From Evansella clarkii (GTDB lineage Bacteria; Bacillota; Bacilli; Bacillales; Salisediminibacteriaceae), in assembly GCF_002019695.1 (NCBI RefSeq), contig NZ_KV917376.1:3916974-3980973 (forward strand): a stretch of 64,000 nucleotides of DNA. Reading direction: 5' to 3'. The notes beneath the pieces were generated by a model that was not told the DNA's origin, made no database searches, and worked only from the letters and a program-made list of their open reading frames with translations. A program made the position numbers and the translations under genes. Positions 1 to 64,000 of the stretch are shown here, piece by piece; within the stretch, counting starts at the first letter, position 1, and each line of letters starts with the position of its first letter.

Positions 1-115
1 TAAACCTTTAAAAATGCAATACACTGAAGCTTTTTTTATAGGGTTTTCTCTTATCTAAAAAGGCTTGAACTTCACTTTCTCCTTTTGAAACATCCAGACC
101 AATTACTGGATTCAT
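1..115 (-). pseudogene. IS110-family transposase, N-terminal fragment, frameshifted
   Basis: Reading leftwards from an ATG at 115, behind a good AGGAGAGG ribosome site, the protein begins MNPVIGLDVSKGESEVQAF, the typical start of Bacillaceae IS110-family (DEDD) recombinases with the first catalytic Asp in GLDVSKG. After 35 codons the frame hits TAA at 8-10. The expected KGL-type continuation is found in a different frame at the window edge, so a small indel has probably broken the gene. The rest lies outside the window, so whether other copies are intact cannot be seen. Confidence 0.75.
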
Positions 116-318
116 TCTATCTCTTCCTCTCCTGTATACTTACCAGTACCCCTATATCCATCTCCTAGTATCATAGCTTCGCTTGTTATTCGAGATCATT
201 GTCTCAACCAGCCTCAAACATGTTTCTATGAGTAGGGGGCGGACAGTTTAGTTGACGGGATCCAACGTCCCACGCACCCGTTCGTCCTACCCTGGCTACT
301 GATATCATAGGTCCTATA
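116..318 (-). ncRNA. IS110 left end, possible bridge-RNA region
   Basis: About 200 non-coding bases lie upstream of the IS110-type start codon and before the terminator of the next gene. In the IS110 group the non-coding left end, 5' of the recombinase, encodes the structured bridge RNA that pairs with target and donor DNA (established for the family). The stretch is GC-richer than its surroundings and contains short complementary segments. I cannot fold it or define the loops or exact element boundary by eye. The RNA assignment is inference from position. Confidence 0.4.
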
Positions 319-353
319 TAAAAAAGGTCAACCAGTAAAATCTGGTTAACCTT
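319..353 (-). terminator. Rho-independent terminator
   Basis: A 12-bp stem with one mismatch (324-335 with 342-353) closes a 6-nt loop and is followed on the minus strand by a run of T. It sits about 40 bp after the stop codon of the small membrane gene at 391-642. Confidence 0.75.
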
Positions 354-390
354 ATAATACGAACGCACCCGTTAGTTTAAGTGTATTACT

Positions 391-642
391 TCACAAATCT
401 AATATGGAATTTTGTTGTCTCCTTCCAGTGAAAACCAAACTAACGATAATTCCTACAATAAAGGAGCTTATAGTTTTTATAAGAAAATTATTAAGAAGTC
501 CGTCAGCTACATATTCTTTAAACTTTTGAGGTATGGTTGCTTCTGGAACCCAGTCAATTACATAGCCTATTCCTAATATTGTCGGTAAACTTAAGAGAAG
601 ATAAACTAGTATAAATGTTATTATAAATACTTTGAAGTTCAT
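391..642 (-). CDS. small membrane protein, unknown function
   Basis: This is an 83-residue protein with two hydrophobic segments (about residues 3-27 and 53-71) separated by a polar loop, ending in a basic GRRQQ stretch that suggests an inside C-terminus. A GGGAGG ribosome site stands 5-6 bases before the ATG and a terminator follows the stop, so the gene appears complete and monocistronic. I recognise no family. It stands next to the IS110 remnant and may be part of accessory DNA. Function unknown. Confidence 0.65.
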   Translation of the reverse strand: MNFKVFIITFILVYLLLSLPTILGIGYVIDWVPEATIPQKFKEYVADGLLNNFLIKTISSFIVGIIVSLVFTGRRQQNSILDL

Positions 643-778
643 TAAATCCTCCCATTTAATAATAAACTCCCTACTATAAACAACAACAGCAAGTACCTAC
701 TTTGCTAACGCTCCCTTTGATTGAAGAAATTATACTTCGTAACAGCCGTGTCCTTCTATTCAGTTGCTTTCATTCTGT

Positions 779-1507
779 TTATATTTCAATAACAGCTTGA
801 TACGCCAGATGGTCAGATGCGGACACGTCAAAAGTTACAGGGTGTGCTTCCAAAACGTTTACATCTTTACTGACGAAAATATAGTCGAGCCTGAGTTTCG
901 GCCTGCGGGATGGAAATGTATAATTACTTCCCCTCCCGGCGTTAGCATCCTTTAATTGTGCAGACACCTTTCTCCAGCTTTTTGAATGAGGCCTCATATT
1001 CCAGTCACCCAACAGTACTGACATATGTTTACTTTCCTTAACCTTACTTATTATATATTCTGTCTGCTTCTTATGAATGAAAGGCGCAAAACTTAAATGG
1101 GTGACAAAAAAACGTATTCTTTTACTGTCTATTTTTATATCTGTTTCCAATAAAGCTCTGTCTTCAATGACGCTTGGCAGAAAGTCGAACGGATAATTTT
1201 GTGTATGAATTATCGGAAACCTGGAGAGCAGAGCATTCCCATACTGCCTTATACCTTGTTTGCCTTTTTCCGTTATAGTTATGGCAGGGCCAAAGACACA
1301 ATGAAATTGAAGTTCGTCAGCTAAGCATTGTGTCTGGTCAACATAGTTGCTTCGGTTTGAAAAGTTTTTATCCACTTCATTTATCCCGATGACATCAGCA
1401 TTTACCGACTTAATAACATGACTGATTCTCTGAAGATTCACTTTCCTGTCCAGCCCTTTTCCATGGTGAATATTAAAGGTTAGTAGCCTTATTTTTATTA
1501 CCATCAC
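779..1507 (-). CDS. endonuclease/exonuclease/phosphatase (EEP) family hydrolase
   Basis: The 242-residue protein has the EEP fold signature in order: TFNIHHG (metal-binding Asn near residue 12), GINEVD (catalytic Glu about 44), THLSF and LLGDWNMRP mid-protein, DYIF, and a C-terminal SASDHLAY (catalytic Asp-His). Members cleave phosphodiesters or phosphomonoesters in nucleic acids, sphingomyelin or inositol phosphates. No signal peptide is visible, so it is probably cytosolic. The start is GTG at 1507 or ATG at 1504. It is the last gene of a minus-strand run, 54 bp after a phosphodiesterase-like gene, which favours a lipid or polyol-phosphate substrate over DNA. The substrate is inference. Confidence 0.85.
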   Translation of the reverse strand: MMVIKIRLLTFNIHHGKGLDRKVNLQRISHVIKSVNADVIGINEVDKNFSNRSNYVDQTQCLADELQFHCVFGPAITITEKGKQGIRQYGNALLSRFPIIHTQNYPFDFLPSVIEDRALLETDIKIDSKRIRFFVTHLSFAPFIHKKQTEYIISKVKESKHMSVLLGDWNMRPHSKSWRKVSAQLKDANAGRGSNYTFPSRRPKLRLDYIFVSKDVNVLEAHPVTFDVSASDHLAYQAVIEI

Positions 1508-1561
1508 CTGCTTTCCGGATGTAGTACAGACTGGAATATTGTGTGTCCCCCTTCCTGGATT

Positions 1562-3034
1562 TTAAGCATCCTTCTCATACAGGCTTAGAATATACTCCTT
1601 CAGGTCCACCAGCCTGCCAGGAAGAGGGTTTTCTTTTTCATCTCCCGTAACAATCAGAGGAATAATCGAGTCGAACTTATGTAAAGACCCATGGCTGCCG
1701 CCGTTATTATGTTTCGGATAATATTTGGAAGTAAATTCAAATCTAGGCCTTGCAGTTATCACTATCATCGGGCATTCCTGTGAAAATAAAGCGCCGTATA
1801 GTCTGGAAAGGATATCCGGATAATCATTAAATTCAATTATTGAATTATTCAGCGTCATATCCATGAGTGATATATCTCCGCTGACAGTCCAGCTCTGGCC
1901 GTATGGATCCTGGTAAGGCCCGTTTTTATAAAAAACAGCTGTCGTATCCGTTTTTCCGCCGGCAGTTACTACTATTTTATTTCCATCCTTCCAGGAAATT
2001 AAATCAATCCGTGTTTCCTTTTTTAATATATTTACTGCCTTTTCCTGCAGATTTTCTTTTAAAGGATAAATATAAGCCATCCGCTCATTGTTGCAAACAA
2101 CTAGTTCATGTTTTTCGGAGACCTTTTCGCCGAGCTGCAAAACGTTAAAAGCTTTAAGATGTTGATCGAGGTCGATGTTATGCTCCGCTTTTTCCTTGCC
2201 AATTCCCGTCTGTCCATGATCACTTGTAATTATAAAAATATTTTCCTTAACCGCTTTTTCCCAGGAACTGTAGGCATTCAGCAGCCGCTCAATCTGCCGG
2301 TCCACTTTAATTAAAGATAACTCTCCCTTTTCCGGACCGGTCCTGTGAAGTCTGTGGTCATTATCAGGCAGATAAACCATCATGAAATCAGGCTGGCTGC
2401 CACGGTTAATTAGTTCTCTCGCCGCTGAGATGGAAAATTGATCATTAATCCCGTATAAATGCCTCATTCCGCTGGAAAAGCTTTTTAATTTAGTTTTCAT
2501 ATGTCCAGGATAGGCCATCGCTCCTAAAAAGAGCGTTTCCGGACCACTGATAAGCTGTTCCTTATGTATACCCAATAGATTTTTATAAGGAAACAGTATT
2601 TTATGCTGCTCGTACCCTCTGTGAATAATCAGGTTAATGCTCGCGGAGGATTTTCCCCGGTCTGCTAAGTCTTCAAAAATTGTTTTTGTTTGTTTATTTA
2701 AGTGCTTCTGATTAAGATTAACGAGTATATTTTGAGAGCAGTTTTTTATCCCCAGTTTACTGACAGGGGCTGCGCCATTCATATAGTTAATCATTTGCTT
2801 TTTTTCAGGGTCGTACCATATTAAACCAGGAATTTTATGTTCGTCGGGAAAGGCACCGGTTAATAGTGATGCATCTATTGATGCAGTCATCGTCGGAAAA
2901 ACCGTGACGCAATCCATTCTTAATTCACCATGGTCCACTAAATACTGCAAAGCCGGTATGCATCTGGCTGCTAATCCCTCATTAAGGATATTTGGCATTA
3001 ACGAATCAACTAATATAAAAATGACTTTTTTCAT
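1562..3034 (-). CDS. alkaline-phosphatase-superfamily phosphodiesterase (NPP-like)
   Basis: The 490-residue protein resembles type I phosphodiesterase/nucleotide pyrophosphatase enzymes. The metal ligand Asp10 lies in ILVDSLMP, the probable nucleophile Thr49 in FPTMTAS, and further ligands in DNDHRLHRTGP (about 225-235), TSDHGQTG (about 270) and HGSLHKFD near the C-terminus. All expected metal sites look present, so it should be active on a phosphodiester or phosphomonoester. No signal peptide is seen. The AAAGGA ribosome site supports the ATG. It pairs with a diverged paralogue at 6932-8449 and sits among an EEP hydrolase, a lipid kinase and a glycosyltransferase. The natural substrate cannot be read from sequence. 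Confidence 0.85.
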   Translation of the reverse strand: MKKVIFILVDSLMPNILNEGLAARCIPALQYLVDHGELRMDCVTVFPTMTASIDASLLTGAFPDEHKIPGLIWYDPEKKQMINYMNGAAPVSKLGIKNCSQNILVNLNQKHLNKQTKTIFEDLADRGKSSASINLIIHRGYEQHKILFPYKNLLGIHKEQLISGPETLFLGAMAYPGHMKTKLKSFSSGMRHLYGINDQFSISAARELINRGSQPDFMMVYLPDNDHRLHRTGPEKGELSLIKVDRQIERLLNAYSSWEKAVKENIFIITSDHGQTGIGKEKAEHNIDLDQHLKAFNVLQLGEKVSEKHELVVCNNERMAYIYPLKENLQEKAVNILKKETRIDLISWKDGNKIVVTAGGKTDTTAVFYKNGPYQDPYGQSWTVSGDISLMDMTLNNSIIEFNDYPDILSRLYGALFSQECPMIVITARPRFEFTSKYYPKHNNGGSHGSLHKFDSIIPLIVTGDEKENPLPGRLVDLKEYILSLYEKDA

Positions 3035-3098
3035 TAAAATATCCTTTCCATTTTAATCCTTCCTGCCATTCTGCTGCCAGAAGCCTGGCACATAAATA

Positions 3099-3257
3099 TT
3101 ATTTTTGCCACAGCCTTTTTGTATCTAAAGGTATGTAAACTTTCTCCCCGGAAATCTCACGGTGAATCAAAGGATTTTTGAATAGGTCGTTCACATCATA
3201 TTTTTCCTGGCCACGCCTTACTTCATTCTGTATCATAACCGAATAATTTGTAATCAT
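3099..3257 (-). CDS. small protein (52 aa), unknown
   Basis: An ATG at 3257 preceded by a GAGGGTGA ribosome site opens a 52-codon frame beginning MITNYSVMIQNEVRR and ending DTKRLWQK. It fills most of the gap between the zinc dehydrogenase (ends 3373) and the phosphodiesterase (starts 3034), on the same strand. The product is soluble, mixed-charge and mostly basic at the C-terminus. No family is recognised. The strong ribosome site and operon position argue that it is translated. Confidence 0.55.
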   Translation of the reverse strand: MITNYSVMIQNEVRRGQEKYDVNDLFKNPLIHREISGEKVYIPLDTKRLWQK

Positions 3258-3372
3258 TTATGTCACCCTCGAAAAAGTTATAATGGAATGAATTGCAATT
3301 ATAATATTAAAATTATTGGTTTTTTCTATTCAAAATTAATAACCTGTTGGTGTATCAGCTGTACCACCGTAG

Positions 3373-4599
3373 TTAATGTTCAAATACTACTTTCATTGTC
3401 TTGCCCTTTTTTTTGTTTCCTGCAGTGGACAGAGCTTCACGGTAATTATCTATTGGAAAGCGGTGGCTGACGAGGAGAGAGAGATCTGCTTTGCCTGATT
3501 GCATAAGATCCACAGCAATCTGCAGGGTCCTTTTTTTCTCCCCGTTTAATTCGTCCATTCCGTAAGCAAAGGTTCCTTTTACTTCCAGTTCATTCAGCCA
3601 GATCATCGTCATATCCAGATTATCAATGAATCCTGCTAATCCAATGAGGACCACTTTCCCCCCTTTCCGGGCGAACCGAAGAGAATCATGGAGACTTTTT
3701 TTATTGCCGACACATTCGTAAACGATGTCCGCACCGCCATGGACAATCGGTTCGCCAAACACAGGATGCAATATATCCGCTTCTAAAGATTTGGCTGCTT
3801 CCGCAATATAATCTTTTTTATGTGACAGAATTACCGCCTGGTCAGTCCCGTAAAGTTCCGCTAATTCCGCCTGAAATGGATGTTTCGCCAACGTAATTAT
3901 TTTACATGGAATATCTAATGCTCGTATGGCCGCAATTACACATATTCCGATGACCCCGGCACCTATGACGAAGACGGTATCTCCAGGTTTAGGTATATTG
4001 CGCAAAACAGCATGTAATGCACATGCGAATGGTTCCGCAAGCACACCATTCAGATCATTCACATTCTCGGGCAATTTAATAATCTGGCTTTTGTGTGCAA
4101 CGATATACTTCCCCCAGCTGCCCCCTGTATCTTTACAGGTTCCTGTCAGGAGCCCTGGTGAGATGGATCCGTTATTCATATGCTGGCACAGATTATAATT
4201 CCCTTGCGCGCATTCATAGCATTGGGGAGACATCCCTCTGGCTTCGCAGGACAGAATTGGATCAATAACCACCCTTTCCCCAACAGACAGATCTGTCACT
4301 TTATCCCCAACAGCTGATATGGATCCGGTCATTTCGTGGCCTACCGTGAACGGAAAGGAAACAAATGGTGATGTGGCAGGGCTGTCATTCAGATAAATCA
4401 GATTCAGATCACTTCCGCAAATCCCGCCGTACTTTACTTCAATTTCTGCCCATTCACCGTTGGGAAGAGCGGGTTTATCCACCTCCCTCAGTTTAAGGCA
4501 GGAAAATGGCGACTCTACATAAAACGAGGAATTTACTTTACCCATCGCCTTAGAAAAGGCATACCTTGGAATACTTAAATCAAATTGAACAGCTTTCAT
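3373..4599 (-). CDS. zinc-dependent alcohol dehydrogenase (MDR family)
   Basis: The 408-residue medium-chain dehydrogenase has catalytic-zinc motifs CGSDLN and VGHEMTG, a structural-zinc Cys cluster (SCEARG, then CYECAQGNYNLC), and the cofactor Rossmann motif GAGVIG at about residue 213. It should oxidise a secondary alcohol or polyol with NAD(P). The threonine/sorbitol dehydrogenase branch is the nearest relative I recognise, but the substrate is open. At 408 residues it is longer than the usual 340-350, with insertions around the structural-zinc lobe and before the GGADIVYECVG segment. It follows the class II aldolase gene by 93 bp on the same strand, suggesting consecutive steps on one carbon skeleton. 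Confidence 0.85.
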   Translation of the reverse strand: MKAVQFDLSIPRYAFSKAMGKVNSSFYVESPFSCLKLREVDKPALPNGEWAEIEVKYGGICGSDLNLIYLNDSPATSPFVSFPFTVGHEMTGSISAVGDKVTDLSVGERVVIDPILSCEARGMSPQCYECAQGNYNLCQHMNNGSISPGLLTGTCKDTGGSWGKYIVAHKSQIIKLPENVNDLNGVLAEPFACALHAVLRNIPKPGDTVFVIGAGVIGICVIAAIRALDIPCKIITLAKHPFQAELAELYGTDQAVILSHKKDYIAEAAKSLEADILHPVFGEPIVHGGADIVYECVGNKKSLHDSLRFARKGGKVVLIGLAGFIDNLDMTMIWLNELEVKGTFAYGMDELNGEKKRTLQIAVDLMQSGKADLSLLVSHRFPIDNYREALSTAGNKKKGKTMKVVFEH

Positions 4600-4692
4600 G
4601 TTTTCACCAGCTTTCTTTCCAAATATATACTTCTGATGCAGTTAATGGGGTTTTTGCAAAGGCTTCCCGGCCGCTGACTGCTACAAGTGTTA

Positions 4693-5784
4693 TTAATGCA
4701 TAGGAACCTGTGGAATGATTTTTCCTTCAATGCGATCGAAAATGTCGTTAAGGTCCCGGCCAGTAATTGTCAGCCCGTGGTTTTTCAGTCCGATCACAGT
4801 CCGTCCCGGGTCAGGTGATTTGCTTACCAGTTCTGCCACGTTCTCCGCTAATTCAATCGTACCGCATGGATAATTAAACTGTGTTGCTTCTACTCCGTCC
4901 ATCCATGCGTGAATATGGACGATCGCACCTACATCCGGGTGTTCCCGGTAAATCATCCAATGTTCAATAGCATCCACAGAAGCACGTTTCGGCTTAATCT
5001 TCGGAGGAATGCTTACCTTCATTGATTTTTTTTCATCGTCATAACCGGAAATGTACAGAAAGTCTTTTCCTACCTCATTCATATTCGATTTATCGATCCC
5101 GCTTGCACTCATCCAGAAATTACTTCCATCTTTCCGCGCACTTAAATTTCCATAGCTTAAACCTCCTATGCCGTATAACTTATTTAAATGCCTGATATCT
5201 CTTTCTGTTAATACTTCTTCCAGAGGGAACGGTGCAGGCAGCAGATTTAAGCTGTCCAGTTTTTTTCCTGAATCTCTTAAAGAGCCAGTAACTTCATCCC
5301 CCTCCCACAAAGGCTCCGGTAAATCCTCATAATAATCATTGTTAATTACTAATCGTGATAAAGCCAGAGGCTCTAACCGCTCATATATTTTTCCAAATGT
5401 ATCTTCATCGCTTTGGCCGGAAGCAAAAGTAATGCTGTAGCGGCCCTGTTCAGGTGTCAGAAAATAAATTTCTGTTTCTTCTTTCGTATGAACCACATAC
5501 ATAAGATGGTTAGCAAGGGTTCTGATTAAATATGGATAGGCTTCCTTATGAATATCAGCCGGGTATTCGTCAGCTACAATGATGGATACAACAAATGTAG
5601 CCTGCGAATGCCTTCTGAACGGCCGGGGATTTTCATTGTCTGTTAAATGAAAAACAAGTTTTACATTCTCTTCCGGGGAAGGCATGTATATAAAATCCTT
5701 GGAGGAAAATGTCTGTTTAATTCCCTCCGTAAGCCACTGTGTAAAAGAGTTTGCCGGTTCTCCATTAATCGTAAATGTATTCAT
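4693..5784 (-). CDS. class II aldolase/adducin-family protein with extra N-terminal domain
   Basis: The 363-residue protein has two parts. Residues 1 to about 195 form a domain I do not recognise. The rest is a class II aldolase/adducin domain with GIGGLSYGNLSAR, SASGIDK, the zinc-binding HIHAWMDG (about residue 290) and a third ligand in GLKNHGL. Typical enzymes (fuculose or ribulose phosphate aldolases and epimerases) are about 210-230 residues, so the fusion is unusual. A GGAGGGG ribosome site supports the start. It heads the minus-strand run 5784-779 and is divergent from the lipid-kinase-like gene at 5913. The substrate is unknown. Confidence 0.8.
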   Translation of the reverse strand: MNTFTINGEPANSFTQWLTEGIKQTFSSKDFIYMPSPEENVKLVFHLTDNENPRPFRRHSQATFVVSIIVADEYPADIHKEAYPYLIRTLANHLMYVVHTKEETEIYFLTPEQGRYSITFASGQSDEDTFGKIYERLEPLALSRLVINNDYYEDLPEPLWEGDEVTGSLRDSGKKLDSLNLLPAPFPLEEVLTERDIRHLNKLYGIGGLSYGNLSARKDGSNFWMSASGIDKSNMNEVGKDFLYISGYDDEKKSMKVSIPPKIKPKRASVDAIEHWMIYREHPDVGAIVHIHAWMDGVEATQFNYPCGTIELAENVAELVSKSPDPGRTVIGLKNHGLTITGRDLNDIFDRIEGKIIPQVPMH

Positions 5785-5912
5785 ACTGTAACCCCTCCTG
5801 CATCTGTAAATATTTTCATCTTCTTAGGATAATATTTTCTTTAAAAACCAAAATTATACACAAACTAAACGATATTGCTGTTTACACAGACAAGACTGAC
5901 GAGGTGAAAAAA

Positions 5913-6797
5913 ATGTATGGTTTTATCGTTAACAGAGCCTCCGGCAATGGAACAGGAAAGAAAGTGTGGAAGAAAGTTGAAAAAGAACTCATGCTGGACA
6001 GCAAACCATATCTTGTCCGCCATACAGAAAGCCCTGCAGACACAGCAAAAGCTGTCACTGAACTCTTTAACAGCAAGGTAAAAGCAATTATTGCGGTTGG
6101 AGGGGACGGCACTATTAATGAAGTGGTCAACAGGCTGGTCCCCAAAGATATTCCACTGGGTGTCATTCCGGCAGGCTCAGGTAATGACTTCGCCCGTTGT
6201 CTCGGAATACCTATGGATTATAAAAAAGCATTACGGCGTATTTTCGAAAACAACCCAGTAAAAACAGATTTGCTGTACACAGGCTCCCGTTATTGTTTAA
6301 CAGTTACCGGCATAGGTTTCGACGGCAAAATAGCAGAGACAGTGAACCGGTCTTTTTATAAGAGCTGGTTTAATCAGTTGAGGCTCGGGAAGCTGACTTA
6401 TGTGGCCAGTATGCTGGAAGTATTAAAAACCTATAAGCCGACAAACGTGAAAATCACTATAGACAATGAAGAACTTTTTTTTTCAAAAGTGTGGCTTGTT
6501 GCTGTGGCTAATGCTCCAAACTATGGGGGTGGCATTCGCATTTGTCCTGAGGCGGTGCATAATGACGGGCTGCTGGACATTTGTATTGCCCATGGGCTCA
6601 GCAGGTGGGAGCTGCTTCGTTTGTTCCCGAAAGCATATAAAGGCGGCCATCTTCGGGATAAAAAAGTTAGTTTTTTTAAAGGGAAAGATGTTTACTTACA
6701 ATCAGACACGCCTGTCCTTGTTCAGGGTGACGGAGAGTTAATCATGACAAGTCCTGTTCGGCTCCAAATAAAAAAAGATGCCCTACAGGTTATGTGA
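5913..6797 (+). CDS. diacylglycerol/lipid kinase (YegS/BmrU/DgkB type)
   Basis: The start is ATG 5913, behind GAGGTGA; the open frame extends farther upstream but without a ribosome site. The 294-residue product has the lipid-kinase catalytic domain: FIVNRASGNGTG at the N-terminus (phosphate-binding loop), GGDGTINEVVN (about residue 60) and GVIPAGSGNDFAR (about 80), then the C-terminal beta-sandwich. It phosphorylates diacylglycerol or a related lipid alcohol with ATP at the membrane face. It is divergent from the aldolase gene and convergent with 6820-8449. A terminator overlaps its 3' end. The glycosyltransferase at 8690 uses the same class of lipid substrate. Confidence 0.88.
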   Translation: MYGFIVNRASGNGTGKKVWKKVEKELMLDSKPYLVRHTESPADTAKAVTELFNSKVKAIIAVGGDGTINEVVNRLVPKDIPLGVIPAGSGNDFARCLGIPMDYKKALRRIFENNPVKTDLLYTGSRYCLTVTGIGFDGKIAETVNRSFYKSWFNQLRLGKLTYVASMLEVLKTYKPTNVKITIDNEELFFSKVWLVAVANAPNYGGGIRICPEAVHNDGLLDICIAHGLSRWELLRLFPKAYKGGHLRDKKVSFFKGKDVYLQSDTPVLVQGDGELIMTSPVRLQIKKDALQVM

Positions 6798-6808
6798 GAG
6801 CATCTTTT
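6773..6808 (+). terminator. terminator overlapping the 3' end of the lipid kinase gene
   Basis: A perfect 9-bp stem (6773-6781 with 6800-6808) spans the last codons and stop of the kinase gene and ends in a T tract. Complementary A and T runs make it potentially bidirectional, separating the converging genes. Confidence 0.6.
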
Positions 6809-6819
6809 CTCTTTATAGT

Positions 6820-6969
6820 TTAAGTTAACAGCACATCCGGATTCTCGATTTCTTCGGGTTCTTTGTTGCCATGTTCGTTTTTGATATTTAGATAAGAATA
6901 TTCATGCATAAGGAGTTCATAAACCGTTCCTTCAAGAATTACTTTTAATTTTTCCAGCTGTTGCTTCAT
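6820..6969 (-). CDS. small protein (49 aa), overlaps end of phosphodiesterase gene
   Basis: An ATG at 6969 with a GGTGAT ribosome site starts a 49-codon frame (MKQQLEKLKVILEGTVYELL, then a Glu/Asn-rich tail). It overlaps the last 38 bases of the upstream phosphodiesterase-like gene in another frame, so translational coupling is likely. The N-terminal half is amphipathic and looks helical. No family is recognised. The overlap and ribosome site support it being real. Confidence 0.55.
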   Translation of the reverse strand: MKQQLEKLKVILEGTVYELLMHEYSYLNIKNEHGNKEPEEIENPDVLLT

Positions 6970-8449
6970 TATAATCACCATCCCTTTCAATTAAGTTCAA
7001 AATCCACCTTTTCAAATCCACAATACGCATGAACTCCGGCTTTGTACTCGTTCCGGCCACAATCATTGGAATTAATGAATCGTCTTTATGAAATCCGCCA
7101 TGGCTGGCCCCATTATTGTGCTTCGGTGTACTCTCTCCAATGAATTCATATCCTGGTTTTACAGAAGCAATAATATAGTTTCCTTTATGAGAGTGCAGCG
7201 CACTGTAAAGTCTCATTAATCCATCAGGGTAATTTCCATACTGAATTTCCTTTCCTTCCACAGTTAAATCAAGAATGTGGGGATCACCTTCCAGTGACCA
7301 ATGCTGGTTATATTCATCTGACATATTACCGTTTTTACTGAATTTTAGTTTCCCTTCTTTTTCACCAGATATAACATGAATGTACTGCTCTTCTTTCCAG
7401 GCAATCATCTCTATCCGCGAATCCTCCTGCAATACCTCGGCTATTTTTTGCAGCGGTACTGCTTCCGGCTTCAAGGAATAAATAAAGCATGATCTCAAAT
7501 TCATCCCAAGGACAATCTGGTCTTCAGCCTGAACTCCTTTTCTAAGCTTTGAAATTTTAAAAGGACTAAGTAGTTTACGCAAATCAACTAAGGAATTTTC
7601 TCTTGAATCTCCTACAACTGCCTGACCATTATCGCCCATCAACAGCCAGATATTTTCCGATAATGCCTGCTCCCGGGAAGGAAATGCATTCAGAACTTTT
7701 TTCAGCTGAAGATCCATCTCCTTAATTCCTTTTACATCCATTGGCCCTCTTTTATGTACATTTTTATCATGATCTGGAAAATAGACAATCGAAAAATCCG
7801 GAATTTTCCCTGCTTTTATTAGACAGGTAAATTCCTGTACTGAGAAATTGTTGTTAAAGCCGTATTTGTTCCATATGCAGCTGTACTTCCGGCCGGAACT
7901 GAGTCTGGCCAGTTTGCCATAGACAAACTCATCAGGAGCATGTGTGTTAATTGATTCTTTCATATTTAGAAAAAACCTTATTAATCCGGGGACTTTTAAC
8001 TGATGTGGAACCGCTCCCCGGTAAACTAAAGCATTAATGGAGGCGGAAGTTTTTCCGGCCTGGTGCAGGTCTTCATAAATAGTTGCAACTGAAGGATTTA
8101 AGTGTTCATTGTTTAATCGGTATAAAGCATCATAGATCCCTTTAGATAATCCGAGCTTAAGCAGTTCAATAACATTGGTGCCGTAGTTAATTATTCTGTT
8201 TTCCTCGTGGTTAAACCAGACTAACGCGGGAACCCCATGCCGGTCGGAGTACTGGCCCGTTATTAAAGTACTTTCAACATTAACTGATATTGCCGGAAAA
8301 GGGGTTACCACTTCAGGAAAATACTGGGCATGCTCCAGGAAATAGCTGAATGCAGGCAGCGATTCTTCTTTTAACGCTTTCTGAAACGGTTTATCCATTA
8401 AAGTGTCAAGCATGATTAGTATTATTTTTTTTCTTTTTTTAACATCCAT
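6932..8449 (-). CDS. alkaline-phosphatase-superfamily protein, diverged NPP-like paralogue
   Basis: The 505-residue protein (start ATG 8449, AAAGGA site; an upstream in-frame ATG at 8458 lacks spacing) aligns by eye along its length with 1562-3034. It keeps the first metal Asp (MLDTLMD) and the C-terminal HGGFHKDD. Two key places differ: the nucleophile motif reads FPAISVN, giving Ser where the paralogue has Thr, and the SDHG metal motif reads GDNG, replacing His with Asn. DHDKNVHKRGP is conserved. It may be altered in activity or specificity rather than dead. It is followed by an overlapping 49-residue gene and divergent from the glycosyltransferase at 8690. Confidence 0.82.
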   Translation of the reverse strand: MDVKKRKKIILIMLDTLMDKPFQKALKEESLPAFSYFLEHAQYFPEVVTPFPAISVNVESTLITGQYSDRHGVPALVWFNHEENRIINYGTNVIELLKLGLSKGIYDALYRLNNEHLNPSVATIYEDLHQAGKTSASINALVYRGAVPHQLKVPGLIRFFLNMKESINTHAPDEFVYGKLARLSSGRKYSCIWNKYGFNNNFSVQEFTCLIKAGKIPDFSIVYFPDHDKNVHKRGPMDVKGIKEMDLQLKKVLNAFPSREQALSENIWLLMGDNGQAVVGDSRENSLVDLRKLLSPFKISKLRKGVQAEDQIVLGMNLRSCFIYSLKPEAVPLQKIAEVLQEDSRIEMIAWKEEQYIHVISGEKEGKLKFSKNGNMSDEYNQHWSLEGDPHILDLTVEGKEIQYGNYPDGLMRLYSALHSHKGNYIIASVKPGYEFIGESTPKHNNGASHGGFHKDDSLIPMIVAGTSTKPEFMRIVDLKRWILNLIERDGDYNEATAGKIKSNS

Positions 8450-8689
8450 TTTTACCATCCTTTAAAACGCACTATATGAAAAACAAATCATTATTGCCGG
8501 TAAGGGAGTTTGGTTTTAGTATGGGAAATCATTGCTATGTTATGTATCTGGGAATAAATCAGGGATATTTCCAGCTGGATAAATCCTTCCAATCGGAAAA
8601 GTGAATGATTCTTAAGTTGCTATCTAACACTAAACTTGAAACCCCGGATTTATATATCAGTTATGAATTGAAGAAAGTGAGGAATTAAA

Positions 8690-9826
8690 ATGGAGTTTCG
8701 GCCACTCATATTTTCTGCTTCCATAGGTCATGGACATAACCAGGCGGCAACAGCTCTGCAGCAGGAGTTCTGGAAAAAAGGCTATTTCCCTGAAATTATT
8801 GATACTTTCTATGAATTGAATCCGGTTCTTCATAAATTTATGTTAAGCAGTTATCTGAAGCTTCTTAAGCATGGCCCGCGTGTGTGGAGAAATATTTATT
8901 TGCGTGCGGAAGAATATCCATTATTTTTGTACCTTGACCGGTTTGGCCTTTTATTCGCTGACCATTTGCATAAAATAATCAGCAGGGAAGCCTGCCCGTT
9001 TATTATCTCTACCCACCCATTTGTAACTGCCTTTCTGACAAGTTTAAAGAGAAAAAAACAGCTGATGGTTCCCTTATATACCGTAATCACCGACTTTGTG
9101 TTACACCCGGCTTATCTGCGCCCGGAAGTGAATGGTTATTTTACGATTGATCCTAATTGCTCGGACTTTGCAAAACTCCATAATGTGCCATCAGACCGCT
9201 TTTTTTCAGCAGGCATTCCAATAATTACTGATCAGTTTATAAATAAATCAAAATGGAAAGCGCGCTACGACTTAGGATTAGAACAGGATAAGAAGACTTT
9301 ATTAATAGCAGGAGGCGGTATGGGGTTAACTAAATATATGGAGGTAATCAGGTGTATCGATAAGCTGAATAAGCCTATCCAGGTGCTCTGCATGGTCGGA
9401 CATAATTACAAAGCGAAGGAAAAAATCAAACTGATTAAAAGTAATCATGATATAAAAATTGTTGAATTCACCCAAAACTTCTTACTTTACTTAAAAGCAA
9501 GTGATGCCATTCTCTCAAAAGCTGGAGGCTTGACAATGGCGGAATCGTTAGCTTGTGAAACACCGATTGTAATATTTCACCCTGTGCCAGGACATGAAGA
9601 ACAAAACGCACAGTTTCTTGTTGATTCCGGAGCCGCAATAATGCCCAGCTGTGGAAAGGAAATTCCTGATGTGATAAACCGGGTTCTTTACGAGAAAAAT
9701 TGTTATTCACAGCTGAGAAAGAACGCGAAAAAACTTAAAAAACCTGATGCTGCCAGGAATATTGTCCATGAGATTATTAAACTGGAAAAACAGCAGCGTG
9801 AAAATATCCATTTAAGCTACAGTTAG
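8690..9826 (+). CDS. processive diacylglycerol glycosyltransferase-like (GT28, MGDG-synthase family)
   Basis: The 378-residue protein opens with FSASIGHGHNQAATAL, the glycine-rich acceptor loop of MGDG-synthase/UgtP enzymes, followed by the MGDG_synth domain (to about 170) and a C-terminal GT28 domain with IAGGGMG, SKAGGLTMAE and VIFHPVPGHEEQN (nucleotide-sugar binding). Length matches B. subtilis UgtP (about 380). It should transfer a sugar from a UDP-sugar to diacylglycerol on the inner membrane face. A GTGAGG site fixes the ATG. Its neighbour kinase acts on diacylglycerol, so the two may compete for or recycle the same lipid. The exact sugar and lipid are inference. Confidence 0.85.
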   Translation: MEFRPLIFSASIGHGHNQAATALQQEFWKKGYFPEIIDTFYELNPVLHKFMLSSYLKLLKHGPRVWRNIYLRAEEYPLFLYLDRFGLLFADHLHKIISREACPFIISTHPFVTAFLTSLKRKKQLMVPLYTVITDFVLHPAYLRPEVNGYFTIDPNCSDFAKLHNVPSDRFFSAGIPIITDQFINKSKWKARYDLGLEQDKKTLLIAGGGMGLTKYMEVIRCIDKLNKPIQVLCMVGHNYKAKEKIKLIKSNHDIKIVEFTQNFLLYLKASDAILSKAGGLTMAESLACETPIVIFHPVPGHEEQNAQFLVDSGAAIMPSCGKEIPDVINRVLYEKNCYSQLRKNAKKLKKPDAARNIVHEIIKLEKQQRENIHLSYS

Positions 9827-9844
9827 TGAGCGTTCGACATATTA

Positions 9845-9871
9845 CGACAGGTGCTGTCACTTGTCGAATTT
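9845..9871 (+). terminator. terminator, GACAGGTG/CACTTGTC hairpin
   Basis: CGACAGGTG (9845-9853) pairs with CACTTGTCG (9858-9866) around a 4-nt loop, followed by AATTTTC, 18 bp after the glycosyltransferase stop. It is one of several copies of a dispersed hairpin in this window. Confidence 0.65.
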
Positions 9872-9948
9872 TCTTCACCACTGGCTTTGCTCCCCTTTCT
9901 GTGATAAATTAAAGGCATTTAGAGACGACATAAGAAAGTGGGATGATT

Positions 9949-10539
9949 ATGGAAAAAGTAGATTTTGAGAAAGATAGGATTACTTCGGAGGAAGGACTTA
10001 GGGAGCTTATTGGCACGCCGAATGAATTTGTTGCTAATAAAACAATTTCTTTTATGGATGAAAATTGTAAAAAGTTTATCGCCGCCTCCCCGCTGATGTT
10101 TCTTGCCACATCTGATGCAGAAGGAAACTGTGATGTTTCACCTAGAGGCGACAGCCCTGGTTCCGTGCTTATCTTGAATGATCATCAGCTCGTTATTCCT
10201 GACCGCCCTGGTAACAAACGCCTTGATTCGATTTTAAATATTCTTTCCAATCCTCGCGCCGGATTGATTTTTCTTATTCCAGGCATGGATGAGGTGCTCC
10301 GTATCAACGGGAAGGCATCAATTATAATAAATGAAGAAATACTAAGCCAGATGAGCCTGAAAGGAAGACCTCCAGTACTTGGCATAGGAATCGACGTGGA
10401 AGAGTGCTTCATCCACTGTCCCCGGGCACTGCAAAAATCTACGATCTGGAAGCCGGACGAATGGCCGGATAAAACAGAAGTGCCTGCGATGATGGAGATT
10501 TATAAGGGACATCTCGCAATTAACGGACTGAAGAGGTGA
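9949..10539 (+). CDS. pyridoxamine 5'-phosphate oxidase-like FMN-binding protein
   Basis: The 196-residue protein (ATG 9949 has better spacing to AAAGTGGG than ATG 9943) matches the MSMEG_1061-type PPOX family: SPLMFLATSDAEGNCDVSPRGD (split-barrel FMN site), VIPDRPGNKRLDSILNIL and GLIFLIPGMDEVLRING. The C-terminus VEECFIHCPRALQKSTIW is typical of the family. These proteins bind FMN; physiological substrates are mostly unknown. It is 6 bp upstream of an FhuF-like gene with an intergenic GAGGTGAGG, so the two form an operon, perhaps linked to flavin/iron redox chemistry (inference). Confidence 0.85.
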   Translation: MEKVDFEKDRITSEEGLRELIGTPNEFVANKTISFMDENCKKFIAASPLMFLATSDAEGNCDVSPRGDSPGSVLILNDHQLVIPDRPGNKRLDSILNILSNPRAGLIFLIPGMDEVLRINGKASIIINEEILSQMSLKGRPPVLGIGIDVEECFIHCPRALQKSTIWKPDEWPDKTEVPAMMEIYKGHLAINGLKR

Positions 10540-10545
10540 GGAATT

Positions 10546-11199
10546 GTGGCTAATTTCGCTGAACTTGAGCGATTTCAAGTCTATATAAAGGAAGATCCGG
10601 CTGGTTTTCTGACGCTTAAGGATGCTATTAGCGGCCAGTTTGAGCAGTTAACAGCAACAGTCGGCAAAGCGAACCAATCGCCGAATGAAACCGTCACCAC
10701 CTCTATTTTTACCAGATACTACGGATTGTTCATAACAGCCCAGCTTTTTTTAAAAGCGCGACATCAAATATGGGACGGTCCATTAGATGAGATTTACTTA
10801 GTGCAGGAAGATAAAGTCACCACATTTCATCTGAATAAAAAATATATAAGAGACACTGAAGCTGGTGATCTGGAATACATACTGAAGAATTACGGCCATG
10901 GAGTTGTGCGAAGCCTTGCTGAGCAGGGAAACATCTCCTCTTATACGTTGTGGGAAAATATATGGGGTTATGTGCAATGGATGTACTCCACGACAGATAC
11001 CGAAGCTGGAAAAACTGATTTGGAAGAACTGCTTGATGACCCAATCTGGCAGCCAGAAATGCGCCGGTCAATGTTCCGAAGATTTCTCGGTAAAAAAACG
11101 TTCAGTGAATCCGTTTCGTTACATGAACGCATTACCTGCTGCTTATTAAAGGAGCTGCCTGACACAGAGAAATGTCCTTACTGTCCGAATCAAAAGTGA
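10546..11199 (+). CDS. FhuF-like siderophore-iron reductase ([2Fe-2S] C-terminus)
   Basis: The 217-residue protein starts with GTG at 10546 behind GAGGTGAGG. Its last residues contain CC, ten residues, C, two residues, C (CCLLKELPDTEKCPYC), exactly the CCX10CX2C cluster-ligating motif of FhuF ferric-siderophore reductases. The upstream part resembles the FhuF/IucA-IucC C-terminal region. FhuF reduces hydroxamate-bound ferric iron in the cytosol. It is in operon with the FMN protein at 9949, a plausible electron partner (inference). The siderophore permease genes lie 10 kb away. Confidence 0.8.
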   Translation: MANFAELERFQVYIKEDPAGFLTLKDAISGQFEQLTATVGKANQSPNETVTTSIFTRYYGLFITAQLFLKARHQIWDGPLDEIYLVQEDKVTTFHLNKKYIRDTEAGDLEYILKNYGHGVVRSLAEQGNISSYTLWENIWGYVQWMYSTTDTEAGKTDLEELLDDPIWQPEMRRSMFRRFLGKKTFSESVSLHERITCCLLKELPDTEKCPYCPNQK

Positions 11200-11519
11200 A
11201 GAGAAAAATAGCAGGGGTTCGGTTAACAGGATGAAAAAAAGGGGTGCAATCAGCATAACGGGTTCCGTACCCTATCACAAAATTGCAAATATAGGTGGAA
11301 ATGCAGGTTGTTTGCACCTATATTTGCACCCTGATTTGTGAAATATAATAGTGAAATTGAAATGGCTAAGTTCAATTTGAGCCGAACCGTTTTTGCCATT
11401 TTTTATTTTTTTGTTGAACTTAAGCACTTTTCCTTTAAGTTGGAACATTCCCAGATATAAATAACGTCAATAAACTACAGAGTTCAATACTTCGCTGTTG
11501 TGGTCACTGTTTTATACAT
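11200..11519. other. intergenic region with a 14-bp perfect inverted repeat
   Basis: No credible gene is seen in this 320-bp gap. A perfect 14-bp inverted repeat, TGCAAATATAGGTG (11284-11297) and its complement (11315-11328), encloses a 17-nt loop. No T run follows, so it is not an obvious terminator. It could be an operator, an RNA hairpin or a small mobile-repeat trace. Confidence 0.6.
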
Positions 11520-12524
11520 TTAAACCCTTCTGTTCCTAAGTGCTTCCCTATCTATATTTTGTGGAGGTTGTTCCAGCCACCTATTTTCAATCATCAATAT
11601 AACTCCATCATTCCCATATTGAAGTATTTCAGCCACTAGCCTTGTATAATGTCCACCTAAGTCCTTTCTTAGACTGGCACCAATTGCAGCTCCGTATCCA
11701 GCGACACTAAGTTCATTTAAACTTATTGTATGAAACATCATTAACTTATCTGAAAATGGTCCGTCAATGGATTGAGAAATCGTTGAATCCCATGTACTTG
11801 GCATCGGTACTTCATCTTCTAATAATATTTTTCTAAACACAGTTTCATGCTTTGCAGCTATTTCCAAGCCTCTTTCCATAAACTTTCTAACTTCAGGTGA
11901 TTTAGCAGTTTGGGAAAAACCTCCTACAAAGGTTCTGCCAATCGAGTTAGTTTCGCTATTTTTAGATATATGAGCTAATTCAATGGCTGTTAAAGGACGA
12001 TGTTTTCCTATTAATCCTGATAGGAAGGATTCACTATGAAGGTATTCTGCTTTCTCCATTGGTCCTATTGTTGGTGATCGGATAAAAGCACCTTTTTTTA
12101 GTAATAACTCGCAAGCATTATTGTAAAGTTTTATAAACATTTCGGAAGTAGCTGAAAAAAACTCTCTAATATCCTTTCGAGCCAATACTTCAAGGAAAGC
12201 TGATGCAGCTGCTGCTCCGGCAGATGCCATATATTTAATATATCGCAAGGTAAAAAGGTCTGAATAAACCCGACCTGCATTTAAGTTCACATCTTCTTGT
12301 GTAAAACCAATAGGTATTGCATGATTTTCTTTTTCAAAGATTTGTTTGACTTCCCGTATAACAAAATTACAATTTGTTAAGGCTGTTTGAATAAGGTCTG
12401 TTGCCTCTGAGTCTTCATTAACATTCGCAAAATGCTGAACGGTACAATAAGCCATTGAGTTTTGCATATAAGCACCCCACAAGGCTGCAACTTCTGAAGA
12501 AACAAGTTTTGGATTATGTTCCAA
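11520..12524 (-). CDS. DUF3231 family protein
   Basis: The 334-residue protein has two similar alpha-helical halves, characteristic of DUF3231 proteins of Bacillaceae (ferritin-like helical bundles, several abundant in sporulating cells). Recognisable segments are VAALWGAYMQNSM, SDLFTLRYIKYM and the second-half LMMFHTISLNELSVAGYGAAIGASLRKDL. No membrane segment or signal is seen. The start is TTG at 12524 with GGAGATG upstream. It stands alone, followed by a 320-bp gap. Function is not established for the family. Confidence 0.8.
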   Translation of the reverse strand: MEHNPKLVSSEVAALWGAYMQNSMAYCTVQHFANVNEDSEATDLIQTALTNCNFVIREVKQIFEKENHAIPIGFTQEDVNLNAGRVYSDLFTLRYIKYMASAGAAAASAFLEVLARKDIREFFSATSEMFIKLYNNACELLLKKGAFIRSPTIGPMEKAEYLHSESFLSGLIGKHRPLTAIELAHISKNSETNSIGRTFVGGFSQTAKSPEVRKFMERGLEIAAKHETVFRKILLEDEVPMPSTWDSTISQSIDGPFSDKLMMFHTISLNELSVAGYGAAIGASLRKDLGGHYTRLVAEILQYGNDGVILMIENRWLEQPPQNIDREALRNRRV

Positions 12525-12686
12525 TTAATACATCTCCTTTCAATTTTATTATGACTTAAAAGGAGTAATTAAATACCAAAAGCCCCTATTTAACTAACCA
12601 AAACATAATTTTTCAGTGTAAAAAAGAGCTGCAACAATGCCACACGTCATTGCACTATCCCTCTCCAATACTTCAAAAAGAAGTCA

Positions 12687-12904
12687 CTAACGGATGAACG
12701 CTAATTCTCTATTAGCAAGAGCATCCTTTAACCATCGAGGATGAATTTCCAATTAGTCTCGAGGCAGGTTTTCTGGACCAATAAATTTTATTTCAAGTGA
12801 TTCATCAGAATTACATTTAACTTCTCTTTTCTGTAATAAAACTTGTTTTCCCCATTCAAAATAATAACTGCTACGCCTGCTTTTAATTCATCAATTCTTT
12901 TCAT
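12687..12904 (-). pseudogene. Nudix hydrolase relic with internal deletion and frameshifts
   Basis: The ATG at 12904 follows a GGAGG site and begins MKRIDELKAGVAVIILNG. A frame change then gives GKQVLLQKR, typical of Nudix N-termini. The sequence jumps straight to KCNSDESLEIKFIGPENLP, and a further frame gives HPRWLKDALANRELAFIR before a stop at 12687. The central Nudix box and flanks (roughly 70-80 residues) are missing. The pieces match the order of small Bacillus Nudix proteins, so this is a collapsed gene rather than chance. Confidence 0.7.
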
Positions 12905-12929
12905 TAAATAATCCTCCCTAAAATAATAA

Positions 12930-12996
12930 AAAAGGTCCGAGGGATTAGAATTTCAGCGCATAGCAAATACGCTGAATCTTTCCCCTCGGACCTTTT
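12930..12996. terminator. compound bidirectional terminator
   Basis: An outer stem, AAAAGGTCCGAGGG with its near-perfect complement (12930-12943 and 12982-12996), encloses an inner stem TTCAGCG/CGCTGAA (12952-12958 and 12970-12976). A and T runs flank both sides. It lies downstream of the PP2C gene on the minus strand. Confidence 0.7.
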
Positions 12997-13051
12997 ATGT
13001 CAGTAGGTGCCTTTATTGTTATGGTAAAAGATGTAGCCCGCGGTCACGGAC

Positions 13052-13888
13052 CTAATAAGATAGCTGAACGGACTTTTGATCGCTCGGTCTGGTGGCCTCT
13101 TTCGTGATGTTAACTTTCCAGGAAACGATGGTAGTACTGTCTCTGACATGATTATCCTTAATTTTCTCAAGCATTTCCCTAATGATTCTATCGTCATCAT
13201 ACCGATTTAAGAAGGAATTATACATTTGGAGCGGATTTGAATACGGTTCATTTGGGCATTCAATTAACCCATCAGTGGTTAAGAATAATCGGTTCTCCCC
13301 TTTTCTTAACTCCTTTATCCCTATAGTGTAACAAGGCACTTCCTCCTCAAAAGTATTCACCTGTCCAATCCATTCATAAAATTGCCGTTGATTTAACTGG
13401 TACTGACCTAGTTCAGCTAACTCTTTGTGAAAAAAATAGAGAACACAATCGCCCACAGAAAACCACCATACATATTTGTCTTTTCTTACCACGATTAAAC
13501 AGGCAGTTTCTCCATTGATCTTCTGGCAGGCAGATAAAAATTCCTGTGATTGAAAAATACTTAGTATCTTTTCTTCTAATTTTTTAAATGTAGAATGAGC
13601 TGGTGGCAATGATAAAATATGTTTTATATGAGATCCTTCAGCCACAAATTGCTCTGTGATTAATTCGGCACTCTCAGAAGTATTATGTGCATCCAGTAGA
13701 ATAGTAAACTCCCAATCTTCCTTTATATTAAACCAGATCAAACATCCGTCTTCATTTTTAGATTGGCCTGCGTCCGAATTGCCGCCATAACGCCCAAGTA
13801 CTATATGATTTAGTTGAAGTATATCTGGTTTATCGATGAAATTTTCCTGGCTCCCTGTCCAGCTGAAACCTTTCATATTGTTACTCAT
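13052..13888 (-). CDS. PP2C-family protein serine/threonine phosphatase
   Basis: The 278-residue protein has the PP2C order: YGGNSDAGQSKNEDG (metal Asp in motif 1), LLDAHNTS where DGHG is usual, VGDCVLYFF and LTTDGLIECP (metal Asp late in the fold), and a final RDSTTIV. Key acidic residues appear present, so activity is likely. No membrane segment is seen, so it is cytosolic. It overlaps the upstream HIT gene by 8 bases and has its own GGAG site inside it, indicating a two-gene operon ending at the 12930 terminator. No partner kinase is in the window. Confidence 0.82.
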   Translation of the reverse strand: MSNNMKGFSWTGSQENFIDKPDILQLNHIVLGRYGGNSDAGQSKNEDGCLIWFNIKEDWEFTILLDAHNTSESAELITEQFVAEGSHIKHILSLPPAHSTFKKLEEKILSIFQSQEFLSACQKINGETACLIVVRKDKYVWWFSVGDCVLYFFHKELAELGQYQLNQRQFYEWIGQVNTFEEEVPCYTIGIKELRKGENRLFLTTDGLIECPNEPYSNPLQMYNSFLNRYDDDRIIREMLEKIKDNHVRDSTTIVSWKVNITKEATRPSDQKSVQLSY

Positions 13889-14333
13889 GTGTATTTTTCT
13901 CCAGATATGCTTTTATTCGATTGCATAGTTCAATCACTTCGTTATCGTTGCCCATCGGCGCATATTCCCAGTCATACACGGCATTTGGCCCCCAGTATTC
14001 TTTAGGAGTGTTCGGATAACGGGGAACTAAATGCATATGCAGGTGGGGAACGGCATCTCCCATCACATAAGAATAAATATGTTCCGCATTTTCACTCTCC
14101 AAAAGTGCTCTGCTGACTCTTGCTATGATCATACCAAACGCTGTCGCTTCTTCCATATTCATATCACCAAGCGTTGGTACGTGCCTTTTTAAATCAATCA
14201 TAATATGGCCTAAATAGTTTGGCTCTGCATTTCTGTCAATATGGCCAACATAAACATAAACATCCTCATAAATCTTAATTCCAGAGGTTTGTATATTGCC
14301 AGAGTGTTTATTACAAATAAAACAATCATTCAC
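13881..14333 (-). CDS. HIT-family nucleotide hydrolase/transferase
   Basis: The 150-residue protein carries the histidine triad HLHMHLVPRYP (about residues 106-116) with the catalytic middle His, and a short Cys pair at the N-terminus (CFICNKH). Members hydrolyse or transfer nucleotides from adenylated or nucleotidyl compounds. The start is GTG 14333 after GAGGCGGG. The 3' end overlaps the PP2C start by 8 bases, so translation is probably coupled. The extension after the triad (PNTPKEYWGPNAVYDW) is typical of one bacterial HIT subgroup. Confidence 0.85.
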   Translation of the reverse strand: MNDCFICNKHSGNIQTSGIKIYEDVYVYVGHIDRNAEPNYLGHIMIDLKRHVPTLGDMNMEEATAFGMIIARVSRALLESENAEHIYSYVMGDAVPHLHMHLVPRYPNTPKEYWGPNAVYDWEYAPMGNDNEVIELCNRIKAYLEKNTHE

Positions 14334-14402
14334 AAGAATCCCGCCTCTTTTTTTATAATATTCCTAAAATTATAATATAAATTTCCAGAATTTGAAATAA
14401 AT

Positions 14403-14437
14403 AAAAAAAGAGATAACAATTCAAATGTGAATTGTTA
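14403..14437 (-). terminator. terminator of the monooxygenase-esterase operon
   Basis: A perfect 10-bp stem TAACAATTCA/TGAATTGTTA (14414-14423 and 14428-14437) is followed on the minus strand by a T run, 33 bp after the esterase stop. It separates that operon from the HIT gene. Confidence 0.75.
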
Positions 14438-14469
14438 CCTCCAGGATTTTTCGACAAGTGCCTGGCACC

Positions 14470-15414
14470 TTACGCAGGTGCAACCGTATTATCGAATGCC
14501 CGTTTTAGTGCTTCTGCAGCCTGGCCGAATGACTTTCTTCCTTCATCCAGTGCACCAGGCATCCAGAAAAAGCCGTGAATCATGCCTTCATATCGGGTTA
14601 CTTCTACCTCTACACCGGCTTCCTTCAGCCGCTCCGCATAAGCTTCTCCTTCATCCCTGAGTGGATCGAATCCGGCTGTTAATACGAGAGCAGGAGGCAA
14701 TCCGCTTAAATCTTCCGACTGAAGCGGAGAAGCATAAGGATTTATACCATCCTCTTCATTTCTCAAATAATGATTCCAGAACCATACCATACTGTCCTTT
14801 GTTAAGAAGTAACCTTCTCCATTTTCCAGATACGACGGGGTCGCAAAGGAATGGTTTGTTACCGGGTAAATAAGCATTTGAAATGCGATGGAAAATTCGC
14901 CTCTGTCCCTTGCCATTAGTGAAACTGCGGCTGCCAGATTTCCGCCGGCACTATCGCCCCCAACAGCTACCCGATCTTTATCTACATTGATAGTTGCGGC
15001 ATTTTCAGCCACCCACTTCGCAGCAGCATAGCTGTCATCTGCCGGTATCGGGAATTTATGTTCTGGTGCCATCCTGTAATCAACAGACACTACCACACAA
15101 TTTGCCTGATTCGTCAAAAGGCGGCAGGGAACATCCACGGTATCAAGGTCACCGATTACCCATCCTCCGCCGTGATAATATACCAATGCAGGGAATGGCC
15201 CTTCCCCCACTGGAGTATAAATGCGAACAGCAATTTCGCCGCCCTCCACAGGAATAGTTCTGTTTTCAACCTTCCCAACCTGTTCCGGTTCTCCTGCCAA
15301 AGGACTCAAATCAATACTTGCTCTTGCCTCTTCCGGTGTCAGTGTGTGCATTTCAGGGCCGCCGGCAGCCTCCAGTTGATCAAGGATAAATTTTGCTTGT
15401 GGATCTAATGCCAT
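14470..15414 (-). CDS. alpha/beta hydrolase, hormone-sensitive-lipase-type esterase
   Basis: The 314-residue enzyme has the HSL-family oxyanion motif YHGGGWVIGD (about residues 79-88), nucleophile elbow GGDSAGGN (about 153), the catalytic Asp in DPLRDEGEAYA and the His in HGFFWM. It hydrolyses short acyl esters in the cytosol. It lies 56 bp downstream of a Baeyer-Villiger-type monooxygenase gene, on the same strand. Such pairs convert ketones to esters or lactones and then hydrolyse them, which is the likely pathway here. A GGGGGAAA site supports the ATG. Confidence 0.9.
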   Translation of the reverse strand: MALDPQAKFILDQLEAAGGPEMHTLTPEEARASIDLSPLAGEPEQVGKVENRTIPVEGGEIAVRIYTPVGEGPFPALVYYHGGGWVIGDLDTVDVPCRLLTNQANCVVVSVDYRMAPEHKFPIPADDSYAAAKWVAENAATINVDKDRVAVGGDSAGGNLAAAVSLMARDRGEFSIAFQMLIYPVTNHSFATPSYLENGEGYFLTKDSMVWFWNHYLRNEEDGINPYASPLQSEDLSGLPPALVLTAGFDPLRDEGEAYAERLKEAGVEVEVTRYEGMIHGFFWMPGALDEGRKSFGQAAEALKRAFDNTVAPA

Positions 15415-15470
15415 TTTTCGTTTCCCCCTTTAAATTTTTCATCCATTAATGTGGATCTTCCCGTCACCTG

Positions 15471-17117
15471 TCAGATTCCCAGTTTTTCTTCCGTCGTCTT
15501 TAAAGTAAATCCTTCATAGCCCTTCTTCGCTACTTCATCGCATATTTCACGATACGGGCCTACTCCTCCAAGATAAATCTGGAAGCCCCGTGCCTTCTCT
15601 TCAATATTCGCTCCCATGTACCAGGAGTCTGTTTTCGTAAATAATGTAGCATCTGCTATCTCTCTGCATTGCTTACTCCAGACGATTTCAGATGGTTCAT
15701 CCACCTCAATAATTCCTTTATTTTGCTCGCGCATATAATTAATACAATCCGAGACCCACTCTACATGCTGTTCAATCGATACCATCATATTACTAAGTAC
15801 AGATGGGCTTTCCGGGCCAGTAAGCATAAACATATTCGGGAAACCAGCCGTACCAATACCTAAATAGGTTCTTGTTGCAGCTCCATTCTCCCACTTTTCC
15901 TTCAATGAAACCCCGCCTCTGCCCCGAATGTCCATTTTAAACAGTGGACCGGTCATGGCGTCAAAACCAGTTGCGAAGACTATCATATCCAGTTCATATT
16001 CTTTATCTGTTGTTTTAACACCATCAGCAGTGATTTCTTCAATAGGTGCTTTCTTCACATCTATAAGACTTACATTTTTCCGGTTATATGTTTCGAAATA
16101 ATTGGTGTCAATGATAGGACGCTTCGTTGCATAAAAATAGTCTGGTAAAAGTTTTTCAGCAGTTTCCGGGTCTTTCACGATTTCTCTTATTTTCTCCCGG
16201 ATAAAGGAAGCAACTGTCTCATTTGCTTCCGGTGAAAGGGTCAAATCATTGTAGGCGTAGGAAAATGCCAGAAGGCCGCCTTTTTTCCAGGCTTCTTCAA
16301 ATGTTTTGTTTCGTTCCGCTTCCGTTACTTCCAGTGCAGACTTTTCTCCAGGGCTGATCGGTATCCCGACTAGAGACTGACGCATTTTTCTCCTGATATC
16401 ACTGAAATTTTCTCTTACTTCCTTCAAATATTCCGGATCGTTTGCTTCATTATGGGCAGGAATACTGTACTGTGGCGTCCGCTGAAATACAGTAAGATGT
16501 TCTGCTTTTTGAGCTATCACGGGGATAGCCTGAATTCCGCTTGACCCGGTGCCAATAACACCAACGTGTTTACCTTTAAAATCTACTCCTTCATGAGGCC
16601 ACAGCCCTGTATGGTACCACTCCCCTTTAAAGTTCTCTAAGCCTTTAAACTTAGGGACATTCGAAGCAGATAGACACCCTACTGCTGTTATAAAATATTG
16701 GGCTGACACTGATTCACCATTACTTAACTGGACGTTCCATCTATTCGTTTTTTCATCAAATACAGCTGTTTGCACTCTCGTTTTAAATTGAATATCTTTT
16801 CTCAAGTCAAACTTATCAGCAACATAATTGATGTAGCTTAATATTTCAGGTTGTTCCGCATATTTTGAAGACCAGGTCCATTCGTCAAGGAGTTCCTCTG
16901 AGAAAGTATAGTTATAATAGATACTTTCTACGTCACATCGTGCGCCAGGATATCGGTTCCAGTACCATGTTCCACCTACATTATCTGCTGCTTCAAAAAC
17001 ACGAGTAGTGAATCCTGCTTCCCGGAGCTGATGGAGCATATACAATCCGGAAAACCCTGCTCCAACTATGAGAGCATCTAAGTATGTGGTTTTATCCCCG
17101 TTTTGAGTTGATGTCAT
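15471..17117 (-). CDS. flavin-dependent Baeyer-Villiger monooxygenase
   Basis: The 548-residue enzyme has two dinucleotide-binding motifs, VGAGFSG (FAD, about 18) and IGTGSSG (NADPH, about 190), flanking the Baeyer-Villiger fingerprint FKGEWYHTGLWP just before the second. This matches cyclohexanone-monooxygenase-like type I enzymes in length and order. It inserts oxygen beside a ketone using O2 and NADPH to give an ester or lactone. A GGAGGAG site precedes the ATG. It leads an operon with the esterase at 14470. A LuxR regulator is divergent and a cre site lies upstream, implying catabolic use of a ketone under carbon control. Confidence 0.9.
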   Translation of the reverse strand: MTSTQNGDKTTYLDALIVGAGFSGLYMLHQLREAGFTTRVFEAADNVGGTWYWNRYPGARCDVESIYYNYTFSEELLDEWTWSSKYAEQPEILSYINYVADKFDLRKDIQFKTRVQTAVFDEKTNRWNVQLSNGESVSAQYFITAVGCLSASNVPKFKGLENFKGEWYHTGLWPHEGVDFKGKHVGVIGTGSSGIQAIPVIAQKAEHLTVFQRTPQYSIPAHNEANDPEYLKEVRENFSDIRRKMRQSLVGIPISPGEKSALEVTEAERNKTFEEAWKKGGLLAFSYAYNDLTLSPEANETVASFIREKIREIVKDPETAEKLLPDYFYATKRPIIDTNYFETYNRKNVSLIDVKKAPIEEITADGVKTTDKEYELDMIVFATGFDAMTGPLFKMDIRGRGGVSLKEKWENGAATRTYLGIGTAGFPNMFMLTGPESPSVLSNMMVSIEQHVEWVSDCINYMREQNKGIIEVDEPSEIVWSKQCREIADATLFTKTDSWYMGANIEEKARGFQIYLGGVGPYREICDEVAKKGYEGFTLKTTEEKLGI

Positions 17118-17170
17118 TTAATCTCCTCCTTATTCCTTTTGTCTTTCAAAAACATGTCTTTAACCAACAA

Positions 17171-17186
17171 TTGGAAACGCTTTCAA
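17171..17186. promoter_or_regulatory. catabolite-response element (cre), CcpA target
   Basis: TTGGAAACGCTTTCAA, 54 bp upstream of the monooxygenase ATG, fits the cre consensus on the minus strand (TGAAAGCGTTTCCA). It lies in the 213-bp divergent region shared with the LuxR gene. Carbon-catabolite control of the operon is the inferred role. Confidence 0.6.
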
Positions 17187-17330
17187 AAATAAGGTCTTTT
17201 TTCCTACCCACTCCCCTCTGTACTAAAGAAAAATAATCATATAAGTCTATATTATAAGCATATATGGTTGTTTATAATTTGAATATTCCTAATTTTCTAT
17301 CTACTAATCCCCTGTAAAGAAGGTGTTTAT

Positions 17331-18029
17331 ATGACCTGTCACCCTACCATTACTGCAGGAAATCTTCACCTCATCGAAGAAGCCCGTACACACGAAGAGA
17401 AATTATACGTCACTCTCCAAGTATATATGAACTCCTTTCCAGTAAAAAATGCATATTTATTCCGCTACTCTCATCTGGGATACTTAGGAGAAGGAATCAT
17501 CTCTATCAAGCATGGTTCGTTAGTTCATATTCGTGACATACGTGATGACATTCGCAGCTTGTCCCCCATTTACTCTGCTATCTATGAAAAAAAAGCGAAA
17601 TACTGTTCTGGCATTGAGTATTTTAAACAAATTACGAGTCGATACGTTTCTCCGCCTCACGTTAATTCCTTTATCGTCGTTCCTATTACCTTCTATTCTG
17701 TAACTATTGGATATATCTGTACGGATGAATTTGAAGAAAATTTACATGTGGATAACCAGCTCCTGGTCAACTTTACTGAATTTGGACAGGCAGTGGGTAA
17801 AATACTGCAAAAATCTCTTGGTCCAGAAGAAAATGAGCTGTTAAGCCCAAGAGAGCTCGAAGTCGTCAGAAGAGTATCCTGGGGGGAAAGCACGAAAGAA
17901 ATGGCTGACGCAATGAATATCAGCGAAGCAACGATTCATCAATATGTCAAATCAGTCATGAAAAAACTGAAGGTACAAAATCGTGCCCACGCAGTCGCCG
18001 AGCTCTTTCGCAGAGGTCTGCTTACATGA
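17331..18029 (+). CDS. LuxR-family transcriptional regulator
   Basis: The 232-residue protein has a C-terminal LuxR helix-turn-helix (LSPRELEVVRRVSWGESTKE to about residue 230) and an N-terminal region of about 160 residues that looks like a GAF/sensor domain with no recognisable ligand motif. It is divergent from the monooxygenase-esterase operon, and its orientation makes it the likely regulator, perhaps sensing the ketone substrate (inference). The GAAGGTG site supports the ATG. Confidence 0.85.
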   Translation: MTCHPTITAGNLHLIEEARTHEEKLYVTLQVYMNSFPVKNAYLFRYSHLGYLGEGIISIKHGSLVHIRDIRDDIRSLSPIYSAIYEKKAKYCSGIEYFKQITSRYVSPPHVNSFIVVPITFYSVTIGYICTDEFEENLHVDNQLLVNFTEFGQAVGKILQKSLGPEENELLSPRELEVVRRVSWGESTKEMADAMNISEATIHQYVKSVMKKLKVQNRAHAVAELFRRGLLT

Positions 18030-18188
18030 TTTGTGTGTTGTGGAAGGAAATTTCCGTAATAAAAAACTTGTCATACAGGGTTTTCAGTCCTAAGATAGTC
18101 ACGCCAGTTTTAATTATTAATCGAAATTATAAAACAAATTCCTTCCCCTGTCCGTAGTTAAATACAGAAAGAAACAGGAGGTTTTAAC

Positions 18189-18377
18189 ATGTATGAATAT
18201 AAATATGTGAAAGTGGACCTTAGCAGCTGGAATGGTAAACCGAAAGATAATTACCATGATATTATTAATAGCCATGCAAAAGATGGCTGGAGGTTCGTCC
18301 AGATATTTGCTCCAGCTACAAAAGGATATGGTTCAGCATCCTATTTTGAAATTATCTTTGAGAAACCCTCTAATTAA
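18189..18377 (+). CDS. DUF4177 domain protein
   Basis: The 62-residue protein matches the whole DUF4177 domain: MYEYKYVKVDL at the start, a central INSHAKDGWRFVQIF and a C-terminal YFEIIFEKP. The fold is a small alpha/beta domain found in many Firmicutes; function is unknown. A consensus AGGAGG site is 8 bases before the ATG, and a strong hairpin follows the stop, so it is monocistronic. Confidence 0.85.
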   Translation: MYEYKYVKVDLSSWNGKPKDNYHDIINSHAKDGWRFVQIFAPATKGYGSASYFEIIFEKPSN

Positions 18378-18426
18378 TATGAGGGACACCTTTGAGTCAG
18401 AGAAAACACTATTACATGCGAAAAAA

Positions 18427-18459
18427 CGAGACCTTTTTTGTTAAAAAGGCCTCGCTTTT
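18427..18459. terminator. bidirectional terminator
   Basis: CGAGACCTTTTT (18427-18438) pairs with AAAAAGGCCTCG (18443-18454) with one mismatch and a 4-nt loop, flanked by A and T tracts. It serves the converging DUF4177 and carboxypeptidase genes. Confidence 0.8.
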
Positions 18460-18489
18460 TTATATAAAATATGTTATGTCATTTCCCGC

Positions 18490-19878
18490 TCATCTTCTTT
18501 GGCCGTGCAAGTAATCTGATACAATAAGTCCGCTTTCCAGTTGAATGCGCACGAGTTTTTGAATGGGGATCACTTCATAATTCAGCTCATTTTCCAGCTC
18601 TCTGCAATACTGTTTTAGGAGATCTTCACTTTTTTCACAGGTTTCCTTCAATTTTTCCACTGCTGCCTCAACGCTGTTGTTTTCATGCTGAAGACGTTCC
18701 AGTTCATACTCGCAAGCCCGGACAGTTAAACCTAAGTACAACCCGTTGTAAAACTTTATAGCTTTCAAATTATCAAAGATTTCTGCCACAGTAGCTGTTT
18801 TTTCAAATTCCGGATTTGATTCCGCCCACTTAATCCTCGCTTCACTGCCCTCTAAAATATGGTGAATGACTTCTTCCACAAATTTCACAAAGGGATTGTC
18901 ATCACTAACATTTGGGCGAACATCAATTAACAACTTGTCCAGTTCCCTGAAATGAGTCTGGGACTGTTTAACACTCCGCAATATAGCCTCTTTCCTTGTC
19001 AGTTCACCTTCTCTCTGATCCTCAATTTGCGGATCAAAGAAATAGGGCAGCTCTGTAAGAAGCGTGACGCAGTCCTCTTTTATCGTGGAAACATAGTCTG
19101 CGCTTGAAGTACCATTCTTTATTTTTGGCGTTTCGCCGCTGTATTCCTCCATGAAGTCATAAGCCTCGCCAATCGCCATTGTTTTAAAAACCGCTGGAGA
19201 AAATTTCTTTATGAAAGGCTCTTCCGATTCTCCTAAATTTAACGGAATACTTTGTTTTTCCGCTGTATGTCTTAGGTTATCGTATAGCTCAGGCAGGTCA
19301 TGGGAGACGTACCAGTAAGCCCCGCCGAAACCTGCATTGTGGAGCGAATACATGAAATCCGGTTTTACCTCATGCATCAGTTTCATCAATGCTTCCGTTT
19401 CCGGTAGCGGATTGTTAAAATTAAGCTCCTTATGTTGAATGGGGAATGTCCACTCCACCTGTTCATAGCCGATCGGCCGAAAATAATTTCTTGTATAGTT
19501 GTAGATGTTAAATGGTCCTTTAAACCAGTTTTCATTCAGCCGGACACCATCCGGATCGATACATTTAATTAAATACCATGTGAAGCCTGATTCTTCCCTG
19601 AACTTATCGTTTTCCGCCAAAGCACGGGATAAGTACTCCAGTGTCATCGCTCCAATCGGTTCATTCGGATGAGGACAAGCGAAGCATAATGCATTCTTCG
19701 GCCCGTCCCCAATTTTCATCGCTAAGATCGGATGACCTTTTCGTGATGTGCCAGCTTCAAATACAGTAACGATATCAGGAAACTCCTCTGCAAGCTTTCT
19801 CGAGCTTTCGTCCATTTCGGCGACAGTAAGAAAGGCTTTGTAATCGGCAACATTTTCAATAATTGATTGGAAATTCAT
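18490..19878 (-). CDS. M14-family zinc carboxypeptidase-like protein
   Basis: The 462-residue protein has the M14 zinc motif HPNEPIG (His and Glu, about residues 70-73), a substrate-binding segment DPDGVRLNENW, and the third zinc ligand in MYSLHNAGFGG (about 180). The C-terminal 180 residues are helical and acidic. No signal peptide is visible, so it is probably cytosolic and may act on peptides or gamma-linked substrates. The 52-bp repeat array starts about 50 bp upstream of its ATG, so its promoter must lie within or across the array edge. Confidence 0.8.
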   Translation of the reverse strand: MNFQSIIENVADYKAFLTVAEMDESSRKLAEEFPDIVTVFEAGTSRKGHPILAMKIGDGPKNALCFACPHPNEPIGAMTLEYLSRALAENDKFREESGFTWYLIKCIDPDGVRLNENWFKGPFNIYNYTRNYFRPIGYEQVEWTFPIQHKELNFNNPLPETEALMKLMHEVKPDFMYSLHNAGFGGAYWYVSHDLPELYDNLRHTAEKQSIPLNLGESEEPFIKKFSPAVFKTMAIGEAYDFMEEYSGETPKIKNGTSSADYVSTIKEDCVTLLTELPYFFDPQIEDQREGELTRKEAILRSVKQSQTHFRELDKLLIDVRPNVSDDNPFVKFVEEVIHHILEGSEARIKWAESNPEFEKTATVAEIFDNLKAIKFYNGLYLGLTVRACEYELERLQHENNSVEAAVEKLKETCEKSEDLLKQYCRELENELNYEVIPIQKLVRIQLESGLIVSDYLHGQRR

Positions 19879-19925
19879 TTTAGGGAGGTATTCTCCTTTC
19901 TTTTAAAAACTAAGTCTACTGCTTG

Positions 19926-21040
19926 GTTATGTGAAATCGTCTTGCGTTTCCGCTTGGACGATTTTTTTGTTCGAGCGGGTACGCGAGATCATCTTGCGTT
20001 ACCGCTTGGACGATTTTTTCCCTCGAGCGGGTATGTGAGAGCTTCTTGCGTTACCGCTTGGACAGTTTTTTCGCTCGAGCGGGCACGCGAGATCATCTTG
20101 CGTTACCGCTTAGACAGTTTTTTCACTCGAGCGGGTATGCGAGATCATCTTGCGTTACCGCTTGGACTGTTTTTTCGCTCGAGCGGGCACGCGAGATCAT
20201 CTTGCGTTACCGCTTGGACGATTTTTTCCCTCGAGCGGGCACGCGAGACCTTCTCGCGTTACCGCTTCGGCTATTTTTTCACTCGAGCGGGTATGCGAGA
20301 TCATCTTGCGTTACCGCTTCGGCTATTTTTTCACTCGAGCGGGTATGCGAGACCCTCTTGCGTTACCGCTTAAACAGTTTTTTCACTCGAGCGGGTATGC
20401 GAGCGCTTCTTGCATTACCGCTTGGACGATTTTTTCCCTCGAGCGGGTATGCGAGGGCTTCTTGCGTTACCGCTTGGACAGTTTTTTCGCTCGAGCGGGC
20501 ACGCGAGATCATCTTGCGTTACCGCTTAGACAGTTTTTTCACTCGAGCGGGTATGCGAGGCCTTCCAACGTTACCTTTCTCTTACTTTTTCAAAGAGTTC
20601 GGGCATGATGGACGCTCCAACGTTACCTTTCTCTTACTTTTTCAAAGAGTTCGGGCATGATGGACGCTCCAGCGTTACCTTTCTCTTACCTTTTCAAAGA
20701 GTTCGGGCATGCTGGACGCTCCAGCGTTACCTTTCTCTTACCTTTCCACAGAGTTCGGGCATGATGGACGCTCCAACGTTACCTTTCTCTTACCTTTCCA
20801 CAAAGTTCGGGCACGTTGGACGCTCCAACGTTACCTTTCTCTTACCTTTTCAAAGAGTTCGGGCACAATAGACCCTCCAGCGTTACCTCTCGACCATATT
20901 TCTCCCGAGTTCGGGGACGAAGCCCCCTGCGTTACGCTTCTCCAAAAAACCCCCCCAAGTTCGAGCATGCAAGGCCACCTCACGTAACCTTTCGGCAAAA
21001 TTTCCGTCTGAGCCAGCATGCAAGAACCCCTCCCGCGACC
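19926..21040. repeat. 52-bp tandem repeat array (about 21 units, two unit types)
   Basis: Landmark positions recur every 52 bp. TCGAG starts at 19971, 20023, 20075 and on to 20543 (12 A-type units). The equivalent GAGTTCGGG or AAGTTCGGG then recurs from 20595 to 20855 (6 B-type units). Three degenerate units, with spacings near 50-52, run to the fecD stop. A units share CTCGAGCGGG, an ATGCGAG or ACGCGAG segment, TTGCGTTACCGCTT and a T6 run; B units share TTCGGGCATG, CGTTACCTTTCTCTTAC and CAAAG. Both keep CGGG and CGTTACC at the same phase. The array fills the whole gap between the carboxypeptidase and permease genes. Variation within units is point-like, so this is not CRISPR. Confidence 0.95.
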
Positions 21041-21050
21041 AACTGCCAAA

Positions 21051-22076
21051 CTACTTCGTCCTCATTAACAAATATACAAAATACGGCGCGCTCAATATAG
21101 CTACGATAATACCGACCGGTATGGCTGTCGGAGCCAGCAGATTTTTTCCAATCGTGTCAGAAACCATCAAAAGCAATGCCCCGACCAGCACAGAAACCGG
21201 GATAATATATTGATGCAGCGGTCCCATGAGTTTTCGGGCAATATGAGGTACGACCAATCCCAGAAAGGCGATTCCGCCCCCTGCTGCAACAGATGCCCCG
21301 GCCAAAGCCACAGCAATCAGCAGCAATAACCTTCTTTCTGATTCTACTGATGTCCCTAAGCCGGAAGCAACGTCATCCCCTAAATTCATAACGTTTAATG
21401 AGTGGGCTTTATAAAGGGCGACAGGAATAAGAATCAGCATCCATGGAAGTAAAGCCAGCACGAAATTCCAGTTGGCATTCCAGATATCCCCTGTCAGCCA
21501 GACTGTTGCCTGCCTGAAGCTCTGTGGATCCATTCTCAGCTGGAAAATCGTCAGTAACGCGGAAAATCCTGCATTTACTCCAATTCCAACCAGCACGAGC
21601 CGGATTGCATTTACTCCTTTTTTCCAGGCAAGTACGTAAATTAGAAATGCGGCAAAAATGGCGCCCGCCAGCGCTGCCACAGGCATGATGAAAACCGCCA
21701 GCGTACTGCCCGGGGCAAACTGGCCGCTGAAGAAAAACATAAATAGGACAACTGCAAGGCCAGCACCAGTATTAATTCCGAGAATTCCAGGATCAGCAAG
21801 TTCATTTTGCGTAATCCCCTGCAAAATAGCACCGGATACAGCCAGTCCTGCACCTATTAGAAGAGCGAGAACAATTGCCGGCAGCCTGAACTGAAACAGG
21901 ACAAGCTCCTGCTGAGAGGTTCCGTTGCCAAAAATAGTTCTTACCACATCACCTGGTGAGATTTGAAAAGCACCTGTGCTTAAACTGACAAAAAACATAA
22001 TTAAAATCAAAATTAGTAAAGAGAAGATGATCACGGATAATTTCTTCGTCTTTTTAGCTGCAGATTCATTCATCAT
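21051..22076 (-). CDS. FecCD-type siderophore ABC transporter permease (YfhA-like)
   Basis: The 341-residue integral membrane protein has roughly nine to ten hydrophobic segments and the FecCD motifs LPAIVLALLIGAGLAVSGAI, GILGINTGAGLAVV and GGGIAFLGLVVPHIARKL, the last being the coupling helix that meets the ATPase. It imports ferric siderophore with the neighbouring permease. The start (ATG 22076 or 22073) overlaps the upstream permease stop by one base (TAATG), a sign of translational coupling. Its stop lies at the edge of the 52-bp array, with no separate terminator seen. Gene order resembles B. subtilis yfiZ-yfhA. Confidence 0.88.
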   Translation of the reverse strand: MMNESAAKKTKKLSVIIFSLLILILIMFFVSLSTGAFQISPGDVVRTIFGNGTSQQELVLFQFRLPAIVLALLIGAGLAVSGAILQGITQNELADPGILGINTGAGLAVVLFMFFFSGQFAPGSTLAVFIMPVAALAGAIFAAFLIYVLAWKKGVNAIRLVLVGIGVNAGFSALLTIFQLRMDPQSFRQATVWLTGDIWNANWNFVLALLPWMLILIPVALYKAHSLNVMNLGDDVASGLGTSVESERRLLLLIAVALAGASVAAGGGIAFLGLVVPHIARKLMGPLHQYIIPVSVLVGALLLMVSDTIGKNLLAPTAIPVGIIVAILSAPYFVYLLMRTK

Positions 22077-23089
22077 TATTTACCACCTCCGCTGCTGCGG
22101 GCCAGATAAAGGAAGAAAGGTACACCGATCAGAGAGGTAATTGCCCCTACCGGTGTTTCAAATGGCGCATTGATCAGCCTTGAAACGACATCGGCCAGTA
22201 CAAGCAGCAAGGCTCCAAAAAGAATAGACGTGGGGACAATCCACCGGTAATCCGTTCCTACGATAAATCTCACAATATGGGGAACAATGAGTCCGACAAA
22301 GCCAACCACACCAGCAACGGATACTGCTGCACCGGTAAGGACGAGAACGGCTACAACTCCAAATAATTTAATAATTCCATTATTCTGCCCCAAGCCTGTT
22401 GCCATGTCTTCTCCTAAACTGAGAACCGTGATCGATTTAGAGATCCCGACAGCTATCAGCAGGCCAACAACTCCTGAGATTAGAAGAATATTAACCGATG
22501 TCCAGTTCGTTCCACTCAATCCTCCTGCGAGCCAGAAACCCATCTCCCTTTCTAAATTAAAATGCAGGGAAAAAATCGAAGTGATGGACCGGAGCATCGT
22601 TGCAATCGCAACGCCGGCTAAGGCAAGTTTGACAGGAGTTAACCCTCCTGGTGAAAAGGATCCCACCATAAAAACGAGAGCCACTGCCAATCCAGCACCG
22701 ATAAACGAAGAACTGACCAACCCTGCAGTGGTAACCGCAGGAACGAAAGCCAGCACCATGACTAGCGCCAAAGCTGCCCCATCGGTTACCCCCATAATAG
22801 AAGGAGAAGCCAGAGGATTTCGGGTCATTCCCTGCATGATCGCCCCTGAAACAGCCAGAGAAGCTCCCACTAATGCCGCCGACAAAGCGCGGGGCAGGCG
22901 GAGTTCCTGAATGATCTGATGAGAAGTCAGGTCCGGATTAAAATGAAATACAGCCTGCCAGACTGTATTTAAATCAATATTGGTTGCACCGTATGAAACA
23001 GATACACCAATGGAAAAAATAATTGCTAAGACAGCTAATATATTTATGATTACTTTTGACATGCTCGAATGATGGATAAATTCTCTCAT
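22076..23089 (-). CDS. FecCD-type siderophore ABC transporter permease (YfiZ-like)
   Basis: The open frame extends to 23392, but the ATG at 23089 has the GGAGAG site and begins MREFIHHSSMSKVII followed directly by the first membrane helix, giving a normal 337 residues. FecCD motifs are clear: LPRALSAALVGASLAVSGAI, NPLASPSIMGVTDGAA and GVVGFVGLIVPHIVRF. It forms the heteromeric permease with the next gene. A Fur box lies in the 127-bp region shared with the divergent binding-protein gene, implying iron repression. Confidence 0.9.
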   Translation of the reverse strand: MREFIHHSSMSKVIINILAVLAIIFSIGVSVSYGATNIDLNTVWQAVFHFNPDLTSHQIIQELRLPRALSAALVGASLAVSGAIMQGMTRNPLASPSIMGVTDGAALALVMVLAFVPAVTTAGLVSSSFIGAGLAVALVFMVGSFSPGGLTPVKLALAGVAIATMLRSITSIFSLHFNLEREMGFWLAGGLSGTNWTSVNILLISGVVGLLIAVGISKSITVLSLGEDMATGLGQNNGIIKLFGVVAVLVLTGAAVSVAGVVGFVGLIVPHIVRFIVGTDYRWIVPTSILFGALLLVLADVVSRLINAPFETPVGAITSLIGVPFFLYLARSSGGGK

Positions 23090-23166
23090 TATTACTCTCC
23101 TGTTTTTTTCCGCTAAGTTCTTAAATTTGTCAAAAAGGCTATGTAAATTTAATTGACTAGTTAACT

Positions 23167-23185
23167 GAAAATGATTATCATTAAC
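23167..23185. promoter_or_regulatory. Fur box
   Basis: GAAAATGATTATCATTAAC matches 16 of 19 positions of the Fur consensus. It lies between the divergent permease and binding-protein genes, 32 bp before the latter's start, so it could repress both when iron is sufficient. Confidence 0.8.
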
Positions 23186-23216
23186 AATGAAATTATAACA
23201 CAAAGGAGAAATTAAT

Positions 23217-24206
23217 TTGAAACCAACGAAGAATTTTCGCCAAATCGCAACAATTTTAATGGCCGGGTCATTACTAACTCTTTCCGCATGCGGAAATAAT
23301 GACGCCGCCCCGGAGACAAATAATAATACTAACAATGATACTAATAATGAAGGCAACACTGAAACAAACGAAATTACCCTGGATTCTGCCATGGGCGAAG
23401 TAACTCTTCCTGCGAATGCAGAGAGAATCCTTGCTCCTTATCATGAAGATTCTTTAATCGCACTGGACGTTACACCAGTTGCGAAATGGGCAATTGGCCA
23501 GACTGTTCAGGATTATTTAGAATCTGATCTGGAGGATGTAGAGCGAATTGAATGGAATCTCCCTCTTGAACAGGTTTTAAACCACGAACCAGAACTGATT
23601 ATATTAGAAAACAATATGGAAAGCTATGAAGGGACATATGAGGATTATAACAATATTGCGCCGACATATGTGATGACAGACGAAGAAATCAGCGACTGGC
23701 GCGAGCAAATTGAGACCTTCGGAACGATTCTTGGAAAAGAAGATGATGCTGAAACAATCATAAATGAATATGATGACGTCGTAGAGAGTGCCCGTAACGA
23801 GATTTCTGAAGCAATTGGTGATGAATCAGTTGCTGTCATCTGGGTAACCGGCGACCAGTTCTATCTCTTTGAAAGCAATCGCCACAGTGCTGAAGTCCTC
23901 TACTCAGAGTTAGAGGTTAATCAGCCTGCATTCATTGAAGATCTCGGAACAGCTGAAGACGCTTCCTGGAATCCTATTTCATTAGAAGCACTTTCCGAGC
24001 TCGATGCTGACCATGTTTTCCTGCTTGCAGTTGAAGGAGAACAAGGAATCGACACTCTTGAAAACAGCTCTGTCTGGCAAAGCACGCCAGCTGCACAAAA
24101 CGATAATGTCCATATTTTTAACGACCCAAGCAACTGGACAAACAAAGGATTACTTGCATCCCATCAGACAATTCAGGATGTCCTGAGTGCGCTGGTTCAG
24201 GAATAA
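23217..24206 (+). CDS. siderophore-binding lipoprotein (YfiY-like, FepB/FhuD class)
   Basis: The 329-residue protein starts with TTG at 23217 (AGGAGA site). A basic N-terminus, hydrophobic stretch and lipobox LSAC (Cys about residue 25) mark a membrane-anchored lipoprotein. A long Asn/Thr/Glu linker follows, then the periplasmic-binding fold (ERILAPYHEDSLIALDVTPVAKW to HQTIQDVLSALVQ). It captures ferric siderophore outside the cell and delivers it to the divergently encoded permeases. It is very acidic, which fits a saline or alkaline habitat. Fur control is expected. The likely ATPase is at 49051. Confidence 0.88.
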   Translation: MKPTKNFRQIATILMAGSLLTLSACGNNDAAPETNNNTNNDTNNEGNTETNEITLDSAMGEVTLPANAERILAPYHEDSLIALDVTPVAKWAIGQTVQDYLESDLEDVERIEWNLPLEQVLNHEPELIILENNMESYEGTYEDYNNIAPTYVMTDEEISDWREQIETFGTILGKEDDAETIINEYDDVVESARNEISEAIGDESVAVIWVTGDQFYLFESNRHSAEVLYSELEVNQPAFIEDLGTAEDASWNPISLEALSELDADHVFLLAVEGEQGIDTLENSSVWQSTPAAQNDNVHIFNDPSNWTNKGLLASHQTIQDVLSALVQE

Positions 24207-24340
24207 TTCAGTTATAAAAAAGTAAGCTTGCTATTGAAACAAAGACAACTCAAGTTAATACACCTGGTTCAATTCTAAAGGCTACGGTTTTGAGGTGCTT
24301 CTCTAAAAATTTCATTTACACCTTATTGTATATAAAAAGT

Positions 24341-24363
24341 GAAACTCGCCAATGGCGAGTTTC
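24341..24363 (+). terminator. hairpin, probable terminator
   Basis: A perfect 10-bp stem GAAACTCGCC/GGCGAGTTTC with an AAT loop is followed by TTTAATA. It is 135 bp after the binding-protein stop. Only the short T run weakens the call. Confidence 0.6.
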
Positions 24364-24489
24364 TTTAATAATGGTATAAAATTTAGAACTAAAACATCAC
24401 TTACTTTAAACTGGTCATCTTAATGCATTAAAATGGGACCGGGTCGTCCTGACTTTAAGATATGACTCACCCCATTATAGATAAGTTGT

Positions 24490-24710
24490 CTTGTCCTGAA
24501 TAGATTAATCAGCAAAATAAAATAAACGGACATTTTCCGTTTATATACAGATTGGCGCCCGTTTCATGGTGATATAAGAGGAGGTTTTCCGGTTAAGTAA
24601 AGCAAAGTGACCCCTTTTCGGATTTTTCGAGTTAATAGGCGGAATTCCTCCGTCTACTTAAGCCTTTTTTCATAAGGATTAGCACTTAAGCGGAATTCTT
24701 CCGTCTAATT
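24490..24710 (+). repeat. modular hairpin repeat, copy 1 (inverted relative to 31044-31275)
   Basis: About 220 bp made of four consecutive modules with CGGA...TCCG or closely related short inverted repeats, including AAACGGACATTTTCCGTTT (24525-24541) and CGGAATTCCTCCG (24640-24652). The same order of modules, at roughly 75-80% identity by eye, recurs in reverse orientation at 31044-31275. This is the main content of the 724-bp gap 24207-24930, where no gene is visible. Confidence 0.75.
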
Positions 24711-24894
24711 GCTAAATGGAGTGCTTAAATTGTACCCCCTTCGATTAACGAGTTTGGTCTTGGGAGACCACTTACATAAAAGTAAGGTAATTAACATCCT
24801 AATTTGCATACCTATTGAAAATGAAATCACACTATATTAACAACGGAAAAAGCCAAATTATTAGGTGCTTTTTTCTCTGTATAGATGTTTCCAT

Positions 24895-24925
24895 TATTCA
24901 ACTAACGCTTCTGGTTAGTTGAATA
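24895..24925. terminator. 12-bp perfect hairpin after the EcsB-like gene
   Basis: TATTCAACTAAC (24895-24906) pairs perfectly with GTTAGTTGAATA (24914-24925). It lies just beyond the stop of the EcsB-like gene on the minus strand. No T run follows, so it may instead be one of the GTTAGTT(C)AATA repeat remnants seen again near 26412 and 27187. Confidence 0.4.
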
Positions 24926-24930
24926 TCACG

Positions 24931-26136
24931 TTATTCTTTAAAGGGACTTCCTGTGACATTGACTCTCTTTGATACAAAGATATATACAAATAGATAAACA
25001 AATAAACTTCCAATGACAAGATAGTATATTTCAGCAGTAGAAGTATGAATGAACTGAGCGAAATATAGAATAAAAAATTGTACATATAAAATTACCAAGA
25101 CAAACTTTAAGAAAGAATCATTCATCTGGGCTTTAGAAATAGGATAAAGTAGTACACTTTCTTTAATTTCATGTTGTAAAGGAATTACTTGAAATCCAGT
25201 CGCAAATAAAATTAGGAGAGTAAAAATCCATCCACTTGTTGGCATAGCATAATTAACAAATATGCCAATTACAGTTAGTCTTAGATAAAGGTAAAAGTAA
25301 TCATTATATCTTACAAACAAGTGTGAGTATAAATATACGAATGTACTACTCTGACTATATGGGATACACCTTTTTACAATCATAGTGAGCAACCGTCTAT
25401 TCCGATAAGAACGTTTAAGATTGGGGACATCGATGAAAAAATTAATAAATTTAAAGTTTCTTAATAAGGCACTTTCTTCTTCAGCTATTAGCCACTCCCA
25501 ATTCAGGTTTCTTTTTTTTCCTATAAAATAGATTAAATAGGTTAAATTTACACTCATTAAAACAAGCACAAAAATCCAGTCATTTTTAAAAAGAAAATAA
25601 CACATTAGATATATTGAAAAGAACCTATTTAACCTATGTAAAACAAATTGTACATGGTTCTCTAACCATTGTTCAGTCCACTTCATTAAAATATTATAAA
25701 AAACAACCCCCACTATTAAAATAAAGGTGGGAAGATTTATATTAGTTGTGTGTACAAATAGGAATAATAAAATGGTAATTAAACTAAGCAATTTAATAAC
25801 ATCAATAACAAAGCTATATACAAGTGATTTAATAAAATACGACTTTAATTTCACTTCTAATGCCAACAAAAATAATATATCTGCCCTTTTAACAAATGTA
25901 CGAATGTTCGTTCTCATTAAAAAGAAAGTTATAAACAGGGATATAATTACTTCAACAGATATCTGAGAAGGGATCCACTGAAGAAATAAATTAAAATAAT
26001 AAATAAATATACTACCAATAACCAGAAAGAAATAAACAACATTCGCACCGATTATTGAATAGTATCTGAAGATTTTTCTATAAAATTCCTCAGCCCTTAA
26101 ATTCCATAATGTTTTTATATCCATAAATATACCCAT
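24931..26136 (-). CDS. EcsB-like ABC transporter membrane protein
   Basis: The 401-residue protein is strongly hydrophobic (about eight to ten membrane segments) and matches EcsB-family architecture: an N-terminal LWNLRAEEFYRK segment, paired helices, the central cytosolic WEWLIAEEESALLRNFKF region, FFIDVPNLK and a C-terminal helix bundle. EcsB is the membrane half of the Ecs transporter, affecting secretion, protease processing and competence in B. subtilis. No EcsA ATPase is beside it, so it is an orphan or uses a partner elsewhere. The start is ATG 26136 or, internally, 26124; neither has a strong ribosome site. The gene is AT-rich, which may point to transfer. Confidence 0.7.
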   Translation of the reverse strand: MGIFMDIKTLWNLRAEEFYRKIFRYYSIIGANVVYFFLVIGSIFIYYFNLFLQWIPSQISVEVIISLFITFFLMRTNIRTFVKRADILFLLALEVKLKSYFIKSLVYSFVIDVIKLLSLITILLFLFVHTTNINLPTFILIVGVVFYNILMKWTEQWLENHVQFVLHRLNRFFSIYLMCYFLFKNDWIFVLVLMSVNLTYLIYFIGKKRNLNWEWLIAEEESALLRNFKFINFFIDVPNLKRSYRNRRLLTMIVKRCIPYSQSSTFVYLYSHLFVRYNDYFYLYLRLTVIGIFVNYAMPTSGWIFTLLILFATGFQVIPLQHEIKESVLLYPISKAQMNDSFLKFVLVILYVQFFILYFAQFIHTSTAEIYYLVIGSLFVYLFVYIFVSKRVNVTGSPFKE

Positions 26137-26506
26137 ACTTTCATGAACTTTTCTAAAAACATAGAAACATCAACTATTTCATCTATCCTTACTCAGTTCA
26201 ATGTATAAATTACTTTACTCTAAATTCATTTCCTTCCGTGAATCATATATCTTAAAGTTCTTCCAGAAATCTGCTTACATTAGCTGAAGTACATTGTTTT
26301 CAATCTATATTAACATTAACATAAGTTACCACACTTGTTTAAAAATGTTATTACAAACAGAATTAATTTATAAAAAGAATATAGACTTTTCTTGTTTAAT
26401 TAAACTGCTTCGTTAGTTCAATAAGAATGATTGTGGAAACCTCCCCAATACTTCAATAAGAGCAGTGACATATTCTTGTGCTATCACATCCGTTTGTTCA
26501 ATAATT
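26137..26506. other. AT-rich intergenic region, no gene seen
   Basis: I see no frame with a ribosome site in these 370 bp. A CGTTAGTTCAATAA motif (about 26409-26422) resembles motifs near 24914 and 27187 and suggests worn copies of a small repeat. Confidence 0.4.
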
Positions 26507-27082
26507 TCAAATATCTTTTCCAGTATAGTCATTATATAATTTACTTAGTTCTTTCATTTTGATTATAAGTTTTTCATTATCTCCATAACTATAAAGCCTT
26601 TCATAATAGTTATAGGCCCCTCTCAAAAGTGCTAATATAAATTCGTTTTCAGGTAAAATGAATTCTTTATCTATATTAATTGAGAGGTTTTCAGTTTCTT
26701 CTTCTGGAACAAATGTGATTTGTAATAGTATGTTTGTATCGTCGTATGTTTCCAGAGTAATTTTTTTATGAGAGTAGTCTAAGTATTCTCTGCCACTACC
26801 TTTTATTAAATAAGAAGTAATTAATAATATATATGTGTTCCACAATTCATTAAGATAATCAAATTCTTCTTCCCCTATTAATTCTTGTCCATTTAATTTT
26901 ATCTTAATAAATCCCATTGGAGAAAAATCTATATAATCATTCAAGTATCTTAATGCTAATTTAATTTCTAATTCTTTTTCCTTATCTTCAAAATTTATAT
27001 ATTGTCTATCAAATTCTGATTTACTCAGCTTTTCATTAAACCATATGTTGTTTTTGCTAATAAATGTGCGAACTTCTATCAT
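26507..27082 (-). CDS. hypothetical cytosolic protein (191 aa)
   Basis: This 191-residue protein is acidic and soluble, with no signal, membrane segment or motif I recognise. Features are an N-terminal IEVRTFISKNNIWFNEKLSK, a central LNELWNTYILLITSYL helix and a C-terminal helix with LLRGAYNYYERLYSYG. A GAGGTGA site 5 bases before the ATG shows it is translated. Small acidic proteins of this kind in AT-rich accessory regions are sometimes immunity proteins, but no toxin gene is adjacent, so I do not assign that. Confidence 0.6.
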   Translation of the reverse strand: MIEVRTFISKNNIWFNEKLSKSEFDRQYINFEDKEKELEIKLALRYLNDYIDFSPMGFIKIKLNGQELIGEEEFDYLNELWNTYILLITSYLIKGSGREYLDYSHKKITLETYDDTNILLQITFVPEEETENLSINIDKEFILPENEFILALLRGAYNYYERLYSYGDNEKLIIKMKELSKLYNDYTGKDI

Positions 27083-27222
27083 TAATTCACCTCAATATCG
27101 TTAAAGTCATCCATTATATTTTTATCATTAGACTCCACAATTTTTATTGAACCTCCTTCTCCCCGATAGTGCGATAACAGGAGTCCGTTAGTTCAATAAA
27201 CAAAACCTGTTTGACGAATAGC

Positions 27223-27711
27223 TTAACTTCCGTATTTATCTTGCCATTCTTCTAACCACTTCTGGTAATCTCCCTGAATTTCTTCTGCTGCTTTCCCATC
27301 CAATGAAGATGGTCCTCCAACCACATCGTTGTCTTTTGAAATCGGATAAGACCAGCCTCCAATAACTTCACTGTCATATAACCAAACTGTTAGGGTAGTT
27401 TTTCCCATATTGAATAGTTCATCTAAAGGATGATTCTTAATTGTAAAAGTTACAGTATCAATTCGTTTATTTAAGTATTCATCTGGCTCATTATATTGGA
27501 CCGCCCAAACTTGTTGATTAGGAAGATCATGTAGGTCAGACTTCGAAAACTCTTGCCAACCGTCTCCTTGATGTGAAATAACCTCATACCCTTCACTAAT
27601 TAAATAGTTCTTTGCGATTGTCGCATTCTCACTTAATTCTTCCTTTTCTTTGCAACCAACTAAGAAAATAAATGTAAATGTAAATAAAAACAAAACCAAA
27701 TAACCTTTCAA
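27223..27711 (-). CDS. putative lipoprotein (162 aa)
   Basis: The frame opens farther upstream at 27735, but GAGGAGG is placed to serve a TTG at 27711, giving MKGYLVLFLFTFTFIFLVGC: signal peptide plus lipobox with Cys about residue 20. The mature part is acidic, about 140 residues, with GDGWQEFSKSDLHDLP and a C-terminal KWLEEWQDKYG. It resembles small Bacillus lipoproteins of the DUF4830 type, but I am not certain. It is probably anchored outside the membrane. Function unknown. Confidence 0.65.
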   Translation of the reverse strand: MKGYLVLFLFTFTFIFLVGCKEKEELSENATIAKNYLISEGYEVISHQGDGWQEFSKSDLHDLPNQQVWAVQYNEPDEYLNKRIDTVTFTIKNHPLDELFNMGKTTLTVWLYDSEVIGGWSYPISKDNDVVGGPSSLDGKAAEEIQGDYQKWLEEWQDKYGS

Positions 27712-27735
27712 ACACATCCTCCTCTTTTTTAACAT

Positions 27736-27994
27736 ATGACGTTGTTATCCTGTAAAAAGTTTCTATTTCTTCCTTCGTTAAACTCCCCATTTACTTAAAG
27801 TACACTCTTTCATAGACTAAGTATATTTCTTATAAAATTTTAACAAAAACCGAACCCTTCCCCCTTCGCTTCAGGTGCTTTTATTAACCATCTTATCTTC
27901 TCATTGAGATAAGAACCTCCCTCATTTCAAATTATTTTATGAATAAAAATAACATGATAACCGTTATGTCTTTAACTAATTAGGCTATCTGACC
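27736..27994. other. intergenic region, 8-bp hairpin only
   Basis: No gene is seen. TCTTATCT (27891-27898) pairs with AGATAAGA (27907-27914) around 8 nt, without a T run. The rest is AT-rich and probably holds the lipoprotein promoter. Confidence 0.35.
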
Positions 27995-28043
27995 TTGACA
28001 ACCTCAGTATTTAGTATTACTATATACCAGTAGTTAGTGTTAC
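27995..28043 (+). promoter_or_regulatory. padR promoter with two operator-like direct repeats
   Basis: TTGACA (27995-28000) and TACTAT (28018-28023) are spaced 17 bp. CAGTATTTAGTATTAC (28005-28020) and CAGTAGTTAGTGTTAC (28028-28043) are 13/16 identical and overlap the promoter. A third related copy, CAGTAGTATGTATTAC, lies at 28825-28840 after the operon. These are the likely PadR autoregulatory sites. Confidence 0.6.
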
Positions 28044-28099
28044 AGAATACAAAACGATAGAGAGTACTGAATTAATTGGATATAAAAAGGGGGATGAAT

Positions 28100-28438
28100 T
28101 TGGAAAATATAACTGAAATGCTTAAAGGAGTGCTTGAGGGTTGTGTGCTTGAGATTATCAGCCGTGGAGAAACTTACGGTTATGAAATCACGCAGCAGCT
28201 GCGGGAACTTGGCTTCACTGATGTGGTTGAAGGCACTGTTTATACGATTACCATGCGGCTTGAAAAAAACAATCTGGTAAACATAGAAAAAAAGAAATCC
28301 ACTATGGGACCACCGAGAAAGTTTTACACATTGAATACAGCTGGCCAGGAAAAACTCGATATTTTTTGGGAAAATTGGGATTTTGTCTCAAATAAAATAA
28401 ACGAACTCAAAACTAAAGAAATTAAAAGGAGAGGGTAA
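28100..28438 (+). CDS. PadR-family transcriptional regulator
   Basis: The start is probably TTG 28100, six bases after AAAGGGGG; the in-frame ATG at 28094 abuts that site. The 112-residue protein has the PadR winged helix: [36 protein letters not shown] and [17 protein letters not shown]. PadR proteins usually repress their own operon and detach on ligand binding. The neighbour is a DUF1048 gene 2 bp downstream, a very common pairing in Firmicutes. Direct repeats at the promoter are the presumed operator. Confidence 0.9.
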
Positions 28439-28440
28439 AA

Positions 28441-28779
28441 GTGAATTTTATGGAAAAAATCATTGGCAATATGGAAGATAAGCGGGAATGGAAAAAGATG
28501 GAGGCACGCGCAAAACAACTCCCAGGTGAGTACCACAACGCATACAAAGCTATTCAAAAATATATGTGGACTACTGGTGGACTTACCGACTGGAAGGACA
28601 CCAAACGTATCTTTGGCGGCATACTCGATCTATTTGAGGAAGGTGCCTCGGAAAATAAGAAAGTAACTGACCTCACTGGTGAGGACGTAGCTGGTTTTTG
28701 CGACGAACTGGTCAAGGACGCGACAACCTGGCAGGACCATTATCGTGAGAAGCTGAATGATTCGATTAGACGTGACTGA
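28441..28779 (+). CDS. DUF1048 domain protein
   Basis: The 112-residue protein starts with GTG at 28441 after AGGAGAGGG and matches DUF1048 throughout: [27 protein letters not shown] and [12 protein letters not shown]. The fold is an all-helical bundle. In Firmicutes it is typically co-transcribed with PadR and sometimes a transporter; no transporter follows here. Its role may be to modulate PadR or sense the ligand (inference). Confidence 0.88.
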
Positions 28780-28901
28780 ATGAGGGGGATATTCTGAACT
28801 TAACTGTTCAGTTTTATTTTAACTCAGTAGTATGTATTACAGATTATTAGTTAGACTATGTAGTGAGATTTCAGTTAATGAATCTCCTATATAACCAGAT
28901 G

Positions 28902-28935
28902 AAAGCACCTGATTTGAGTCAGGTGCTTTAATATA
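28902..28935 (+). terminator. terminator of the padR-DUF1048 operon
   Basis: A perfect 11-bp stem AAAGCACCTGA/TCAGGTGCTTT (28902-28912 and 28919-28929) with a 6-nt loop is followed by AATA. It is about 120 bp after the DUF1048 stop. Confidence 0.7.
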
Positions 28936-29012
28936 ACCGGAGCCTTTTTAATTGCCCGTACACCGGTTTATTTTTAGTATCTTAAAGCGTTAATACAACT
29001 GCGGTACCAATA

Positions 29013-29386
29013 CTACCCTGTAAAAACATCCCCTTTAGGATAGTAAACTAAAGGTTTGGAGGATTTCGCCAGGGCAAAAGCTAATGTTAATGGACCAATT
29101 CGGCCAATAAACATTAGTACAATGATAATTTGTTTTCCTACAAAAGATAATTCTCCAGTTAAGCCCATTGATAATCCAACTGTACCGAATGCGGAAAATG
29201 CTTCAAATACAATCACTCAGGAACCCAGCGAAATGACAATAAAAAGGCAGCGATAAACTCAATTACTAAGGAAAATATAAATAATATTTTAACGAGGCGT
29301 ACAACGCCCCTATGGAATACTGATGAAAGCTTCCTGCAGGAGCACGGTGAAAATGTCCAGTTTTTAAACAGATTCAGCAATCTCAC
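29013..29386 (-). pseudogene. ktrB: ktrB-type potassium channel subunit, heavily deleted
   Basis: Pieces of KtrB appear in order on the minus strand: a GTG start and VRLLNLFKNWTFSP, then LLQEA, a frame change to VVRLVKILFIFSLVIEFI and SFRWVPE with a stop, then in another frame [20 protein letters not shown] and [15 protein letters not shown] to the stop at 29013. Intact KtrB is about 450 residues; this remnant covers some 120. At least two large deletions and frameshifts remove the pore loops, so it cannot function. The C-terminal fragment alone would read as a 67-residue ORF. Confidence 0.75.
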
Positions 29387-29387
29387 C

Positions 29388-29964
29388 TTACATTACCTGG
29401 GTTTCGAACCGTTTGATGTCATCATTATGCCCAATTACAAGTAACAGATCGTCTCTTGAGATTTTATTCAGGCATAGGAGAAATTTTTATATCATCTACT
29501 TTTTTGATTGCGGGAATGGTAATCCCAAAACGTGCTCTTATATTCAGCTCCACTAATGAACTGCCTTCAAGATTAGCTGACGCATTCAATTCAACGATAC
29601 TATACTCATCAGACATTTGCTGTGCAATCCGTCGCCCCATATCTGTTTCAGGATGAACTACTTTATCTGCGCCGATTTTTTCGAGAACTTTATGAAGGTA
29701 GTTGTTTTTCGCTTTTACATAGACATTTTTCACACCAATTTCTTTTATTAATAAAGTTGTTAAGATGCTGGCCTGAATGTTATCACCAATAGCAATAATA
29801 ACATTTTCAAAATTCCTGATTCCTAAAGACTCCAGCACTTTGCCGCTGCAATTTCCATTTAGACATCCTTTCTCCTTTAAATTTTTTTTATCGCATAAAT
29901 CCTTTATTACAATGCAGTTACTTGTATAGACAAAACATAGTAGTATAAAGTAAAATTTAATCAT
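29388..29964 (-). pseudogene. ktrA: ktrA-type potassium-uptake regulatory subunit, broken
   Basis: The frame carries KtrA core segments (LESLGIRNFENVIIAIGDNI, LTTLLIKEIGVKNVYVKA, VLEKIGADKVVHPETDMG) and part of the TrkA_C domain (VRA-like NIRARFGITIPAIKKVDDI). The first Rossmann glycine motif is missing, replaced by an unrelated hydrophobic start, and a stop after SPMPE interrupts it. The true C-terminus RDDLLLVIGHNDDIKRFET continues in another frame to 29388. It directly precedes the ktrB relic, so an entire ktrAB operon has decayed. Confidence 0.75.
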
Positions 29965-30004
29965 TGTATTGAAATCATTCTTATTAATTTGACAGGAGAA
30001 AAAT

Positions 30005-30181
30005 ATGAATTCTAAAAAACAAACAATTCAGGAATTAGAGAATAAAATAACTGATTTGAAAGAAAAAATGATAACAACTGGTATTAAAAAAGGACTAAGC
30101 CATGATGAAACAGTTCAATACAGCCAGGAATTAGATGGCGTCATTAATACATACAATGAGCTATTTTTTAATGGAGATTAA
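30005..30181 (+). CDS. Spo0E-family aspartyl-phosphate phosphatase
   Basis: A 58-residue frame with AGGAGA upstream reads MNSKKQTIQELENKITDLKE, a helical segment, then SHDETVQYSQELDGVINTY. The SQELD motif is the Spo0E-family signature containing the catalytic Asp. Members dephosphorylate Spo0A-P and so delay sporulation. Length and two-helix structure match the short members of the family. It lies alone beside the ktr relics. Confidence 0.85.
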   Translation: MNSKKQTIQELENKITDLKEKMITTGIKKGLSHDETVQYSQELDGVINTYNELFFNGD

Positions 30182-30241
30182 GAGATTTTTATTCAATAAA
30201 ATAAACGGAACAGTTGATTTTGTCCCGACGCTATTCGTTTG

Positions 30242-30325
30242 TTACTTTCCATTTTCCTCAGCTAACATCATTTCTGCCTGCCACTGTTCCGTTAACCTCC
30301 ACATATTTCTTACCCACAAATTCAT
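30242..30325 (-). CDS. possible small Trp-rich peptide (27 aa)
   Basis: An ATG at 30325 with AGAGGG nearby opens a 27-codon frame (MNLWVRNMWRLTEQWQ, then an acidic tail) with three Trp. It lies in the 172-bp gap between the Spo0E-like gene and a GNAT gene. The ribosome site is the only positive evidence. A gene fragment or chance frame is possible. Confidence 0.3.
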   Translation of the reverse strand: MNLWVRNMWRLTEQWQAEMMLAEENGK

Positions 30326-30353
30326 GGTACCCTCTTTCTTATGAATCGCAGTT

Positions 30354-30878
30354 TTAATGTAAGTCTGAAAGCAGCATCCCATATATAATGCTGTCTGTCC
30401 ATTCACCCTTATTCCAAAAATCCTGAATGAAATGAGCTTCTTTTCTCATTCCAATACGCTCACACAACTTTTGCGACGCTTTATTTCTTGCATCTAGGTT
30501 GGCTTGTATACGATGCACATCCCATTCATTAAATAATTTTCGAACTAAACCACTCACGGCTTCTGTTGCATAGCCTTTTCCTGAGATTTCCCCGGTAAAA
30601 CTATAACCAATTTCTACAGTATCTTTCATGCCTGTATACCACACAGACAGATCACCTATTACTTTATTATCGTTTACAACTGCCAGACTTAAGGGTGTAT
30701 CTTTTGTGAGTTTATTATTTTTCAACTTTTCGTTAAATTTATCCTGCATGTCTTCATATGTCCACTTATCATGGAGGAGATACCGGCATGTATCCTCGTC
30801 ATTGTATATATGAAATACATCATGCATATCCTCGCTCTGATACGGTCTTATTGTTAATCTTTCAGTTTTAAATTTCAA
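30354..30878 (-). CDS. GNAT N-acetyltransferase (RimJ/RimL type)
   Basis: The 174-residue protein has the RimJ/RimL-type GNAT order: TERLTIRPYQSEDMHDVF at the start, acetyl-CoA loop SGKGYATEAVSGL about residue 100, and HRIQANLDARNKASQKLCERIGM with the C-terminal FW segment. It transfers acetyl from acetyl-CoA to an amine, in ribosomal-protein acetylases an N-terminus. The start is TTG 30878 with GGAGG. It begins a minus-strand island of acetyltransferase genes. Substrate unknown. Confidence 0.85.
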   Translation of the reverse strand: MKFKTERLTIRPYQSEDMHDVFHIYNDEDTCRYLLHDKWTYEDMQDKFNEKLKNNKLTKDTPLSLAVVNDNKVIGDLSVWYTGMKDTVEIGYSFTGEISGKGYATEAVSGLVRKLFNEWDVHRIQANLDARNKASQKLCERIGMRKEAHFIQDFWNKGEWTDSIIYGMLLSDLH

Positions 30879-31043
30879 GGTAAGCCTCCTTTTTTAAAGC
30901 TGTCCGTTATCGTGGGTATTCTAATTTAAAATGTTGAGAACAGACGTATGAATTGGCATACGTCTTAATGTACATTAATCAAGTTTTCCTATTATTACCT
31001 CTGGCTTCCTGAATGAGGGTGATTCATACCTTGAGGTGGTTGT

Positions 31044-31275
31044 AGGTTGCATTCAATAGACGAAAGAATTCCGCTTAATTCTAAATTCTTATGAAAAAAC
31101 GCTTAAATAGACGGAGAGATTCCGCTTATTAACTCAAAAAAAGTAAAAATGGGTCATTTTGCTTTGCATAACCGGAAAAACTCCCCTTATATCACCCAAA
31201 AATGGCTTCAATCTGCATATAAACGGAAAAACTCCGGTTATTTTCTTTTTCCTGATTACTCCTTAAAGGACAAGG
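31044..31275 (-). repeat. modular hairpin repeat, copy 2
   Basis: Read on the minus strand, this carries the same order of modules as 24490-24710: AACCGGAGTTTTTCCGTTTA, a GGTGATATAAG segment, GAGTTAATAAGCGGAAT with TCCGTCTA, and TTAAGCGGAATTCTTTCGTC. Identity is high in the hairpins and lower between them. The 533-bp gap 30879-31411 otherwise shows no gene. Confidence 0.75.
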
Positions 31276-31411
31276 CATACAATTTAAACAGTGAGTGAAA
31301 ATACATTTCAAAACCAGAAAAGAAACCCCTCTATCCGTATTAAGAATAGCTCTTCAAAACAGGACGCCCTAATTTGACTACAAAATCCTACTATGTAAAA
31401 CCACTGCAAAT

Positions 31412-31969
31412 TTACAAATAAACTTTCATCTCTTCCCACTCTTTTCTTAAGATTCCCATTTTAATTGCATCAAAATACTCACCATTCACGATTCGTGCCT
31501 CTCGTATTCTCGCTTCTTCTTTCATTCCTAATTTTTTCGCTGCCTTCATCATTCTTATGTTTCCTGACCATGTTGACATTCCTAATCTATGTATTTCAGT
31601 TGATTCAAAGAGAAAGTTAATCCACATCTTATAAGCTTCGGAGCCATATCCGCCGTTCCAATACGTGCTGTCATATATAACAATTCCTGTCTCAAGCCAG
31701 TTTGTATTCTTATCTACCCAATAGGCACCAACATAACCGATAGCCTTACCATCACATTTAATCACCAGAGAAGATGGAATGCCTGGAAAGATTTCCTCGC
31801 TCCACTCTTCCTGGTATTCTTCTTTAGTCATCTTCTTTTCAGGTATATAGGGTCCGTTCCACTTTTTAGCTTCCTGTGCCGTTTCTTCAAATTTCCAAAA
31901 ATACAGTTCATCGATATCCTTTGCTGCTGCCTCTGTTAATTCCACCTTATGTCCCTTAATCTTAATCAT
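31412..31969 (-). CDS. GNAT N-acetyltransferase
   Basis: This 185-residue GNAT enzyme has the acetyl-CoA loop WNGGYGSEAYKM (about residue 108), HRLGMSTWSGNIRMMKAAKKLGM and a C-terminal YFDAIKMGILRKEW. Architecture follows the RimJ/RimL subfamily. The N-terminus has an unusual LYFWKFEETAQEAKKW substrate-side segment. No signal is seen. It is the second member of the island, on the minus strand, separated from the first by the modular repeat. Substrate unknown. Confidence 0.85.
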   Translation of the reverse strand: MIKIKGHKVELTEAAAKDIDELYFWKFEETAQEAKKWNGPYIPEKKMTKEEYQEEWSEEIFPGIPSSLVIKCDGKAIGYVGAYWVDKNTNWLETGIVIYDSTYWNGGYGSEAYKMWINFLFESTEIHRLGMSTWSGNIRMMKAAKKLGMKEEARIREARIVNGEYFDAIKMGILRKEWEEMKVYL

Positions 31970-32020
31970 ATTAAAAACTATGTCCTCCTGCCATCGTGCC
32001 CTTTTACAGGCTGCTTGCTA

Positions 32021-32326
32021 TTATTGAAAATACTTTTCCTTCATACTATAAATTTCATAAGCGATATATCCTGCTAAATAGCCTGCTCCAGTCCCTATAC
32101 TAAATGTAAATAATAAAGAGACCGGAAAAAACATGCCAATTATTACACCAGCAGCACCACCAAAAAGCATGCCAATTGGTATTAAGCTGTTTACTAAATT
32201 CTGAGCGCTTTTTGACTTTTTCTCAATCAACAGTCCTTGTTTATGTTTATGATTCAGCCTTTTTATTACAAATACAACAATTACTCCCACAATAAACACA
32301 GGTGCAATCGCCATGAGGATTCCCAC
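32021..32326 (-). CDS. small membrane protein (101 aa)
   Basis: Three hydrophobic segments (about 3-20, 46-66 and 68-89) are separated by a basic, hydrophilic loop (RLNHKHKQGLLIEKK) that predicts a cytosolic loop. A GTG at 32326 with AAAGGGG eight bases before is the likely start. No family is recognised. It lies among the GNAT genes on the same strand, 45 bp beyond a cupin gene start region. Confidence 0.65.
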   Translation of the reverse strand: MGILMAIAPVFIVGVIVVFVIKRLNHKHKQGLLIEKKSKSAQNLVNSLIPIGMLFGGAAGVIIGMFFPVSLLFTFSIGTGAGYLAGYIAYEIYSMKEKYFQ

Positions 32327-32371
32327 ACTAAAAACCCCTTTCCCCTATAATAAGGTTATGCAATTCCCCGT

Positions 32372-32743
32372 TTAGCGTTTATCTGAACCTGAATTTGGGG
32401 GCATAAAAGCAGTTGGATTAAGATTTTCAGATTCTATAACAATTGCCGTGAGCCCAGTGTTAGTAAAAGTCTCGTGGCCTTCTCCTTTTTCCCAGTATAC
32501 TGCATCCCCTGTTTGAACTTTTACTTTCGGAGCTTCATCACTTCGAACCCACCCTTCACCAGCAACGACAAGTAGTAATTGAGGGACCACTGCTTTATGA
32601 AGGCCGATAATACCGTCAGAATCTAAATGCAAACAGCTAATTTGAGCGGATGTCTCCGTTTTTAAAATTCGGGAGAGGATAAAATTAGAATTATAGTGAG
32701 TTACACTTCTGCCAGCTTCTTTATCGAACCTGAATAACTTCAT
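32372..32743 (-). CDS. cupin-domain protein
   Basis: The 123-residue protein is a single cupin barrel: TSAQISCLHLDSDGIIGLH carries part of the first motif, and EGHETFTNTGLTAIVIE the second. The metal-binding His pattern is incomplete compared with standard cupins. The EGWVRSDE and VYWEKGEGHETF segments fit. A GGGGAGGAG site precedes the ATG. Substrate or ligand unknown. Confidence 0.75.
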   Translation of the reverse strand: MKLFRFDKEAGRSVTHYNSNFILSRILKTETSAQISCLHLDSDGIIGLHKAVVPQLLLVVAGEGWVRSDEAPKVKVQTGDAVYWEKGEGHETFTNTGLTAIVIESENLNPTAFMPPNSGSDKR

Positions 32744-32840
32744 AATTAACTCCTCCCCTGATAATAGTGGCTCGGTTTGACTCTGATCAAAGAGTCCTGC
32801 CTCAACACATTTTCCTTACACTGAAAAAAATGCTGAAAAT

Positions 32841-33059
32841 TTAACCACCAGAGTCTTTCTCTTCTTCTTTATTCAAAAAAGAAAATTCTTTGAAGATATA
32901 AAGGTTTCCAGCAAATACAAATCCTAAGCCAAGGAAAGTTATAGTTAATCTCATGAATTCTCCTGCCATGAAACTATACACTAATAATGATAGACCCAAG
33001 GCAAAAAACAGCACACTCGAGATTACGCATACTTTTCCATATGTTGTCATCCCACTCAC
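32841..33059 (-). CDS. small membrane protein (72 aa)
   Basis: Two hydrophobic helices (about 9-28 and 34-55) are followed by an acidic KEEEKDSGG tail. The start is GTG 33059, seven bases after GGAGGAG. No family is recognised. The VOC-family gene at 33105 is immediately upstream on the same strand. Confidence 0.65.
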   Translation of the reverse strand: MSGMTTYGKVCVISSVLFFALGLSLLVYSFMAGEFMRLTITFLGLGFVFAGNLYIFKEFSFLNKEEEKDSGG

Positions 33060-33104
33060 AAAATATCTCCTCCGCCTTCATCGTAGCCTCGATAGTACTT
33101 CGTT

Positions 33105-33548
33105 CTATTTCTCCCTTTTTTCCTCCCAAAGCTTTAAACGTTCTTCATGGCTAACTTCTTTATGTACTTGATGCAGCAGCCAAACATATCCAAAAGGATC
33201 CATGAATATAGCGTTCGATACGCCATAATCAGCAATCTCAGTCACTGGCTGTATCTCTTTGCAGCCTGAATCCATCGCCTTCGAATAAGTCTCCTCTATA
33301 TCCGGAACAGTAACATTCATCCAGCTCGTTTTTGGATCCTCTGGAGTCGGCGCTATCAGATGGAATTTTGGATTTTCGTCTAACATATGAAAACGAACAT
33401 CGTACAAGGTAAAAACTGCCTCATTTTCACCGCGTGGAAAGTCTGAAACCTCCACCCGTTCGATATCAAAGATTTTTTCGTATAACTCCAGTGCTTTTAA
33501 ACTGTCTTTAACGACCATATTAAATTCTACTCCAGCCAAAATAAACAC
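33105..33548 (-). CDS. VOC-family (glyoxalase/bleomycin-resistance-like) protein
   Basis: The 147-residue protein is a single VOC unit of the PhnB type: FNMVVKDSLKALELYEKIF, TLYDVRFHMLDENPKF and NAIFMDPFGYVWLLHQ. These proteins bind a metal or small molecule and include glyoxalases, dioxygenases and antibiotic-binding proteins. The start is either GTG 33548 or, with better spacing to AAAAGGGG, TTG 33539. It is part of the same minus-strand island. Specific function unknown. Confidence 0.85.
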   Translation of the reverse strand: MFILAGVEFNMVVKDSLKALELYEKIFDIERVEVSDFPRGENEAVFTLYDVRFHMLDENPKFHLIAPTPEDPKTSWMNVTVPDIEETYSKAMDSGCKEIQPVTEIADYGVSNAIFMDPFGYVWLLHQVHKEVSHEERLKLWEEKREK

Positions 33549-33625
33549 ACCCCTTTTATAATTAATAATTATTCTTTCTCACCATTTTTCCCAGCTTACC
33601 AGTAAATAAAGAATGCGTTCAATTT

Positions 33626-34495
33626 TTACCCGAAAACTTGAGCAGCAATAGCGAATAATGTGTTGTTTCTGAATGGCAACTCAGCAGCATTTATTAACAT
33701 AACTGGAGGAGTAGAAACTTTTACAAATCCTTTGTTTTCTAAAAACAACATAAACTCATCATTACCTGATGGCACATCAATCCTTAATTTCCCTTGCTGT
33801 CCGTAAGCAAGGTTGTCCAGAATTAATGCTGCTATATGGGTAGTCGGTGCAACTACAGGCCCCAGGATAAGATTAACCGGACCTGAAACAGACAGGCCGT
33901 AACCAATGATATTTCCCTGGCTGTCTTTTACAGCAAGACATTGTTTTGATTGTTTTATCCTTTGGTGCAAAAAATGGCTTCGTTTGTTTCCAAATGCGGC
34001 TTCATCTAACTTTATAATTTCGTTAAAATCACTCTCAGTACAGTTCTCAACTGTAAAATTATTATTAACTATTGATTTAGTAACATCATAAGTATCACAC
34101 AAAAATTTATGTACAGAATCGACTGCTTTAAACCCCATTTTTTCATATAAAGGTTTGCCTTCTTCAGTTGCAATCAGCATTACAGAAAGTTCATTTGAAA
34201 AATAATCAATACATTTTTGTGTTACTTCTTTTCCTAAACCTAAACCTCTGAAATCGTTATTTACTATTACCATCCCGATCGATGCCAGGTTACCGTCATA
34301 CTTAATTATTGCGGCACTGGATACAATTTTTCCTTCTGCATTTTTATGCCCGAATATTTTGCCGGAGGCCATAACCGTTCCGATTTCCTGTTCATCGTAG
34401 TCCCAGCCCACGGATGCTGACAACTCAACCAGACCACTGATATCTTTATTTTCAAATTGCACTAAGGTTAATGGAGCTTTTTCTTTTTTTATCAT
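33626..34495 (-). CDS. tandem GNAT acetyltransferase (two domains)
   Basis: The frame opens to 34555, but ATG 34495 with AAAGGTGA gives 289 residues and avoids overlap with the upstream gene. The first GNAT domain (to about residue 130) has NNDFRGLGLGKEVTQKCIDY and MLIATEEGKPLYEKMGF. The second half (AFGNKRSHFL, AVKDSQGNIIGYGLS) is a C-terminal GNAT-like domain with a lower-conservation acetyl-CoA loop. Dual-domain GNATs of this form are widespread in Bacillus with unknown substrates. It lies 50 bp after another GNAT gene. Confidence 0.82.
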   Translation of the reverse strand: MIKKEKAPLTLVQFENKDISGLVELSASVGWDYDEQEIGTVMASGKIFGHKNAEGKIVSSAAIIKYDGNLASIGMVIVNNDFRGLGLGKEVTQKCIDYFSNELSVMLIATEEGKPLYEKMGFKAVDSVHKFLCDTYDVTKSIVNNNFTVENCTESDFNEIIKLDEAAFGNKRSHFLHQRIKQSKQCLAVKDSQGNIIGYGLSVSGPVNLILGPVVAPTTHIAALILDNLAYGQQGKLRIDVPSGNDEFMLFLENKGFVKVSTPPVMLINAAELPFRNNTLFAIAAQVFG

Positions 34496-34545
34496 GATTT
34501 CACCTTTAACTAAACTTATTTGATTTTTTTTAAGTGGTTTTTCTA

Positions 34546-35022
34546 TTACAGCCACAAATTCATAATGAACTGCTCACCTATTGGACCAATTTTTCTTTTC
34601 CCAGTATCTTCAAATCCGACTTTTAAATACAGTTTTTGAGCAGCGATGTTTTTGTGATTTACAGCCAGAACAATTTCATTGCAGTCAGGGAATTCAGCTT
34701 CTGCAAATTTTTTTAGTAATAGCATTGCTTGTTTTGCATAACCTTTTCCTTGTTCAATCTGATTTACGGATAATGAGGTGAGTAGCATAGCCTTGGGATT
34801 ATCAGAATATTCCTTCACCCTTTCCGTTGTGTGCAATAAAAAAAAGCCGACGGGTTCAGGTCCATTTAATATAACAATTCGATGCTGCCCTTCATTTACT
34901 TCTTTATATTTATCTGGCAGTGCTGTAAATTGTGCCTGCTCCTCAGGAAGCTCAAAAGAATTTAGTATATCTAAGTGCTCCTCCTTAAAATGACTTAATT
35001 CTAAACTAGTTGTTTTATTCAT
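34546..35022 (-). CDS. GNAT N-acetyltransferase
   Basis: The 158-residue protein has the GNAT acetyl-CoA loop NQIEQGKGYAKQAMLLL (about residue 90) and VNHKNIAAQKLYLKVGFEDTGK. The N-terminal part resembles spermidine- or amino-acid-acetylase relatives only weakly. GGAGGAG supports the ATG. It is upstream of the tandem GNAT gene on the same strand and could be co-transcribed. Confidence 0.85.
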   Translation of the reverse strand: MNKTTSLELSHFKEEHLDILNSFELPEEQAQFTALPDKYKEVNEGQHRIVILNGPEPVGFFLLHTTERVKEYSDNPKAMLLTSLSVNQIEQGKGYAKQAMLLLKKFAEAEFPDCNEIVLAVNHKNIAAQKLYLKVGFEDTGKRKIGPIGEQFIMNLWL

Positions 35023-35070
35023 ATAATACTCCTCCTGTTTTAACCGAGACCAATGCCAGCAGAATTCTGG

Positions 35071-35484
35071 CTATTCTCCAGTATATATATCCTTCTGACT
35101 ATGGGTTTTATTAGCAAAAAATTGTGTGATTGGCTGAATAACAAGTGCGAGACATACTACAATAAGCAATGGATAATTATTAATCTCGTTTGCATTTATG
35201 GTTCCTTCAGAAATAAATAAGATTAAGCCGGCTGATAAAGCTAAAACATAATATCCTAATATAGCACTTTTGGTTTGAATACGTTGATCTCCGTCAGCTT
35301 TATCCTTTTCTACAGTGCTTCTTATATTAATTGTACTAAATAAAGCACTTAATAAAATGAAGCTGAATAATACTGCAGAAGGAGATAATGTCCCTAATAC
35401 GAACCAGCTGTATAATGAGAATCCCAGGAATACACAAAAAGTTATAAATGTAATGGCAGCAATGATTTTAGCAGTTTTACTCAT
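35071..35484 (-). CDS. small integral membrane protein (137 aa)
   Basis: About four hydrophobic segments (near 6-30, 36-52, 74-92 and 100-122) are visible, with a charged loop TVEKDKADGDQRIQTK in the middle. A GGAGAAAAG site supports the ATG. No family is recognised. The position inside the GNAT island offers no functional clue. Confidence 0.65.
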   Translation of the reverse strand: MSKTAKIIAAITFITFCVFLGFSLYSWFVLGTLSPSAVLFSFILLSALFSTINIRSTVEKDKADGDQRIQTKSAILGYYVLALSAGLILFISEGTINANEINNYPLLIVVCLALVIQPITQFFANKTHSQKDIYTGE

Positions 35485-35536
35485 CTTTTCTCCTTCCTCT
35501 TTTACTAGTCATCCCTTCATCGCGTGAAGAATTATG

Positions 35537-36013
35537 TTAGACTAATGCCTTAATCAGTTCAATTTCATCTCTGATTGGAATCCCGTTATTACCTATGAAT
35601 GGGATCTCTGGCTTTATCTTTCTTGCTTCTTCAACTGCATTATTTATAATTCTGGATAAGAAATATCCACGTTTTTGATAAAACTTTAATGCGTGCAAAT
35701 TATCGTTTGTTGTGATCAGTTTAATCAGTTCACATTTTTTCTCAACCGCAAGCTTTTCTACTTCCTGCACTAAAGAAGTGCCTATTCCTCTGCCTTCTGC
35801 AACACTGTCTAATGAAATAATCTCGCATTCATTATCTTTAATTATGTATGTGATTAAGCCAGTTATTTCTTCTTCTTTTACTACAGCAAACCCGTCTAAT
35901 ACACTGCAATCATATACCCCGCTGGAAATTACCATTTCCGGACTTCCCCAGTGCAGCTTAAAGAAATCTATTATTTTATTTTTCGGCAGATCCTCAATCT
36001 CACAAATAATCAT
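35537..36013 (-). CDS. GNAT N-acetyltransferase
   Basis: This 158-residue protein has the GNAT core: DGFAVVKEEEITGLITYII, LDSVAEGRGIGTSLVQEVEK (acetyl-CoA loop about residue 76) and TTNDNLHALKFYQKRGYFL. A GGAGGGG site precedes the ATG. It belongs to a common bacterial subgroup of unknown substrate. It is located between a membrane-protein gene and a deoxyribosyltransferase-like gene. Confidence 0.85.
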   Translation of the reverse strand: MIICEIEDLPKNKIIDFFKLHWGSPEMVISSGVYDCSVLDGFAVVKEEEITGLITYIIKDNECEIISLDSVAEGRGIGTSLVQEVEKLAVEKKCELIKLITTNDNLHALKFYQKRGYFLSRIINNAVEEARKIKPEIPFIGNNGIPIRDEIELIKALV

Positions 36014-36086
36014 TTACACCCCTCCGTATTGAAAGATTTATTTTCAAACCTGCTCTATAGATTGTTTTCTTAGGAGGAGATATTAT

Positions 36087-36398
36087 TCACTGAATTATAT
36101 CACTCTCAGAAAAATAACATATCCGCATCCCTTTTTGTTTTGCATACTCGATTTCTTTTTTTGTGCTGTTTCCAATATAACCATTAACATCGATAACGAA
36201 AATTTCATCAGCCATATTAATTTTTTCAAAATGAATCTTTGCAAAAAGCTCTGCTTGCTCTTTCGTTATTTCTATGCCTTCGCTTTGGTCAAAGAAGCCA
36301 AGACTTATCACAATGTTTCCCTGCAATGTTAAATAAGCATTCGCTTTTTCGAACTGTTCTTTAAATTTAGTAGAACCACACAAAGTAATTACTTTCAT
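36087..36398 (-). CDS. nucleoside 2-deoxyribosyltransferase-like protein
   Basis: The 103-residue protein starts MKVITLCGSTKFKEQFEKA, with the N-terminal beta strand and glycine loop of the deoxyribosyltransferase-like Rossmann fold, and has DEIFVIDVNGYIGNSTKKEI (Asp and Ser-Thr region near the active site). It is short compared with full enzymes (about 150), and I see no Glu nucleophile with confidence. It may bind nucleotides. Activity is uncertain. Confidence 0.6.
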   Translation of the reverse strand: MKVITLCGSTKFKEQFEKANAYLTLQGNIVISLGFFDQSEGIEITKEQAELFAKIHFEKINMADEIFVIDVNGYIGNSTKKEIEYAKQKGMRICYFSESDIIQ

Positions 36399-36464
36399 TC
36401 AAATGTCCCTGCTTTCGTTTAATTTGAAAGGCGATTAATAGGATTAATTGCCCGTCCCCTTTAG

Positions 36465-36653
36465 TTAATTAGTTTGTAACTTTCTTAAAAGTATACTGTT
36501 AGCAACCGCACCAACGAACCCGGTTATTACAAAAATATATGCAATAAAAAGGGACATTGAAGCAAATGTTTCGGTAATAATTCTGGACATACCAACAGTA
36601 AAAAGCAGGGTACTGCCTAACAGGGAAATAACTGTTCTAGTCTTATTATTCAT
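36465..36653 (-). CDS. small membrane protein (62 aa)
   Basis: The frame opens farther upstream, but the ATG at 36653 has GGAGG and avoids overlap with the GNAT gene at 36733. The product has two hydrophobic segments (about 8-24 and 33-54). No family is recognised. It follows the GNAT gene at 36733 on the same strand. Confidence 0.55.
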   Translation of the reverse strand: MNNKTRTVISLLGSTLLFTVGMSRIITETFASMSLFIAYIFVITGFVGAVANSILLRKLQTN

Positions 36654-36732
36654 TTTAAGAAACCTCCAGAATAGTATAAGCCAATTAAAATCGATAATTT
36701 TATCCTTGTGACAAAAGTATTCCGTTAAATGG

Positions 36733-37284
36733 TCAACCGAACTCTTTTTTGAGAATTCCATAATATACAAGGTCTATGTATTGATCTTCTTTCAGAATAT
36801 GTTCTCTTAAGACACCTTCCTTTTTCATTCCAATTTTACTCAGAACTTTTCCTGACGCCTCGTTTAAATCAAAGTATCTCGCAAAAACTTTGTTATAATT
36901 CTTTTCCACGAAAGCGAATTCAAGTATTGTTTTAGCTGCCTCCGTTGCATAGCCATTTCCCCAATATTCCTCTCCAATCCAATAAGCTATTTCGCCATGA
37001 TTGAATTTTTGATGGTTCGTTAATGCTATTGCTCCATATAATTTCCCTGTAACCTTATCTGTGACCGCAAATTCATACGCCTTATTACCATTAAAATTTT
37101 CCTGGTGATTTTTCATCCAGGATAAGGCATCATCCATCGAATACGGGTATGGCAGATATAATGTATTTTTATAGATATTATAATTATTACATAGCCTGGT
37201 TACCTCTCGCGCATCCGATTCTTTAAACAGGCGAAGAAGTAACCTGTTTGTTTCTAACTTTTTTTCCTTTTTCCTATAAATCAT
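36733..37284 (-). CDS. GNAT N-acetyltransferase (RimJ/RimL type)
   Basis: This 183-residue protein has the RimJ/RimL pattern: LETNRLLLRLFKESDAREV, EIAYWIGEEYWGNGYATEA (acetyl-CoA loop) and the C-terminal VLSKIGMKKEGVLREHI with YYGILKKEF. A GGAGGAG site precedes the ATG. It is the first gene of the acetyltransferase island in transcription order. Substrate unknown. Confidence 0.88.
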   Translation of the reverse strand: MIYRKKEKKLETNRLLLRLFKESDAREVTRLCNNYNIYKNTLYLPYPYSMDDALSWMKNHQENFNGNKAYEFAVTDKVTGKLYGAIALTNHQKFNHGEIAYWIGEEYWGNGYATEAAKTILEFAFVEKNYNKVFARYFDLNEASGKVLSKIGMKKEGVLREHILKEDQYIDLVYYGILKKEFG

Positions 37285-37496
37285 AATTCTCCTCCCTTAA
37301 AAAGAAGCCTTCCAGGTTTATACAATTACTAATTCAACAAAAATCACGTCAATCCTTTATTATTCTTTACTCTTGTCGAATAAATGAAGGTGCAGATTAA
37401 AAAACACAGAGGGGTCTTTAACTGAAGTATGTAAATGAGATTACTGAAAAAATCACTTCGTTAACAGGTGCTAAATTGAAATCAACAAAAATACAA

Positions 37497-37522
37497 AGAC
37501 CAATTCAACTGTGAACTGGTCT
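37497..37522 (-). terminator. terminator of the SMR-tetR operon
   Basis: AGACCAATTCA (37497-37507) pairs with TGAACTGGTCT (37512-37522), one mismatch, loop ACTG. On the minus strand a T-rich stretch follows. It lies about 50 bp after the tetR stop. Confidence 0.6.
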
Positions 37523-37573
37523 GTTAATTGATATGTTATTTTTGTTTTTTGTCCCCGATAACCGAACCCTTCA

Positions 37574-38167
37574 CTAAGGCTGAATACCTTTCCAAAATAC
37601 AGACCAGGTCATATTTAATCTATGTTCATATTCTTTATAGGGAGAACTCATCATATGGAAAAGCATACCTTCTAATATAGTAGTAAAAGAAGTAACGATT
37701 GTTTCCTCATCGATAAATTCGTTCTCTTTGTTATTCCTTAAGATGGAGAAAACAAGCTCCCGAATCTCTTCCTCTACTTGCTTATTCTTTGCTGTTATAA
37801 GTTCTTTAAAGCTTTCCGGAGGGTAAATACCATACCTTTTAAGAAAAAAACCTTTGTCATTCATGTAATAGTATTTATTTAATTCGGCTAAAACATGATA
37901 CAGTTTTTTTTCTGTTGAAAAATCCGCTATAATCAAGGACTGTTGTTTTATAAATTCTAAATAATCTTCAATAACAAAACTTACAATTTGTTCAAAGAGA
38001 TCCTGCTTGCTTTCAAAATAAGCATAAATCGAAGGGGTTTTAATCTTTACATTTTCAGCTATATCTTTAAGAGCGGTCTCCTCGTAACCATACGAGGAGA
38101 ACAGCCTTAAACCTTGTTCTAATATCCTTTTTTTCGTTTCTTCACCTTTTTTCAATTCACTTTTCAC
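37574..38167 (-). CDS. TetR-family transcriptional regulator
   Basis: The 197-residue protein has the TetR N-terminal helix-turn-helix (ETKKRILEQGLRLFSSYGYEE, then ALKDIAENVKIKTPSIYAYF) and a divergent ligand-binding domain. It is the third gene of the SMR operon. The start is GTG 38167 or TTG 38155, with GAGGTG between. Palindromes at 38891 and 38996 upstream of the operon are the predicted operators, so it should repress its own efflux operon and release on binding a drug-like ligand. Confidence 0.88.
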   Translation of the reverse strand: MKSELKKGEETKKRILEQGLRLFSSYGYEETALKDIAENVKIKTPSIYAYFESKQDLFEQIVSFVIEDYLEFIKQQSLIIADFSTEKKLYHVLAELNKYYYMNDKGFFLKRYGIYPPESFKELITAKNKQVEEEIRELVFSILRNNKENEFIDEETIVTSFTTILEGMLFHMMSSPYKEYEHRLNMTWSVFWKGIQP

Positions 38168-38186
38168 CTCAGTTTGTTTAATTGCA

Positions 38187-38501
38187 TCAGGTTATTAATT
38201 TTAAGCTTACTATACTAAAAATTATTCCGGCAACTAAAACAAGTTTTTTCGCACTCTTCGGTTCTTTAAATAAAAACATTCCAAGCAAAACACTGCCTGA
38301 CGCGCCTACTCCAGTCCATATACCATAACCAATGCTAATAGGTATTTCGATTAATGAAACGGAAAGAAAGAAAAAACTCATACTCATAAATAAGATAAAA
38401 AAGATCGTTGGTTTTAATTTTGAAAAACTTTCACTTAACTTTAGATTTATGATACCTATAACTTCAAACAATCCAGCTAATATTAAAAATAACCAATACA
38501 T
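38187..38501 (-). CDS. SMR-family multidrug efflux subunit
   Basis: The 104-residue protein has four predicted membrane helices and the SMR glutamate in LFEVIGIINLKLSE (about residue 13). It begins at 38501, just after the stop of the paired SMR gene at 38503, with GGAGGTAAC overlapping that gene's end. SMR pairs of this type (EbrAB, YkkCD) act as heterodimers exporting cationic compounds in exchange for protons. Confidence 0.88.
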   Translation of the reverse strand: MYWLFLILAGLFEVIGIINLKLSESFSKLKPTIFFILFMSMSFFFLSVSLIEIPISIGYGIWTGVGASGSVLLGMFLFKEPKSAKKLVLVAGIIFSIVSLKLIT

Positions 38502-38502
38502 A

Positions 38503-38856
38503 TTACACGTTACCTCCTACGCTTTTCTCATCTTTCGGTTCGTCTGAAATTAATTTTAGTCCAACAATACAGCTAATTAAAAGAACAACAAGCACAACTT
38601 TGGTCAAACTCACGGGATCTCCTAAAAATGTCATACCTATTAAAGCAGTGCCAAAAGCACCCAGACCAGTGAATACTGCATAAGCTGTCGAAACTGGAAG
38701 TACTTTTAAGGTTTTAGCGAAAAACCACCAACTAAGAACTAATAATATAAGTGTGGGAATAACAACTTCTATTCTCGTAAAACCCTCTGAAAAACCTAAT
38801 CCAAGTGCCCAACCTACTTCAAGGATTCCTCCAATAATTAAGTACACCCATGCCAT
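38503..38856 (-). CDS. SMR-family multidrug efflux subunit
   Basis: The 117-residue protein has four membrane helices and the essential Glu in IIGGILEVGWALGLGFSEG, with the family motif TAYAVFTGLGAFGTALIG. It has a hydrophilic tail (EPKDEKSVGG). It is the first gene of a three-gene operon with a second SMR subunit and tetR. The partner lacks the full signature, consistent with an obligate pair exporting cationic toxicants. Confidence 0.9.
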   Translation of the reverse strand: MAWVYLIIGGILEVGWALGLGFSEGFTRIEVVIPTLILLVLSWWFFAKTLKVLPVSTAYAVFTGLGAFGTALIGMTFLGDPVSLTKVVLVVLLISCIVGLKLISDEPKDEKSVGGNV

Positions 38857-38890
38857 AATAATCTCTCCTTTAAATAAAAAACCAAATGCT

Positions 38891-38908
38891 AACTAACGAT
38901 CGTTAGTT
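38891..38908. promoter_or_regulatory. TetR operator palindrome 1
   Basis: AACTAACGATCGTTAGTT is a perfect palindrome 35 bp upstream of the first SMR gene. It shares half-sites CTAAC/GTTAG with a second palindrome at 38996. The cognate regulator is most likely the TetR encoded by the same operon. Confidence 0.75.
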
Positions 38909-38995
38909 TTTTACAGAAAATTTTTTTACCTTTTATAATTAAATTGATTTTTAATATATATTACCATTTTAAACAACTCCTCTCATGAAAAATAA

Positions 38996-39009
38996 CTAAC
39001 ATACGTTAG
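38996..39009. promoter_or_regulatory. TetR operator palindrome 2
   Basis: CTAACATACGTTAG has the same half-sites as palindrome 1, 103 bp farther upstream. Two operators may allow cooperative repression or DNA looping. The rest of the 429-bp gap 38857-39285 shows no gene. Confidence 0.65.
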
Positions 39010-39227
39010 ATTTTATAATACTTAAGTTGATTTTGCAAGAGGGAAAGTATTAACAACTTTTATGAATGTCGGAATGCAATTAGCCTAAGCCAATTCCATT
39101 TTTTTAATCCTTTCTGAATTGAACTACCATGAAATAACGCAGTTTAACTTTCAGCTTAAGTGGTGCAGCAAGACATCATGGACCTCCACTGCAGTACATT
39201 TCCTTTGATATTATGGCCAAATGCACT

Positions 39228-39253
39228 GCCATTCTCTTTATAAAGAGAATGGC
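39228..39253. repeat. 26-bp perfect palindrome
   Basis: Two 13-bp arms, GCCATTCTCTTTA and its complement, abut directly without a loop. It lies about 35 bp after the stop of the GerA-like gene on the minus strand. No T run follows, so it is an imperfect terminator candidate or a protein-binding palindrome. Confidence 0.6.
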
Positions 39254-39285
39254 ATGTACCACTATCGGAGCGGCTGATGAAGTCC

Positions 39286-40812
39286 TTATTTTTGCTTTAC
39301 TGGGTCCGCCGTGTGCTCGGAATCGTTACGCTTTTTATTTATGGTAAGTGGCATACGAATAACAGTATCCATTAAATCAATAAAGCGATATGGAGCAAAT
39401 GGTGAAGTGTAATAGCGTCCAAAGCTTCTTAAACCAACTAAGTGTATGTTTATTGCAATATAAGCAATAATGATTCCAAACAATCCAAAACTGGCAGCAA
39501 GGAGCATTAAAAAGAATCTTAACATCCGCAGAGTTATACTTACATTATATGCTGGAATAGCAAATGAAGCGATAGCTGTTAACGCTACGACAATGACCAT
39601 AATTGGATTCACAATTCCAGCTCTGACAGCCGCGTCCCCAATAACTAACCCGCCAACAATACCAATAGTTTGACCAACAGCACGGGGAAGCCTTACCCCG
39701 GCTTCACGCAGCAGCTCCAGAGTCAGCTCCATTAGCAATGCCTCTACAAATGCAGGAAAAGGAACACCTTCTCTCGCACCAGCAATGGATAAAGCTAACG
39801 TGGTAGGGATCATTCCCTGGTGGTATGAGATCATTGCGATATAAAGAGAAGGTAAAAATAAGGCAATGAAAGCTGCGCTATAACGAAGCATACGAATAAG
39901 CGAACCGATTTGCCACCGGTCATAGTAATCTTCTGTAGATTTAAATAGTTGTTCAAATGTAATAGGAGTTATAAGGGAAAATGGCGTGCCATCAACCAGG
40001 ATAATTACTTGTCCGTTATTTAAAGATGCTGCCGCTTTATCAGGGCGTTCTGTTTGTAAAATTTGAGGAAATGGTGAAAGAACATTATCTTCGATCAATT
40101 GTTCAATTGTCCCTGATTCCTCTATAGTTGCCCTGTCTATGCATGAGATTCTGTAGCGAACCTCCTCTACTAACGATTCATCAGTAATTCCTTTGATATA
40201 GATAATGGCAAAATCATTTTTAGATCGCCGCCCTAATTTCCCAAGCTGAATCGTTAAATTTGGGTCCCTGATTCTTCTTCGAATAAGAACAATATTGGTT
40301 GGTAAATTCTCGATAAATCCATCTCTTGGTCCCCGTATTAAAACTTCACTTTGCGGCTCTTCAATTCCTCTGTTCTCATAAGTGATTGTTCCGAGTATGA
40401 TTAATTTCGCCAGACCGTCAACAACGAGTAAACTCTTCCCGGACATAAATGGCAAAATCGCGTCATCAAAATTTGCAGAAAAATCAATTTGGGTTAAGTT
40501 TATTGAGTCTTGAATCGCTTGTTTAATAACTTCATCCTTTTGTTCATTTATTGCTTCTGATTTTATCTGCTGTAATGGTTTTACTACGTCCTCTTCAATT
40601 GAATCTGCATCAGACAAACCTTCGATATAAAATAAAACAGCAGACTTTGTTTTAGCAATTTTGAAATCCCGCTGTACTATATCATTACTGTCGCCAAAGA
40701 TTTTCAGCAGCGATTCCACCATTTCATTAAGGTTATTAGAGAGTGCCACTTCAAACTCATCACTGCTATGTATGTTATTTTTATTAAGTTTGCGAAACAG
40801 TTTATTTAACAT
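39286..40812 (-). CDS. spore germination receptor subunit A (GerA family)
   Basis: The 508-residue protein (ATG 40812 with GAGGGG; GTG 40827 is also in frame) matches the GerAA family: a large soluble N-terminal domain, GPRDGFIENLPTNIVLIRRR, the ILVDGTPFSLITP strand and a C-terminal block of about five membrane helices with MIPTTLALSIAGAREGVPFP and LREAGVRLPRAVGQTIGIVGG. Subunit A recognises germinants with B and C in the spore inner membrane and may form a channel. It is the last gene of the operon. Confidence 0.95.
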   Translation of the reverse strand: MLNKLFRKLNKNNIHSSDEFEVALSNNLNEMVESLLKIFGDSNDIVQRDFKIAKTKSAVLFYIEGLSDADSIEEDVVKPLQQIKSEAINEQKDEVIKQAIQDSINLTQIDFSANFDDAILPFMSGKSLLVVDGLAKLIILGTITYENRGIEEPQSEVLIRGPRDGFIENLPTNIVLIRRRIRDPNLTIQLGKLGRRSKNDFAIIYIKGITDESLVEEVRYRISCIDRATIEESGTIEQLIEDNVLSPFPQILQTERPDKAAASLNNGQVIILVDGTPFSLITPITFEQLFKSTEDYYDRWQIGSLIRMLRYSAAFIALFLPSLYIAMISYHQGMIPTTLALSIAGAREGVPFPAFVEALLMELTLELLREAGVRLPRAVGQTIGIVGGLVIGDAAVRAGIVNPIMVIVVALTAIASFAIPAYNVSITLRMLRFFLMLLAASFGLFGIIIAYIAINIHLVGLRSFGRYYTSPFAPYRFIDLMDTVIRMPLTINKKRNDSEHTADPVKQK

Positions 40813-40838
40813 CCGGACACCCCTCACATATCTGCTTC

Positions 40839-42017
40839 CTAAGACTCCATACCCTCATTTAACATATAATGTCGAATTTCTACTTCCGCGCTTACAGTTA
40901 TATTTGCCTTGGTGAATTCCCCGTCTTCCCCGTCCCAGTTACCTTCTATTGTTTTCCAGTACTTATTGTCGTTTATCTTTACTTGACGCCATAGCCTGAA
41001 GACGTCTGCATAATACTCATTTTGCATTTTCTCAAGAATATGTTCCGCCTGGCGTACAATTTCTTGTTCTGCAGCTGTTTCCAGTTTTTTTATGCCTTCA
41101 ATATCATTCACTGGCGGCTCCTGAATCCAGGACTCGGAGAACATACCCTCTGATTTAATAGTAATATGAAAATGGGGCTGGTCATTTTTACGTTCATAAT
41201 TAACAACAGAATCTAACCGATCTAACTCGTATACGAATAAACCGCTTTCTTCAAACGGGACATTCACAATTCCTTTTTGACTTTCACCGACAATAAGGTT
41301 ATAACCAGACACATCTTTTTCATTTAGCCAGCCTATCATTTTATTTTCCTTACCTTTAATAATAGACGCCCCTGATACTTTAAGTTCTGTATCCTTAATA
41401 ATCCCCGCTATGAGAAAACTTTCGTCTCCCTTTATATAGGAGCTGATTTCTCCTAATTCCTTAGGTTCTATCATTGCAAATGTGATATCACTGTTAAATT
41501 CCCGTATCATATCGAGGGAAATTCCCGGCATATCCTCCAGGGGGAGCTTTTCACTAATAATATCTCTTGCTGGATCTTTAGAAATTAATACACGTATACG
41601 TCTTCGCATTTCATGATCTCTTAAATAAAGATCTAAAATGTGTTCTAAGGAACCCTCCTTTATTAATTCTTCATTTATTACTATCGCTTTCAAATGTTCA
41701 AAGAAGAGTTTTCGGCTTCTTCGTTCAGCTACGTTTCGAATAGTTTTTAAGTTCGTTATATCAGAAGATGTGATATTAAAAAATGGCTTTCCGCCGCCAC
41801 CACCATCAGCAGCCTCAGCAAGGTCTCCTGGCACAGCGACTTGAAAAGTTGAACTGAATGGCTTAAATGGTTCCGCTTGTCCATTGTCTTCTTCATTCGA
41901 AACTGGATCCAGTGCAACAGCGAGTGTAAAGCCTAATTGATTAATTTCCCGCTGATCCCAGCATCCACTTTGAGTAGCTAAACATAAACACAGAAGCACA
42001 ATGATAAGTTTTTTCAT
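40839..42017 (-). CDS. Ger(x)C-family germination lipoprotein
   Basis: The 392-residue lipoprotein has a signal LIIVLLCLCLATQSGC with Cys about residue 19, then WDQREINQLGFTLAVALD, the usual start of the GerC mature domain, followed by three GerC domains (RRRIRVLISKDPARDII mid-protein). It anchors at the outer face of the spore inner membrane. The start overlaps the permease stop by four bases (ATGA). GAGGAAC supports the ATG. Confidence 0.93.
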   Translation of the reverse strand: MKKLIIVLLCLCLATQSGCWDQREINQLGFTLAVALDPVSNEEDNGQAEPFKPFSSTFQVAVPGDLAEAADGGGGGKPFFNITSSDITNLKTIRNVAERRSRKLFFEHLKAIVINEELIKEGSLEHILDLYLRDHEMRRRIRVLISKDPARDIISEKLPLEDMPGISLDMIREFNSDITFAMIEPKELGEISSYIKGDESFLIAGIIKDTELKVSGASIIKGKENKMIGWLNEKDVSGYNLIVGESQKGIVNVPFEESGLFVYELDRLDSVVNYERKNDQPHFHITIKSEGMFSESWIQEPPVNDIEGIKKLETAAEQEIVRQAEHILEKMQNEYYADVFRLWRQVKINDNKYWKTIEGNWDGEDGEFTKANITVSAEVEIRHYMLNEGMES

Positions 42018-43150
42018 GCCTGTTCCTCCTGAATGCTGGGTTTACTTCTTTTGGTTCGGTACCATAAAGTGACTGAGACAACGAGAATGCATACAATAAT
42101 ATTAATGAGCCCAAGATTAGATAGCCATTCTCCAAATAAGGAAAGCTCAGTGTAGGATTTAGTTAAAAATGTGTTGATAAAAATGATAAAAACGGCAATA
42201 GGTGTAAGAAGCCCCCCTTTTATATAAGGAAGTAACTCTTTTTTTAGAAGGGTATCAGCTAAAAAATGAGCTGCCGCTATGGTATTAAACATAGACATAA
42301 ACCAAATTGTAATAAAAATTGGTTCCACTCTCTCAAATATCCCTCCTGGTATATCTATCTCCTTTACAAGATCAATCATAGGAAATGTGATTACTTTTGT
42401 TGAATTTAAACCAAAAATCGCAAAAGTAGCGATGATAATTGAAAAATATAAAAAAGAAATAATACCTATAGAGGTTAATAACGGCAAAGCGCGAATATCG
42501 TTTTTTTTCATATAAGCCATAAAAAAAAATAATATTTCAACACCTAAAAAAGAAAACATTGTCTCTTTTAAACCTTTAAATAAAGGAATAAACCCATCTG
42601 CCATTATTGGGCGTAAATTTAGTAAATCAAACTCTGGAATTTCAAATATAATAATAACGAACGCTATACTTAACACAATTGGTGTAAACATAATATTTAA
42701 GTGAATTATCCCCTGAACACCTTTAGAAATAGCATAGGTGGATAATAGTAATAAAATCATTACTATTACCTCAGTGGGTGTTTGGGGAAGTAAATAAATA
42801 TCAATAGTTATAGCCAAAAAACGACTTAAAAAGCTAACTACACAAATAAAATAAACAAAGAAAGAAAATGCCAAAAGTTTACTTATCCACTTTCCAAATA
42901 GCCCCTCAGCTAGAAATTGCAAAAAATTTCTTCCAGGAAATTCTTGCTGTAGTTTCGTAATGATAAACACAAAAAACATGACAAATCCACCACTTACTAT
43001 GACTGTAATCCATCCATCAGTTGTATTCATTTCCACAGCAAGAGCACGAGGCAATACAATGACACCAGTCCCAACAATCATCGCAATTAAACTTACCGCC
43101 ATTTCAGATATACTAATTTGATAAGCAGTTTGTTGATTTTCGGATTTCAA
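42014..43150 (-). CDS. spore germination permease subunit B (GerAB/APC superfamily)
   Basis: The 378-residue protein has about ten membrane helices and the GerAB/APC signature IAMIVGTGVIVLPRALA in the first helices and FSFLGVEILFFFMAY midway. It is predicted to form the germinant-binding transporter-like pocket of the receptor. The start is TTG 43150 after GGAG. It precedes GerC and GerA in this operon, so the order is B-C-A. Confidence 0.93.
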   Translation of the reverse strand: MKSENQQTAYQISISEMAVSLIAMIVGTGVIVLPRALAVEMNTTDGWITVIVSGGFVMFFVFIITKLQQEFPGRNFLQFLAEGLFGKWISKLLAFSFFVYFICVVSFLSRFLAITIDIYLLPQTPTEVIVMILLLLSTYAISKGVQGIIHLNIMFTPIVLSIAFVIIIFEIPEFDLLNLRPIMADGFIPLFKGLKETMFSFLGVEILFFFMAYMKKNDIRALPLLTSIGIISFLYFSIIIATFAIFGLNSTKVITFPMIDLVKEIDIPGGIFERVEPIFITIWFMSMFNTIAAAHFLADTLLKKELLPYIKGGLLTPIAVFIIFINTFLTKSYTELSLFGEWLSNLGLINIIVCILVVSVTLWYRTKRSKPSIQEEQA

Positions 43151-43374
43151 TCTGCGTTTTCTCCTTTTTTATCTGATTTGTTATGCGTCTGGAGCAGTAT
43201 GTGCCGTTGTCTTAAATTTTCCTCTTTTGCCCAGGGAGGCTTTACCAGATTTTCAACTTTCCTTATAACAAATTGGATCAGTAATATAGTAAATGAAGTA
43301 CTTATTGCGAACCAAAAAATTGACCGATGTGGTAAAAAGCCAAATATTCTGTCTCCCAAATCATTCCAGTTCAT
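43147..43374 (-). CDS. small membrane protein, first gene of the ger operon
   Basis: ATG 43374 follows a GGGG site; an earlier ATG at 43386 lacks one. The 75-residue product has one hydrophobic helix (about residues 15-35) and a basic, hydrophilic tail (RQRHILLQTHNKSDKKG). The stop overlaps the start of the permease gene by four bases, implying translational coupling. A few ger operons carry small extra membrane genes (GerD-like or 2Duf types), but I do not match this to one. An accessory receptor subunit is a fair guess. Confidence 0.7.
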   Translation of the reverse strand: MNWNDLGDRIFGFLPHRSIFWFAISTSFTILLIQFVIRKVENLVKPPWAKEENLRQRHILLQTHNKSDKKGENAD

Positions 43375-43482
43375 GATATACCCCATTTTTAAAAATAATG
43401 TTTATGGTATTTTTTTCATACTCTCCATAAATTATTCTTTTTTACGTATATTCACTTAGTAACTAATACTTTTACCAATAAA

Positions 43483-43524
43483 AAAACGAGACTAATTTTC
43501 ACTAAGTGAAAAGGTCTCGTTTTT
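43483..43524. terminator. terminator after tyrZ
   Basis: An outer stem AAAACGAGAC/GGTCTCGTTTT encloses an inner TTCACT/AGTGAA stem, with A and T tracts on both flanks, about 40 bp after the tyrZ stop on the minus strand. Confidence 0.75.
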
Positions 43525-43562
43525 ATCTCTAACTGGCGCAACTTATTAAATTTAAGCTATAC

Positions 43563-44807
43563 TTAAATTTCTATCTTCTTAAATTTACGCTTCCCAACCT
43601 GGACAATTAATCCATCTGTTATGGAAACTTCTGCTCTTGTGTCTTCAATCTTTTCTCCATTAATCTTTACACCTTTGTTTTCAATCATTCTCCGTGCTTC
43701 ACTTTTCGAATTTAACATTTGCAGCTCAACGAGAAGGTCAACAACTGAAACTTCCTTATTTCCCTTCCATTCAGCCACAGGGATTTCCTCGGGGATTGCT
43801 CCTTCCCGAAAAACAGACACGAAATGCTGTTCCGCTTTTTCTGCCGCTTCTTTCCCATGGTACATTCTCACAATTGTTTTCCCTAAAAGCATTTTGGCAT
43901 CCCTCGGGTGCAGTTTTCCTGACTCAACATCTTTCTTAATGGATTCTTTTTGTTCAGGAGTAAAATCGGTAATTAACTCAAAGTATTTATTCATCAACTC
44001 ATCCGGGATCGACATTGCTTTACCGAACATTTCCTGTGGGGCTTCATCAATACCAATGTAGTTATTTTTCGACTTGGACATTTTTTCAACCCCATCGAGT
44101 CCCTCCAGAAGCGGCATAAGCATTGCTACTTGTTTTTCTTTACCGAACTTCTCCTGAAAATGTCTTCCCATTAAAATGTTAAAATGCTGGTCCGTTCCCC
44201 CAAGTTCAATGTCACACTCCAACTCCACTGAATCATAACCTTGCATTAAAGGGTAGAAAAATTCATGGAGGGAGATTGGCTTGCCAAGGGCAATTCTTTC
44301 TTCAAAATCGTCTCTTTCCATTAATCTTGCCACTGTTATTTTTCCTGCCAGCTGAATCACATCTTCAAAGTTTAACTTGGAGAGCCACTCGGAGTTGTAA
44401 TGAAGCTCGACCTTATCCATATCCATCACTTTTCCGAATTGCTCGAAGTATGTTTTGGCATTATGCTTTACTTCTTCATCTGTTAACGGTTTTCTCGCTA
44501 CTGATTTTCCTGTAGGGTCCCCAATCTTACCAGTGAAATCTCCAATAAGCAATTGGATGATATGGCCATTCTCCTGAAACTGCCTCATTTTATTTAAAAC
44601 AACAGTATGGCCCAGATGTACATCCGGTGCTGAGGGATCTAATCCTAACTTAATTTTCAGCGGGCGGTTTTCTAAAATGGATTTTGCCACCTTGACCTCT
44701 AATTCCTCTGAAGGGATAATTTCCTGCACACCATGCGTGTATATTTCCATTTGCCTTTTTACTTCTGCTAATTGTTCCTGACTCAGTTGTTCCATCACAT
44801 TTGTCAT
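43563..44807 (-). CDS. tyrZ: tyrosyl-tRNA synthetase (TyrZ type)
   Basis: The 414-residue class I synthetase has [16 protein letters not shown] (HIGH-type motif), [11 protein letters not shown] (KMSKS, about residue 230), the tyrosine-binding LMQGYDS and a C-terminal S4-like RNA-binding domain ([18 protein letters not shown]). It charges tRNA-Tyr in the cytosol. Length and sequence fit the TyrZ branch, and a MarR gene upstream repeats the B. subtilis ywaE-tyrZ order. AGGAGG supports the ATG. A Tyr T-box leader lies immediately upstream. Confidence 0.95.
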
Positions 44808-44834
44808 TTTTATTTACCTCCTGAAATTAAATAA

Positions 44835-45085
44835 AACCATATTCATTTCTAAAGGGACGTGTTTTTCACGCGGTTCCACCCTTTTTGAAGAATATGGTCT
44901 TCCACTCAACGATTAACGGCTCGCCCGTCCTTTGTTTCATTTAAATAAACAGATTCAAAGGAAGTTCAAGGAATGTAATTCAGATTACCTTTGTATCGAT
45001 TCGCAGCTACCATCGACTCTCTGGAACAGGGAGGTAATTCCTACTGGGTTTCCTATCATAACTTTTCAGCAGTATTCAATTGTTA
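44835..45085 (-). promoter_or_regulatory. T-box leader (tyrosine) of tyrZ
   Basis: On the minus strand the AGGGTGGAACCGCG antiterminator box lies at about 44868-44882, ending in a hairpin with ACGTCCC. About 120 nt upstream is a stem I region whose internal loop includes GAATTACATTCC, with a UAC tyrosine specifier. Uncharged tRNA-Tyr would stabilise the antiterminator and let tyrZ be transcribed. The boundaries are by eye. Confidence 0.88.
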
Positions 45086-45088
45086 TAT

Positions 45089-45628
45089 CTAAAATTGATT
45101 TTCTCTTATTACTCGTCTGAGTAATTCAGAGACATTCTTTTGTTCGTTTTCCGAGAGGCTGGAGACAATATCCACTTCCCCTCTGTGAAATTGAGGATAG
45201 AGCTCTTCCATAACCAGTTTTCCTTGATCTGTAATTGATACATAGGTGATTCTTCGGTCTCTTGAATCTGATTTTCTGTATACAAGCTCTTTCTTTTCCA
45301 GCGTCTTCGTTATATTACTTATAGTAGCTTTTGAGACCGCTGTTAATTCAGCAAGTTTCTTCGTTTCTACTGATTTCCAAATCCATAAGTCGTAGAGTAT
45401 GGAAAACGAAGTCCATGAAAGACCATGCTTCGATAAAACCTCCCGTTCCATCTTATTTCTCAGGCCTTGCGCCACCCGGTAGATGTTCGTCACAACAGAA
45501 ACAGCCTCAAGATCTAATGAATCCAGCGGCATTTTTGCCAGTTGATTAATCGTGTCTTTCTCTTCCGGCAGCAGCTCTCCATCTTCATTAAAGCTATATA
45601 CTCTAACCACCTCCTTATGAATTTTCAA
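45089..45628 (-). CDS. MarR-family regulator (YwaE-like)
   Basis: This 179-residue protein has a winged helix: LSWTSFSILYDLWIWKSVE, AELTAVSKATISNITKTLEK and DSRDRRITYVSITDQGK. Position upstream of tyrZ on the same strand matches ywaE in B. subtilis. The start is not certain: the annotated frame begins with TTG and an internal AAGGAGG lies a few codons in, so the true start may be farther on. Target genes are unknown; tyrZ itself is controlled by the T-box. Confidence 0.8.
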   Translation of the reverse strand: MKIHKEVVRVYSFNEDGELLPEEKDTINQLAKMPLDSLDLEAVSVVTNIYRVAQGLRNKMEREVLSKHGLSWTSFSILYDLWIWKSVETKKLAELTAVSKATISNITKTLEKKELVYRKSDSRDRRITYVSITDQGKLVMEELYPQFHRGEVDIVSSLSENEQKNVSELLRRVIRENQF

Positions 45629-45675
45629 AATCGTTAGCTATGAAACGATATTACCAAAAAAAATATAGAATTGCA

Positions 45676-45700
45676 ACCGGGACAGGTTCACTGTCCCGGT
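45676..45700 (-). terminator. terminator, GGGACAG-type hairpin
   Basis: ACCGGGACAG (45676-45685) and CTGTCCCGGT (45691-45700) form a perfect 10-bp stem, with an AT-rich, T-containing tract beyond on the minus strand. It lies after the DUF4181 gene. Confidence 0.7.
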
Positions 45701-45732
45701 CGGTCGTCTTATAAATCATCAATGGTATTACA

Positions 45733-46095
45733 TTAACCTATGCCTGAAAAATTCAGTATGTTCTCGATATTAATTAAGATAAATACTCCGACAATAAGTG
45801 AACACAAGGTAACTTGATATTCTCTGGAGCTTTTAATGAACTTCCATTCCATGAATGCCTGAAATCCCATAAGAGCAGTCACGTATGCAATTAACCCCAG
45901 TTTTAAATGTGCCGAGGTGTCAATAATAAAAGGAAGGGCCACAAGAAACAGTATTAAAATGATATTTCTTCCCCAGCGAAATGTTCTGTCTCCTGAAGTA
46001 TCTGAAATCTTTGTTTTACTTTTAAGTTTTCTTGCAATAAAAAGCTCGAATAAACCAATAAATAATATGAAAACAAAGGTTAAGAAAAGATTCAT
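45733..46095 (-). CDS. DUF4181-like membrane protein
   Basis: The 120-residue protein has about four hydrophobic helices (near 3-20, 47-62, 67-82 and 96-114) and the segment ARKLKSKTKISDTSGDRTFRWGR typical of DUF4181. A GGAGGTG site supports the ATG. The terminator at 45676 follows. Function unknown. Confidence 0.7.
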   Translation of the reverse strand: MNLFLTFVFILFIGLFELFIARKLKSKTKISDTSGDRTFRWGRNIILILFLVALPFIIDTSAHLKLGLIAYVTALMGFQAFMEWKFIKSSREYQVTLCSLIVGVFILINIENILNFSGIG

Positions 46096-46204
46096 ATCTG
46101 CACCTCCTTATGCATTTTTTACGAAGCAGCTGGAATCCTGATGGTGAACTCCAGGCCATTAACTGTACTATGGCATTCGTCCCAAGGCATCGAAAATAAG
46201 AAAG

Positions 46205-46843
46205 TTAACTATGTATTGTTTTTTCCAGAATAGCCTCTTCATTGGAGTTCCTTATAACAAGATCAAAATTATTATGATATGAGTGCATAAATAAATCATA
46301 TTGTATTCTCCGTTGTTTGTGAGATCGTTCTATATAATTCCTATCAGCGCCTCTCTCTGAGACATCACGAACTCCCCTTCTTATAAACTCCGTTTCCCCG
46401 TCAGTATATAAGTAAATGGATAAATCAAACAATTTTGGATTAACAAATGCTGCACTCATCCCCTCAACAATAGTTATATCTTTACTGGTAGAAATTATGG
46501 TACTTTTCGAATAATGAATGCCTATAGTGTAAAAATCAAGACCATCCCTCACCATCTTAATGTCTCTTTCCAACGCTGATACATAATGAGCATCAGGGTG
46601 ACAAGCTGTCATTTTATAAGTATAAATTTGATTATTATATTCATACTCTATACTCGAGTGCTTTCTGACACCTGTAATAATATAAGGATCTGTATTTAAA
46701 TAATTTACTTCTTTACTTAATAGTTTTATAAGATTATTTGCAAAGGTTGTCTTACCAGAGGCCCCATGGCCGGAAATACCAATGATCAACTTGCCCTTTC
46801 TATTCTTAATTAAATCAGCTGCATGTTGTAAAATCTGCTCCAT
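46205..46843 (-). CDS. uridine-kinase-like P-loop kinase
   Basis: The 212-residue protein has a P-loop GISGHGASGKTTFANN (about residues 22-37), followed by LNTDPYIITG (a phosphoribulokinase/uridine kinase-type Asp), and VEGMSAAF (Walker B-like). It resembles the uridine kinase family; the acceptor could be a nucleoside or another small alcohol. A GAGGGAGGGG site supports the ATG. It lies 20 bp after a GNAT gene on the same strand. Confidence 0.75.
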   Translation of the reverse strand: MEQILQHAADLIKNRKGKLIIGISGHGASGKTTFANNLIKLLSKEVNYLNTDPYIITGVRKHSSIEYEYNNQIYTYKMTACHPDAHYVSALERDIKMVRDGLDFYTIGIHYSKSTIISTSKDITIVEGMSAAFVNPKLFDLSIYLYTDGETEFIRRGVRDVSERGADRNYIERSHKQRRIQYDLFMHSYHNNFDLVIRNSNEEAILEKTIHS

Positions 46844-46863
46844 AGTTCCCCTCCCTCGTTTAT

Positions 46864-47451
46864 TTAATTTAACTGCTTATCATAGCAAATGCATTCATGA
46901 ACTCTCTTATAACTGTTCTTCACTTTCTCTTTTTCATCACCAACATAATGAGCGAACGCCTGCACTATATGTATATCATCCATTTCGGTCGCTATTGAAC
47001 CATCTACCTCTGGTCTCCCATCTATGAAAACGTGTAAGTACGACTTGATATTTTTAAAACCATTTTTCTCATACCAGTTGTTTACCCACTCATCATCTCT
47101 AGTCCAGGCTTCGAGGTAGTGGATTCCCACCTCCTGAGCAAGTTTCTCTGCTTCATACAATAACTGAATTCCTATTCCTCTCCTTTGATAATCCGGATGA
47201 ACCGCTATATGCCATATCATTCCGCCAATGCCATTGCCTCTGGAACAGATTGTGCCTACCTCCACTTCATATTCCATGTCCAGAAGTCCTGCGATTTCCC
47301 CGTCAACTACTGCAACTAATTCAATAGATGGGTTTTCATAAGTTTCTTTCTGTCTTTTTACATTATCAAAATAGGCTGTATCAAGAAAGGCCAGCACCCT
47401 GCACCTGACCCAACCCTTTTCGTCTTTGGGTTCGTATCTTCTAATTTCCAT
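46864..47451 (-). CDS. GNAT N-acetyltransferase
   Basis: The 195-residue protein has GMIWHIAVHPDYQRRGIGIQ (acetyl-CoA loop about residue 92) and EAWTRDDEWVNNWYEKNGF, of the GNAT type that acts on small amines or antibiotics. The substrate-side region (EYEVEVGTICSRGNG) is unusual. A GGGAGAG site supports the ATG. It precedes the kinase-like gene. Confidence 0.85.
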   Translation of the reverse strand: MEIRRYEPKDEKGWVRCRVLAFLDTAYFDNVKRQKETYENPSIELVAVVDGEIAGLLDMEYEVEVGTICSRGNGIGGMIWHIAVHPDYQRRGIGIQLLYEAEKLAQEVGIHYLEAWTRDDEWVNNWYEKNGFKNIKSYLHVFIDGRPEVDGSIATEMDDIHIVQAFAHYVGDEKEKVKNSYKRVHECICYDKQLN

Positions 47452-47471
47452 AACCGCTCTCCCGCCTGTAT

Positions 47472-47654
47472 TTATTCTTTATCTTTTTTTAAAGCTTTCT
47501 TTATTGCTGAGGCAATAAGTATGCCTATGAAACCAGCTATACTCATAGTAATAATAAGGCCCCAGTCGGTTTCCCCGCCTTGCAAAAAACTTAATATAAA
47601 TCCAGTTACAATTACACCTAAAAACCAGGCAAGCCCAAATTTTAAGAAATACAA
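47472..47654 (-). CDS. small membrane protein (60 aa)
   Basis: Two hydrophobic helices (about 6-24 and 31-49) are followed by a Lys-rich tail (KKALKKDKE), which implies an inside C-terminus. The start is TTG 47654 after GGAGGG, five bases apart. No family is recognised. Confidence 0.65.
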   Translation of the reverse strand: MYFLKFGLAWFLGVIVTGFILSFLQGGETDWGLIITMSIAGFIGILIASAIKKALKKDKE

Positions 47655-47689
47655 TATATCCCTCCTTAGTTAAAAACAGATAGGGAATT

Positions 47690-48367
47690 TTATGGATTAG
47701 ACACAAATATTTCTACATCCCCGTAAACTTTCCCATCTAATGAAACTTCAAATGTCCAAAAACCTCCTTCAGGCAGAGTAACTGAAACTTCCAGCCTCTC
47801 CATCTCTTCTTCACTTCTTACACGGGGCTCTGCCAGCTTGACTGTATCTTCTGTATCCTGATGTTTTGCTGTGATTGCTACCTCTTTTCCTGCATATTCC
47901 TCGTATTCTTCGAAAAAAGAAAAGACGTATTCAAACTCTTCTCCTGCAGTAAGTTCAGGGTCAGGTACCATGCGAAATAGTATGTCAAAATCATCTATAG
48001 CTTGATGGTATCTCATAAACCTGGATTCATAGAGTTCCAGGTATTCAGGAAGATTTTCCAAATCAGATGCTTCAAGATCGCTTTCATAAATATCTTTTAA
48101 AATTTCCTCGAGTCGCAGTTCCAGGTCTTCATGGGAATGCGTGAGGGCCTCATATTGTAATTCCTGTTCATAGTAACGGGATTCATATAATTCGGCTTTA
48201 TACTCCAGGTCGAGAATTTCCTGACTTAACCGGTCATTTTTTTCCTTTAACTTCTGAAGTATTTCCCCATCTTCTCTTTCTGCTTGTTCCTGTGGCTCCT
48301 GGAAAACTACTAAAGTTGCGATAACTATGATAATAATAACCGCGAAACTTAAAACTCTTTTGTTCAT
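47690..48367 (-). CDS. membrane-anchored coiled-coil protein
   Basis: ATG 48367 has GGAGG, so the earlier start at 48391 is less likely. The 225-residue product has an N-terminal helix (LSFAVIIIIVIATLVVF) followed by a long coiled coil (about 30-100) and a C-terminal beta-rich domain (VAITAKHQDTEDTVKLAEP to EVSLDGKVYGDVEIFV). It is likely a cell-envelope protein facing outward. No family is recognised. Confidence 0.65.
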   Translation of the reverse strand: MNKRVLSFAVIIIIVIATLVVFQEPQEQAEREDGEILQKLKEKNDRLSQEILDLEYKAELYESRYYEQELQYEALTHSHEDLELRLEEILKDIYESDLEASDLENLPEYLELYESRFMRYHQAIDDFDILFRMVPDPELTAGEEFEYVFSFFEEYEEYAGKEVAITAKHQDTEDTVKLAEPRVRSEEEMERLEVSVTLPEGGFWTFEVSLDGKVYGDVEIFVSNP

Positions 48368-48387
48368 AGGGGCCTCCGAATTCTTCT

Positions 48388-48723
48388 TCAATTACATTTT
48401 TCTGCCTCTTCTTTTTTCCACTTATTGTAGTTATATAACATTTGGACAGTAGTCCCCAATAAAGGAAGCAGTGCAAAGCTTACAAACACGATTAAACTCC
48501 AGTTATAGAAAAAATAAACGATGATAAGGAGAATGACTATAAATGGAAATAGCATTACCGTCCGAATCATTTTTCTTCGGTAACTAAGCTTAAAATAATT
48601 CAGCTCAAAACCTTCATCAACTTTGTCGTTTCCTTTATATAGTTTTGAGAAAACCACTCCAAGAATTAAAGTAACTGCTACTGATGTTACTATGGGAATA
48701 ATAAAGAATTCGTTATCTGCCAC
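48388..48723 (-). CDS. membrane protein (111 aa)
   Basis: Three hydrophobic helices are visible (near 8-24, 53-72 and 73-90), with a basic loop KLSYRRKMIR. The likely start is GTG 48723, which has GGGAGGG at good spacing; the TTG at 48729 is too close to it. It is adjacent to the coiled-coil gene on the same strand. No family is recognised. Confidence 0.6.
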   Translation of the reverse strand: MADNEFFIIPIVTSVAVTLILGVVFSKLYKGNDKVDEGFELNYFKLSYRRKMIRTVMLFPFIVILLIIVYFFYNWSLIVFVSFALLPLLGTTVQMLYNYNKWKKEEAEKCN

Positions 48724-48952
48724 ATCCAACCCTCCCTGTTATTAGCATCTGGACGAAAACAGGGTTATCTTTTGCTTTTGCCCTTCGTTTTTAACTTAAT
48801 TAACAAATTTATGAATACTACTCTCTGGCTATTTTAACATAAAATACCAAGTGAATAATAAACCCAATGTCCAAAATAGACCTCTTGTTACCGGACTTTT
48901 AATGAACAAATGAAACATTTCCTTCACATGTAAATGTGTCTATTTTTTAAAT
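48724..48952. other. intergenic region, no gene seen
   Basis: No gene with a ribosome site is visible here. Together with the Fur box, this AT-rich stretch should contain the ATPase promoter. Confidence 0.4.
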
Positions 48953-48971
48953 GAAAACGATTATCATTGAC
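48953..48971. promoter_or_regulatory. Fur box of the siderophore ATPase gene
   Basis: GAAAACGATTATCATTGAC matches 14 of 19 Fur-consensus positions, 79 bp before the ATG of the ATPase gene, with the same core (GATTATCATT) as the box at 23167. This links the two loci in one iron regulon. Confidence 0.65.
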
Positions 48972-49050
48972 TATAAGCGAAATAGCAAATAAAATAGAAG
49001 TAGTCATTTTCGGTATCGAAATTTACGTCAACCGGCAGGGAGGGGTTCCG

Positions 49051-49875
49051 ATGCATTCACTATCAGCTGAAAATTTAACACTGGGTTATGGAGACACGGT
49101 CATTATAGATGATTTAAATATTGAAGTTCCTAAAGGGGAAATCACTGTTTTTATTGGCGGTAACGGCTGTGGGAAGTCCACCCTGTTGCGTTCTCTGGCC
49201 CGTTTACTTAAGCCTAAAACTGGTGATATCTACTTGAACGGCGAAGAAATTGCCAAAATGAAGTCAAAAGAAATAGCTAAAAAGATGGCTATTCTGCCTC
49301 AAAGTCCTGTATCCCCTGAAGGGCTCACAGTTTATGAATTAGTGAAACAAGGGAGACATCCATATCGCTCTCTTATAAAACAATGGTCAAAAAAAGATGA
49401 AGACGCAGTAACCCGCGCCCTTGAATCAACAAACATGCTTCATTTAAAAGACCGGGCTGTCGATTCATTGTCAGGCGGCCAGCGCCAGCGTGCATGGATT
49501 TCACTTACTCTGGCACAGGAAACAGATATCATTTTATTAGATGAACCTACAACATATTTAGATATGACTCATCAGATTGAAATTCTTGATCTGCTGTATG
49601 ATTTAAACGAACAAAAGGGCCACACTATCGTTATGGTCCTTCATGATTTAAACCTTGCAAGCAGATATGCTCATCATATTGTCGCTGTAAAGGATAAACA
49701 AGTTTACTCCCAGGGCAGACCTGAAGACATCATTACATGTCAGCTCGTAAAAGACGTATTCCAGATGAATTGCAACATTACCTGCGACCCCATTTTCGGT
49801 ACACCAGTATGTGTGCCGCACGGGAAAGGCCGAACTGTTTATCCCCGGCAAGACCAAAAAGTGGCAAGTATATAA
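49051..49875 (+). CDS. yusV: siderophore ABC transporter ATPase (YusV-like)
   Basis: ATG 49051 has GGGAGGGG; a longer open frame has no ribosome site. The 274-residue protein has Walker A GGNGCGKSTLL, Q-loop LPQSPV, signature LSGGQRQRAW, Walker B IILLDEPTTYLD and the His-loop LHD. The FecE/FhuC-type spacing and overall sequence resemble B. subtilis YusV, which powers the YfiY-YfiZ-YfhA system among others. Here the permeases are at 21051-23089. A terminator follows the stop. Confidence 0.9.
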   Translation: MHSLSAENLTLGYGDTVIIDDLNIEVPKGEITVFIGGNGCGKSTLLRSLARLLKPKTGDIYLNGEEIAKMKSKEIAKKMAILPQSPVSPEGLTVYELVKQGRHPYRSLIKQWSKKDEDAVTRALESTNMLHLKDRAVDSLSGGQRQRAWISLTLAQETDIILLDEPTTYLDMTHQIEILDLLYDLNEQKGHTIVMVLHDLNLASRYAHHIVAVKDKQVYSQGRPEDIITCQLVKDVFQMNCNITCDPIFGTPVCVPHGKGRTVYPRQDQKVASI

Positions 49876-49899
49876 GCTTATTATAATGCAGTAAATGAC

Positions 49900-49938
49900 C
49901 AAGGGCACGGAGACAATTTGACTCCCTGCCCTTGTTTT
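49900..49938 (+). terminator. terminator of the yusV-like gene
   Basis: CAAGGGCACGGAG and CTCCCTGCCCTTG form a stem with one bulge (49900-49912 and 49922-49934), followed by TTTT. Confidence 0.8.
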
Positions 49939-50089
49939 CATTATGGTTTTTTACACTTAATACTTCATCTAATCTGTCTTTTTCAAGCACCCAGGTATTA
50001 GGATCGCAAGCGTTTAAAGGAAATATTATTATTTAAAATAATGTTCTTTTTTTGAATAAGTCCCTGTTTTACATAATTTACAGCAATTA

Positions 50090-50446
50090 TCAATTCCTGA
50101 AGTCAAATTTATCTTGTGGCACATAAAGAGTACGGCCATTAATGACTACCGTAACGTCATCAATCCAGTTAATTTCCGCATTTTCCTCCCGATAGTTCCA
50201 GTAAATATTTTTTGACTTCTTGTTACTCTTGTTAAAAACCAGTTCTCCTCTGATCGCATAGGAAGTGGTTGCTCCACCATCAACGATAAATGCTTTTAAG
50301 GTATAAGTGCCGTGCGGTGAAGTTTCTTCCTTAAGAAATTCTCCTGCAGGCAGCCTGCCCATGTCGAAAAAAAACCAGTAAATCCCATACCCTGCCAAAC
50401 CGGAAAATATTAAACCAGAAAGAAGAACTATCTTTAAAAGTTTCAT
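50090..50446 (-). CDS. DUF5412 family protein
   Basis: The 118-residue protein has an N-terminal hydrophobic anchor (about 4-24) and the DUF5412 domain: LPAGEFLKEETSPHGTYTL, GGATTSYAIRGELVFN, NIYWNYREENAEINW and VVINGRTLYVPQDKFDF. It is likely membrane-anchored and exported. It overlaps the upstream DUF4139 gene by four bases, so it is translationally coupled. Function unknown. Confidence 0.85.
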   Translation of the reverse strand: MKLLKIVLLSGLIFSGLAGYGIYWFFFDMGRLPAGEFLKEETSPHGTYTLKAFIVDGGATTSYAIRGELVFNKSNKKSKNIYWNYREENAEINWIDDVTVVINGRTLYVPQDKFDFRN

Positions 50447-51756
50447 GTTGTTTTCCTTTTAACGTAAACATTCCGGTCAACGGCATACTTAAAAGTAATA
50501 ACCGCTGATCCGTCCGCTTCCACATCTAAGTGGAAGTTTATTGTGCTGGAATCCATCTTCTCATATTCATGGCTTGACTCCACCATCTTCCAGCTCCGTT
50601 CATGTATTCTGTGTTCTATTTTTATCGGTGCTGCCGCATCCTTTTGGTTATGAATCTGATATTCATATTCTAAATACTCAATGCCCTCTTCTTCATAGCT
50701 GTCCTTTTCTAAGGAATCACATAATATATCAAATGCTTTACCTAAATTAAGAGAAATCGGCTGTTTTTTTGCTGTATGGGGAAGACTGTCTTCACCAACA
50801 AATTCAAGAAGAGCATCGGAGTCTTCCTGGTACACCTTCACTTTGCCTTTAGGAAGTGGAATTTCAAGATTATTTTCCTTGCTGTTTTCAATTTCCACTT
50901 TAATGTAAGGCTTCTCGGAATAGCGGTTCACTTCATAAAATTTGCGGTACGCTCCGTCTGCCACATTCAAAAAATTGATTTGCTTTTCCTGTTCGTCTTT
51001 AATCGTTACTGGCCTGTTTAATGTATACATATGGTGATCCGCAAAGCTCTTTTCTTCAAAACTCGGCTCGCTTTCACTGTAGACTATCCCTTCCTTATAA
51101 TGGTAGTCCGGTTCAAGAAGCTTTATTTCTTCCACTCGGTTTACCTCTCCGGCAATCAGTTTCAGCTCCGCATTTTCAAAAGCCGCACCTGACTGATTGT
51201 TAATTGCTACCCACCCTGTCAGCTGAAAATCGCTCTCCTGCAGGTTTAATACGTAATTGGCATCCCAGGAAATACCTTTGGTAAGGTACGATACGTTAAT
51301 CTGCTGATCAAGGGAAGACTTAGGAACCTTCCATAACAAGGCCGGCTTAGCGATCAGCCCTTCAGGCAGCGATGGAAGCACCAGCTCCCCTTCCGGATTA
51401 ATGACGATTTCCTTCGTGTCCGTCCGCTCTCCGATAATTCCGTCACTGACACTCAACAGCCTGATTGACAGCTTTTCCTTTGTTTTTTTGTCAAAAACAT
51501 AAATGGTTTTATCTAAATATTTTTCAAGTAATTTCGCTTTACTGACGAGATCATAATCATAATTTAATTCAAGCACAGGTACACCAGCCACGATAATAGA
51601 ATCAGTTTCAATTTTTTTCGCAACATCTAAGTATTGGATCTCTTCACAAGCTTCCTGGCTAACCAGCAGCCGCTCCTCTTTCACCAGACCGAAGTCATCA
51701 TTATAAATCGTGATGCTAAGCTTATTATTATGCTCGTTTGTAGATTTATATCGCAT
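50443..51756 (-). CDS. DUF4139 domain protein
   Basis: The 437-residue protein resembles DUF4139/mucoidy-inhibitor-like proteins: a first domain of about 150 residues, then VSYLTKGISWDANYVLNL, GWVAINNQSGAAFENAELKLIAG and a C-terminal EIPLPKGKVKVYQED domain. No signal peptide is visible, so it is cytosolic as read. A GGGGGAGAGG site supports the ATG. It is coupled to a DUF5412 gene. Function unknown. Confidence 0.8.
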   Translation of the reverse strand: MRYKSTNEHNNKLSITIYNDDFGLVKEERLLVSQEACEEIQYLDVAKKIETDSIIVAGVPVLELNYDYDLVSKAKLLEKYLDKTIYVFDKKTKEKLSIRLLSVSDGIIGERTDTKEIVINPEGELVLPSLPEGLIAKPALLWKVPKSSLDQQINVSYLTKGISWDANYVLNLQESDFQLTGWVAINNQSGAAFENAELKLIAGEVNRVEEIKLLEPDYHYKEGIVYSESEPSFEEKSFADHHMYTLNRPVTIKDEQEKQINFLNVADGAYRKFYEVNRYSEKPYIKVEIENSKENNLEIPLPKGKVKVYQEDSDALLEFVGEDSLPHTAKKQPISLNLGKAFDILCDSLEKDSYEEEGIEYLEYEYQIHNQKDAAAPIKIEHRIHERSWKMVESSHEYEKMDSSTINFHLDVEADGSAVITFKYAVDRNVYVKRKTT

Positions 51757-51782
51757 CTGCCTCTCCCCCTTTTTGGGACACA

Positions 51783-51801
51783 GGGACAGGTCCCCTGTCC
51801 C
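51783..51801. repeat. GGGACAGG/CCTGTCCC hairpin
   Basis: An 8-bp perfect stem with a TCC loop, with an extra GGGACA at 51775. It lies between the NERD gene end and the DUF4139 start and lacks a T run on the expected side. It is related to the stem at 45676-45700. Confidence 0.6.
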
Positions 51802-51881
51802 AGTAATGAAAAGTTTCCGTCCCTGTTTATCCTGTCAGACTCATAATTTCGGTATGCTTCCTGCAATCAATCACTAATCAA

Positions 51882-52913
51882 TTAATACTTCCTCACAATT
51901 TCCAGAATCCCTGCCCCGTATTTTTCTGCTTTTGTTTTGCCAAGGCCTTTAATCTTCAGGAGCTCTTTTTTATTAGATGGCATCTTTTCAATAATATCGT
52001 CCAGAGTGGAATTATTGAAAATATAGTAAGCAGCAACGTTTTCTTTCTTCGCATGGTCAAGCCGGTATGCTTTTAGCTCTTCATATAGTTCTTTCATATT
52101 TTTTCCCGTTATAGGTTTTTCTGTTTCAACCTCTGGTACTGCTTCGACGGCAGCTGCAGTCTCCCCGTTCAAGTAACGAGACTTATCAAAATTAACTAGT
52201 TTATGATTTTTCATAATGAATTTTGATATATCTTTTATCCGATTATCTACCGCGTATGTCTTCTTCTTGCGTTCCTTCAAATCTTGTTTTATGTAATTTA
52301 ACAGTTGGTCAGATCTGATAATTTTCCTGCTGATTTCTGCGGGAGCCTTCTTTTTGTCGAGGATCGTTTTCGGGTTGGCTAAAACTACGATGTTTTCCAC
52401 CGGCATGGTTTTTATCAAGCCGTTTTCTTTAAGGAGGTTCTCAAGAAGCCTTGCATGACGTTCACTTTGTGTAACAGGACTGTACATGCCTTCTTTTTTA
52501 TATACTCTGCCGCTTTTGTTTTTCAGTTTCCGAATGAATTCTCCGCTTTCGGTAACTTCAATATCTCCATAGAGCTTCTTTGTTTCAATGACATAAATAA
52601 TACTATGGCTTATGACGATAAAGTCAAACTGAGCAGCATTATCCCCGCTCTCCAGCCTTACGTCATGAAGGCATAGCAGCGGCAGCATAGAATTATTCAG
52701 TTCAAAATATACGTTCGATTCACCAATGTGTCCGATCCGGAAAAGATTCAGATGAGTTTCTGCCAGAACTCTGTTTATGTTCGGATCAGTTTCCTTCAAT
52801 AAGCTTTCCAACTGTTTAATATGCGCCGGACGGTCTGTGAACGGCTTTGTAAAAACAGGAGAAGTAATTTCCCTTTTATCACTCATCACCTGGAAGAAAT
52901 CTTTCATCTTCAT
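51882..52913 (-). CDS. NERD-domain protein with C-terminal HRDC domain
   Basis: ATG 52913 has AAGGAG; the frame opens earlier. The 343-residue protein has an N-terminal NERD (nuclease-related) domain: LNLFRIGHIGESNVYFELN, DFIVISHSIIYVIETKKLYG (the D...E-x-K nuclease-like core) and a C-terminal HRDC domain (LKAYRLDHAKKENVAAYYIF to LLKIKGLGKTKAEKYG). Such fusions are known in Bacillus and are thought to process or bind DNA. No helicase is nearby. Confidence 0.85.
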   Translation of the reverse strand: MKMKDFFQVMSDKREITSPVFTKPFTDRPAHIKQLESLLKETDPNINRVLAETHLNLFRIGHIGESNVYFELNNSMLPLLCLHDVRLESGDNAAQFDFIVISHSIIYVIETKKLYGDIEVTESGEFIRKLKNKSGRVYKKEGMYSPVTQSERHARLLENLLKENGLIKTMPVENIVVLANPKTILDKKKAPAEISRKIIRSDQLLNYIKQDLKERKKKTYAVDNRIKDISKFIMKNHKLVNFDKSRYLNGETAAAVEAVPEVETEKPITGKNMKELYEELKAYRLDHAKKENVAAYYIFNNSTLDDIIEKMPSNKKELLKIKGLGKTKAEKYGAGILEIVRKY

Positions 52914-53003
52914 ATTTATATTCTCCTTAATATTTATTAGCAAGATCATCTCTCTTCCTTAATTATACAGAAAGTTGGTAATAATTTCATATTTTCCTGA
53001 CAT

Positions 53004-53021
53004 TTATTCGACAGGTGCCAG
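53004..53021. repeat. left half of hairpin repeat interrupted by IS3
   Basis: TTATTCGACAGGTGC followed by the target duplication CAG. It is complementary (14 of 15 bp) to the right half at 54359-54373. Confidence 0.85.
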
Positions 53022-53060
53022 TGGTCAAGCCCCTGGTAAATAGACAATAAACAAATTCGA

Positions 53061-53096
53061 CAATTTAGGTTCTAATATTCGTTAGAACCTAAATTG
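53061..53096. terminator. hairpin at the end of IS3 orfB
   Basis: A perfect 15-bp stem (53061-53075 with 53082-53096) with a 6-nt loop spans the OrfB stop codon. It likely ends transposase transcription, or blocks readthrough from outside. Confidence 0.7.
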
Positions 53097-53910
53097 CATG
53101 TAGATATCTTTTATGGTATTCCTTTGGGGATGCATACCCCATCTTTTTCTGTATACGTTCTTCATTGTAGAAGCGGATATATTTTTTAAAGTCCAATTGT
53201 ACTTGCACTAAATTAGTAGTCGGATAAAAATGAGGAAACTCTGTTTTTAGTTGTGAAAAGAAACTTTCTATAACCGCGTTATCCCAGCAGTTTGCTTTGC
53301 GAGACATGCTAGGTATAAACTTCAGTCTTTTGCTTAACATATGGTAATTGGCAGAACGATAGACGCTGCCTTGATCACTATGGAGGAGCACATTCTCTAA
53401 TGTAGATAGCTTTCTTTTCATTTTCGCGGCTATAATGGTTTCTTCAATAAGCTGTTGATTTGGGCTGAACCCACACTTAAAAGCAATAATTTCACGGTTA
53501 AAAAGATCCATGATCGTGGAAATATAGAGTTTCACGGAGTCTATTTCAACCTCCGTCATGTCTGTAACCCATTTTTGGTTAGGGTGACTCGCCTCGAAGT
53601 TTCTATCTAATAAATTGCTGTATACAAAGCCGGTGGCTTGTTTCTTTGTTAGGTGTGTTGCCTTTTTCTGACGTACTTTGGCTTTTAAGTTAGATTCTCT
53701 CATTAAACGTGCTACTTTCTTATGATTAATAATAACGTTTTTTGCTTTTAAAACCTGTGCAATTCGTTTAGCGCCGTATGTTCCTCCATACTTTTTATAA
53801 ACCCGCTTAATTTGTTGTAGTTCTTTTTTCTGTTTTTTGGTCGTTTGTTTTTTTGGACGCTTCAAATAAGCGTAATAACCACTTGTGGAAACGCCTAATA
53901 CCTTACACAA
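53089..53910 (-). CDS. IS3-family transposase OrfB (DDE integrase domain)
   Basis: From the first ATG this is 273 residues with an HTH_21-like region and the rve/DDE core: WVTDMTEVEI (first Asp, about 117), LLHSDQGSVYRS (second Asp, about 178) and NAVIESFFSQLKTE (Glu, about 214). The frame is open upstream to the slippery heptamer, where VPGLSQEERISKKYEAIS continues it, so the normal product is an OrfA-OrfB fusion made by -1 frameshifting. All catalytic residues are present. Confidence 0.95.
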   Translation of the reverse strand: MCKVLGVSTSGYYAYLKRPKKQTTKKQKKELQQIKRVYKKYGGTYGAKRIAQVLKAKNVIINHKKVARLMRESNLKAKVRQKKATHLTKKQATGFVYSNLLDRNFEASHPNQKWVTDMTEVEIDSVKLYISTIMDLFNREIIAFKCGFSPNQQLIEETIIAAKMKRKLSTLENVLLHSDQGSVYRSANYHMLSKRLKFIPSMSRKANCWDNAVIESFFSQLKTEFPHFYPTTNLVQVQLDFKKYIRFYNEERIQKKMGYASPKEYHKRYLHAI

Positions 53911-53963
53911 AATAACAACAGGGTAATCCTTTCTCAGATAAGAAATTGCCTCGTATTTTTTAC

Positions 53964-54278
53964 TTATTCGTTCTTCTTGAGAAAGGCCTGGAACTTTTTT
54001 AGGATTTCATTCTCCTTTTCTTTTTCTTTGAGTTGTTTTTCTAGTTCTTTAATTCTTTTTTCAGCTTCAACCTGAGATGGCGAAGCTTTTATAGAAGTAG
54101 TAGAACGAGGGTTAATTAGTCCTTGTTCTCCTTTAAGCTTATAGGTATTTATCCACCTATAGATCGTATCACGGTGTAACCCAAGCTCACTTGCGATTAC
54201 TGAAACTTGATCCCCTTCTTCCAATACACGACGTACAGCTGCCAATTTAGTTTCGACACTTACATGTGTTTTTCCCAT
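53964..54278 (-). CDS. IS3-family transposase OrfA (helix-turn-helix)
   Basis: The 104-residue protein has the HTH (VSVETKLAAVRRVLEEGDQV, then LGLHRDTIYRWINTYK) and a leucine-zipper coiled coil (EAEKRIKELEKQLKEKEKEN). OrfA binds the inverted repeats. The A AAA AAG heptamer lies in the zero frame within the codons for ILKK near its end (53994-54000). Stop TAA follows shortly. Confidence 0.93.
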   Translation of the reverse strand: MGKTHVSVETKLAAVRRVLEEGDQVSVIASELGLHRDTIYRWINTYKLKGEQGLINPRSTTSIKASPSQVEAEKRIKELEKQLKEKEKENEILKKFQAFLKKNE

Positions 54279-54355
54279 AAAAAATAGCCCCCTTAAAAAC
54301 TAGATATGTCGTACGTTTATCATACCTTACCTGTCCATTATAAGGGGGCTTTTCA

Positions 54356-54373
54356 CAGGCACTTGTCGAATAA
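54356..54373. repeat. right half of hairpin repeat interrupted by IS3
   Basis: Target duplication CAG followed by GCACTTGTCGAATAA, complement of the left half at 53004. Confidence 0.85.
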
Positions 54374-54511
54374 TCTTGATCAACTATATTAATTTGTTAT
54401 TAGAGAATTATCTGGGAGAATTTTTCCGGAGTCTTAAAGAGCATTGGAAGAAATATATAGACATGTACGAAAACAATAGATGAGGATACTTAAAGTTTTG
54501 ATTCTTGAATA

Positions 54512-54712
54512 TCAAAAATTGATAATGATCATCACCATTAAAATGAAAATTACAATTCCAGCCAGTGATCCATAAATCAGTTCCTTGAACACTTTGTCAG
54601 CATTTTTATTTTTTGCTTCATCGTTTTCAAAAAACAAACTTATTATACCCGCGGCAGTATCAAAGATTTTCCTTTCCTTTTTAGCTCCAGATTCATTTTT
54701 ATCTTTTCCCAC
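54512..54712 (-). CDS. small membrane protein (66 aa)
   Basis: The protein has a hydrophilic, Lys/Glu/Asn-rich N-terminal half (GKDKNESGAKKERK) and a single C-terminal hydrophobic helix (about 46-66, IYGSLAGIVIFILMVMI). The likely start is GTG 54712 after AAGGAG. Tail-anchored topology is inferred. No family is recognised. Confidence 0.6.
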   Translation of the reverse strand: MGKDKNESGAKKERKIFDTAAGIISLFFENDEAKNKNADKVFKELIYGSLAGIVIFILMVMIIINF

Positions 54713-54940
54713 ACATATTTATCTCCTTTTAAGCAATTTAATAGCGAAATATAAAATAAAACAGTAGTTTCATTACCTGAGCAAGAATAACCACCTTCTT
54801 ACCTAATATTAGCATAACTCCCAACTCCTGTTTTGCCGTATTTCCTAAATTCGAACAACCAAGTCCACTTACTTCTTATATTTCCTGATTGTCATTCCTT
54901 CCCCTTGCCCTTTCAAGTTATGTTCATACCTTTTGACCCA

Positions 54941-54965
54941 GTTTTATAGATATGTGTATGGGAAT
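54941..54965 (+). promoter_or_regulatory. sigma-B-type promoter
   Basis: GTTTTA (54941-54946) and GGGAAT (54960-54965) with a 13-bp spacer fit the sigma-B -35/-10 consensus. It lies about 50 bp upstream of the YflT/YsnF-like gene, whose homologues belong to the general stress regulon. Confidence 0.65.
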
Positions 54966-55014
54966 AAGAACGGTGTAACAACAGGAATCACACAAAACTG
55001 AGGAGGCTGGTAAA

Positions 55015-56037
55015 CTGGATAAAAATGTTATTGGTGTATATGAATCTGAACAGGAAGTAGTACAGGCAGTTGAAAGCCTTAAGATGGAAGGCTACACCCC
55101 AGAAGATATATCGCTTGTTGCAAACAGCGAAAATGCTTCCTGGCTGCAAAGCAGAACAGATGCCAGTATAGAATCTTCTGGTTCGGCTGGCAGCGGTGAC
55201 GACAAATCCTTCTGGGAAAAAGCTAAGGACGTTTTTCTGGATAACGATACTAATAACAATTCTAATGGCTATTTTGACCGGTTAACTAATTTAGGCCTTT
55301 CAGAAAGTGAAGCACATGAGTATGATGCAGACGTGCGCAGCGGTAAAATTGTTGTACTGGCACCTGAAAATGGGACAGGCTTAGGCACCCAGGGCGGGAC
55401 TCGCCAAACAGACTATGGCAACAACTTGTCGGCCAGCGACCCTGTAAGAAAAGAAGACACAACCAATGACACTAACTCTCTTACAGGAGCAACAAAGCCG
55501 AATCAAAGAAATTCTTTCGAAAATGGCTTAGGCAGCAGAACAAATGAAACTGAAGATGAAAAGAAATTTCGTCTACGCGAAGAAAGACTCGATGTGGACA
55601 AGGAAAACGTAAAAACCGGTGAAGTAGAAGTAAAGAAGGAAGTTCACGAAGAAACACAAAGAATAGATGTCCCGGTGACCCACGAAGAGGTTTATGTGGA
55701 GAAAAAGCCGGTTGACGGGAAGTCTGCTAATGTGGACGCCGATGGTAGAATTGAAGATGAAACAATCCGTGTACCAATTAAAGAAGAGAAAGTGGAAGTA
55801 AGGAAAAAGCCAGTGGTTACAGATGAAGTTGAGGTAGGCAAAAGAAAGGTTGAGGAAACCGAACAGGTTACAGACAATGTGAAGAAAGAAGAACTCCACG
55901 TTGACCGTGAAGGTGAAAAGGAGAACAGCAACGAATTTACTAAGGGCAGAAATTCTGCCGGCCTGTTTAATGCTAAAAACAGAGACAGGGAATCTGATAA
56001 TCTGTTTGATGACGAAAGCAGAGACAGCAGGTTTTAA
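55015..56037 (+). CDS. general stress protein (YflT domain plus DUF2382/YsnF domain), apparent CTG start
   Basis: The frame is continuous from a CTG at 55015, eight bases after GAGGAGG; the first in-frame ATG, at 55084, would cut the YflT/GSP17M domain (NVIGVYESEQEVVQAVESL). The 340-residue product has that N-terminal domain, a disordered Asn/Thr/Gly-rich linker and a C-terminal DUF2382 repeat domain (RLREERLDVDKENVKTGEVE, VPVTHEEVYVEKKP, RVPIKEEKVEVRKKP). It is probably a soluble stress protein under sigma-B. Strong acidic/basic repeats are typical. A hairpin terminator follows. Confidence 0.85.
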   Translation: MDKNVIGVYESEQEVVQAVESLKMEGYTPEDISLVANSENASWLQSRTDASIESSGSAGSGDDKSFWEKAKDVFLDNDTNNNSNGYFDRLTNLGLSESEAHEYDADVRSGKIVVLAPENGTGLGTQGGTRQTDYGNNLSASDPVRKEDTTNDTNSLTGATKPNQRNSFENGLGSRTNETEDEKKFRLREERLDVDKENVKTGEVEVKKEVHEETQRIDVPVTHEEVYVEKKPVDGKSANVDADGRIEDETIRVPIKEEKVEVRKKPVVTDEVEVGKRKVEETEQVTDNVKKEELHVDREGEKENSNEFTKGRNSAGLFNAKNRDRESDNLFDDESRDSRF

Positions 56038-56043
56038 TAGATT

Positions 56044-56070
56044 AAAGCCGGGCAAAATGCCCGGCTTTTC
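56044..56070 (+). terminator. terminator
   Basis: An 11-bp perfect stem AAAGCCGGGCA/TGCCCGGCTTT with a 3-nt loop, T tract after, 7 bp from the stress-protein stop. Confidence 0.9.
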
Positions 56071-56145
56071 TGCTGCAGAAAGTTTTAATCTATGGGACCA
56101 ATCTGCTGGTGACTGCCACAAATTCCTTTCACCCCAACGTTACCA

Positions 56146-57588
56146 TTAATCCCGTTCTTTCATAATTCCTGTTTCCACATAACTAACTTCCCCTGTATGG
56201 GCATTGATTTTTTCAATATGTCCTCCCGTTTTAGGAAAGTCAACAATATAAGAGAGTGTGTAGATGTTCGGATTATCAAAATACTTTATACTGCGTGCTA
56301 ATTTCAACTCTATCTCGTTAAAAAATCTGGCTTCTGCTTCTTTCAGAGGTATGACAGGTGCAGTGCTCAGTTTTTCTAATTCGGCAGTCTGTGCAGCAGT
56401 TAATCGTGTTATCAAGCATTCCCTTATGATTCCTGTAAACAGCCCAACATGAACGAGAGCGTTCCTTGAGTCGATTCGGAAACCTTTATATTCCCTGCTA
56501 AAAGCAAACATTTGCATAGGTTCGGTATCCAAAAACAACATTTCTTCATCTGATTCCTCTTCAAATTCCTTTTTACCTTGGCCTTCGCCAAAAAAATGCT
56601 CATTGTCAATCGCTATAACTGGTTCAAAAATTACGTATTTATCATGTATATTCCCTTCTGTTATCTCCAGAAATTCCAGTGCCTTTTGCTTAAGCTCCTC
56701 CATTTTAAATGGCAGAGCTTCTTCATCATATTTATATGGAACATTTGAAAAACTAAAGTATTCTGATTCCGTAGAGGAAATGGATATCAGCGGCTCTGCT
56801 TCCTCTTCTTCCCGATCAGCTGGATCTTCCCAAATAACCGAGCCGCCCTCCCCTGCCTTTTTCACCAGGTTTTCGATCACGCCCAGCATATTTTCTACTC
56901 TGCCAGTTGGGGTTACACGAGGAATTTTCTCTGCAGAAGTTTCATCCTCCCCTATAAATCCCGTTAAAGTCTCTATTTTTCCATCAACACCAACACCCAT
57001 TACGTCTTCGTTAGAACAATAAACTAGCTCTGCCACAGGATCGGTATCCTCTTCATCGATAATTGGTATATGCAGTGCAAGCTGTACGTATCCAGACTCC
57101 CTTAATTTATGTTTTGCTTCCTCGCTCGTTATCTCAATTTCGGGGTATTCCAGTTCAAAGTCCTTCTGTCCTATATTGGCCGAAGTTAGTATTCCCTCTC
57201 TTGAAAAAGACAGTGTGCAACCTGTGTGAGGAAGTGGCAGACCGAGCTTTGGATCACTCTCCTCATACGTAACCATATAATTGTTTTCGCTCCACTCATT
57301 TAACATAGAGAATTGCACGTCCTGCTCAATAAATGAATCCACGAACAACTTTGCACTCTTTAATATTTTATTAACATTTGGAGGGGTGTCCAGCCTTACT
57401 TGCTGTACTTTATCTTCTTCAGGATCCATTTTATCGTAGCCTGAAAAACTCCCGTTATGGAAATGGACATAACCATAGACTTCTCCCGAAATTACATCGA
57501 CAATTTCATTTGTGTATTCATCTTCAACTATCTTAATAACAGGACTTCCATTGATAAATGGCTGCAGCTTCTTTGCTAATTCTTTCAT
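56146..57588 (-). CDS. YcdB/YcdC-like (DUF4901) protein
   Basis: The 480-residue protein shows repeated PepSY-like/YcdB elements: ELVYCSNEDVMGVGVDGKIE and YIVDFPKTGGHIEKINAHTGEV at the C-terminus, with an acidic central linker (EDPADREEEEAEPL). No signal or anchor is visible, unlike B. subtilis YcdB, so it is cytosolic as read. A GAGGCTGG site supports the ATG. Function unknown. Confidence 0.7.
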   Translation of the reverse strand: MKELAKKLQPFINGSPVIKIVEDEYTNEIVDVISGEVYGYVHFHNGSFSGYDKMDPEEDKVQQVRLDTPPNVNKILKSAKLFVDSFIEQDVQFSMLNEWSENNYMVTYEESDPKLGLPLPHTGCTLSFSREGILTSANIGQKDFELEYPEIEITSEEAKHKLRESGYVQLALHIPIIDEEDTDPVAELVYCSNEDVMGVGVDGKIETLTGFIGEDETSAEKIPRVTPTGRVENMLGVIENLVKKAGEGGSVIWEDPADREEEEAEPLISISSTESEYFSFSNVPYKYDEEALPFKMEELKQKALEFLEITEGNIHDKYVIFEPVIAIDNEHFFGEGQGKKEFEEESDEEMLFLDTEPMQMFAFSREYKGFRIDSRNALVHVGLFTGIIRECLITRLTAAQTAELEKLSTAPVIPLKEAEARFFNEIELKLARSIKYFDNPNIYTLSYIVDFPKTGGHIEKINAHTGEVSYVETGIMKERD

Positions 57589-57649
57589 CGTCCAGCCTCG
57601 CTTCTTCAGGTAATTGGGGTACTGTCTGTACAGACGCGCATTGTATTTA

Positions 57650-57922
57650 TTAACTTTTGGAAAACAACATTTGCTTTTTATTCAGTAAAAATATAAACAA
57701 GCCGCTGATAACTGCTGCTGCAGTGAAACTTAAGAAAATATAAACTGGAGATATAACCATCCCGAAAGCTGTTTCGCTTTGAAGCATCGTTACATTCTCA
57801 TAGCTGGCCGCAATATCTGGCAGGTGGTTTCTCGTTTGTATGATTCCAAACAACAGGATCCCTCCAAGAAAAACGAAATGAAGAATAAGTGAACTAATGA
57901 TTGCCTGAAAAACTAATTTCAT
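57650..57922 (-). CDS. small membrane protein (90 aa)
   Basis: Two hydrophobic segments (about 5-27 and 56-82) are separated by a polar loop (TRNHLPDIAASYENVTML). GGGGGG supports the ATG. No family is recognised. Confidence 0.65.
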   Translation of the reverse strand: MKLVFQAIISSLILHFVFLGGILLFGIIQTRNHLPDIAASYENVTMLQSETAFGMVISPVYIFLSFTAAAVISGLFIFLLNKKQMLFSKS

Positions 57923-58140
57923 TCTTATCCCCCCAGCACCAGATACTCTTATTTCATTTTATATTTTAACATGATTTTCCAGTAAGTCGTTATAAATAAA
58001 ATACGAAGGAATTCAGCACATAAACAGACAGCTTAAAACCTTCCCCTCAATTGCCCGCTTGCTTGAAAACCCGTTATTCAGGGTAAAGAAATATATTAAT
58101 TTGAAAAATCATTGGTAAATGAAGAACGGAGAAACTCAAA

Positions 58141-59604
58141 ATGAAAAATCGGTTTACTTTTATTCTTGGCCTTTTAATTATTTTTGTTTATACAGGAACG
58201 ATTATTTTTCACCAGCTGAAGCCTCTGCCTGAAGGGTTTTCGTACGCTGGTGATTTCCATCCCCTTGCTGACGGGGAGATAGAATTCATTTACGATCTTA
58301 CCTATCATCTCGACGGAGAGGAACATTACGAGCATCATATTTATGAAAATATTGTGGAAGTAATAGAGGAAGCGGAGCATTTTTTAATCATCGATATGTT
58401 TATGTTCAATGAAATGTCGGACGAGGAACGTGATTTTCCGCCCACAAGTGCCCACCTTTCAGAAACAATTGCAAAAAAAATGGAAGCGCAGCCCGACCTT
58501 AAAGTCACTATCATTACCGATCATATTAATACAACTTACAGGTCACACGACGCACAGCATATAGATCCTCTCGAGGAGCTTGGTGCAGAGGTGATTTACA
58601 CAGACCTCACCAGTCTCCGGGATCCAACCCCGCTTTATTCCGGAGCATGGCGGATGTTTTTCCAGTGGTTCGGCCAGGAAGGAACAGGGTGGCTGCCGAA
58701 TCCGTTCGGCGAGAATTCACCGGATGTAACATTTCGCTCATACCTCAAGCTGGCGAACGTAAAAGCAAATCACCGGAAAGCGGTCATTAGTGAAAATGCC
58801 GGTCTCTATATGTCCTGGAATGCTCATGATGCGAGCAGCCTTCATTCTGATATCGCTGTTCGTGCAGAAGGAATGATTATAAAAGATATGGTTGAGGCGG
58901 AAAAAGCAGTTGCCGCTTTCTCAGGAAGCGACCTTTCCTCCTTTCCAACAGAAGCTGAATTAACAGAATTACTCGACTCACGTGAGGGGGTTCCATCTTC
59001 GGAAGAGGTCTCTATAGAAGCACAGGTTGTCACAGAAAGACAGATTGAATATGCGTTTATTGATGGTCTTGAAGAAGCTGAAGCCGGGGACATGGTCTGG
59101 ATCGGTATGTTTTATCTTTCTGACCGGGATATTATTGAAGCAATCAACAATGCTGCCAGCCGTGGTGTAGAGTTTCGCCTGATCCTGGATCCGAACAAGA
59201 ACGCTTTTGGCCAGGAAAAAATTGGTCTCCCAAATATACCAGTGGCTGAGGAATTGCTAACGAGGGAAGATGATAATATTCAGATACGCTGGTACAACAC
59301 GAATGAAGAACAATACCACACAAAGATGGCGTATATTATTCGAAACGATGAAAGCCAGGTCATTGCCGGTTCCACAAACTTCACTACCAGGAACCTGAAT
59401 AATTATAATCCGGAAAACAACCTGAATATCATTGCCGATCCAGACACTGAATTTATACAGAGTATCGACAGCTACTTCCACCGTCTATGGGAAAACGAAG
59501 ACGCTGATTTCACTGTTTCATATGAAGAATATGCTGATTCTCTCAGCACTGCCAGGTATGTTCTCTACGTTCTGCAAAAAATCTTCAGGGTGACGACATA
59601 TTAA
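58141..59604 (+). CDS. phospholipase-D-family protein (cardiolipin-synthase-like), modified HKD motifs
   Basis: The 487-residue protein has an N-terminal anchor helix (residues 5-23) and two PLD halves: NHRKAVISE with SWNAHD (about 218-240) and YHTKMAYII with AGSTNFTTRNL (about 395-420). Both keep the essential His and Lys, but the Asp at the usual position is Glu in the first and Ile in the second. Ser/Asn elements after each motif are conserved. It acts at or outside the membrane on phospholipids; substrate unknown. A perfect terminator follows. Confidence 0.82.
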   Translation: MKNRFTFILGLLIIFVYTGTIIFHQLKPLPEGFSYAGDFHPLADGEIEFIYDLTYHLDGEEHYEHHIYENIVEVIEEAEHFLIIDMFMFNEMSDEERDFPPTSAHLSETIAKKMEAQPDLKVTIITDHINTTYRSHDAQHIDPLEELGAEVIYTDLTSLRDPTPLYSGAWRMFFQWFGQEGTGWLPNPFGENSPDVTFRSYLKLANVKANHRKAVISENAGLYMSWNAHDASSLHSDIAVRAEGMIIKDMVEAEKAVAAFSGSDLSSFPTEAELTELLDSREGVPSSEEVSIEAQVVTERQIEYAFIDGLEEAEAGDMVWIGMFYLSDRDIIEAINNAASRGVEFRLILDPNKNAFGQEKIGLPNIPVAEELLTREDDNIQIRWYNTNEEQYHTKMAYIIRNDESQVIAGSTNFTTRNLNNYNPENNLNIIADPDTEFIQSIDSYFHRLWENEDADFTVSYEEYADSLSTARYVLYVLQKIFRVTTY

Positions 59605-59607
59605 ATG

Positions 59608-59645
59608 AAAGGGTGTCCCAAAATCATTGGGACACCCTTTTTATT
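59608..59645 (+). terminator. terminator after the PLD-family gene
   Basis: A perfect 14-bp stem (59608-59621 and 59627-59640) with a 5-nt loop, T tract after. It may also serve the opposing OmpA-lipoprotein gene. Confidence 0.9.
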
Positions 59646-59682
59646 TGGTACCGGTATGATGTAAAGGAGAGGTTCTATTACT

Positions 59683-61083
59683 CTATTCTTCAGGATTAAT
59701 TACAATCTCCACCCGGCGGTTTTGTTTTCTGCCTTCCTCGTCCTCATTTGATGCAATTGGGTCGGTTTCTCCAAAACCCGACTGTTCAATTTCAAGGCCG
59801 GACAGATCTCCGTTTTCGTCCAGATACGTTTTGACAGATTCTGCTCTTTCTTCGGAAAGATTCAGATTGTATTCAGCATCTCCCTGATTATCTGTATGCC
59901 CTTTAATGTGAACTCTCGTCCCGTCTTCAAGGCTTTCCAGGATGGTGATAATCTCGGTCAGGATGTCCTCGGCCTGGGCCTTTAAGCTGCTTTCGTCAAA
60001 ATCAAAGAGAACGTCATCAGGAACATGGACTTTAGTTTCATCCCCTGAGCTTGTGAGATTACTTTCTTCTGGTGCCTCAAAATCCGGGGTCTCAGGGTAG
60101 ATGATCTTTTGAAGCTTCTTACCGTCTCCGTCTTCAACAACGAATTCCCCCGAAATGTTTTCATAGTTTTCCCCGTACAGCTCCTCCGCCTGCCCTGGCA
60201 GAAGATTGAGGTTCATGGCATCACTTTCAAGCTGTATAAATCCTTCCGCTTTCAGATCACTATATCCGAGCCGCATTAAAAACGTCCCGTCAGGCTCCAC
60301 TGTTGTTTTAAATGAAACCCAGTTTTGAGGAATAGATGCGCTGTCAGAAGAATAGTAATCTCCTTTAAGGCTTGTTCCTTCAATCAGGTTTGTACGGCCT
60401 TCAATGTAAAAATACTGATGATCATTTGTTACAGTTGTCTCTACCCATATTTCATTTTCCCCATAGTCAGAGGGACGTTCTTCCCGATCGGGCGGGGTAA
60501 TGTGAAATTGCTTTTGATCATCTGTGATGAAAATTGTCTTATTCCCATAAAGCTTCTGACCTTCTTCACGCTGAAAGGTTTCCGTTTGATATACCTGCGC
60601 CCCTGTTAAATGTTCTCCCAGCTCTCCGTACAGAGCTGACAGATCATCGGGCTGATGGCTGGGGTCCATAGTAAGTTCTACGTCCATAAATCTATGTTCA
60701 ATTGACGGAGGTGTGAACTGAAACGTAAATGCCCCATTTTCATCAACCTCTGTGCGCTGTCCAGTCCCTATCGGCGGTCTGATTCGAAAGGGATCCGAAA
60801 ACATCCGCGCACTAATCACAGTCCCTTCGTGCAGGTTACTTGTTCCTGTAAGTGTAATCGCATCATCTGAAGCCTCAATAACAGCTTCAAATTCAAACTC
60901 TTCGTTTGTGGATGCTGCTTCCTCAGATGCATCAGTTTCAACCGGATCCTCAGCCTCCTCTTCTTCGGTGGCCTCATCCATTGCAGCCTCGTTTTCTGTG
61001 TCATCGGTGTTGACGGACTCTTCCCCTGAACAGGCGGCAAGTACGAAGAGAAAACCGATGCTTAAAATCATTTTTCTTTTCAT
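59683..61083 (-). CDS. OmpA-domain lipoprotein
   Basis: The 466-residue protein has a signal with lipobox LAAC (Cys about residue 18), a very acidic linker, a beta-rich central region and a C-terminal OmpA peptidoglycan-binding domain: LFDFDESSLKAQAEDIL, VHIKGHTDNQGDAEYNLNLS, and RRVEIVI. The latter binds cell-wall peptidoglycan. ATG 61083 is in frame with a TTG at 61086. In a Gram-positive host it would bridge the membrane and wall. The adjacent phospholipase-D-like gene is convergent. Confidence 0.85.
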   Translation of the reverse strand: MKRKMILSIGFLFVLAACSGEESVNTDDTENEAAMDEATEEEEAEDPVETDASEEAASTNEEFEFEAVIEASDDAITLTGTSNLHEGTVISARMFSDPFRIRPPIGTGQRTEVDENGAFTFQFTPPSIEHRFMDVELTMDPSHQPDDLSALYGELGEHLTGAQVYQTETFQREEGQKLYGNKTIFITDDQKQFHITPPDREERPSDYGENEIWVETTVTNDHQYFYIEGRTNLIEGTSLKGDYYSSDSASIPQNWVSFKTTVEPDGTFLMRLGYSDLKAEGFIQLESDAMNLNLLPGQAEELYGENYENISGEFVVEDGDGKKLQKIIYPETPDFEAPEESNLTSSGDETKVHVPDDVLFDFDESSLKAQAEDILTEIITILESLEDGTRVHIKGHTDNQGDAEYNLNLSEERAESVKTYLDENGDLSGLEIEQSGFGETDPIASNEDEEGRKQNRRVEIVINPEE

Positions 61084-61241
61084 CAAATCAACCCTATCTT
61101 TTTTTCTTTATAAAGAATAGATCAGTTTGATATTTTTTTCAATAATTTTCAAGTTTTTTTTCAAAAAGAAAGCTTATTTCCAGTGTCTTATAATTAATAA
61201 GACGTGAGAAGAATGAATCAGGTTAAGTAATTTAGTTAAAA

Positions 61242-61442
61242 CTATTTTTCTTTTTTTTCTGACCGATATTTAATTAACAGCAAAATTAAAGTTGCCAGAA
61301 GATAAATCCACCACTGGATCCACAATCATGGGTTAACCTGTGATAAACCAGTTCCCTGGAACTCATGAGCATGAAAGAGACTTCGATTGGTGTTTACAAA
61401 AAGAGCAGAAAACAACAGAAATATAATATACCAATATCTCAT
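61242..61442 (-). CDS. small membrane protein, possible in-frame TGA
   Basis: ATG 61442 follows a very strong GGGGAGGTGA site. The frame runs 38 codons (MRYWYIIFLLFSALFVN start) to a TGA at 61326-61328. Beyond it the same frame continues as LWIQWWIYLLATLILLLIKY with a charged tail to TAG at 61242. The TGA lies where Trp would fit between two helices, so either the gene is broken, or the TGA is a sequencing/real mutation. As read, only 38 residues are made. Confidence 0.45.
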
Positions 61443-61500
61443 TTATTCACCTCCCCTATCCAGTTGCGGCACTACAGCCGCTGCCCCCATTCCTTCTATA

Positions 61501-62553
61501 TTAAGAATTTACATTGGAAACTATCGCCCGTACCAGATATTCTGCATCCATACCTGCCCCGCAAATCAAAGACGATCCCCGTTGGTATTGCCATGGTAAT
61601 CCTGCAAAATAAAGCCCGTTAATCTCAGTAATTCCCCTCTCATGAACTGGTTTTCCATTTTCAGAAATAACACCCTCTATACTAATCCACTCGTATGAAG
61701 GGACGAAACCAGTTGACCAAATAATACTTGAAAATTCCCTCCTGGTGTTATCTTCAAATAGCACTTCTTTACCACGAACCTGTATAACCCTTGGTACTAC
61801 ATTAATTTCTTTATGTTTAATGAGTTTTTTTAATTCTTTTCCAAAAATCGGGTCATTCTGTTTTTGAAACCATTTTCCTTTTATTGTGTCTTTACCTGCA
61901 TACAGCAGACCGGTCATGTCTAACCAGCTAAAGATACTTCTTCCGAGAAACTTTAAAGGCAAAAATTTGAATTTGTGGCCAACTGCTATCGTGACATTTT
62001 TTTGTTTTGCCAGCTCTGTTGCAATCTGTGCACCAGAATTTCCGCCTCCCGCAACTAGTATTTCATCTCCTGGCACTTCCGATGGTGTACGATATTCAGA
62101 AGAATGAACCTGGAAAATATCGGCTCCCTTATTAATCACATCAGGTATGAAAGCTTTTTGAAACGCTCCTGTTGCTATTACCACCTGTTTTGCATGAATA
62201 TTCCCTTGATTAGTTTCTATATGAAAAGTACCATCGGCAAGATTATGTAATTTAAGTACATTAGTATTATGCCTAAAAGGAAGATTGAAGTGCTTCACAT
62301 AGGTTTCCAGATAATCTGCCAGCTCATCTTTCGTTGGAAATTCTCCTGGAGCTCCTTTCATCTGTAAACCAGGTAAACTACTATACTCTCGTGGAGTAAA
62401 TAAAACTAAAGAATTGTATCTCTTCCGCCAGGAGTCACCTGCACGACTATTACTGTCCAGAATTATAAAGGGAATCTGTTTCTCTCTCAAATAGTGTCCC
62501 ACCGCTAAACCTGCCTGACCGCCACCAATAATGACAACTTCATAATCTGCCAT
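61501..62553 (-). CDS. flavin-containing monooxygenase/NAD(P)-dependent oxidoreductase
   Basis: ATG 62553 follows GGAGGAG; the frame opens at 62577. The 350-residue protein has FAD motif VIIGGGQAGLAVG (about 5-17), NADPH motif VAGGGNSGAQIA (about 160) and IIWSTGF (about 275). It resembles flavoprotein monooxygenases or thioredoxin-reductase-like oxidases (CzcO/TrkA type) and lacks the Baeyer-Villiger fingerprint of 15471. A palindrome spans its start region, so it is probably regulated by a TetR-type repressor. Substrate unknown. Confidence 0.82.
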   Translation of the reverse strand: MADYEVVIIGGGQAGLAVGHYLREKQIPFIILDSNSRAGDSWRKRYNSLVLFTPREYSSLPGLQMKGAPGEFPTKDELADYLETYVKHFNLPFRHNTNVLKLHNLADGTFHIETNQGNIHAKQVVIATGAFQKAFIPDVINKGADIFQVHSSEYRTPSEVPGDEILVAGGGNSGAQIATELAKQKNVTIAVGHKFKFLPLKFLGRSIFSWLDMTGLLYAGKDTIKGKWFQKQNDPIFGKELKKLIKHKEINVVPRVIQVRGKEVLFEDNTRREFSSIIWSTGFVPSYEWISIEGVISENGKPVHERGITEINGLYFAGLPWQYQRGSSLICGAGMDAEYLVRAIVSNVNS

Positions 62554-62575
62554 TTCTTCCACTCCTCCAGCATTC

Positions 62576-62595
62576 ATTCAAACGACTGTTTGAAT
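62576..62595. promoter_or_regulatory. operator-like palindrome upstream of the flavoprotein gene
   Basis: ATTCAAAC and GTTTGAAT form 8-bp perfect arms around GACT, 23 bp before the ATG, overlapping the region expected for the promoter. Size and symmetry suit a TetR-family repressor; none is adjacent. Confidence 0.6.
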
Positions 62596-62815
62596 ATATT
62601 ATATATGAGTTGCCGGGGAAAATGTATTGAGTTACGTAATTTTTTTTCACATATGATGTGTAAAATGAAGTCAGACATATTCAAACACTTCTCTCAAAAT
62701 TTTTTTTATTGAAAATAATTGCATTCCAGCCAACAAAAAAGGCACGAATAAAACTCACTTCGCGCCATACATGAACATATTTTTTTGCTGAACATTTCTA
62801 ATCCGGTGTACCGGC

Positions 62816-63364
62816 TTACATCTCTTCGGCTTTCCTCCTATAGTCTGAAATCAGCCATACAATTAAGACGAGAAGTAGTATTATCATAGATAGCGGAATT
62901 AACCATAAACTTTCTCCGTTTAGATAAAATCCCAAAAACATGATTGCAAGTGAGATGATTGGTGCCATTACATAAAAAGGTTTAGCATTATAAAACCATC
63001 CATAAGGAAAAAAATGTGCCCCGGTTATTATTGCAAAGAACATGATAGCTTCAGTTGGGCTTCTTGCTATGCCCCAAAAAAGAATAGGAAAATAGATAAC
63101 TTGTGCAAGGTTTAAAAATAAACCTAAGTCACCTAACTGGTTCCCCTGGAGCCTCCAGTCAGCCCGAACTAATGTAGACATGCCTACGGATAATGGAAAC
63201 ATTAACCCTGTTGTAAACAGCATATATATATTCTTTTGGTATATACCCAGCGGCAGCAGAAAAATAATTGTAATAATTGACCAAATCACAACAGCAGATA
63301 ATAAAAATCCGATACCATTTTTCCCTTTCACCGATAACTCATTTCTGATTTTCGTTAAGTCCAT
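62816..63364 (-). CDS. integral membrane protein (182 aa), DUF7010-like
   Basis: ATG 63364 has GGGGAG at good spacing; the ATG at 63370 touches it. Five or more hydrophobic segments are visible (near 20-42, 48-63, 84-100, 105-120, 130-150 and 153-172). The ITGAHFFPYGWFYNAKPFY segment resembles DUF7010-type Bacillus proteins. Function unknown. Confidence 0.65.
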   Translation of the reverse strand: MDLTKIRNELSVKGKNGIGFLLSAVVIWSIITIIFLLPLGIYQKNIYMLFTTGLMFPLSVGMSTLVRADWRLQGNQLGDLGLFLNLAQVIYFPILFWGIARSPTEAIMFFAIITGAHFFPYGWFYNAKPFYVMAPIISLAIMFLGFYLNGESLWLIPLSMIILLLVLIVWLISDYRRKAEEM

Positions 63365-63413
63365 TCGCATCTCCCCTGGTTTATTATGATATAAAATTTT
63401 GTTAACAATATGG

Positions 63414-63620
63414 TCAGTTTATCTCTTCTGATTTTTTCACTTTACTTTGTCTTATGTAAAAAATATAAGCGATCCACGGCAAAATCAAACTAATTAATAA
63501 AATAGAATCCATGATTCTCCATTGGACGTTTTCCATATACACAATACTTGCAAGTATCCCGCCGAAATAAAAAGTCATAACTGATAAAAAAATAAGGATG
63601 ATTAAATCTCTAATTCTCAA
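63414..63620 (-). CDS. small membrane protein (68 aa)
   Basis: Two hydrophobic helices (about 6-28 and 38-56) and a Lys/Ser-rich tail. The start is TTG 63620 after AAAGAGG. The gene precedes the DUF7010-like gene on the same strand, 50 bp away, probably co-transcribed. No family is recognised. Confidence 0.65.
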   Translation of the reverse strand: MRIRDLIILIFLSVMTFYFGGILASIVYMENVQWRIMDSILLISLILPWIAYIFYIRQSKVKKSEEIN

Positions 63621-63765
63621 ATTTGTACCTCTTTCTAAGTATTACTTCCCATTAATTTTCCATAGATATAATCTAAGGATAGCATATTTTCCATAAATTT
63701 CATCAAATTCTCTGCTTTTTTTCACCAGCATATAATTCAACTGCTTACCCAGGTCATAAAAAAAG

Positions 63766-63814
63766 TAGTTCAATTCAGATACAAAGTCCAGCTTTGTACT
63801 CTAAAATTGAACTA
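63766..63814 (-). terminator. two-tier terminator
   Basis: Outer stem TAGTTCAATT/AATTGAACTA (63766-63775 and 63805-63814) and inner TACAAAG/CTTTGTA (63780-63786 and 63792-63798), followed on the minus strand by a run of seven T. It ends the gene entering from the right edge. Confidence 0.85.
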
Positions 63815-63873
63815 CCAAAATGTGCTGTAGTATATTTTTCATAAAGTTAGATTTGCACCATAGTTGTCAGTAA

Positions 63874-64000
63874 TTAAAATGCTTTGCGCTGGTAAACGAC
63901 CGTAGTAACTCCCCAGGACACTGCATAAAGTACCCCGATAATAACTGCTCCTCCAGTATATAACGCTGTAGTTGATAAATTCATAAGAAATTCAGTTATA
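63874..64000 (-). CDS. C-terminus of a membrane protein (partial)
   Basis: The minus-strand frame entering at the right edge encodes a hydrophobic helix (about 20 residues, TGGAVIIGVLYAVSWGVTTV) and ends VYQRKAF. This is the usual C-terminus of an ABC-2-type or similar permease. No start is seen within the window. The name is uncertain. Confidence 0.5.
   Translation of the reverse strand, partial: ITEFLMNLSTTALYTGGAVIIGVLYAVSWGVTTVVYQRKAF

Follow-up and report, generated by a model that had tools for sequence, protein, structure and literature searches.

Bacterial intergenic minisatellites mostly serve as typing markers and are often assumed to be neutral. MIRU units, near 50 bp in length, are likewise intergenic. 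As outlined in PMC3635867, the MIRU/VNTR loci of mycobacteria are dispersed minisatellites with a variable copy number, and the 52-bp arrays described here resemble them in both respects. REP sequences, as summarised in PMC3733652, are small extragenic palindromes situated mostly downstream of genes, singly and in groups, with a tag of GTAG or CGTC marking one end of the palindrome; the general character of the present units is similar. The likeness to the TAACTGA direct repeats, according to the abstract of PMC4679880, lies in an abundance of short intergenic copies whose adjacent genes have no common theme, and the likeness to the intrastrand triplex repeats TMECO (summarised in PMC4666352; 23 copies in E. 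coli MG1655) in their being structured and intergenic. Furthermore, whether hairpin-forming CTG/CAG repeats expand or contract is governed by the strand that serves as template for lagging-strand synthesis, as summarised in PMC3310812.

The array compared with these systems lies in a stretch of 64,000 nucleotides (the window), positions 3916974–3980973 of the 5.22-Mb contig of genome G000; G003 is the congener compared most closely, and G007 is another congener. It fills almost the whole gap between a gene for an M14 zinc carboxypeptidase of 462 aa (18490–19878, minus strand; ORF, Pfam PF00246), whose start codon ends at 19878, and a FecCD-type permease ORF of 341 aa (21051–22076, minus strand; Pfam PF01032), which ends at 21051. 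The carboxypeptidase start codon is 47 bp from the array, and the permease stop codon is turned toward it at a distance of about 10 bp. The nearest named carboxypeptidases, with 72–75% identity, are those of Bacillus sp. OV166, Mesobacillus, Robertmurraya, and Bacillus sp. FJAT-27251. The array of about 21 units of 52 bp reported between these genes in the preliminary description is real, and is constituted by 12 A-type, 7 B-type, and approximately 2–3 decayed units. The A-type block of about 12 units (19928–20559, plus strand; TRF, 12.2 copies with 87% matches, and unit listing) has the layout CGTTACCGCTTGG..TTTTTT..GAGCGGGYAYGCGAGA..TCTTG. The B-type block of 6–7 units (CGTTACCTTTCTCTTACCTTTTCAAAGAGTTCGGGCATGATGGACGCTCCAA; 20564–20888, plus strand; TRF, 6.2 copies with 93% matches, and unit listing) follows, and the last of its seven units is partly decayed. 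The decayed tail of about 2–3 units is located beside the permease stop codon (20889–21040, plus strand; landmarks at 20930, 20983, and 21034, and a weak HMM match). Between 19945 and 20881, the CGTTACC-type landmarks are spaced by exactly 52 bp, and the steps that follow are 49, 53, and 51 bp; the 52-bp landmarks first placed at 19971–20912 belong to the same repeat in another phase.

TRF and the unit listing uphold the early remark that no CRISPR-type unique spacers exist, and a CRISPR array was rejected, as the variable parts recur among the units and the period fills the unit entirely. A coding array was also rejected: long mechanical ORFs cross the plus strand of the A units, but no constant 52-bp peptide results, because 52 is not a multiple of three and the frame shifts with every unit. 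At the Rfam gathering score, the array has no match, and the sole match in the whole window is a T-box leader at 44850–45068 on the minus strand (131.9 bits).

The unit is an imperfect palindrome with two dyads. In the first full unit (19945–19996, plus strand; column statistics of 455 unique units), the large dyad occupies unit positions 1–39 with its centre at 20, and the small dyad occupies positions 40–52 with its centre at 46, so that the centres are 26 bp apart. Among the 455 units, the near-invariant core columns are CGTTACC, T10, TTT at 20–22, CGGG, A37, G39, and G43, and the loops are near-random. Expressed as a motif, the core is CGTTACC..T together with CGGGYATG around the small dyad, and a T-run is situated in the large loop; the unit columns thus bear out the CGTTACC and CGGG core amid a variable remainder that was initially read from the window. 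In the small stem, formed by positions 40–44 with 48–52, all five pairs occur above independence, and the dyad sum of 92 ranks first in the sweep. In the large dyad, covariation is weak or absent in the inner pairs. In an alignment of 48 units, 78.2% of the cells pair in the two-dyad structure, compared with 32–52% when the structure is slid; among 500 shuffles, one attains this percentage, whereas 31 to 199 attain the covariation measures. For the consensus of the window family, a crude dyad score taken over the whole unit is not above letter shuffles (A, p = 0.12; B, p = 0.09), and over 13 consensus units it gives p < 0.05 only for c3 (both forms) and c40, two further 52-bp families treated below.

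Both the sequence of the core and the spacing of the units are tightly kept. Between neighbouring units (457 pairs), the spacing is 52 bp in 426 cases, 51 bp in 17, 53 bp in 10, and another value in 4. In 59 mutual-best orthologous unit pairs of G000 and G003, the core differs at 22 of 1062 cells (2.1%) and the loops at 163 of 826 (19.7%), about tenfold more, a contrast that is strong but not independent, because the core columns were picked from the very units compared and the HMM prefers core matches. Two gapped flank alignments at one locus are 8% and 16% divergent (120/130 and 62/74 identical), above the core. A phased DNA-binding array, one of the roles offered in the preliminary description, is compatible with this exact 52-bp spacing and with the lower variation of the core; in addition, the period of 52 recurs in sequence-unrelated arrays of relatives.

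The window array has many counterparts elsewhere. Fetched regions of the two genomes were searched with a unit profile derived from 455 unique units of both species; an array required three units or more, or two whose bit scores together exceeded 30, and single units were left out. G000 contains at least 26 such intergenic arrays, that of the window among them, and G003 at least 25. Outside these counts are the fork-consistent B-type array at G003 746340 and the diverged 52-bp arrays of cluster c3 (G000 369732, 1837202, and 3297979; G003 1231770). A genome search with the A block gives 33 matches, and one with the B block gives 14. Among 100 genomes searched at the DNA level, only G000 and G003 match. 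A covariance model search, scoring the best 150 first-look candidates per genome, likewise matches 2 of the 35 genomes of the taxonomic family (G000 and G003), and under the same scoring limit none of the 7 other congeners or 26 other family genomes; therefore, the 52-bp family is not essential. DNA BLAST of the array against plasmids gives no match, and no name for the repeat appears in Rfam or in the literature searched, a body from which subscription journals were mostly absent.

At 21 sites, the arrays are orthologous between G000 and G003, with flanking proteins 77–100% identical, paralogue cross-matches aside. Five further arrays exist only in G000 and four only in G003, making 30 loci in total; two of the latter, at 4210844 and 4217836, are 7 kb apart with flanks alike by eye and may be one duplication. 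The unit number is unequal at 18 of the 21 orthologous pairs (for example, 24 versus 8, 14 versus 5, and 19 versus 13), and at 14 of the 21 the difference in array length is no more than 0.15 unit from a whole number. The order of the A and B blocks is retained at several sites, the window array being A12-B7 and its G003 counterpart A7-B15 by a simple typing rule. Aligned with its G003 partner, the array at G000 1694410 differs by exactly one 53-bp unit. At G000 801345, 11 units face one decayed unit at the G003 site, and a 21-bp repeat nearby has about two copies in G000 and about 20 at the G003 site; whether by expansion in G000 or collapse in G003, units change in place. Units are gained and lost whole, and such changes would be explained by slippage or recombination.

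The arrays belong to a known kind, the dispersed bacterial minisatellites, with head-to-tail units, several loci, and whole-unit copy change between relatives, and this family is a new variant within that kind. Of the early suggestion of a minisatellite with a regulatory effect on the flanking genes, the minisatellite is retained, given the whole-unit copy change; an effect on the genes flanking the window array is not supported, since the repeat has unrelated neighbours at about 30 loci. An ordinary local repeat acting in cis on the carboxypeptidase or iron-transport genes would fit a position 47 bp from one start codon and adjoining the permease stop, but the unrelated neighbours of the same family at about 30 loci make it very improbable. 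Pfam matches are found in 19 of 20 scanned flanking proteins without a shared theme, and three more proteins were scanned near one array; the neighbours include AICARFT/IMPCHase, RNase III, MurJ, ABC transporter parts, RNase_T, and GDPD. Downstream of the RNase III gene (G000 2895000–2906000), where smc would presumably be expected as in other Bacillus genomes, a 52-bp array, an EmrE-type gene, and a GNAT gene are located.

A mobile origin was also considered, in which the unit would be a REP-like palindrome spread by a Y1 transposase (RAYT/IS200-type) on lagging-strand single-stranded DNA, setting the polarity, with tandem growth later. The palindromic form of the unit, the existence of single units, and the four Y1_Tnp genes of G000 agree with this origin. 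IS608 inserts into single-stranded DNA, and insertion of this type would suit the fork polarity described below. However, the flanks of the four Y1_Tnp genes, scanned over about 3 kb, contain no unit-like sequence (best match 4.2 bits, E 1.7), and by eye the consensus of 455 units contains neither a GTAG nor a CGTC tag on either strand; CGTC is present in the small loop of some 52-bp units. Furthermore, the units have moved little recently, because 21 sites are shared between the species. With its Y1_Tnp flanks empty of units and its tag missing, the RAYT/REP origin was rejected as quite improbable.

At the RNA level, the array could be transcribed from the upstream leading-strand gene, as a 3′ UTR, an mRNA stabiliser, or a terminator cassette, or could form an antisense terminator-like hairpin stack. 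Arrays frequently start 4–70 bp past a stop codon, which suits such an element, as does the excess of pairing in the small stem. A 281-nt stretch of the window array folds at −134.1 kcal/mol on the plus strand and at −108.4 kcal/mol on the minus strand, and on either strand the fold is more stable than that of any of 200 shuffles (z −5.8 and −9.2); however, the plus strand, which folds better, runs antisense to the two flanking genes. In the small stem, G-T cells are about as frequent as A-C cells, which lends no support to pairing on one particular RNA strand. Of the 66 gene 3′ ends that face an array, 37 have a terminator-like hairpin ahead of it (19/35 in G000 and 18/31 in G003), with orthologues counted twice and a hairpin finder run without a shuffled control, and this counts against the RNA reading, whereas the other 29, among them the one at the window array, show no such hairpin. 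The sense direction of the units contains A-runs rather than T-runs, divergent and opposed loci exist, and Rfam offers no match. An intrinsic terminator, with a GC-rich stem followed immediately by a T-run, was rejected, the T-run by eye being about 4–6 nt past the stem; the terminator scan finds only two weak 5-bp sites inside the array, in B units, and 5 sites against 2.5 expected in the 1.6-kb region. An RNA of repeated folds, which the preliminary description had also offered, is thus disfavoured as a general role by the antisense folding, the equal G-T and A-C cells, and the 37 hairpins, the last point being inapplicable to the window array itself, and an RNA element of any of these types is improbable.

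The arrays have a preferred strand relative to replication. With dnaA taken as the origin (1.138 Mb in G000 and 1.929 Mb in G003) and the antipode as the terminus, the strand is consistent with the fork for 44 of the 51 arrays. Counted by locus, with each orthologous pair represented by its G000 member, 27 of 30 are consistent. For the loci, p is 8e-6 (two-sided) against 0.5, and 0.029 against the gene-bias expectation of 0.74. Gene-driven strand bias is only weakly excluded by the latter value, because 307 of 416 sampled G000 genes of at least 150 aa (74%) are leading. When the loci are hand-sorted by layout, some neighbours being short ORFs, the array fits the fork at 15 of 16 loci with both genes along the fork, 8 of 10 convergent, 2 of 2 divergent, and 2 of 2 with both genes opposed. 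As the genes themselves are fork-biased, the informative set is that of loci whose flanks do not predict the fork, where 12 of 14 fit (p = 0.013, antipode terminus). The GC skew of G000 flips near 3.4–3.5 Mb rather than at the antipode of 3.75 Mb. With the terminus placed by skew, locus 3489511 becomes a violator, reducing the count to 26/30, or to 25/30 when the mixed-strand locus is counted too; the same locus joins the opposed group, its array following its genes, so that the opposed loci give 2/3 and the unpredicted loci 12/15. Three loci violate the polarity in both species (2215391, 2383961, 3354078, and their partners), and G003 319443, with mixed strands, is a violator by majority, unlike its G000 partner. 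That the fork rather than the neighbouring gene sets the array strand is supported but not proven; simple orientation by neighbouring genes may still explain the overall bias, although the opposed loci (2/2) and the unpredicted loci (12/14) speak against it.

Strand composition is also polar. The fork-consistent arrays are A-rich on the leading strand, with a mean AT skew of 0.31 in 44 arrays compared with a background of 0.03–0.05. The folding energy of the two strands is asymmetric in the expected direction in 34 of these 44 arrays, a small difference among units that are not independent; it matches the direction summarised in PMC3310812. A pure strand-stability explanation was rejected, as only 34 of 44 arrays conform and as it also fails for the 21-bp TCAACGAAA family, which has no hairpin by eye. 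In the same genomes, hand-sorted 21-bp arrays provide an internal control: all 10 of the TCAACGAAA arrays have CGAAA on the leading strand, the 21-bp TCTCGAAAT arrays are leading in 7 of 8 (6/8 with the skew terminus), and the 21-bp TCGCCGATAA arrays are fork-oriented in only 5 of 12 (6/12 with the skew terminus). Two 21-bp arrays, 3417921 and 3608663, lie inside the doubtful terminus zone. Because the TCGCCGATAA family is not fork-oriented, fork polarity is not automatic.

Many further tandem families occupy the same intergenic DNA. TRF at a score of at least 80, coding arrays included, detects 23 arrays in 666 kb of G000, 20 in 400 kb of G007, and 10 in 400 kb of G016. Over all sampled sequence, the non-coding arrays cluster by hand count into 18 families with a base period of 30–110 that are not built from 21 bp. 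Nine of these have a period of exactly 52 bp (the window family, c3, c5, c16, c20, c23, c33, c35, and c40) and c14 has a period of 51, counts in which c3 is seemingly distant kin of the window family, c14, c16, and c20 are maybe one family, several families have only two copies, c33 shows 52 beneath a longer higher-order period, a 52-bp array at G007 112809 was excluded because it had been classed as coding, and the G000 and G003 regions were partly chosen for their arrays. The sequence-unrelated c5 family of G007 has 8 places, and at all of them it lies on the strand that the GC skew of this genome predicts (p = 0.008 against 0.5 and 0.09 against 0.74), the fork direction being taken from GC skew alone. 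A dif-like site at G007 2413546 (L249:13546), with 5 mismatches to B. subtilis dif, lies close to the point where the GC skew flips, as would suit a terminus at that position. A single intergenic 52-bp array was found among 283 kb of named loci, in Halalkalibacter okhensis (L173:4328-4484) between convergent ORFs. CCCG-N23-CGGTA occurs twice in these 283 kb, in two of the three units of that array, and is a lead rather than a test, because the motif was first noticed by eye. The count of the double-core pattern in viral contigs is 0.

Several shorter and longer repeats were also observed. A family of about 20.5–21 bp (TTTCGTTGATTG / AATCAACGAAA) with an 82-bp higher order is located at G003:C1:2204284-2204754 (L229) and at other loci in L230–L236, with CGAAA leading in 10 of 10. 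A 20–21 bp family with the core TTTCGCCGATAAA is scattered in G000 and G003 (G000 31551, 570879, 1694927, 2304295, 3417921, and others) and is fork-oriented in 5 of 12. A 32–33 bp tandem repeat, TGCTCCTGCGGTTACTCGTCGCAAAAAGAGTT, reaches 13 copies (G000 586706–586840, L235:207-341; and 4606433–4606852), and 101-bp tandem repeats with a GGTGCCAC..GTGGCACC inverted pair are present at G000 350312, 1000748, and 2420500.

Neutral minisatellites, grown from old dispersed seeds by replication slippage, with an orientation left by survivor, gene-orientation, or strand-composition bias and with no host function, are the main rival reading, unlikely but still substantial. Whole-unit copy change, the restriction of the family to two congeners, the strong A-richness on the leading strand, and the many other tandem families in the same intergenic DNA are all consistent with neutrality. 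However, the approximately tenfold lower divergence of the core, the sequence-unrelated 52-bp arrays in relatives, and the TCGCCGATAA family, lacking fork orientation in the same genomes, argue against it.

The array looks tied to the chromosome rather than to the neighbouring genes. The reading preferred here, tentatively and with slightly less than even confidence, is that the 52-bp family is a DNA-level, fork-polar chromosomal satellite with a constrained core, probably a phased array for protein or hairpin recognition. The core would be recognised by a host factor, either as a duplex palindrome or as an extruded or single-strand hairpin. Spacing by five turns would place successive cores on one helix face, and recognition on that face is suggested because the core is constrained at the five-turn register. 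Each array may thereby act as a multivalent landing platform whose polarity is met by the replication machinery or a nucleoid factor; given the fork polarity, the condition of the array while it is being replicated would seem to matter. Growth would occur by slippage at the fork, and the surviving orientation would be the one whose leading-strand template is the strand more prone to form hairpins. A broader proposal, decidedly speculative, is that Bacillales chromosomes carry intergenic arrays that evolve quickly and are helically quantised, with a period of 52 bp or of about 21 bp (the latter with higher orders of 42 and 82 bp), often replication-polar, in which the sequence would turn over while the period, the dyad architecture, and perhaps a CCCG-N23-CGGTA core persist. 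If this class exists, a replication- or nucleoid-associated factor would read register and polarity rather than the exact sequence.

Compared with the known systems, the TAACTGA repeats are heptamers rather than palindromic units of 52 bp and lie mostly directly upstream of start codons, and the abstract of PMC4679880 names no replication polarity. TMECO repeats are short motifs for which the summary of PMC4666352 reports no strand-orientation bias, in contrast to the 52-bp arrays here. CTG/CAG repeats, as summarised in PMC3310812, are likewise hairpin-prone tandem repeats with strand dependence, but they are trinucleotides, whereas the present units are 52 bp long with conserved cores. Compared with the REP sequences summarised in PMC3733652, the 52-bp units have no GTAG/CGTC tag, are absent from the vicinity of Y1_Tnp genes, and form long head-to-tail arrays in a fixed 52-bp register. 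In a comparison by description only, the present arrays differ from MIRU by their two-dyad palindromic units, constrained core, and a strand running mostly with replication. About 30 loci per chromosome, mostly vertical in descent, thus combine a constrained core, a five-turn register, and a fork-linked strand, and in a congener both register and polarity recur in an unrelated sequence. This system makes testable whether replication polarity alone can sort the orientation of a satellite, and whether polar, multivalent DNA platforms exist beyond ter, KOPS, and Chi.
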